DNA of 26,890 nucleotides from a virus: positions 1 through 26,890 of IMG/VR virus record IMGVR_UViG_3300021962_000537. One strand, 5' to 3'. Shown in pieces: positions 1-26,890 of this stretch. Both the position numbers and the translations under genes were made by a program. The number at the start of each line of letters is the position of its first letter. The first letter of the stretch is position 1. A model generated the notes under the pieces. That model was not told the DNA's origin. It was given only the letters and a program-made list of their open reading frames with translations, and searched no databases.

Positions 1-813
1 GGCACAATTCAGTCAACCTTTACTAACTTCCCCTATCTACGTAAAGTCTGGAAGCGTAATACAGAGGAAGAACGTCTACTTGGTGTTTCTCTTACAGGGA
101 TTATGGATGCACCTATCACCAATAAGGCTGATTCTAAGTTTCTTTCTGTTTTGCGTGACCACGCTGTAAAAACAAACAAGGATTGGTCAGAGAAGCTTGG
201 AATTCCCCAGTCAACAGCCGTCACATGCTGCAAGCCATCTGGCACTGTCAGCCAGCTTACAGACGCAGCCAGCGGCATCCACGCAAGGCATAGCCAACAT
301 TACATTCGGACTGTACGTTGTGATATTAAAGATCCAATTACCAAGCTAATGCAAGATGCTGGTATTCCAAATGAGCCAGAAAAGTTTCATCCTGATCGTG
401 TAGTTGTATTCTCTTTCCCAATGAAAGCCCCTCCCGATGCTATTACTCGTAACGACATGACGGCCATTGAGCAGCTTGATATGTGGAAGACCTATGCACT
501 AAACTGGACAGAGCATAAGCCTTCTGTTACAATATCTGTGCGGGACAACGAGTGGGTTTCTGTTGGTGCTTGGGTTTACGAGAACTTCGATATCTGCTCT
601 GGTATTTCATTCCTGCCACACTCTGACCATATCTATGATCAGGCACCATATCAGGATTGCACAAAGGAACAGTACGAAGAACTTCTTGCAAAGATGCCAA
701 AGCAAGTAGATTGGTCACAGATTTCAAAGTATGAAAGCCAAGACAACACAACTAGCAGTCAGCAGCTTGCTTGCACAGCCGGGGTATGTGAGGTAGTGGA
801 TCTGGTTCAATAA
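1..813 (+). CDS. nrdJ: Class II (adenosylcobalamin-dependent) ribonucleotide reductase, C-terminal part
   Basis: The frame is open from base 1, so the gene begins left of the window; 270 residues are visible. It converts ribonucleotides to deoxyribonucleotides for phage DNA synthesis using a cobalamin radical. The visible part carries a CKPSGTVS stretch (PSGT loop at visible residues 79-82), typical of the substrate phosphate-binding region in class II enzymes. It ends with ACTAGVC, a C-x4-C pair next to the C-terminus, matching the swinging-arm redox cysteines of the monomeric Lactobacillus-type (RTPR) enzymes. The catalytic thiyl cysteine and cobalamin-binding region would lie upstream and cannot be seen. 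The stop codon overlaps the next ATG by one base (TAATG). Class II enzymes are common in marine podoviruses and imply a host with access to B12. Confidence 0.93.
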   Translation, partial: GTIQSTFTNFPYLRKVWKRNTEEERLLGVSLTGIMDAPITNKADSKFLSVLRDHAVKTNKDWSEKLGIPQSTAVTCCKPSGTVSQLTDAASGIHARHSQHYIRTVRCDIKDPITKLMQDAGIPNEPEKFHPDRVVVFSFPMKAPPDAITRNDMTAIEQLDMWKTYALNWTEHKPSVTISVRDNEWVSVGAWVYENFDICSGISFLPHSDHIYDQAPYQDCTKEQYEELLAKMPKQVDWSQISKYESQDNTTSSQQLACTAGVCEVVDLVQ

Positions 814-1388
814 TGATTTCTGACTTTCCGTACTATTCATTTACAGAGGAATTACCAGAAGAACTTTGTCATGGCCTTATTAAATTAGGCAACAGTTTAG
901 AATTGGTTCGCGGTGGGCTGTTTGAAAGTGACGGCACAAAGTACGACTCAAGAATTAGAAACAATTCTATTTCTTGGATTAACTCATCTGATATTATCAC
1001 CCTGCTGTACGTCTATATAAACAGGGCTAATATTGAGGCTGGTTGGAACTTTGATCTTGCCGACTTTCAAACCCCACAATTCTGTAAATATGAACAAGGT
1101 CAGTACTACAACTGGCACGTAGACATAGGAACAGAAGGGCCAGATGATCAATATGTAAGGAAGCTTACAGTTGTCGTTGCCTTAAATGAGAACTACACTG
1201 GTGGTGATTTTCAGGTAGAAAAAGCTAATGTACCCACCAGCACAGATAGATATAATACAGTTAAAGAACTTCATAAGACAGGGACTATAACTGTACTACC
1301 ATCCTTCATGCACCACAGAGTAACCCCTGTTGAAAATGGTACTAGATATTCTTTGGTTGGATGGTTTACTGGACCTATGTTTAGATAG
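813..1388 (+). CDS. 2-oxoglutarate/Fe(II)-dependent oxygenase (prolyl-4-hydroxylase/PKHD type)
   Basis: This 191-aa protein has the double-stranded beta-helix iron ligands: H102-V-D104 in YYNWHVDIG and a distal His in the MHHRVTP stretch (H167 or H168). R178 follows ten residues later, in the position that usually binds the 2-oxoglutarate carboxylate. A GGDFQ segment (130-134) also fits the PKHD/2OG-FeII_Oxy_3 family. Such enzymes hydroxylate protein side chains or small molecules, and homologues are frequent in marine phage genomes, usually with unknown substrate. The ATG overlaps the nrdJ stop by one base, so translation is probably coupled. The next gene has its own promoter, so this is likely the last gene of the nrdJ transcript segment. 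A role in nucleobase hydroxylation (TET/JBP-like) is not supported, because the motifs resemble the prolyl-hydroxylase branch. Confidence 0.88.
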   Translation: MISDFPYYSFTEELPEELCHGLIKLGNSLELVRGGLFESDGTKYDSRIRNNSISWINSSDIITLLYVYINRANIEAGWNFDLADFQTPQFCKYEQGQYYNWHVDIGTEGPDDQYVRKLTVVVALNENYTGGDFQVEKANVPTSTDRYNTVKELHKTGTITVLPSFMHHRVTPVENGTRYSLVGWFTGPMFR

Positions 1389-1391
1389 TAC

Positions 1392-1420
1392 TTGACAAAT
1401 ATAAAATTATAATATATAAT
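1392..1420 (+). promoter_or_regulatory. Consensus sigma-70 promoter
   Basis: TTGACA (1392-1397) and TATAAT (1415-1420) are both perfect consensus hexamers separated by exactly 17 bases. They lie in the only substantial intergenic gap of the + strand block (1389-1452). The expected start of transcription is near 1427, leaving a short leader with AGAAG (1441-1445) upstream of the ATG at 1453. This should be read by the unmodified host RNA polymerase and would drive the two glycosyltransferase-type genes and the small terminase gene. Confidence 0.85.
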
Positions 1421-1452
1421 GGTAGATCCTATTAACAACTAGAAGAATATCC

Positions 1453-2214
1453 ATGTTCCTAAAAAAGCCAACAATTTACATAGGTTACGACCCTACAGAA
1501 GAAATCTATTGCGAAGTACTTAAGAAGTCTATTGAGGCTAATACCAAAGATAGCTATAATATTGTACCTATTGTACAATCTGAGGTACGCAGGGCTGGCC
1601 TTTACTGGCGCAGCGGGGAACTAACAGAATCTGGTGTTGTAGATACTTTTGATCGTAAGCCCTTTTCCACAGAGTTTAGCTTTACACGTTTTCTAGCCCC
1701 TATGCTAAACCAGTATAGTGGGCTTGCTTTATTTATGGATTGTGATATGTATGTACGATCAGATATCACAGAAATCTTTGATACACATGGCTCCAATCGT
1801 AACGTAGCAATTAGCTGCGTAAAACACGACTATGCACCAGCAGAATCTACAAAGATGGGTGGTAAAGTTCAGACTGTGTATAACCGAAAGAACTGGTCTT
1901 CTTTTGTTTTGTGGAACTGTGACCATCCTAAAGTAAAAGAACTTACCACTGGTGACGTAAACACAAAGACCGGCTCATGGCTACATGGATTCTATTGGCT
2001 TGAATCAGAATTTATTGGTAATATTAAGCAAGAGTGGAACTGGCTTGATGGACATAGCGCAGAGAACATTGAACCTAAGAATGTTCACTTCACTACTGGT
2101 GGTCCTATCTATAAAGATTGGAAGCCTACCCGCGAAGTTGATGGTAAGTATGCTAAGGAGTGGAAGGACTTTTATTTAGATAAATTAAAGGTAAAGAAAA
2201 AGAAACATGATTAA
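1453..2214 (+). CDS. GT8-like glycosyltransferase
   Basis: This 253-aa protein starts with a short beta strand (TIYIGYDP) of the kind that opens a nucleotide-sugar-binding fold. It has a DxD motif, LFMDCDMYV with D96 and D98, which binds the metal and nucleotide sugar. Near the C-terminus is VHFTTGGP (H212), resembling the HFxG element that supplies a metal-binding His in GT8 glycosyltransferases. The C-terminus is a Lys run. Substrate and acceptor are unknown; plausible acceptors are host lipopolysaccharide, a virion protein or modified phage DNA. It is the first gene after the consensus promoter and overlaps the next gene, a second glycosyltransferase-type protein, by 8 bases. The pair probably acts on one pathway. 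Confidence 0.8.
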   Translation: MFLKKPTIYIGYDPTEEIYCEVLKKSIEANTKDSYNIVPIVQSEVRRAGLYWRSGELTESGVVDTFDRKPFSTEFSFTRFLAPMLNQYSGLALFMDCDMYVRSDITEIFDTHGSNRNVAISCVKHDYAPAESTKMGGKVQTVYNRKNWSSFVLWNCDHPKVKELTTGDVNTKTGSWLHGFYWLESEFIGNIKQEWNWLDGHSAENIEPKNVHFTTGGPIYKDWKPTREVDGKYAKEWKDFYLDKLKVKKKKHD

Positions 2215-3856
2215 TTTTGTAACTTCATTTAGCCCAGATGGCTATAAAACCTATGCCAAGGATATGCTCCTCTCAGTTATTGAGAACTGGAAGGACGATC
2301 TTAAACTAACAGCATACTACCACGACTTTACGGAAGATCTAATTGCTGATCTACCAAAGTCTTCTCAGATTGAATATCGTAATTTGAACGATGTTCAAGA
2401 TATGCTAGACTATCGTGATCGTATGAAGCTTTATGATGGCACGATGGGTGGTAAAACGCCTTACAATTGGCGTATGGATGCCATTAAGTGGTGCCATAAG
2501 GTCTATGCCATGACAGACTGTGCTTTTAAGCTTGGCGATGATATGGCAGATGCTGGCTGGCTAGTGTGGTTAGATGCAGATACAATTACAACAAAACCCC
2601 TGTCAGAAGAAAAGCTGCTAAAGATTTTTCCAGATAAAGCAGAACTTGTCTATCTTGGTCGAAAAGATGTTGACTACAGTGAGACTTCTTTCGTAGCTTT
2701 TAATATCAGTAGCGAATCACCTTACTGCCTACTTGGTGATCTTCGTGGCTGTTATGATATTGGTGAAGTTATTTCATATCGTGAGTGGCATGATGGCTTT
2801 ATCTTTGATCGTCTACTAAAGATTTACATTGCTCATGGATTACGTGCACATAATCTAACTCCTAACGTAGACGGACTAGCCGCCTTTGCACAGTCAGAAC
2901 TGTCTCAGTACATGACACACTTCAAAGGTAATCTCAAGAATGTACCAAAGGATGCTTTAAAGAATATACCAAAAGATAGAGTACCTATTGTTGTACGTCC
3001 AAAAGACTGTATGCCAAAAGACTATATTATCAATAATGTCAATCAAAACTTAAAGCTTATTAAAAATTGGGGTATTTCTAAATCGTGTAGGCCAAATCCA
3101 GAGCATGCAATCATTGTTTCTGCTGGCCCTTCTACAGACTTTCAAGAACTTAGGCGTGTTATAAAGCAAACAAATGGTGTTGTACTTAGTGTAAAGCATA
3201 GTTATCCTAAGCTTCTAAAAGAAAACATCCATCAGTGGGGTTGTATCATTCTTGATCCTCGTCCTATTGATGGTATATCAACACATGGTATTCTTCGTAA
3301 AGATCTGTTTGAGACAGTAGATTCAACTACTAACTTCTTTGTCGCCTCAATGACCGATCCTTCAGTTACTAAACATCTTATGGAACGAACCAAGAACATT
3401 CATGGCTGGCATGCATATTCAGATGCTGTTCGTGAAGCTACACAAAATCCAAAGATGTTTGAGATTTCCAGTGAAGCAAACATTCCAAAGGATACTACCT
3501 TTGTAACTGGTGGAACCTGTGCTGCAATGCGAGGCTTTGGTCTTATGCACATTCTAGGCTTCCGTAACTTTCATCTATTTGGCTTTGACTGTAATGTGAC
3601 AGGGCTTACAGACGATCAGAAGAAGGAAAGGCTAGACGATAAACCAAAGTACATTCCTGTTGAAACTAATGGTGAGAAGTTCTGGACTACAGGAGAACTT
3701 CTAGCTATGGCACAGGATTGTGAACGACTGTTTAACAACAAGACTATTGATGCTAATATCAAGCTATATGGTTCTGGTACACTGGTTTCTGAAGTATTCA
3801 AAAACTCTTTCCATGCCAATCTACCTTACTTCCTAGACTACTTTGAGAGTAAATAA
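2207..3856 (+). CDS. Two-domain protein: GT-A-like domain fused to a DUF115 (6-hydroxymethylpterin pyrophosphokinase-like) domain
   Basis: This is a 549-aa protein. The N-terminal third (about 1-230) looks like a GT-A glycosyltransferase, with WLDADT carrying a DxD at D123/D125. The C-terminal half opens with AIIVSAGPS (301-309), the nucleotide-binding turn typical of DUF115. This domain is found in archaeal MptE and in Maf-type flagellin glycosyltransferases. Further on come a TGGTCAAMRG segment and HLFGFDCNVTG, resembling the later DUF115 motifs. DUF115 proteins often transfer nonulosonic acids or other activated sugars. The fusion with a DxD domain and the 8-base overlap with the GT8-like gene suggest a two-step glycan assembly, but the acceptor cannot be read from the sequence. 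The stop overlaps the ATG of the terminase gene (TAATG). Confidence 0.75.
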   Translation: MINFVTSFSPDGYKTYAKDMLLSVIENWKDDLKLTAYYHDFTEDLIADLPKSSQIEYRNLNDVQDMLDYRDRMKLYDGTMGGKTPYNWRMDAIKWCHKVYAMTDCAFKLGDDMADAGWLVWLDADTITTKPLSEEKLLKIFPDKAELVYLGRKDVDYSETSFVAFNISSESPYCLLGDLRGCYDIGEVISYREWHDGFIFDRLLKIYIAHGLRAHNLTPNVDGLAAFAQSELSQYMTHFKGNLKNVPKDALKNIPKDRVPIVVRPKDCMPKDYIINNVNQNLKLIKNWGISKSCRPNPEHAIIVSAGPSTDFQELRRVIKQTNGVVLSVKHSYPKLLKENIHQWGCIILDPRPIDGISTHGILRKDLFETVDSTTNFFVASMTDPSVTKHLMERTKNIHGWHAYSDAVREATQNPKMFEISSEANIPKDTTFVTGGTCAAMRGFGLMHILGFRNFHLFGFDCNVTGLTDDQKKERLDDKPKYIPVETNGEKFWTTGELLAMAQDCERLFNNKTIDANIKLYGSGTLVSEVFKNSFHANLPYFLDYFESK

Positions 3857-4410
3857 TGGCTAAGAAACAATCTACACATGAGGGACTTTCTGAAAAGCAT
3901 GAGAAGTTTGCTCAAGCTTATGTAGTCTATCGTAATGCTACGGAAGCTGCAAAGGTAGCTGGTTATTCAGCACGATCTGCAACCAATCAGGGTTGTCGGC
4001 TTGCTAATGATGCCCGTATCAAGGAACGTATTGAGGAACTAGAGAAAGAACTAGAAACCAAGATTAACGTCATTGAGGAGATTGAGCAGCAGTATGTTGC
4101 AGCCAAACAGAACAACCATACCAACACTGCTCTTAAAGCACTAGAACTTCTTGCTAAAGTAAATACCAAACAAGAAGAAGTAATCCCCTCCTCTATTCAT
4201 GAACTAGAGGCTGATATTATTAAATATCTAGAAATTTTAGGTGAGGAAAGGGCAACAAGGATCTTTCTTCGTTGCTCTTGGTTTGCAGAAGAAGAAGAGG
4301 GGGATGCCGACAATCAAGCCGACAATCCCCCTCAAGATAGTGAAGAAGACCTAGAAACAGGTCTTTCCCCTTCTTCACTAGAAGATGTTAATTCTTCTGA
4401 CCAGCAATAA
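3856..4410 (+). CDS. terS: Terminase small subunit (Terminase_2 family)
   Basis: This 184-aa protein has the N-terminal helix-turn-helix pattern of small terminases: LSEKHEKFAQAYV, then NATEAAKVAGYS, then a segment with NDARIKERIEEL. A helical oligomerisation region follows, rich in Glu and Lys (about 60-120, with ALKALELLAKV). The C-terminal 50 residues are acidic and low complexity (EEEEGD, SEEDLE). Small terminase subunits recognise phage DNA and recruit the large subunit for packaging. The large subunit does not follow: the next gene is convergent, so the ATPase/nuclease gene must lie outside the window. The last 23 bases overlap the 3' end of the holin gene on the other strand, and two inverted repeats lie in the 3' part of the gene. 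Confidence 0.85.
   Translation: MAKKQSTHEGLSEKHEKFAQAYVVYRNATEAAKVAGYSARSATNQGCRLANDARIKERIEELEKELETKINVIEEIEQQYVAAKQNNHTNTALKALELLAKVNTKQEEVIPSSIHELEADIIKYLEILGEERATRIFLRCSWFAEEEEGDADNQADNPPQDSEEDLETGLSPSSLEDVNSSDQQ
4297..4333. terminator. GC-rich inverted repeat near the convergent junction, possible terminator for the - strand operon
   Basis: GAGGGGGAT (4297-4305) is perfectly complementary to ATCCCCCTC (4325-4333), with a 19-base loop that itself contains a 10-base direct repeat (GCCGACAATC at 4306-4315 and 4318-4327). Read on the - strand the hairpin is followed by TTCTTCTTCTGC, a pyrimidine-rich but imperfect U-tract. It lies about 55 bases beyond the end of the holin gene, where a stop signal for the long late operon would be expected. 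It is inside the terS coding sequence, so the repeat may instead be a coding coincidence. Confidence 0.4.
4339..4379. terminator. Strong bulged hairpin at the convergent gene ends
   Basis: AGTGAAG plus AAGACCT (4339-4352) pairs with AGGTCTT (4359-4365) and CTTCACT (4373-4379). This gives 14 base pairs around a 6-base loop with a single one-sided 7-base bulge (TCCCCTT). It sits just before the tail-to-tail overlap of terS (+) and holin (-). No clean U-run follows in either direction, so it could be a weak or factor-assisted bidirectional terminator, or an RNA-stabilising 3' structure. It overlaps the acidic C-terminal coding region of terS. Confidence 0.45.
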
Positions 4411-4912
4411 GCTTATTCTTTTCTGCACTACCGGCGCTGCTACCAAAGTAGTAAGACACTACAGTACTTGCAGTACCTCCTAGCCAGCCAATTGCAATGT
4501 TGACAAAGGCCATATCAACCTTTAAAGTCTGTGGTAGGAATGTTACAAGGCCAATGTAACCAAAGAAAGAAGCAAGTGTAATAAAGCCTAGAATGGCTGG
4601 CATCTTGTCTTTAGTGGACATTTCCCTTAGACGAGCAGAAGCACGATCATCTGCTGCAATCTTCTCCAGATCAATATCTAAAGCCTTCATCTGCACTTTG
4701 AAGTCAGCTTCTACCTTCTTAATTGAAGCAAGCTGTTCTGGCGTTGCAGATGCTAAGGCTTTTTCCATTTCACCGGATGAACCATCTGACTTACCTAGTA
4801 GGGCTTCGCTAAGTGCCTTAGCAGCCATGCCACCAAAAGGTCCACCAATAGCTGTGCCTAGTGTTGGTGCTACAACACCAAGAATATCTTTTGCAACTTT
4901 ACCTAGATCCAT
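4388..4912 (-). CDS. Holin (3-TM type)
   Basis: This 174-aa protein has a Gly/Ala-rich hydrophobic N-terminal segment (about 8-36), a charged linker rich in Lys, Glu and Asp (about 50-104), and two clear membrane segments at about 105-126 and 134-156. It ends in a short polar tail. The arrangement matches the 3-TM holin family seen in gene transfer agents and many proteobacterial phages. The holin permeabilises the inner membrane at the end of infection. It is the last gene of the - strand operon, 3 bases after the M15 endopeptidase gene, completing a lysis cassette. Its 3' end overlaps the convergent terS gene by 23 bases. Confidence 0.8.
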   Translation of the reverse strand: MDLGKVAKDILGVVAPTLGTAIGGPFGGMAAKALSEALLGKSDGSSGEMEKALASATPEQLASIKKVEADFKVQMKALDIDLEKIAADDRASARLREMSTKDKMPAILGFITLASFFGYIGLVTFLPQTLKVDMAFVNIAIGWLGGTASTVVSYYFGSSAGSAEKNKLIAGQKN

Positions 4913-4915
4913 AGT

Positions 4916-5302
4916 TTAATAACTCCATATTGTTGGTCTTGGACTTGAGGAACTATTCGTCATTGTGTCTAGATGAATGAACCTCTTGTCGTGTGGTCCT
5001 TTTTGTGATACACCAATACCTGTAAAGCCTAGCTTTAGTGCTAGATCAATGACACGATATGCGTCACTTCCAGACACAAGAATATCTACGGCTTTACCAT
5101 ATGTATGTGGTGAATTAGGTGCACCACCAACCTTCTCATTATGCTCTTTACTACGATATGCAGAAGATAGAAATATTGGTTTGTTAAAGGCTTCACGTAG
5201 CATAATTAGCTTTTCCATGAAGTCAGCATCCATGTCACACTGACCAGTACCTTTACACTTCAGTTCATCTTCTGTAAAATATTCCCAATTACTTTTTACC
5301 AC
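4916..5302 (-). CDS. M15-family peptidoglycan endopeptidase/carboxypeptidase (endolysin)
   Basis: This 128-aa single-domain protein has the M15 zinc site: SPHTYGKAVDI supplies H66 and D73 (SxHxxGxAxD pattern) and FIHLDT supplies H110. A preceding SAYR (47-50) is the conserved substrate-side Arg motif, and the RPTIWSY C-terminus is typical of phage M15A-like enzymes. It cleaves D-Ala-containing cross-links or stems of the cell wall. No signal peptide is visible, so export depends on the neighbouring holin. It overlaps the upstream spanin-like gene by 14 bases. Confidence 0.9.
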   Translation of the reverse strand: MVKSNWEYFTEDELKCKGTGQCDMDADFMEKLIMLREAFNKPIFLSSAYRSKEHNEKVGGAPNSPHTYGKAVDILVSGSDAYRVIDLALKLGFTGIGVSQKGPHDKRFIHLDTMTNSSSSPRPTIWSY

Positions 5303-5546
5303 TATCTAATACCCTATCCATAATTTTATCTAGCTTCATTTCCAGACGATCAAAGCGGTTCATAATCTTCTGAATATCTTTGTCTACGTCTACCTTAAGG
5401 GCATACTCCCGTGCCATCTCTTCTCTGGTAATAGAGATAAGTTTACGCACTTCGGCAATCTGTACGTTAACACCACGTACCCACCATACTGTGCCACCAG
5501 CAGCAACACTAAGCAATAGATTCCATAACATATTTACTTCTGGCAC
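5289..5546 (-). CDS. Small membrane-anchored coiled-coil protein, possible inner-membrane spanin (Rz-like)
   Basis: This 85-aa protein has one N-terminal membrane segment (about 7-24, WNLLLSVAAGGTVWWV) followed by a heptad-like charged region (about 28-80, KVDVDKDIQKIMNRFDRLEM). An N-in anchor with a periplasmic coiled coil is the plan of an i-spanin. The lysis-cassette location, overlapping the endolysin gene by 14 bases, supports that role. No nested or adjacent lipoprotein (o-spanin) was recognised, so the call is by architecture and position only. ATG codons at residues 1 and 6 are both possible starts. Confidence 0.5.
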   Translation of the reverse strand: MPEVNMLWNLLLSVAAGGTVWWVRGVNVQIAEVRKLISITREEMAREYALKVDVDKDIQKIMNRFDRLEMKLDKIMDRVLDSGKK

Positions 5547-5548
5547 AG

Positions 5549-8500
5549 TTACCCTCCTATTTTAATATCTGGTGGTTCACCATATAGATCAGCCCCACGG
5601 TAATAATTTTCTATTTCATTAAATAAACCACGTAGTTTTTGTAATTCATCTGCATTAAAACCACCCACTTTATTTTCCATACTTTTTCTGATATCTGTCC
5701 AATAGTTACCTTCAGAAGATAATCTTTGTGGTGTAAAACTTCTCCTTACTATACCATTTATAACATTTTGTGATGGAGCAACACCAGATAAATCTTTCAA
5801 TTTATATATTCTATCAATTTCATTTCTTGACATAAAATAATAAAGAGTATCGTCCAGTTTACGAAGATTCTTCTGATACTCAAACTGTGCCTTTAATGCA
5901 GCATCATATTCTTTACCCATGTCTTGGAAAGTATATGAACTAGTAGGATCAGATAGAGTTGAAGTCAGTTTTTGTTTAAAGTTATTCCAAGAAATTCTAG
6001 ATGGTTCCGAAATTTCTTTAAGTGCAAAGCCAGTAAACTTTCTTGGATCAATACTCTTTACAGATAAACCCAAGTTATCCATTGCGTTTGTTGAAATCCA
6101 ATCAATGGGATTATCAGTTCTTTTAGGCATACCACCAAAGCTTCTTGGATTTAATGCCCTATCTAATGCTGAAAATGCGGTATTATCTGTTATACCCGTA
6201 CTGGTTATAGCATTTCTAAATGATTTTACTATACCCGGTTCAACTAATTTATAAGTATTTAAAGCAGCATCTCCAGCAGCTACTCTTGGATTTGTTATTG
6301 CATTAGCAATGTTATCACCAATTTGTACAATAAATGTTGGATCTAAGTATGGTTCATAAAGTTTTTTTGCAGCATACTTAATACTTTCATCAATGTCTTT
6401 AGATACATCTTGACCCATAGCTGCTTTTGATAAAATTGGCATAAAAGCACCAAATATATAATGATCTGGATCCATATAACTTAGATTAATATAGTCTGGA
6501 AGACCATATTTATTTAAACCAACACCAATAAGAGTATCGTTTCTCTCGTAAGGTGATATAATATTTGATTGCTTTAATTTTTCTATAGCTTCAGTCATCC
6601 CCATTGCTTCATTAAAAGCAACTGCACCCCCATAAATACCCATTCTAGTTGCGTACCAAGACATAAGACGTTCAATACCTCTACGCTGAAGAGTCTTATT
6701 TCCTGTTTCAAAACCCATACGCATTTCATTAGTAGCTGTTTTAAATAGGTTATGTGTGTTTCGCAGACGTTCAGTTACGAAGCCAGTAAAGTTTCCAATT
6801 ACAGGAATTGCACTACTTTTTTCTAGAACAGTTGCAATACGACTATAAACAGGGGCTAGATTATTTACATTTTTAGTTGCTTCTTCACTTAGATAAGCCA
6901 TCTCCTTTGCCATATCTCTAAAAGATAAGGCTTGGTTATTATATTCATTTCTAAACTTTCTTAGTAACTGATTTCTTTCTGCCCTATTAAAATTTCTAAC
7001 AAGCATATCTTGTTGATCAGCTATAAGTTCTGGGAAATCTCTTTCAAAATTATTTAGAGTTTGAATTTTAATATTTGGATCTGGATAATCATTGAGAATT
7101 TTTTTCAAATTCTGACGTTCATTATAATAAATACCAGTCTTAAAGAAATCGTCGCCATAACCATAAATATTTTTTGCAGTCTTGGTTACTTTTAAATCAG
7201 CTAACTTTGACGCAAATGAATCTGAATCTATATTTTGAATGTCTCTAATTCGTTTATTTAGTTGTCCTAAATCAACATTAGAACCTAATACACCAGTATT
7301 CTTTAATTGTTTTTCAAATACTTTTTGGTCTAATGGATCTAGACTTCTAAAACTGCTTAAACCACTTAGTACTCCGGGCATATTTCCAGAAGAAGAGGTA
7401 TAAAATAAAGAACTTCCAAAGTTTCTTACAACACCGGGAGGGTTATAAACTGTTTTACCAGTTTTAATTCCTGTTTGTAATTTGTATATATTTCTTAATG
7501 TCCAACCACCAAGACCTTCACTATACAAAGCTTTATCAAAAATACCAACAGGATCATAAAAATTCTTTATCTTATCTGCGAAGTCTTTTTTAACCCATAC
7601 GTTTTTAAGATCATCTGTAAATAGTTTTGTATACGGAGCAGAGAACACAGCTTTATCATTACCGGGATCAACCAGTTTAACTAGATCAGTTGTTCCTAAT
7701 GCACGTACCGCGTCATCTTTGGTAGCAGATCTAAAAGCTTCATTTATCTTTATAGCTTCTTTTGCAAAACCATTAGCCATCCTGCTCTTAGATGTTGTAT
7801 CCATCATGCCAGTAATAGATTCAAAAATACGTTGTGTTGGACGTTCATTTAACCCAATAATTTTTGAGTATGCGGGAGGAAATGCTCCTCTAGAACTAAA
7901 CACATTTTCATTACGTCTACTACCAGTTAATGGTTCGTATAAATCTTTAACGTATTTTTCTACTATTTCATCAACTCTTTGTTGAGGAAATGAAATATTC
8001 CCTTTTGCATCAGTAAAGTTTTCCCAGATATATTTAAAATCTTCGTTGGGATTTTGTACGCCACGCTGTAATTGGCTAAAGTAAGAATTTTTATCTTGAA
8101 GAATAATAGCTTGCATATCAGAAACAATTGATGGATTTTGTTGTACAAATTCATCAAATGGAACAGACCGTTTTTTACCAATATAACGAGTAGCTACATT
8201 TCGTAAATAGTTATTATTATTTACAAATGTATTTAAACCTTGCTGATTTAAATTAGATCTTAGACCATAAGCACTTGCTTCTGGAATAAGTTCATTTCTT
8301 AGTACACCAATGTCATTAGCCAGATCATTAGAAAGCTGCCTTACCTGTTGTATAGCAGCAGGATTATTTTCTAAAGCATCGTTCATAAGACGTACTTGTT
8401 GTGGTGTCCATTTAGCTTCTGGTGCGTTGAATACTTTTTCAGCTTTTTCTAGAATGGACTTTTGAAGATCTGCTCCTTTTTCTCCTAAAGAATAAGTTAT

Positions 8501-9430
8501 AGCATTTTCACGTTCCATTACACGGCTGAAATTTTCATTTAAACCGCCAGAAGGAAGTAGATTTTTTTCTAAGATTGGCTTAACTTTAAAATATTCTAAT
8601 GCATTACCAATGCCTTTAGAAGCATAACTACCAATAAGATCTAAAGTAAGACCAAAAGCTGGTGCCGATACACCACCAAGTAGACCAGCCCCTACAACAT
8701 AATAAGGATTAATTTCTTTTGTTAAACCAATATCTTTTTCTAATTTCTGAAGCATAAGATTTTGAGTAGCTTCAGCAGTACCAGCAATGCCACCCTCAAC
8801 CGCCAATGTCTTTATTACAGCAGGATTTTTTAATGCCGCCAATCTTGCGGCTAAAATACTACTACGTATAGTCACATTTGCAGCCGCTGCCCCGCCCATA
8901 GTGTATGCAGAAGCTACAGCAGTTATAAAATTTGATGGTGAAGTAATTCCGGCCAGAGCATAATCTGTAATTGCAGATAATGTAGGTGCACCCTCAGAAC
9001 TTCCAAATGAAGGCATCTTATCTAGATATGTTAAAGCTGTACGAAGCATTGCCTTTTGATCGTCATTATATTTTGACTCTTTAAATAAAGCAACACCTGT
9101 AGATAACTCATTTACATTTATGTATCTTTGTCTAGTTAAAAATGTATCAAGAATTTGTTTAGGATCTTCACTAACAGTTTCTCCCATATCTTGCAGTGCA
9201 TAATACATAGCAGAAATAGCATTGCTATTCTTTAACATATCATTATAAGATATTTTTTCTGGAAGACTAGCAGGGTCAGCAGACACACTTTCTCCAGTAG
9301 AAGAACCATTGGTAGAAGGTTTATTATAACCTAGTTCTTCTATTAATTCATCCGCAGTCTTAGGACGAGAATCAGCTTGTGCTGTTTCTAGTTCATCATT
9401 CTGTGGCAATGTGTAGCTAGTGTCTGTCAT
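5549..9430 (-). CDS. Very large virion protein, probable internal/DNA-ejection protein
   Basis: This 1293-aa protein is the largest gene of the window. No catalytic motif was recognised. The first 70 residues are polar and Ser/Thr/Asp-rich. Two Gly/Ala-rich hydrophobic stretches follow: about 160-205 (YTMGGAAAANV, SSILAARLAAL) and about 245-275 (YYVVGAGLLGG). The rest is predominantly helical and charged, with many Asn and Lys. Length, helical composition, amphipathic or hydrophobic patches and position between the structural genes and the lysis cassette all resemble the giant inner-core or ejection proteins of podoviruses (T7 gp16-like or P22 gp16-like roles). It starts 3 bases after the stop of the 712-aa gene. 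Unlike T7 gp16, no N-terminal transglycosylase domain is present; that activity is in the separate 467-aa protein. Confidence 0.55.
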   Translation of the reverse strand: MTDTSYTLPQNDELETAQADSRPKTADELIEELGYNKPSTNGSSTGESVSADPASLPEKISYNDMLKNSNAISAMYYALQDMGETVSEDPKQILDTFLTRQRYINVNELSTGVALFKESKYNDDQKAMLRTALTYLDKMPSFGSSEGAPTLSAITDYALAGITSPSNFITAVASAYTMGGAAAANVTIRSSILAARLAALKNPAVIKTLAVEGGIAGTAEATQNLMLQKLEKDIGLTKEINPYYVVGAGLLGGVSAPAFGLTLDLIGSYASKGIGNALEYFKVKPILEKNLLPSGGLNENFSRVMERENAITYSLGEKGADLQKSILEKAEKVFNAPEAKWTPQQVRLMNDALENNPAAIQQVRQLSNDLANDIGVLRNELIPEASAYGLRSNLNQQGLNTFVNNNNYLRNVATRYIGKKRSVPFDEFVQQNPSIVSDMQAIILQDKNSYFSQLQRGVQNPNEDFKYIWENFTDAKGNISFPQQRVDEIVEKYVKDLYEPLTGSRRNENVFSSRGAFPPAYSKIIGLNERPTQRIFESITGMMDTTSKSRMANGFAKEAIKINEAFRSATKDDAVRALGTTDLVKLVDPGNDKAVFSAPYTKLFTDDLKNVWVKKDFADKIKNFYDPVGIFDKALYSEGLGGWTLRNIYKLQTGIKTGKTVYNPPGVVRNFGSSLFYTSSSGNMPGVLSGLSSFRSLDPLDQKVFEKQLKNTGVLGSNVDLGQLNKRIRDIQNIDSDSFASKLADLKVTKTAKNIYGYGDDFFKTGIYYNERQNLKKILNDYPDPNIKIQTLNNFERDFPELIADQQDMLVRNFNRAERNQLLRKFRNEYNNQALSFRDMAKEMAYLSEEATKNVNNLAPVYSRIATVLEKSSAIPVIGNFTGFVTERLRNTHNLFKTATNEMRMGFETGNKTLQRRGIERLMSWYATRMGIYGGAVAFNEAMGMTEAIEKLKQSNIISPYERNDTLIGVGLNKYGLPDYINLSYMDPDHYIFGAFMPILSKAAMGQDVSKDIDESIKYAAKKLYEPYLDPTFIVQIGDNIANAITNPRVAAGDAALNTYKLVEPGIVKSFRNAITSTGITDNTAFSALDRALNPRSFGGMPKRTDNPIDWISTNAMDNLGLSVKSIDPRKFTGFALKEISEPSRISWNNFKQKLTSTLSDPTSSYTFQDMGKEYDAALKAQFEYQKNLRKLDDTLYYFMSRNEIDRIYKLKDLSGVAPSQNVINGIVRRSFTPQRLSSEGNYWTDIRKSMENKVGGFNADELQKLRGLFNEIENYYRGADLYGEPPDIKIGG

Positions 9431-9433
9431 GGT

Positions 9434-11572
9434 TTATGGATATGTTCGAACATTGGATCTATCTTGAGTAACAGAAGCTGTTCCTGTACCCTGCCTAGAA
9501 GGTGGATTTTTTATAGTACCAGCAAGAGCTTCTGCTAACCTTTTTACTCCGCCATCTTTAACAATCTTTGAATATTCAAGTATTGCTTGCTTATCATTAA
9601 TAGGTCTAATTTTTTCTGCAATATAAGCCAAATCTTTATCTGATACACCAGCTTTTTGAAGTGCTTTGTAAATATCCAGTTTAATACTTCCAATATCTTT
9701 AGACATTGCATAAGCAATCTCTTTTTCTTTAAGACCAGCAGCCCTAAGTTCTTTTTCTACTTCACGCTGTGATACAACAGCAGCTTTTGTAGCTTCAGAA
9801 ATTGATGGAGCAGCTTCTGCTAACATAGCACCAAAACTTGCACCAGCTTTAGTTCCGGCTAACTTACCTAAAACTTCTTGTACAAAAATAATACCATCAG
9901 TTTCTTTTCTAGATTTTGCATTATCTCTCATTTCTTGTATATTTTTGGAAATAGCAGCTACATACTCATCTCCAGCTTTCATTTGTGATCTTAAAATATC
10001 AGGTGGATACAAAGACAACCGTGATTTTAAATCTTTGTCTTCCTCAGATAATTGTTTGTTAGCACCTCTAAATAGAGATACATTTTTCATTTGTTGTGCA
10101 GCCTGAGAAGCAGTTGCACCTTTATTAGCTGGAATAACAGTCCCATCAGCAGAAATAATACCGACTTCATTACCAGTATCACCGGGACCAGCATCAGCCG
10201 CTTCTTTTGCTTGTTCAGTCGCGAGTTGGGCTTCTGTAGGTTTTTGTTGTTGGCTTTTAATTTCTAAAGCCCTTTGTACTATGTTATTAATTTTTGGATC
10301 ATTTATATTTAGGTAATCTTGTAATTCAGGGATACTCAAACTTAAATAAGGGTCTAATTCCTGTCTAGTAAATTGCTCTTCTAGTGGAGTATTAAAACCA
10401 AAACTACCACCAGCTTGTAATTTAACTACACTACCACCATTCTTACGTTTAACAATAATAGAAGCAATACCTTTACCGTCACCAACTTTGCCACCCTTCT
10501 TAAACATCTTACTGGCAGCATATAGACCTGTACCCAAGCTACCAAGACCAGCAAGCTGTTGTATCGTACTTGGTGCGGGGGTTGTCGTAGTTTTTGTAAT
10601 ATTTGGGTCCATAGCATAGCCACGGATAAGTGAAGAGTACTGCTGTAGTGTCTGTTCTGGGAAAGTCTTTTCAGCTTCAAACTGACCCTTAGCAATATCA
10701 AGTGCAGCCTGTGACTGTGTCTGTTTTAAACCACCAACCTGTTGTAGAGCAGTCTGTTCTTGAAGGGCTGTAGACAGGGCAGAAGGAGCCATCTGTGCAA
10801 ATTGTGCACCAGAAGCAAGCTGACGCTGACGTTGTGCTGCAAGTCGTGCCTGTGCGTCTTCATAAGCAGCAGCAAGACCCTTAGCCTGAATATCACCTAG
10901 TTGTGTCTGTAAATTACGAGCAGCTTCAGCTTCTAGAATAGCCTGACGAGAACCACCAAAGCCACCAGCACCCACAGCTTGTGCAGACAGTTGCTGACCA
11001 GCTACATCAGCTTGACGCTGTGCTTCACGCTGTTGAATATCAACAACCTGTTGCATATATGGTGACATATACTGAGATACTTCTTGACCTGTAGGCTGCA
11101 TTGCAGCAGCAGCAGTAAGCCTTGCAGCAGGATCAAAGTACTGCTGACCTGTACCTACAAGACCCGAAATACCAGTAAAAGACTGTTGCTGTTCAGGAGT
11201 AAATTCTGCAAGCTGTGGACCCTGATAAGGCCGATAACCTTCTGCCGTGCGTTGTTCTTGAATAGCCTGTCCCTTAGCAAGAATGTCTTTAATATAGGGA
11301 CTAATTTCTTCAGGAATCTTTTGTTCAACAGACTGACTTGAAGGTGGTGGTGGTGGAGAACTTTTACCAAACTGACGAAGACCTGTAATTTCGTTTACAG
11401 TCCCTGAACCACCTAGTGCTTTAAGAACAGCAGCCTCACGGGTATTAATGTGAGCCAGTTCAGTATCACCATCTGTGCCATGACCAGATAGTTCATGATA
11501 CAGACAATCAAGAAGTTCAATCTTCTCAACTACTGAAAGTTCTGAAATTAATGCTTTAATATTAGTTTTCAT
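9434..11572 (-). CDS. Structural/injection protein with GDTEL N-terminal module
   Basis: This 712-aa protein appears modular. After a short helical N-terminus comes a motif at about 35-68 (GDTELAHI ... ALGGSGTVN ... TGLRQF) that also opens the 545-aa protein. A Pro-rich linker (PPPPPSSQS, about 73-81) follows. The next region contains YMSPYMQQVVD and GAGGFGGSRQAIL, with a long Gln/Ala-rich helical part; this combination recurs in tail or injection proteins of many marine phages. Around 360-390 there is a basic Gly/Lys patch (KKGGKVGDGKG, KRKNGGSVVKLQAGG), and the C-terminal third is helical and charged. Its place next to the 1293-aa protein suggests a component of the DNA-ejection apparatus. 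The exact role is unknown. AAGGA lies upstream of the ATG within the end of the preceding gene. Confidence 0.6.
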   Translation of the reverse strand: MKTNIKALISELSVVEKIELLDCLYHELSGHGTDGDTELAHINTREAAVLKALGGSGTVNEITGLRQFGKSSPPPPPSSQSVEQKIPEEISPYIKDILAKGQAIQEQRTAEGYRPYQGPQLAEFTPEQQQSFTGISGLVGTGQQYFDPAARLTAAAAMQPTGQEVSQYMSPYMQQVVDIQQREAQRQADVAGQQLSAQAVGAGGFGGSRQAILEAEAARNLQTQLGDIQAKGLAAAYEDAQARLAAQRQRQLASGAQFAQMAPSALSTALQEQTALQQVGGLKQTQSQAALDIAKGQFEAEKTFPEQTLQQYSSLIRGYAMDPNITKTTTTPAPSTIQQLAGLGSLGTGLYAASKMFKKGGKVGDGKGIASIIVKRKNGGSVVKLQAGGSFGFNTPLEEQFTRQELDPYLSLSIPELQDYLNINDPKINNIVQRALEIKSQQQKPTEAQLATEQAKEAADAGPGDTGNEVGIISADGTVIPANKGATASQAAQQMKNVSLFRGANKQLSEEDKDLKSRLSLYPPDILRSQMKAGDEYVAAISKNIQEMRDNAKSRKETDGIIFVQEVLGKLAGTKAGASFGAMLAEAAPSISEATKAAVVSQREVEKELRAAGLKEKEIAYAMSKDIGSIKLDIYKALQKAGVSDKDLAYIAEKIRPINDKQAILEYSKIVKDGGVKRLAEALAGTIKNPPSRQGTGTASVTQDRSNVRTYP

Positions 11573-11576
11573 ATTC

Positions 11577-11999
11577 TTAAAGTTCCTTTACTAGAACAGT
11601 TACATATTTCTTGTAGCCTAACTTTCCAAGTACCTTTATCCAACCTTCTCTTCCTGCACATTCAATAAACTTAATATCATTTTCTTTGCAGAAGTCTTCT
11701 AAAGGTTTAGACCAAGAATGTAACCAGTTATCTATAGTATGTGGTTCAGCCCCTGTTAAATGTATTTGTAAATGCTTTTGTGTAGGATAGTAAACAATCT
11801 GTGTAGTAAGAGCCAGTTCAATTTTCTCTGTTAGTTCATTAATACATATCCAGAGTTGCTGTCTTCCTTCTAATAGATTATTCTTTGTGTCTTCTAAAGA
11901 TGTTTCACCTAAGTTAGTATCTACAGCTTTTTGAAGTAAGTGTTGTACAAAAGGAAAAATAAATTCAATGTGACATTGTTCTACTTTATGTAATACCAT
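11577..11999 (-). CDS. Small GNAT-like protein of phage virion-gene clusters
   Basis: This 140-aa protein has the size and pattern of a degenerate GNAT fold. A strand-rich middle (ALTTQIVYYP, LQIHLTGAE) is followed by a helix and then ECAGREGWIKVLGKLGYKKY, like the final GNAT beta-alpha-beta unit with a GR-GW ... LGY signature. Proteins of this type and length sit among internal-virion-protein genes of T7-like and other marine podoviruses, where T7 gp13 is a GNAT-fold relative. Acetyl-CoA-binding residues are not evident, so catalysis is doubtful. TAAGGA, formed by the stop of the upstream gene, gives a good ribosome binding site 6 bases before the ATG. Confidence 0.5.
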   Translation of the reverse strand: MVLHKVEQCHIEFIFPFVQHLLQKAVDTNLGETSLEDTKNNLLEGRQQLWICINELTEKIELALTTQIVYYPTQKHLQIHLTGAEPHTIDNWLHSWSKPLEDFCKENDIKFIECAGREGWIKVLGKLGYKKYVTVLVKEL

Positions 12000-12005
12000 A
12001 TATCC

Positions 12006-13643
12006 TTATGCGACTAGGCCAGATAACCCTCCGTCACCCTTCATTTCTTTTTGTTGTTTTTCTGTACCAAAGGCTTTCTTACGAGTTTGTTTAATAAACA
12101 TATCTAGTTTATCTGCACCGGCTTCTGAAGAACCATTACCAAGAATGGCAACTACGTCAGCAGGAAGAACGTATTCGTCACGACTTAGCATTGCCATGTC
12201 AGGATCTTCACCTTCAACTTCGTATTCTACCTCATCTGACATACCATCGCCATTACCTTCTACACGACCTTCAAAATATTCTCCCTGTTCTTCAACAACA
12301 CCACCTTCAGCGTAGCCTTTAGTATTCCCTACATTAGCCCCTACGTTAAAGCCAGAACTAATTTGACCATTTTGTTGAGGACTAGCTGATAGCCTCTTAA
12401 ATTTATCTAGGGACTGTTGAGACAACTTTCTTATTAATGGATATGCGTATTGCCCCATTGGATTATCAGTTTTTTGCAGATCTTTAAAAAATAATGCCAT
12501 ATATTCATCCGATGACATTTCTCCTAATTCTTTATCACGCATCCTGTAAGGTTCAATCATCTGCTGGCTAGGACCAAGCAGAGCATCTTTAAGTGCGGAC
12601 TGTGTAGTTGGAACATACTTAACTTCACCACCTTCCATAACTTTAGGCATACCACCTTCTGCTAGACTAATAAGCCCACCAGACTTAGCAACTACATATG
12701 AAGGTAGGTTTCTATACCCGTATCTTGGTCCTTGACGTTCAGCACCACCATACAGGGCTTGTTCTAGTGCAGTACGTGCTGATGGTGCACCGGCACCTTC
12801 TTCAGCTACATACATTTCTTGTGGAGTAATTGTAGTTGGTTTCTTTTCAGGTGCTTCATAAGGTGTATCAGGTAAGAGGAAGTCACTAGCTAAAGCACCC
12901 GCTACTGGTAAATAGGTCTTAGGTTTAGATAATTCTTGTCCCAAAACTTCAGGACTTAATGCTCTTTCAAGTGTAGATTTAGAACCAAGGTCTTGTGCAC
13001 GAGCTAAGGAATCTGTAGCAATCTTATATCCTTTAGGAGTTACAACACCAGTAAAATCTGTAGGTCCAGCTTGATCAAAAGTTAGCGCATCAGCCCACGA
13101 ATTACCACCAAAAGCATCGCCGCCCATTCCTGTAGCAAAATCTAAACCACTAGCATTAGGAGCAGGAATACCAGCATTTATTGCACCTTCAGATAAACCC
13201 TCTACTCCGTAATTAGCGGCAGCACTAGCACTAGCAGTAGGATCAGCACCAGCAGTAATATTACCTACATCACTTACATCACCTCCCAAAAAACTACCCA
13301 TACCATAACTTAAAGCTGCACCAAATAAAGCTTTATCAATTGATTGGCCGGATAGTAAACCACCTAGACCTGTACCAACAGCACCACCTAAAGCACTAGA
13401 CATTAGACCAGCACCAGCCGGTCCTAAAAGAATACCACCAGCAATACCACCAAGTACGGGAAGAAGATTAAAGGCTTCAGGTAAACCAGTGTTAGGATTG
13501 ACTGTAAGCTGCCCTAGAGAGGCAAGTCCACGAATCTCAGGCTTGGACATATGGACAAGTTCAGTATCGCCCATACGCCCTTTCATAGCCATTAGGTTAG
13601 CTAATCCGCTCATAGGAGCATCACGGTTTACCATTAGTGCCAT
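12006..13643 (-). CDS. Structural protein with GDTEL module and glycine-zipper membrane-active region
   Basis: This 545-aa protein carries at residues 25-58 the same N-terminal module as the 712-aa protein (GDTELVHM ... ASLGQLTVN ... TGLPEAF). A Gly/Ala-rich hydrophobic zipper follows at about 60-120 (LLPVLGGIAGGILLGPAG, AGLMSSALGGAVG), suited to membrane insertion. The C-terminus has an acidic stretch (DEVEYEVEGEDPDMAML) and then LSRDEYVLPADVVAILGNGS, a phrase I have seen in other phage structural proteins. The combination suggests a virion protein that is ejected or inserts into the host envelope. The start ATG overlaps the upstream stop (TAATG at 13641-13645). Confidence 0.6.
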   Translation of the reverse strand: MALMVNRDAPMSGLANLMAMKGRMGDTELVHMSKPEIRGLASLGQLTVNPNTGLPEAFNLLPVLGGIAGGILLGPAGAGLMSSALGGAVGTGLGGLLSGQSIDKALFGAALSYGMGSFLGGDVSDVGNITAGADPTASASAAANYGVEGLSEGAINAGIPAPNASGLDFATGMGGDAFGGNSWADALTFDQAGPTDFTGVVTPKGYKIATDSLARAQDLGSKSTLERALSPEVLGQELSKPKTYLPVAGALASDFLLPDTPYEAPEKKPTTITPQEMYVAEEGAGAPSARTALEQALYGGAERQGPRYGYRNLPSYVVAKSGGLISLAEGGMPKVMEGGEVKYVPTTQSALKDALLGPSQQMIEPYRMRDKELGEMSSDEYMALFFKDLQKTDNPMGQYAYPLIRKLSQQSLDKFKRLSASPQQNGQISSGFNVGANVGNTKGYAEGGVVEEQGEYFEGRVEGNGDGMSDEVEYEVEGEDPDMAMLSRDEYVLPADVVAILGNGSSEAGADKLDMFIKQTRKKAFGTEKQQKEMKGDGGLSGLVA

Positions 13644-13867
13644 TATTTAGTTCCTTTTAAATTCATATAATTAGACTGGATCTTTGTCATATCAGCTTGT
13701 AGTCTATTCATATTTCTCTTATTATACAACGAATCCTTAGAATATGCCATACCTTCCCCTGTTTTAGCCCCAAAATAATCGCCGGGAGGGACGGTAACAC
13801 CATTATTGACATTCTCAATATATGTGCTATTTTGAATCAAATCGAACATTGTTTTATAGTCGTGCAT
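13643..13867 (-). CDS. Small hypothetical structural-cluster protein
   Basis: This 74-aa soluble protein has no recognised domain. The middle is polar (NNGVTVPPGDYFGAKTGEG) and the C-terminal half is basic and probably helical (YNKRNMNRLQADMTKIQSN). It lies 3 bases after the 250-aa tail protein gene and overlaps the ATG of the 545-aa gene by one base, so it belongs to the same translationally coupled block. The tight packing makes it a credible gene; its function is unknown. Confidence 0.6.
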   Translation of the reverse strand: MHDYKTMFDLIQNSTYIENVNNGVTVPPGDYFGAKTGEGMAYSKDSLYNKRNMNRLQADMTKIQSNYMNLKGTK

Positions 13868-13870
13868 ACT

Positions 13871-14623
13871 TTAAACCTGTACTATGGTAGCAATTACACT
13901 TGGAGAATCTGGAATTGCAGGACTTGTAATAGAAGCAATAGTTTCTAAATATGCCTGTATTTGATCAGTTTCCCAATACAATTCTAAATAATCAGATGCA
14001 GACAAAGTTACTATAACATTGTAACATAGAATATTATGACCTTGAATACCGCCGTGGGTGGATGGAACAGTGGCTACACCAGCACTTCTTTGAATATTAA
14101 TCCCATTCTTTTTTACCCAAACTGAAATATCATGGTCTTGTGTATCAGAGTTACCTAGCTGTAAACTAAACTGAAAGTTATAAATACCGGCATAGTCAGG
14201 AACAATTTTAGACGTACTTACCAAAGAAAATCCATAGGAACCATCAACACTTGTATAAGTTACGGGATAGGCTACAGAAGTTGAAACTGCAATTTGATTT
14301 GTATCGTCGTGCAGGGCCATGTAATAGCCTTTTGCACCACCACCAGCATTAAAAGGAACCCAACCTACACTTGCATTAATAAATCCTTGAAACTGTGCTA
14401 ATGATGTAGAATAAGCTATATCACCAATAAGAGGACTACCAATATTAGATGTTGATGTAACAGTAAGAAATCTTTTAGATGGAGCAAGATCTACTTGTCT
14501 ATCCCTTTGCTCAAGGAGAAACTTCATTTGAGCAGAGTAATTAAGAATATCTTCGTATACCTGTCGTGTATCAACTTTAGTTACATCAGCATATACAGGT
14601 AATTCAGGATACAGTTGAGCCAT
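13871..14623 (-). CDS. Tail-associated protein with C1q/TNF-like jelly-roll domain
   Basis: In this 250-aa protein the N-terminal 50 residues are helical (VYEDILNYSAQMKFLLEQRD), suggesting an attachment or trimerisation part. The remainder is Ser/Thr/Val-rich beta structure. IVPDYAGIYNFQFSLQL near residue 145 resembles the strand that begins C1q-like jelly-roll domains, and ISVWVKKNG and LELYWETD look like later strands. The last residues (DSPSVIATIVQV) form a typical final strand. Such domains occur in phage receptor-binding and tail accessory proteins. It is immediately downstream of the gp10-like gene with a one-base TAATG overlap. The fold call is by pattern only. Confidence 0.5.
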   Translation of the reverse strand: MAQLYPELPVYADVTKVDTRQVYEDILNYSAQMKFLLEQRDRQVDLAPSKRFLTVTSTSNIGSPLIGDIAYSTSLAQFQGFINASVGWVPFNAGGGAKGYYMALHDDTNQIAVSTSVAYPVTYTSVDGSYGFSLVSTSKIVPDYAGIYNFQFSLQLGNSDTQDHDISVWVKKNGINIQRSAGVATVPSTHGGIQGHNILCYNVIVTLSASDYLELYWETDQIQAYLETIASITSPAIPDSPSVIATIVQV

Positions 14624-16491
14624 TATCTATCTCCATCAGGTTGAATAGCCAACCTCATTGTACCCCAACGCCAATTAATATGTTGATCAGATGTTGATAC
14701 ACGAATTGCTGCTTGTCTGCCCCTTGCACGAAGATCAATCTTTTGAGTACCAGCATTAATTATGTATGGTCCTTTTGTAATTGTAGGGCCAGCAGGATAA
14801 GACTGTGTTTCAATTGTAAACTTTAAACTACCTTCACTAATTGAAACGTCAGGAATAATCCTGTTCATAAACATAATCTTGTCGCCATCTTCAAGATCAA
14901 AGTCGCTTGACTCAAGATAAGATGTCAGGGGCTGACCATCACCGTCATAAACATCTTCTGGCTCATTGTCCCAGTAGTAAGAAGCGGCACTTACGTTTAC
15001 AGGGCCTGTAGTCATAGTATTACTAAATACTGTACGATCTTCAAAGGTTGTATAAAAAGAAGAACCATATACCCAATGATCTTCTTGTACGTTATAGATA
15101 ACATAAGCATTAGGTTCGTCAGAACCATCTTTTGGATACAGCCAAATAATTTCATTAAACTCTGCATTAGTACCAGCGTATACTTTATCCTTTTGAGACA
15201 TATTAAAGCTGTCATAAAGATAACGGCGGATTGTACAATTTAGACGTTCTACACGACCATTAAACCTATAAAAGTTATTGTCACTCATCCAATAAGATAC
15301 ACCGTCAACTGCAATAGCTGCGTGTGGCGCAATCAAGCCACAGTTAGCACCTAGCTGAGAGAAACTGAAAATAAATGGAGGACCAACGAATTGCATACCG
15401 TATAAAGCACGATCTGTCCATACATGCACAGCGTTTCGTGCACGTACACCACCGACAATTTCAGTACCATCAATAAGCTGATTTTCACCAGATGTTGAAC
15501 TAATTGATGGTGTCCAGTTAGTGTAGTCTTCTTGGTCTGCCCAACGAACTAACATTGGGTTAAAAATACTTGTGCCATATTCGTTAGCACCTAATGCAAT
15601 TACGTGACGATCATTAGGTGATACTACAATACTATTAATTTTAGTTGGGGAGGTGGCTACAATAGACGCACGAACTGGGTTAATACTTAAATTAGCATCC
15701 CAGTGAATAAGAGGACCACCACGACGAACAGTAAGAAGATCTTCACCCCAGTTATCCATAGACCACTGATTAGCTAAGAAGATAATGCCTGATTGTGTAG
15801 CTTGTTGGTTCCAAGCCCTAGCACCTGTAGTGGATACACCAGCATTGTAAACACCAGCGCCATAACCTAAACCTTGAATGTTATTAGTTTGTTCTGTAGG
15901 TAGAAGAAATCCAAAAGTACCACTACCCATATTTGTTTCTGTACTGGTAGCTACACTTGTAACACTAATGAAAAAGTTATTTAGTCCATTGACACTAACA
16001 ACTTGAAAAGTAGGGCCACCAAAGGAAGAAACAGCAAAGTCAGTAGCCCCACCGAAACCATTAATAGACGCATTTGTAATGTAAATCCAGTCACTTACTT
16101 CTGCCCCATGATTTGTAATACTTACTTCAATTAAAGGAGAACCAGCAGATGTATTCATATTACCGAGTACACCAGCTTCTACAGATACAGTAGATACTAT
16201 TGGAGTAACATCAAAATTATAATCGTTAAAGTATACATATAGACGTTGCTCTGTTCCTGAAGACATAAGCTTTTCTGTATTGTTATTGCTCCATGTTAAC
16301 AGATCACGGGCTATACCAATTAAAGGAGTATCATTATGCTTCTGATAACCTCTAAGATTTTCTGGCTTACCTTCTCTAAAACGTACACGATCACCATCAT
16401 ACCATTTACCCTCTTCGGCGTACTTGGTAGATTCCCGGTGAAATCCCGGTAAAAATCTAAGTCTGGTGAGTTTTGAAGCTGTGCTAGGCAT
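14623..16491 (-). CDS. P22 gp10-like tail hub / packaged-DNA stabilisation protein
   Basis: This 622-aa protein begins with SKLTRLRFLPGFHRESTKY, EGKWYDGDRVRFREGKPENL and SNNNTEKLMSSGTEQRLYVY. This N-terminal pattern, with Trp-Tyr-Asp and RFREGKPE, is common in marine-phage relatives of P22 gp10. The body is rich in beta strands and Trp/Asn (WADQEDYTNWTPS, GENQLIDGTEIVG, WTDRALYGMQFVGPP). In P22, gp10 sits below the gp4 ring in the neck and closes the channel after DNA packaging. The gp4-like gene is in the same operon (23490-24164). Both gene ends use one-base TAATG overlaps with neighbours. Confidence 0.7.
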   Translation of the reverse strand: MPSTASKLTRLRFLPGFHRESTKYAEEGKWYDGDRVRFREGKPENLRGYQKHNDTPLIGIARDLLTWSNNNTEKLMSSGTEQRLYVYFNDYNFDVTPIVSTVSVEAGVLGNMNTSAGSPLIEVSITNHGAEVSDWIYITNASINGFGGATDFAVSSFGGPTFQVVSVNGLNNFFISVTSVATSTETNMGSGTFGFLLPTEQTNNIQGLGYGAGVYNAGVSTTGARAWNQQATQSGIIFLANQWSMDNWGEDLLTVRRGGPLIHWDANLSINPVRASIVATSPTKINSIVVSPNDRHVIALGANEYGTSIFNPMLVRWADQEDYTNWTPSISSTSGENQLIDGTEIVGGVRARNAVHVWTDRALYGMQFVGPPFIFSFSQLGANCGLIAPHAAIAVDGVSYWMSDNNFYRFNGRVERLNCTIRRYLYDSFNMSQKDKVYAGTNAEFNEIIWLYPKDGSDEPNAYVIYNVQEDHWVYGSSFYTTFEDRTVFSNTMTTGPVNVSAASYYWDNEPEDVYDGDGQPLTSYLESSDFDLEDGDKIMFMNRIIPDVSISEGSLKFTIETQSYPAGPTITKGPYIINAGTQKIDLRARGRQAAIRVSTSDQHINWRWGTMRLAIQPDGDR

Positions 16492-17165
16492 TAGTATTTA
16501 TACCAAATATCGCCGTTTGAACCATCCGTTACTGAAGGATCTACAGCAGTTACGTACCGTGCACCATAAGCATTTTGTGCTTCAGTGCCAAATACACTGG
16601 CTGCAATAGAAGTTGTGATAATTGAAGAAGCACCAATGTTTGTAACAGAAACTGTTGTAGCATTAATGTCTGTAGCTGAAAGACTAGCAGCTATATCAAC
16701 TACAGAAGCTGTAATAGAAGTAGCTGTAAAAGTGTTAGCTGTAAAAGATGCTACAGAAGTAGCATCTTCAATTTGATAAATTTCTGTACCATTACAAGCT
16801 ACAAAAGTATTCCGAGACTGTGTTAGTGTAAGGCCAGAACCACCAACAGTCTTTAGAATTACTGCAAAGCTACCTGAAGTATTTTCACGAACAAAGTATG
16901 TTTTAGAAACAGATGGAAGTGTAATTGTAACATCTGCTGTTAGTGTACCAGAAAAATCTAGGGCTGCTGCACGGGATTGGTCTGGTGTACCGTCATTTGT
17001 AGTCAGTGCAATTGGCACACTACTTACTGAAACTACGGTATATCCAGCTACAGCATCGTCAACAAGATCAATAACATTCTGATTAAGGATAGTACCCCAT
17101 GAATTGGGATTCTCCCCATCACCCTGTTTTTCTAGCCTTACGCGGGTTGTATATGTACTAGCCAT
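16491..17165 (-). CDS. Tail fibre-type protein with virion-binding N-terminus and GDIWYKY C-terminus
   Basis: This 224-aa protein starts with TYTTRVRLEKQGDGENPNSW and GTILNQNVIDLVDDAV, an N-terminal pattern frequent in marine phage fibre or tail proteins. The middle has beta-rich Thr/Ser repeats (SFTANTFTATSITASVV, ATDINATTVSVT) consistent with a trimeric shaft. The C-terminal 33 residues, QNAYGAR ... DGSNGDIWYKY, closely match the C-terminus of the 630-aa fibre at 21045. It may be a short fibre or adaptor linked to the gp10-like hub encoded directly downstream. The stop overlaps the next ATG by one base. Confidence 0.65.
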   Translation of the reverse strand: MASTYTTRVRLEKQGDGENPNSWGTILNQNVIDLVDDAVAGYTVVSVSSVPIALTTNDGTPDQSRAAALDFSGTLTADVTITLPSVSKTYFVRENTSGSFAVILKTVGGSGLTLTQSRNTFVACNGTEIYQIEDATSVASFTANTFTATSITASVVDIAASLSATDINATTVSVTNIGASSIITTSIAASVFGTEAQNAYGARYVTAVDPSVTDGSNGDIWYKY

Positions 17166-17352
17166 TTATGTTTACCTCTTGTTGTCTAATGCAGTCTAAT
17201 TTATTTATGTTAAATAATGTCTTGTCGTTGTAAGCAGCTTCAACTCTAGCCTTATGTTTTTCACACTCATACACTGTTTGAAATGGCCCGGTTACAGACC
17301 TTTCTGTAATACCTAGTTGTACAAAAATCATAATAGATACTAGGTAAAACAT
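17158..17352 (-). CDS. Small exported or membrane-anchored protein
   Basis: With the start used here the protein is 64 aa, beginning MFYLVSIMIFVQLG, a hydrophobic N-terminus that reads as a signal peptide or anchor. A polar Cys-containing part follows (YECEKHKARVEAAY, KLDCIRQQEV) and could form one disulfide in the periplasm. An upstream ATG at 17385 would add 11 polar residues (MLSQQQKWQNK) but overlap the preceding gene by 32 bases. The ATG at 17352 lies one base after that gene's stop, like other junctions here, so I prefer it. Function is unknown. Position and size would also suit an outer-membrane spanin or superinfection factor, but no lipobox is visible. Confidence 0.5.
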   Translation of the reverse strand: MFYLVSIMIFVQLGITERSVTGPFQTVYECEKHKARVEAAYNDKTLFNINKLDCIRQQEVNING

Positions 17353-17353
17353 T

Positions 17354-17938
17354 TTATTCTGCCATTTCTGTTGCTGCGATAACAATTCTTGTTTTTACTG
17401 TTTCAAGATCTGAAGGTTTTTTATTAAAGCCTACAGACATATACCCATGAAAATGTCCTGCTGCTGGAGGAATAGATACTCTACACATGTATTTAACTTT
17501 AATGCTATCCATCCATTTACCAACCTTGCTTGAAGATTTAAATGGTGCACAGTAAACCTCACCACGAAGCATGGTCATTGCGGCATTATTTCTGTTATTC
17601 TGTCCACTATTAAATAGACTGGTAATATGACCTTCAACTGGAGTAAATCGTGTACCATTTCTATTTAATGCAAGAACAGTAACTCGTTGATTTTTGGAAG
17701 CATCTGCTTTATGGACAACTAACCCCAAAGCGTTAATATCTGATAAAAGTTTTTTAGAAATACTTTCTAATTTTGTAACTTCTAAAACATCAACATGGCC
17801 TGATCCAATAAACTTAGTAATTAACTTTTTATTATCATAAATAAGCCATCCAGCACCAACTAATAGACCAATAAGAATCAATGCGAATAGTTTAAATCCG
17901 CTATCAACCCATTTAATAAGATCTATTAGTTTATCCAT
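17354..17938 (-). CDS. Membrane-anchored protein with extracytoplasmic domain, function unknown
   Basis: This 194-aa protein has one membrane helix at about 16-34 (KLFALILIGLLVGAGWLIY). A soluble domain of about 150 residues follows, with an alternating beta/alpha pattern (LGLVVHKADASKNQRVTVL, MLRGEVYCAPF, YMCRVSIPPAAGHFHGYMSV). The overall pattern is reminiscent of a GAF-like sensory fold, but I could not confirm this. A Cys pair (VYCAP ... YMCRV) is present. It sits 3 bases downstream of a secreted solute-binding protein and is followed by another membrane-directed protein, so a joint role in the host envelope is plausible. Confidence 0.55.
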   Translation of the reverse strand: MDKLIDLIKWVDSGFKLFALILIGLLVGAGWLIYDNKKLITKFIGSGHVDVLEVTKLESISKKLLSDINALGLVVHKADASKNQRVTVLALNRNGTRFTPVEGHITSLFNSGQNNRNNAAMTMLRGEVYCAPFKSSSKVGKWMDSIKVKYMCRVSIPPAAGHFHGYMSVGFNKKPSDLETVKTRIVIAATEMAE

Positions 17939-17941
17939 CTT

Positions 17942-18970
17942 TTACCTTTTATTAAAAAATCTTTTAGACCATTCTTTATCTGTAAAGTCATTATCTTCTA
18001 AATAAGTTTTCCAAGATCTAAAAAGAAAAGTTTTATCCTTTTTATTAAAATAAATCTTTTCATCAAAATCTTTTCTAACCGGAAGTCTACCGTCAATTTT
18101 GTAAATTAGTTCTTGTCCTCGTTTACTTAGTAACCAATTTACAAATAGTTTAGCAGAATATTTAGAATTACTATTTTTAATTATTGCTACTGGAGTTACT
18201 GTTAAAGGTACTTCTTTAAAGCAATGTGCTTCAATTGGCATACCTTTTTTTTTATATCGTTCTACGTTATCTAAACCCATATAAAGAATAAAATCAAACT
18301 CACCCAAACTTAATAGTGAAAACATATTAGATAGACTACTTGTAGTTTTATAAGGCTTACTACTAAAAACCTTATCCATTTTATCTAAAACTTCTTTTTT
18401 AGAATACGCACTTAAAAAAGAACTGTACACTTTTTCCTTATTATTAACAGCTACTATTTTTTTAGTTTTAATTACATAATCTAAAAAGTCTGTTAAATTG
18501 TTAGGTAGTTCTTTGCTATTAATTTTTTTGGTGTGGTAAACAGAACACCAAGCTTTAATGGAATATGATGCCCATTTATTTTCAATACCTTTATGCTCTT
18601 CTTTAAGCATAGTATATTCGGGTAAAGAATTTAAACTTTCTAAATGTCCACCATTATAAAGAATATCTAAATAGTCTGAAAAACCAATAAAAACATCCAT
18701 ATCAAATTTTTTAGTTTGTCTAAAAGTTACAATACTTTTAATGTTTTGTTTTGTGCCTTTACGTTCATAATTAATATTTATATATGGATAGTCTTTTTTA
18801 AATTCTTTATACAAATCTTTCCATAATGTATTTTCGCGCCATCTTCCGTGAATAACTAATTCTGATTCTTTTTTAGCTTTATTTTCCCAATCTTTAATAG
18901 ATTCACTTTTTACTGGATAACTAAAAAAAATAAAGACGCATATAAATATATAAAATAGTTTATTTTTCAT
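17942..18970 (-). CDS. Secreted ABC-type solute-binding protein (Fe(III)/2-aminoethylphosphonate/polyamine-like class)
   Basis: This 342-aa protein has a clear Sec signal peptide: MKNK, a hydrophobic core (LFYIFICVFIFFSY) and a likely cut after VKS at residue 22. No lipobox Cys is at the cleavage site, so the product should be free in the periplasm. The rest follows the periplasmic binding-protein plan: FDMDVFIGFSDYLDILYNGG (about 89-108), FDFILYMGLDNVERYKKKG (about 225-243), AKLFVNWLLSKRGQELIYK (273-291) and GRLPVRKD (294-301). The last two are strongly characteristic of Fe(III)-type (FbpA/AfuA) substrate-binding proteins. The adjacent Tyr-Tyr iron ligands of FbpA are not seen, so the ligand may differ. 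The gene is strikingly AT- and Lys-rich compared with the flanking tail genes (18001-18060 has 10 G/C in 60). No permease or ATPase is encoded nearby. Such a gene inside a phage tail operon is unexpected. Confidence 0.85.
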   Translation of the reverse strand: MKNKLFYIFICVFIFFSYPVKSESIKDWENKAKKESELVIHGRWRENTLWKDLYKEFKKDYPYININYERKGTKQNIKSIVTFRQTKKFDMDVFIGFSDYLDILYNGGHLESLNSLPEYTMLKEEHKGIENKWASYSIKAWCSVYHTKKINSKELPNNLTDFLDYVIKTKKIVAVNNKEKVYSSFLSAYSKKEVLDKMDKVFSSKPYKTTSSLSNMFSLLSLGEFDFILYMGLDNVERYKKKGMPIEAHCFKEVPLTVTPVAIIKNSNSKYSAKLFVNWLLSKRGQELIYKIDGRLPVRKDFDEKIYFNKKDKTFLFRSWKTYLEDNDFTDKEWSKRFFNKR

Positions 18971-18979
18971 TGTTCTTTC

Positions 18980-19429
18980 TTATGGTTTAGTTGGTAGAAT
19001 TTTATCACTTACTTGCCCAACAAGAGATTTAATAAAGGTACGTTCTTCATCTGTAATTGCACTGATTGAAGTTGGATCATTTGGTACTACACGAAGATCA
19101 ATCCACTCAATAATCTTATCAAGAATTGGAGCCATCATTTCAATACGTTCAGTGCTTGAAGGAATAGATAGCCTACGCAATTCAAGTTTATCTTCATAGA
19201 TATCCTGTGTAGTTTTAGAAACTACTTTAGGACGAACTGTAACTTTGTTTCCTTCAATTACAGTTTCAATGCCATCAACTTTTTGAGTGGATGAATCATA
19301 AATAGCATCTACAGTATATTCATATAGATATAGTCCTTCAGCAGTTAGTTGATCTGCTGTAATGTCTCCAATAATTTCTTTTACTGAGGCAACATTACCA
19401 TTGTTGTCTAGTGTAGCATAGTAAGCCAT
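18980..19429 (-). CDS. Tail-cluster protein, possible fibre assembly factor
   Basis: In this 149-aa acidic soluble protein the first 75 residues look beta-rich (YYATLDNNGNVASVKEI, LYLYEYTVDAIYDS), in the style of small phage tail-accessory proteins. The C-terminal half is helical, with ELRRLSIPSSTERIEMMAP and a final helix (DEERTFIKSLVGQVSDKIL). This beta-then-helix plan and the neighbourhood of fibre genes recall tail-fibre assembly chaperones, but no family signature was recognised. It begins 15 bases after the QueC-like gene and ends 9 bases before the solute-binding protein gene. Confidence 0.45.
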   Translation of the reverse strand: MAYYATLDNNGNVASVKEIIGDITADQLTAEGLYLYEYTVDAIYDSSTQKVDGIETVIEGNKVTVRPKVVSKTTQDIYEDKLELRRLSIPSSTERIEMMAPILDKIIEWIDLRVVPNDPTSISAITDEERTFIKSLVGQVSDKILPTKP

Positions 19430-19444
19430 ATTAATTATTCCTTA

Positions 19445-20137
19445 TTATAGATACCAATTAGTTGCTTTACCGGGTAGCCCAACATAAGGACCACGCCTAG
19501 TTACTTTCATATAATAATCTAAAACTTTGTCAGATGTCCAACCATCATTAAGTTTTTCTTCACAGAAAGCTACATACTTGCATTTAAAAGTACAGCTACC
19601 ACATGGAGTTACCACACCATTTTCAATTGTACACTTTCCACACTTAAGAGTTATATTATATAGGTTTTTTGGTAAATTTGCAATAGCGTGTGGCTTACCT
19701 TGGTTTAATTCTACTAGTGGCATAAATACTTTATTTAAAAAGGTTTCTTTTAGCTGTTTAATGAAAGCATCGTTTCCTGTTGGCGATTTAACAACTTTAC
19801 GATTATCTTCTGTAGCCTTACCAATTAAAAACTTATCAAAGCCCTTTTCAAGATACTTTTGACCTTGTTTTAAAGCTTCTTTTGTCGAATAATATTTCAT
19901 ATCTTCTTTTGAAACTGCCACAATATTTTCAAATGTAAAATCTCGTACATTTGTTTTTAACCAGTTAACTATATTTTGTGAAAATGTTTTTTCTAGTGAA
20001 GCTGAATTTATTTCAGGTGTAAGTTCAGTAAAATCAACATGAAAAGCTGTAATCTCGTCTTGTGTTTCAGACAAAGTTTTATAAAGTAGATAAGTGCTAT
20101 CTACACCGCCAGTAATTGAAATACATGTCTTTGTCAT
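19445..20137 (-). CDS. QueC-like N-type ATP pyrophosphatase (PP-loop) with Cys cluster
   Basis: This 230-aa protein starts with a PP-loop, SITGGVDSTYLLY (T9-G10-G11-V12-D13-S14), a variant of SGGxDS with Thr for the first Ser. FHVDFTELTPE (33-41) fits the second strand of the adenylation fold. The C-terminal third has a cysteine cluster C166, C169, C179, C182, C186 and C192 (CGKC ... PCGSCTFKC), very like the zinc site of QueC, which converts carboxy-deazaguanine to preQ0 with ATP and ammonia. Phage QueC homologues usually serve deazaguanine DNA modification, but no folE, queD, queE or transglycosylase (DpdA/TGT) gene is in the window. It lies directly after the glycine-rich adhesin gene with a one-base TAATG overlap. 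A different amide- or nitrile-forming role on another substrate is possible. Confidence 0.75.
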   Translation of the reverse strand: MTKTCISITGGVDSTYLLYKTLSETQDEITAFHVDFTELTPEINSASLEKTFSQNIVNWLKTNVRDFTFENIVAVSKEDMKYYSTKEALKQGQKYLEKGFDKFLIGKATEDNRKVVKSPTGNDAFIKQLKETFLNKVFMPLVELNQGKPHAIANLPKNLYNITLKCGKCTIENGVVTPCGSCTFKCKYVAFCEEKLNDGWTSDKVLDYYMKVTRRGPYVGLPGKATNWYL

Positions 20138-21024
20138 TATGATACCGCACCTTTAACATTAGGATCAGTAGAACCACTTACCCAAGTAACAGAGTTTCCA
20201 TTTAGATTGATTGCTTTGCCAGCAGCACCACCGGCACCACCGGGAAATGCTGCATCAAAAGTTCCACCCGCATTGCCAGCAGCACCGGGATTTCCTCCCG
20301 TTCCACCAGCACCAGCGGTATAAGGACTATCAAAACCACCAGCCCCACCAGCACCACCGGCAGAGGTTGTACCAGCAGAACCAGCAGAACCGGGGGCTGC
20401 TGAACTACCACCCGCACCTCCTGTACCTACGGCATTACCGGCACCACCACCACCGCCGCCACCACCAGCCGTATAGTCATTTTTACCAACACTCTCATTC
20501 AAGCAGCCACCGCCGCCACCACCACCACCGCCACCCCAAATATAACCAGAGCCATTAGTAATAGTTGTAGGGCAAGTAATATTCATTGCATTGCCAGCGG
20601 CACTACCGGCACTACCACCTTGTGGTGGATTTGGAGCGTCGTTGCCACCTTTTCCACCGGCACCGCCAGCACCTTCAATTGTTCCTAAATTAATTAAATT
20701 AACAGTACAAGTGCCGGGTATAGCGCCAAAGGTAAAAGCAGGACTGCCGGTGCTAGATGAATTAATAACAATGGAAGAATTAACAGTACAATTAATAGTA
20801 ACCGCAGAAGTGCCATCATAACCAGCAGCCACAGCAGCAGTATAAAGGTTAAAGTTTGTCTGATTTGTAGACACAGTTACATTGATTGCGGAGGTAAAAA
20901 ATTCACGCCAAACACCACCAGACTTAATATATCCATTGGTTGCACTTCTCCAAACCCCAGAAGCTTTTACATAAAGCCCTGTAATAGTTCTCCAAGCACC
21001 ACTGTCTTTAACTGATAATGTCAT
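20137..21024 (-). CDS. Glycine-rich receptor-binding adhesin / tail tip protein
   Basis: In this 295-aa protein the N-terminal 45 residues carry three tandem units with VK/IK ... GxW-R (KDSGAWRTITG, KASGVWRSATNG, KSGGVWREF), a module known from phage tail proteins. Residues about 115-280 are extremely Gly/Ala/Ser-rich with uninterrupted Gly runs, and with GGAGG, GSAGSAG and GNAGG repeats split by short non-Gly loops (CLNESVGKNDYT, FDSPYTAG). This layout resembles polyglycine-II adhesins such as Gp38 of T-even-like Salmonella phage S16, where loops between Gly helices contact the receptor. Local base composition is GC-rich, opposite to the surrounding genes. It probably caps the fibre encoded directly upstream. 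Confidence 0.7.
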   Translation of the reverse strand: MTLSVKDSGAWRTITGLYVKASGVWRSATNGYIKSGGVWREFFTSAINVTVSTNQTNFNLYTAAVAAGYDGTSAVTINCTVNSSIVINSSSTGSPAFTFGAIPGTCTVNLINLGTIEGAGGAGGKGGNDAPNPPQGGSAGSAAGNAMNITCPTTITNGSGYIWGGGGGGGGGGCLNESVGKNDYTAGGGGGGGGAGNAVGTGGAGGSSAAPGSAGSAGTTSAGGAGGAGGFDSPYTAGAGGTGGNPGAAGNAGGTFDAAFPGGAGGAAGKAINLNGNSVTWVSGSTDPNVKGAVS

Positions 21025-21044
21025 ATTATTATTATACCTCTTTT

Positions 21045-22937
21045 TTAGTACTTATACCAGATATCTCCATCAGAACCACCTGTTGGATCTGATATAGAAA
21101 TAGTCCTAGCACCATATGCATTTTGTGACGTATTACCAAAATTAGAAGCACTAACTATACTACTGAAAGATCCAGTAGTTCCTGATAATCCCCCTGTAAG
21201 TGTACCACCAGTTAGGGGTAAGTAGTTAGCAATGCTTGTAGCTAAGGCACCTGAAACAGTAGCAATATAATTATTAGTAGAAGTAATAGCTGTAGCATTT
21301 ACCGATGTTAAGGCAGATACAGCAGCAACTACTATATTTGTGTTTCCAATGCTTGTAGCCAGTGCAGAAGATACAGCGGCTAATTCAGTAGAAGTTGCGT
21401 AGTCAAAACCACCAATCACAGTATTAATAGAAGTAATAGCCGCTAAATTAACTGATGTTAAAGCCGATACAGCAGCAATTGTAATATTGCTATTATTAAT
21501 ACTTGTAGCAAAGGTAGCTGAAAGGGCTACGGCAAAATCACTTACAGAAGTAATACGAGTATTAGCTGTTTGAATACTTGTAGCTAATGCAGTAGAAGTT
21601 GCTGCAAGTTCAGCAGAAGTTGCATAGTCTAAACCATCAATAATTGTATTAATTGAAGTAATTGCTGCTGTGTTAACAGATGTTAAAGCTGATACAGCAG
21701 CAATTGTAATATTGCTATTATTAATACTTGTAGCAAAGGTAGCTGAAAGGGCTACGGCAAAATCACTTACAGAAGTAATTCTTGCATTAGCCGCCGCTAA
21801 ATCAGCAGATGTTGCTACTGATGCAGGAATGGATGCTTGTAGGCCAGTTAGATTACTACCATCACCCCAATAAGCTGTTGCTGAAACATTACCACTTAAA
21901 GTAATGTTTGTCCCTAATAAATCACCTGTAAGTGTACCACCAGCTAAAGGAAGATGATTTGCAATGCTTGTTGCCATTGTAGCTGAAAGTGCTACAGCAA
22001 AGTCACTTACAGAAGTTACACGGGTATTTACAGTATCAATACTTGTAGCTAAAGTAGAAGATAGTGCAACAGCAAAATCACTGACAGATGTTACCCTACT
22101 GTTAACGGCAGCTAGATCCGCAGATGTTGCTACTGATGCAGGAATGGATGCTTGTAGTCCTGTAAGGTTACTACCATTACCCCAGTAAGCCACTGCTGAT
22201 ACATTACCACTAAGTGTAATATTTGTTCCTGAAAGATTTCCAGTAAGTGTACCGCCAGTTAATGGAAGATGATTTGCAATGCTTGTTGCCATTGTAGCTG
22301 ATAAAGCAACTGCATAATCACTTACAGAAGTAATTCTGGTATTTGCAGTTGAAATACTGGTGGCTAAAGCCGAAGATACAGCAGCTAATTCAGCACTTGT
22401 AGCAAAGTCAAAAGCATCAATAACTGCATTAATTGAAGTAATAGCGTTTGTATTAACCGTAATATTTGTATTACTATTTCCGATACTTGTGGCTAGTGCG
22501 GAAGAAACTGCTACAGTATAGTCACTAACAGAAGTAATACGTGAACTTACCGCAGCTAAATTAATAGAAGTTGCTACACTGGCTGCAACTGAAAATGTAG
22601 GATTGCCTTCTGTACCATTGGCATTGCTAATAGATACACCCTTACCACCAGTAAGAGTACGGCCATAAACTTGTCCACCACTTACAGCTACAACACCAGT
22701 AGCACCCGTAAGGTCAGCAACAGCATTAAGTACAGAAGCAGAAGCTGTAAGGGTTGTGCCATTTAATTGAAAAGTACCATTAACATTAACCGCTGAATTA
22801 CTTAGTTGAAGAGGCGAAGCCGTTCCATTACCATCTTTGACATTCCTAGCAGTAGCCGTCAAGCCACCATTGGAATTGTCCATCTGGAGCAAATCTTTAT
22901 AGGTATTAGCAATTTCTTTACCTGTAAGTCCAGCCAT
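21045..22937 (-). CDS. Long tail fibre built from sequence repeats
   Basis: I choose the ATG at 22937 (630 aa, MAGLTGKEIANTYKDLLQ) because it makes a one-base TAATG overlap with the previous gene, as at eight other junctions here. The upstream ATG at 22952 would add only EYSI. The N-terminus probably binds the virion (DLLQMDNSNGGLT). The shaft is a long run of Ala/Ser/Thr/Val repeats with SVSDFAVALSATxATSI, ITSINTxIDGxDYATSAELAA and LPLTGGTLTGxLSGTNITLS units, suited to a trimeric beta or coiled-coil fibre. Near-identical modules occur at 105-residue and 75-residue spacings. The C-terminus (SQNAYGAR ... DGDIWYKY) is shared with the 224-aa protein at 16491. The adhesin gene follows after 20 bases. 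Confidence 0.8.
   Translation of the reverse strand: MAGLTGKEIANTYKDLLQMDNSNGGLTATARNVKDGNGTASPLQLSNSAVNVNGTFQLNGTTLTASASVLNAVADLTGATGVVAVSGGQVYGRTLTGGKGVSISNANGTEGNPTFSVAASVATSINLAAVSSRITSVSDYTVAVSSALATSIGNSNTNITVNTNAITSINAVIDAFDFATSAELAAVSSALATSISTANTRITSVSDYAVALSATMATSIANHLPLTGGTLTGNLSGTNITLSGNVSAVAYWGNGSNLTGLQASIPASVATSADLAAVNSRVTSVSDFAVALSSTLATSIDTVNTRVTSVSDFAVALSATMATSIANHLPLAGGTLTGDLLGTNITLSGNVSATAYWGDGSNLTGLQASIPASVATSADLAAANARITSVSDFAVALSATFATSINNSNITIAAVSALTSVNTAAITSINTIIDGLDYATSAELAATSTALATSIQTANTRITSVSDFAVALSATFATSINNSNITIAAVSALTSVNLAAITSINTVIGGFDYATSTELAAVSSALATSIGNTNIVVAAVSALTSVNATAITSTNNYIATVSGALATSIANYLPLTGGTLTGGLSGTTGSFSSIVSASNFGNTSQNAYGARTISISDPTGGSDGDIWYKY
21466..21779 (-). 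repeat. In-frame 89-base perfect direct repeat inside the fibre gene
   Basis: Bases 21466-21554 and 21691-21779 are identical over 89 positions and lie exactly 225 bases (75 codons) apart, so both encode the same residues of the fibre shaft. Exact nucleotide identity, rather than only similar protein, points to recent duplication or gene conversion. Confidence 0.9.
21805..22301 (-). repeat. Tandem 105-codon fibre modules
   Basis: Two anchors recur at an offset of 315 bases: 21805-21842 equals 22120-22157 and 21949-21986 equals 22264-22301, each 38 bases exact. The sequence between them is similar but diverged, showing an older duplication of a module of 105 codons (LPLxGGTLTGxL ... LQASIPASVATSADLAA). 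Confidence 0.85.
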
Positions 22938-23215
22938 TATACTGTATTCCAATCATTATTTGAGTTTTCCCAATCTTCTTGGTATTGATTCCAGTCTACA
23001 TTTCTACCTAAAGACTGTGGAGGACGAGGATCTTTAATAAACTCACTGTCACGAACATTTGGAGTTTTATTTTGTGGATGATTCTTCATATCATAAGAAC
23101 CTTCCCAATCTTCAGAACATACCAGCATACCATAACTATTTTTTCTTAGCTGGTTATACCTGTATCTAAAACCACAAATATCACAGATTGCATATGCTCT
23201 TTTTGTTGATGCCAT
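22937..23215 (-). CDS. Zinc-ribbon-like small protein, paralogue of the next upstream gene
   Basis: In this 92-aa protein CDICGF supplies C11 and C14, and a third Cys is C33 (GMLVCSEDWEG). The conserved KNHPQNK could supply a His ligand. The C-terminal third is polar and Trp/Asn-rich (WNQYQEDWENSNNDWNTV). Residues 11-65 are 30/55 identical, without gaps, to the 85-aa protein encoded just upstream, so the two arose by tandem duplication. Small zinc-ribbon proteins of this kind recur beside neck-protein genes in marine phages; the role is unknown. Its stop overlaps the fibre ATG. Confidence 0.65.
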   Translation of the reverse strand: MASTKRAYAICDICGFRYRYNQLRKNSYGMLVCSEDWEGSYDMKNHPQNKTPNVRDSEFIKDPRPPQSLGRNVDWNQYQEDWENSNNDWNTV

Positions 23216-23227
23216 AATTTATTTACC

Positions 23228-23485
23228 TTATGGATAAACTGGCGGTAGCCAATCTGTTGTAGTAACTGTTACGTAAGTATCACCCTCATCGGGCCTTGCA
23301 TCTCTAATATTTTCATCGTCCTGTGTTCTTGGATTTTTATTCTGTGGATGATTTTTTAAATCAAATCTACCATCCCAATCACTAGGACATACTCTAAAAC
23401 CTAACGTATTCTTTTTTAAGTCTCGTAATGGATATTCAAAACCACAAACATCACACTCGCCAATTGCAATCTTTTCACTTGCCAT
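23228..23485 (-). CDS. Zinc-ribbon-like small protein (paralogue)
   Basis: This 85-aa protein has CDVCGF (C11, C14), a third Cys at C33 (VCPSDWDG) and KNHPQNKNP, in register with the 92-aa neighbour. The C-terminal tail differs (GDTYVTVTTTDWLPPVYP, beta-like rather than Asn/Trp-rich), suggesting the two copies bind different partners while sharing the metal-binding head. It begins 4 bases after the gp4-like gene and ends 12 bases before its paralogue. Confidence 0.65.
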   Translation of the reverse strand: MASEKIAIGECDVCGFEYPLRDLKKNTLGFRVCPSDWDGRFDLKNHPQNKNPRTQDDENIRDARPDEGDTYVTVTTTDWLPPVYP

Positions 23486-23489
23486 TTGC

Positions 23490-24164
23490 TTACACCAAGT
23501 TTAGACGAGGAATAATCCTGATGCTTGACCTTTCTCTGTCTTCGTCCATTGCACGGGTAAGACGTTCTTCGTATTCTCCCTTAAGAAAAGCTACACGATT
23601 CTCTGTAATACCGGGACGTTTAAGGGACATAAAATAAGCTAGTCCTGCTGGAAGGCAGGGAAGAAACCTACGAGAAATATCTGCAATTTGAACAGCAGAC
23701 TTATTAACATCCTGCAAGTAACGAACCTTTTCAAGCTTAACTGTATAGTTAGCAGAATCTGGAACAGGCCAAATGTACATTGTTGGGTTTGTCCTACCAC
23801 GACGAATAGCATATTGTGTAGGACGGCCTGTCTGGCTCTTACGAGGAATCTTGAGATATTCTTCCATACTAATACGATCAAGTTGAATATCTGTAGAACT
23901 TAGATTTACTACAGCTTCAAGAACATCAAGGGTGCTAGAGGTTAGTTCATATGCTGTTACACTTACAGATACAGTAACAACAGTTGTATCGGTAGACCAA
24001 AGAAGCACACCACGATTTTGCCAATCTTGTAGCAGTAGATTAATTGAACGACGAGCAGACTTAGGATCATGCCCTAGTGTCTGTTCGCCACCAATCATTT
24101 CCATTGCTTCTTGAATAACTTCGTCAATATCCATTGAGAAGTTATATGTGCCTGACGTAGACAT
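23490..24164 (-). CDS. P22 gp4-like head-tail adaptor (neck) protein
   Basis: This 224-aa protein has at residues 10-56 the typical N-terminus of the gp4-like family (MDIDEVIQEAMEMIGG, then ARRSINLLLQDWQNRG). This helical segment packs against the portal in P22. The central part is beta-rich, with PRKSQTGRPTQYAIRRG and MYIWPVPDSANYTVKLE, phrases conserved among marine-phage relatives. The C-terminus is helical and charged (ENRVAFLKGEYEERLTRAMD). In P22, gp4 forms the first ring below the portal and precedes gp10, here encoded at 14623-16491. The start overlaps the stop of the small basic protein (TAATG at 24162-24166). Confidence 0.8.
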   Translation of the reverse strand: MSTSGTYNFSMDIDEVIQEAMEMIGGEQTLGHDPKSARRSINLLLQDWQNRGVLLWSTDTTVVTVSVSVTAYELTSSTLDVLEAVVNLSSTDIQLDRISMEEYLKIPRKSQTGRPTQYAIRRGRTNPTMYIWPVPDSANYTVKLEKVRYLQDVNKSAVQIADISRRFLPCLPAGLAYFMSLKRPGITENRVAFLKGEYEERLTRAMDEDRERSSIRIIPRLNLV

Positions 24165-24385
24165 TACTTACCTTTCTTACGGCCAGCAGCAGCCATTGAA
24201 GCCATCTTCTTTGCACCATACTTCTTACGACCAATATAAGCAGCTAGTGCTTTAGGATCTTTAACACCTTTAGCTGCCAGTGCTTTTGTAGTCTGTTCAA
24301 AACGCTTACCTGAACCAAGCTTAGGTTTCTTTTTCATCGGTGCTTTCATGATTTGCTGTCCTATACTAGATCTGTTGATAGCCAT
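24164..24385 (-). CDS. Small Lys-rich basic protein
   Basis: This 73-aa protein is strongly basic throughout (KAPMKKKPKLGSGKRFEQ, IGRKKYGAKKM, AAAGRKKGK at the end). A helical middle (TKALAAKGVKDPKALAAYIG) is similar to short motifs found in other marine-phage basic proteins. No enzymatic motif is visible. Nucleic-acid binding or DNA condensation within the capsid is an inference from composition. It is the last of four consecutive basic genes before the gp4-like gene. Confidence 0.55.
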   Translation of the reverse strand: MAINRSSIGQQIMKAPMKKKPKLGSGKRFEQTTKALAAKGVKDPKALAAYIGRKKYGAKKMASMAAAGRKKGK

Positions 24386-24386
24386 T

Positions 24387-24728
24387 TTATTTTCTCTTTA
24401 AACCACGAACATATTTCTGTGATTTAGGTGGTGTCTTTTTAGAACCTGAAGGACCAGCCCAGAATACTTTATCAGCCCAATAGGCTGCACTTTGTGGTCC
24501 TTTAGCAATGTTTTTACCATGACGGGCTTTAAATGACTTACGGGCTTCAGGAGAGTAATTATGCCCCATCTTCTGATCACCGAAGCGAATAACTTTAACA
24601 CCGCCAGAAGGTGCACGAACTGCAACTACAGCTTTCTTTGTAGGATGTGCAGGAGTACGTTTTGGCTTATTTAAACCTGAAAGTCCAAGCTTACGAAGTT
24701 TATTTTTTTCTGCGTCTGTTAAGGCCAT
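24387..24728 (-). CDS. Small basic structural-cluster protein with RFGDQKM motif
   Basis: In this 113-aa protein the N-terminal 35 residues are Lys/Arg-rich (NKLRKLGLSGLNKPKRTP). The core contains VKVIRFGDQKMGHNYSPEA, RKSFKARHGKN and SAAYWADKVFWAGP, a combination that recurs in small proteins beside portal or neck genes of marine phages. The C-terminus is again basic (KSQKYVRGLKRK). The role is unknown; a minor virion or DNA-binding protein is likely. It ends one base before the next gene begins. Confidence 0.6.
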   Translation of the reverse strand: MALTDAEKNKLRKLGLSGLNKPKRTPAHPTKKAVVAVRAPSGGVKVIRFGDQKMGHNYSPEARKSFKARHGKNIAKGPQSAAYWADKVFWAGPSGSKKTPPKSQKYVRGLKRK

Positions 24729-24977
24729 TTACTTTACTTTCCTAAATTGTTTTACTTTCTTTGCAATTGTCTTTGGTTGTTTTACAAATTGTTTGCCCTG
24801 TTTTGTTCCCTCTCTTTTAGCTTTAGTGGTAGCAGCATATTCGGTAGGACTTAGTGATTTTATGGCAGCACTTGGTAAATATCTCTCCCCTGTTTCTTTG
24901 GATGGTTTGCCGGATTTGGTACGCCACTTTTGCTTTGTCCAAGCCTTTAAACTCCTCTGTGATTTAGCCAATGCCAT
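24729..24977 (-). CDS. Small basic protein with KWRTKSGKPS / GERYLP motifs
   Basis: This 82-aa protein has AWTKQKWRTKSGKPS, TGERYLPSAAIKSLSPTEY and AATTKAKREG in order, a conserved pattern of a widespread small phage/marine protein family of unknown function. The C-terminus is a run of Lys-rich dipeptides (KQPKTIAKKVKQFRKVK). It is directly contiguous with the 113-aa gene (no gap). A DNA-binding or virion role is inferred from charge and position only. Confidence 0.6.
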   Translation of the reverse strand: MALAKSQRSLKAWTKQKWRTKSGKPSKETGERYLPSAAIKSLSPTEYAATTKAKREGTKQGKQFVKQPKTIAKKVKQFRKVK

Positions 24978-24979
24978 TT

Positions 24980-25303
24980 TTACTTATAGCCTCCACCAGC
25001 TTTTTTATACTCCCGTGCAAGCATTTGTGCTTTACGGGCAGACCACTCTCCCGCATCACCGCCTTTTGAACTTGACTTAATGTTTTCAAATAGACGCTTG
25101 CGAAGTCCCGGCTTGGTGTAGTTTCCGGCTTCGTTGACGCGAGAAGAGGGAGATACAGGACCACCTCCCTTCTTAGCAGTAGGTTTACGCTTTGATGTAC
25201 TTAATGCAATTGCAACCGCTTGCTTTGCAGGACGACCTTCCTTGCGGAGCATACGAATATTCTCACTAATTACTTTTTGGGATTTACCTTTTTTAAGAGG
25301 CAT
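24980..25303 (-). CDS. Two-part small basic protein (KKGKSQKVISENIR + KPGLRKRLF ... WSARKAQ)
   Basis: In this 107-aa protein the N-terminal part (MPLKKGKSQKVISENIRML, then KQAVAIALSTSKR) matches a short helical motif seen widely in phages and environmental bacteria. The second part (SSRVNEAGNYTKPGLRKRL, DAGEWSARKAQMLAREYKK, ending AGGGYK) matches a separate conserved small domain. The two appear fused by a GGGP linker around residue 46. Function is unknown; the charge suggests nucleic-acid contact. The ATG overlaps the transglycosylase gene's stop (TAATG at 25301-25305). Confidence 0.6.
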   Translation of the reverse strand: MPLKKGKSQKVISENIRMLRKEGRPAKQAVAIALSTSKRKPTAKKGGGPVSPSSRVNEAGNYTKPGLRKRLFENIKSSSKGGDAGEWSARKAQMLAREYKKAGGGYK

Positions 25304-26706
25304 TATTTACCCTTCATTGCCTTACCAAAACCACGCATGGCCTTACCACAACCACGCATGCCAACTTTACCACCTGAAGACATTTTTTCTTTCATAGGTT
25401 TACCATAATTAATGTATGCACCAGTCATAGCTTTACCTGTGCCACGTTTAGTTGCTTTACCAACTTTACCACCCTTCATACGGTAAACCATCCCACCACT
25501 TTTCTTTTCTTTATCGTCTGATGGATAGTCATATTCTACAGTACCTTTACCTTTACCACCAGCAATTAAATCTGCTACATCTTGAAAGAAACCTTCAGGT
25601 TTTACAATACCCTTTTCTTCAGCTTCTGCACGGGTCATACCGGGCTTGCCTTCTTCAACTGGTGCTGGTTTACGTTGAGCTGGTGTAGTTTTAATTGGCT
25701 TACGTCCTTGACCTACACCCATTTCTTCTTCAAAATCTTTTCCTTCAGGCTTTTTAACCGTAGGTTTTTTATCTTCTTTAATTGAACTAGCAGCTTGAAT
25801 TGCAGCAGCACCGACACCACCTTTTACTGCGGATGTACGTGCTTTCATACCAGCAGCTTTTTCTGCTGGAGATAAAAATGTACTAGCTTTTCCCTTTCCA
25901 ACGGGTGCTTGAAAAGTAGTTACCTCACTATTTTTAACGTTTTTTGTTTGACCTAGTGCTTTTTTTAGAGCAGCACGGCCAGAAGCTTTTGAAGCAGCAG
26001 AACCACCAATATATGCACCACGAATAAGACTCATTGCTGGTCCTACACCAATTCCTAAAGAAATAAGCGATGCAGTATTAGCTTGCATTTCTTTTCCTTT
26101 TGGAGAATCAGAACGAATATTTTGTTCTTCCATTAATTTTTCTAGTCTATCTCCACGGACGGTATTACGCATACGCTGCTGTGATGTTAGTTTTTCTTCT
26201 GCCATTTTTATTCCCCTTGAGTTATCTGAAGCTTTTTTATACGCTAATGTATCTAAAGCTACGTTTCTCGCCTTTGATGTTTCTGCTAATTTTTCTGATG
26301 TTTGTTTAAATCTTTTTTGTGGACTAATGTACCCCGTTGTTTTTGTGGGCATTTCATTACTTCCAAATTTTTTCATTGCTTTACTTACATATTCCCGCGT
26401 TTCTTTTGGTAATCTTGAGATATCACCACCTACGTTATCTACAGCAGTTGGTCCTGCATTATAAGCAGCTAAAGCAAGTTCTATAGAACCATATTTTTTA
26501 TACATGGCATTAAAATAATCTTTACCAAATCGTACATTTTCTTCTGGAGATTGATTACGAAGTGGTGTAACACCATAACCGGGTTTCGCACCAGTCTTAG
26601 GCATAATCTGCATTAAGCCCCTTGCACCTTTAGGACTTACAGCATCAGGATTATTGCTGCTTTCAATTTCTTGAATAATTTTATAAATTCTAGGATCAGT
26701 AGGCAT
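25303..26706 (-). CDS. Virion-associated lytic transglycosylase (SLT domain) with Gly/Lys-rich tail
   Basis: In this 467-aa protein residues 1-115 form a soluble lytic transglycosylase domain. The catalytic Glu is E15 (QEIESSNNPDAVS), followed by GARGLMQIMP (28-36) and AYNAG (81-85). The enzyme would cut glycan strands locally so that DNA can cross the wall during entry. No signal peptide precedes it, which fits a virion component. The central region is helical with a hydrophobic Gly-rich patch (SLISLGIGVGPAMSLIRGA). The C-terminal 70 residues contain repeated Gly-Lys motifs (YRMKGGKVGKATKRG, SSGGKVGMRGCGKAMRG). AGGAG precedes the ATG. It is the first complete gene at the upstream end of the visible - strand operon. 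Confidence 0.85.
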   Translation of the reverse strand: MPTDPRIYKIIQEIESSNNPDAVSPKGARGLMQIMPKTGAKPGYGVTPLRNQSPEENVRFGKDYFNAMYKKYGSIELALAAYNAGPTAVDNVGGDISRLPKETREYVSKAMKKFGSNEMPTKTTGYISPQKRFKQTSEKLAETSKARNVALDTLAYKKASDNSRGIKMAEEKLTSQQRMRNTVRGDRLEKLMEEQNIRSDSPKGKEMQANTASLISLGIGVGPAMSLIRGAYIGGSAASKASGRAALKKALGQTKNVKNSEVTTFQAPVGKGKASTFLSPAEKAAGMKARTSAVKGGVGAAAIQAASSIKEDKKPTVKKPEGKDFEEEMGVGQGRKPIKTTPAQRKPAPVEEGKPGMTRAEAEEKGIVKPEGFFQDVADLIAGGKGKGTVEYDYPSDDKEKKSGGMVYRMKGGKVGKATKRGTGKAMTGAYINYGKPMKEKMSSGGKVGMRGCGKAMRGFGKAMKGK

Positions 26707-26718
26707 TTATAGACGCTC

Positions 26719-26890
26719 CTACTTACCAGCATTCATTACAGAACCGCCACCTTTCATGGCAGAACCACACCCACGGCCTACCTTACCACCATGAGCCATT
26801 TTATTTTTATGAGCAGAGTCTTTCATAATTTTACCATCTGGCATTTTATGATAATCTTCTTTAACTTTACCACCATGCTTTAAACCAGCT
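26719..26890 (-). CDS. C-terminal end of a Gly/Lys-rich protein, cut by the window edge
   Basis: The frame is open to the right edge; 56 residues and a TAG stop are visible. The sequence is Gly/Lys/His-rich (GLKHGGKVKEDYHKMPDG, KNKMAHGGKVGRGCGSAMKG) and ends GGSVMNAGK. The GGKVGRGCGSAMKG motif closely matches the end of the transglycosylase encoded just downstream (GGKVGMRGCGKAMRG), so the two share a C-terminal module. The start and the rest of the protein are outside the window. The stop region also provides the ribosome binding site of the transglycosylase gene. Confidence 0.6.
   Translation of the reverse strand, partial: AGLKHGGKVKEDYHKMPDGKIMKDSAHKNKMAHGGKVGRGCGSAMKGGGSVMNAGK

Follow-up and report, generated by a model that had tools for sequence, protein, structure and literature searches.

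A predicted secreted solute-binding protein gene in the tail region of a phage, coupled to a lysis-cassette-family gene

The solute-binding protein gene and its neighbours

The DNA analysed here (the window) is a 26,890-base IMG/VR record of a tailed, water-borne phage, related through its stabilization protein (29-35% identity) to Pelagibacter phages HTVC023P and HTVC027P, Roseobacter phage CRP-901 and lake phage DSL-LC04. On the minus strand, at 17942-18970, it contains an ORF encoding a 342-amino-acid-residue solute-binding protein (SBP). As an earlier note on this DNA had claimed, the ORF is complete and intact at exactly this location: it starts with ATG, has no internal stop codon, and a frame of such length would stay open by chance with a probability of about 3e-16 at the local base composition. 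The gene is embedded among viral genes, with phage structural genes on either side, away from the contig ends.

The SBP gene is co-directional with its neighbours and, as had been described, only a few bases from them (9 nt upstream and 3 nt downstream). Its ribosome-site-like stretch, AAGAAAG (18975-18981, minus strand), overlaps the stop codon of the upstream gene (TAAGAAAG). Likewise, AAAAGG (17945-17950, minus strand) forms the last two SBP codons and a ribosome-site-like stretch of the next gene, g194, whose ATG (17936-17938) lies 3 nt past the SBP stop; the junction reads AAAAGG TAA AAG ATG. The genes named below are also on the minus strand. The upstream neighbour, g149 (18980-19429, 149 aa), matched no family in Pfam and phrog comparisons. 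Beyond it lie a PP-loop/QueC-like ATPase (19445-20137), with relatives in sister phages L014-L017 and L023, and a Gp38-like tail fibre adhesin (20137-21024), both in a zone of variable cargo. On the other side are g194 (17354-17938), the small gene g75 (17158-17352), a tail-fibre-type protein at the lower edge of the cargo zone (16491-17165) and a virion structural or "stabilization" protein (14623-16491; phrog_3287, 1e-79), which served as the marker for sister phages. A separate lysis cassette at 4388-5546 encodes a holin-like protein, an M15 peptidase and a small spanin-like protein. The placement "between fibre-type genes" is therefore true only of the wider surroundings: the genes directly next to SBP encode the unmatched 149-aa protein and a membrane protein of a lysis-cassette family. 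No transporter gene was found among the proteins scanned in this 26,890-base record, which is only part of the phage, in agreement with the earlier note.

Profile searches against the SBP families placed the protein in the SBP_bac_6/1/8 clan, with three Pfam families above their cut-offs: SBP_bac_6 (44 bits; cut-off 24.6), SBP_bac_1 (36 bits; cut-off 26) and SBP_bac_8 (34.5 bits; cut-off 27). These matches and the fold of the model (see below) bear out the proposed identity. A phage protein family, phrog_22867, also matched it (1.5e-14) and may include viral SBPs of the same kind. Residues 1-22 (18905-18970, minus strand) form a probable signal peptide: the N-terminus, MKNKLFYIFICVFIFFSYPVKS/E, read by eye, has a charged n-region, a hydrophobic h-region and a signal-peptidase-I-like site, V-K-S, with no lipobox in it. 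Hydropathy peaks at residue 5 and the model has a helix over residues 2-16. The clean export-type N-terminus of the earlier description is thus upheld as a prediction.

Like SBP, the two genes that follow it have hydrophobic, export-type N-termini, and the three are consecutive. The product of g194 is a predicted membrane protein with one N-terminal TM segment and an outer domain with two invariant Cys (phrog_31287). It has 211 relatives in IMG/VR, of which 80 were fetched. A lysozyme or M15 gene was nearby, by similarity, in 52 of the 66 loci with 2 kb of downstream sequence; in most of the others a muramidase-like ORF and a holin-like ORF, read by eye, follow. In Edwardsiella phages GF-2 and Edno5 the relative occupies the holin slot, flanked by the Q antiterminator and, directly after it, the lysozyme; the Vibrio phage IKEMa6-1 relative has the same slot, directly before the lysozyme and overlapping its start. 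Both Cys are invariant in 75/75 family sequences. Because its relatives adjoin endolysin genes, g194 is assigned, from this context, to a large phage family that stands almost always in lysis cassettes, and the earlier description of 17354-17938 as a fibre gene does not hold. An SBP gene was found beside none of the 80 other loci read.

The start of g75 called mechanically (17385) is too early; it was re-set to the ATG at 17350-17352, which comes after the g194 stop. The protein has a hydrophobic N-terminus and two Cys, and the gene is kept in most sister phages just before a fibre-type gene. In the window, L008 and L061, a g194-family gene in the tail region is followed by g75, and the window pair lies apart from the other lysis genes at 4388-5546. 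More widely (L061-L140), members of the g194 family are often accompanied by a small secreted protein with two Cys, for example at L114:4907-5191. From the C-terminal pattern, homology of g194 and g75 to phage T4 T and RI was suspected, and profile comparisons did not support it: Pfam Phage_holin_T (PF11031) matched neither g194 nor its relatives while scoring 395 bits on T4 T itself, and hhalign of the g194 family against holin T gave a probability of 8-10%. In L121 (1-2604), which has the same TerS-GTb-GTa-2OG block as the window, the g194 relative is beside TerS and near M15, while the window copy is in the tail zone; the gene has therefore moved. The two adjoining genes at 1453-3856 of the window, between the 2OG-Fe(II) oxygenase and the terminase small subunit, are either without assigned function or glycosyltransferase-like, and their order is kept in L121.

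Predicted fold and candidate ligands

A single-sequence model of SBP was poor (pLDDT 37.5) and was replaced by one built from a 9-row alignment (A4) of SBP and eight bacterial relatives taken from genome contigs. The resulting model (pLDDT 81.6, pTM 0.81) is two-lobed, with the SBP fold over residues 24-340. Foldseek matched it to solved SBPs with E down to 3e-18. Among the 50 SBP entries listed by VIA-align, Z was 24 to 29, with 29 for the metal-citrate binder MctA, 26-27 for the ferric binders HitA, FbpA and FutA (24-27 over ferric-binding proteins) and 24 for the hexose-phosphate binder AfuA. Structure prediction thus gave a confident and, as a model, secure fold; the ligand cannot be read from it.

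The earlier note had read the C-terminal signatures AKLFVNWLLSKRGQ (residues 273-286) and GRLPVRKD (residues 294-301) as Fe(III)-class. Both are present, and the label is not tenable, because the motifs are carried across the SBP family, including non-iron binders: the C-terminal motifs are common to AfuA, VcA0625 and P5PA, and the stretch AKLF..LS..Q also occurs in AfuA (hexose phosphate) and P5PA (pyridoxal phosphate). The note was right that the FbpA-like Tyr-Tyr pair is missing. In direct alignment with HitA, LINNYYWYTLKKEKG lies opposite LYMGLDNVERYKKKG, and the iron-binding Y195/Y196 fall on L233/D234. A role in acquiring iron, or in adsorption of the "Ferrojan horse" kind, that depends on FbpA-like Fe(III) binding is consequently highly improbable: the model does have FbpA, HitA and FutA among its closest folds, but the tyrosines are replaced and the Z values are comparable for the non-iron binders MctA and AfuA. 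Free Fe(III), coordinated as in FbpA, is probably not the ligand. A profile of SBP and its relatives, dominated by the relatives, scored the non-iron binders AfuA, VcA0625 and P5PA highest. Since the surrounding family comprises AfuA, PhnS-like proteins, P5PA and MctA, small phosphorylated or carboxylated compounds are, by analogy, the more likely ligands. Against the NCBIfam 2-aminoethylphosphonate SBP model phnS2 (TIGR03261), SBP scored 29.1 bits, far under the equivalog cut-off of 392.75.

Relatives, origin and the cargo zone

No relative of SBP was found by tblastn in 50,697 phage records, and none was confirmed in IMG/VR by scans with patterns from SBP or its family, which rely on short conserved patterns and may miss relatives. 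Two motif-pattern matches in IMG/VR (L029 and L030) were judged to be chance. In the bacterial genomes searched, relatives had 16-28% identity and none exceeded about 28%; one bacterial search whose result was empty lacked a positive control at the cut-off used and counts as weak. A recognisable close bacterial source, which an auxiliary gene would be expected to have, was not found in these searches. Several of the bacterial relatives adjoin permease and ATPase genes (L038, L041, L043; L033-L037). In a maximum-likelihood tree with bacterial homologues, an analysis the earlier note had proposed, the SBP branch was the longest (2.24), and no sister or clade had support. Tracing its source by phylogeny did not work, the branch being long and compositionally odd.

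The overall GC content of the gene drops to 25%, because the protein is rich in Lys, Asn and Ile (lysine 15%, FYMINK residues 44%). GC3 is 0.146, close to 0.148 in the 149-aa gene, 0.154 in the big fibre gene, 0.170 in g224 and 0.180 in g194. The low GC was therefore dismissed as evidence of recent transfer, and the match in GC3 indicates that the gene is settled in the phage. We read it as a long resident of phages or a descendant from an unsampled AT-rich host, not as a recent graft. The same figures bear on an assembly chimera with host DNA, to which the fall in overall GC and the occurrence of the gene in a single contig might point. GC3 equal to that of the neighbours, ribosome sites that overlap genes at both junctions (unlikely to arise from a chimera) and the failure to find a close bacterial source make it most improbable; matching GC3 and the overlapping ribosome sites answer the objection in part, and they uphold the view that SBP is phage-borne.

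Twelve sister phages were read over the whole interval from the fibre gene to the stabilization protein (L007, L009, L011-L013, L016, L019, L021, L022, L024-L026), and SBP was absent from this interval in 12/12. Searched with a profile, 16 sister records, taken whole, gave no SBP either, and this profile did detect the window and the bacterial controls. The interval is a cargo zone whose gene content shifts between sister groups; it holds genes for fibres and adhesins, genes resembling tail-assembly genes and, in L014-L017 and L023, a PP-loop gene like that of the window. The PP-loop (QueC/LarE-like) ATPase lies within the tail-fibre zone of several sisters (19445-20137 in the window; L014:205-1005; L016:6516-7511). 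An AT-rich gene (27% GC, 101 aa) with a signal-peptide-like start also occurs there, at L014:1002-1307 and L015:5441-5746, and secreted cargo may be recurrent in the zone.

Such turnover, with SBP seen once, would suit hitchhiking cargo, captured in a hypervariable zone, with a selected role that is slight or absent. Its 342-codon frame is intact, however, with the predicted fold retained, GC3 is fully adjusted and both junctions are tightly coupled, and we consider mere hitchhiking unlikely.

Possible roles and comparison with known systems

We favour, tentatively and at somewhat less than an even chance, a phage-adapted secreted periplasmic SBP that is made late in infection and feeds an importer of the host, as an auxiliary metabolic gene like phage PstS. 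What the analysis shows is an intact frame, located in a phage, with the SBP fold in a confident model, an export-type N-terminus and coupling to the gene that follows. From these, SBP would be expressed late from the tail-gene transcript, exported to the periplasm by the host Sec system, close around a small solute and hand it to the resident ABC importer of the infected cell. We rate this role most likely; phage PstS sets a precedent, and several bacterial relatives adjoin permease and ATPase genes. Searches of public viral data have yielded 42 phage pstS genes, of which 31 are marine and one is experimentally validated (PMC10987575). Some points weigh against importer feeding. It is doubtful that SBP could dock on any particular host permease, since bacterial identity does not exceed about 28% and the 2.24 branch is the longest in the tree. 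A tail-region gene is probably expressed late, when metabolic feeding helps less, and absence from all 12 sister intervals counts against it as well.

The coupling to g194 allows a different role, in which SBP acts in the periplasm on g194 so that lysis comes earlier or later in response to solute level or a different periplasmic signal. The g194 start 3 nt past the SBP stop, with its ribosome site inside the SBP end, the lysozyme or M15 genes near most evaluable relatives, their holin-slot position in GF-2, Edno5 and IKEMa6-1, and three consecutive genes whose products all apparently face the periplasm are consistent with it. There is also a functional parallel in T4, whose secreted antiholin RI acts on the periplasmic domain of holin T: RI is periplasmic, its signal peptide is cleaved, and it binds T (PMC8385771, PMC11413866). 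Conservation does not support lysis control, however, with no SBP at the other 80 g194 loci; g194 is not demonstrably a T holin, the window has a second holin-endolysin set at 4388-5546, and adjacency may reflect a shared transcript only. Lysis timing by SBP is therefore a doubtful though serious possibility. Its more specific form, a nutrient-binding protein turned periplasmic sensor whose loaded or empty state acts on g194, so that the phage reads host nutrients or the outside before lysis, is quite unlikely. Lysis control nevertheless fits better than a virion part or adhesin, with SBP in the tail tip or binding an envelope receptor. The gene order among tail-fibre genes would suit the latter, but with a cleavable signal peptide SBP would leave the cytoplasm, which is where virions assemble, it carries no fused structural domain, and its direct coupling is to a lysis-family gene, not to a fibre gene; we hold a virion role to be very unlikely.

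The binding proteins known from phages are for the most part phosphate PstS. If importer feeding is true, a wider range of nutrients would be imported with phage help; if lysis control is true, this would be the first solute-sensing control of lysis. The large unnamed lysis-cassette family of g194, with its 211 viral relatives, merits a name. Phage-borne SBPs as such are already known, and at least one phage protein family, phrog_22867, is related to this one; by sequence comparison, an SBP of this family, divergence and neighbour was not found in the databases searched. That SBP has been seen only once is the chief weakness here.

Like T and RI of T4, g194 and SBP would pair a membrane protein having a large periplasmic domain with a secreted partner, and t adjoins tail-fibre genes. 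However, neither g194 and T nor g75 and RI have a significant sequence relation, and RI (97 aa) is unrelated in size and fold to the 342-aa SBP. Bug-type (tripartite tricarboxylate) SBPs of uncultured Caudovirales, found as BFVD matches, are already recorded phage proteins, but they are a separate SBP family with TM-scores of only about 0.4 to our model. FbpA, HitA and FutA share the fold of SBP but not its residues at the iron-ligand Tyr pair. The best profile matches of the SBP alignment, AfuA, VcA0625, P5PA and PhnS-like proteins, are alike in fold and C-terminal motifs and differ in sequence (about 18-27% identity). Phage PstS, of cyanophages and other marine phages, is like SBP a secreted binding protein carried without a permease. 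PstS belongs to an SBP family other than the SBP_bac_6-like one; here, in contrast, the protein is SBP_bac_6-like, without a close bacterial source, and coupled to a lysis-family gene.
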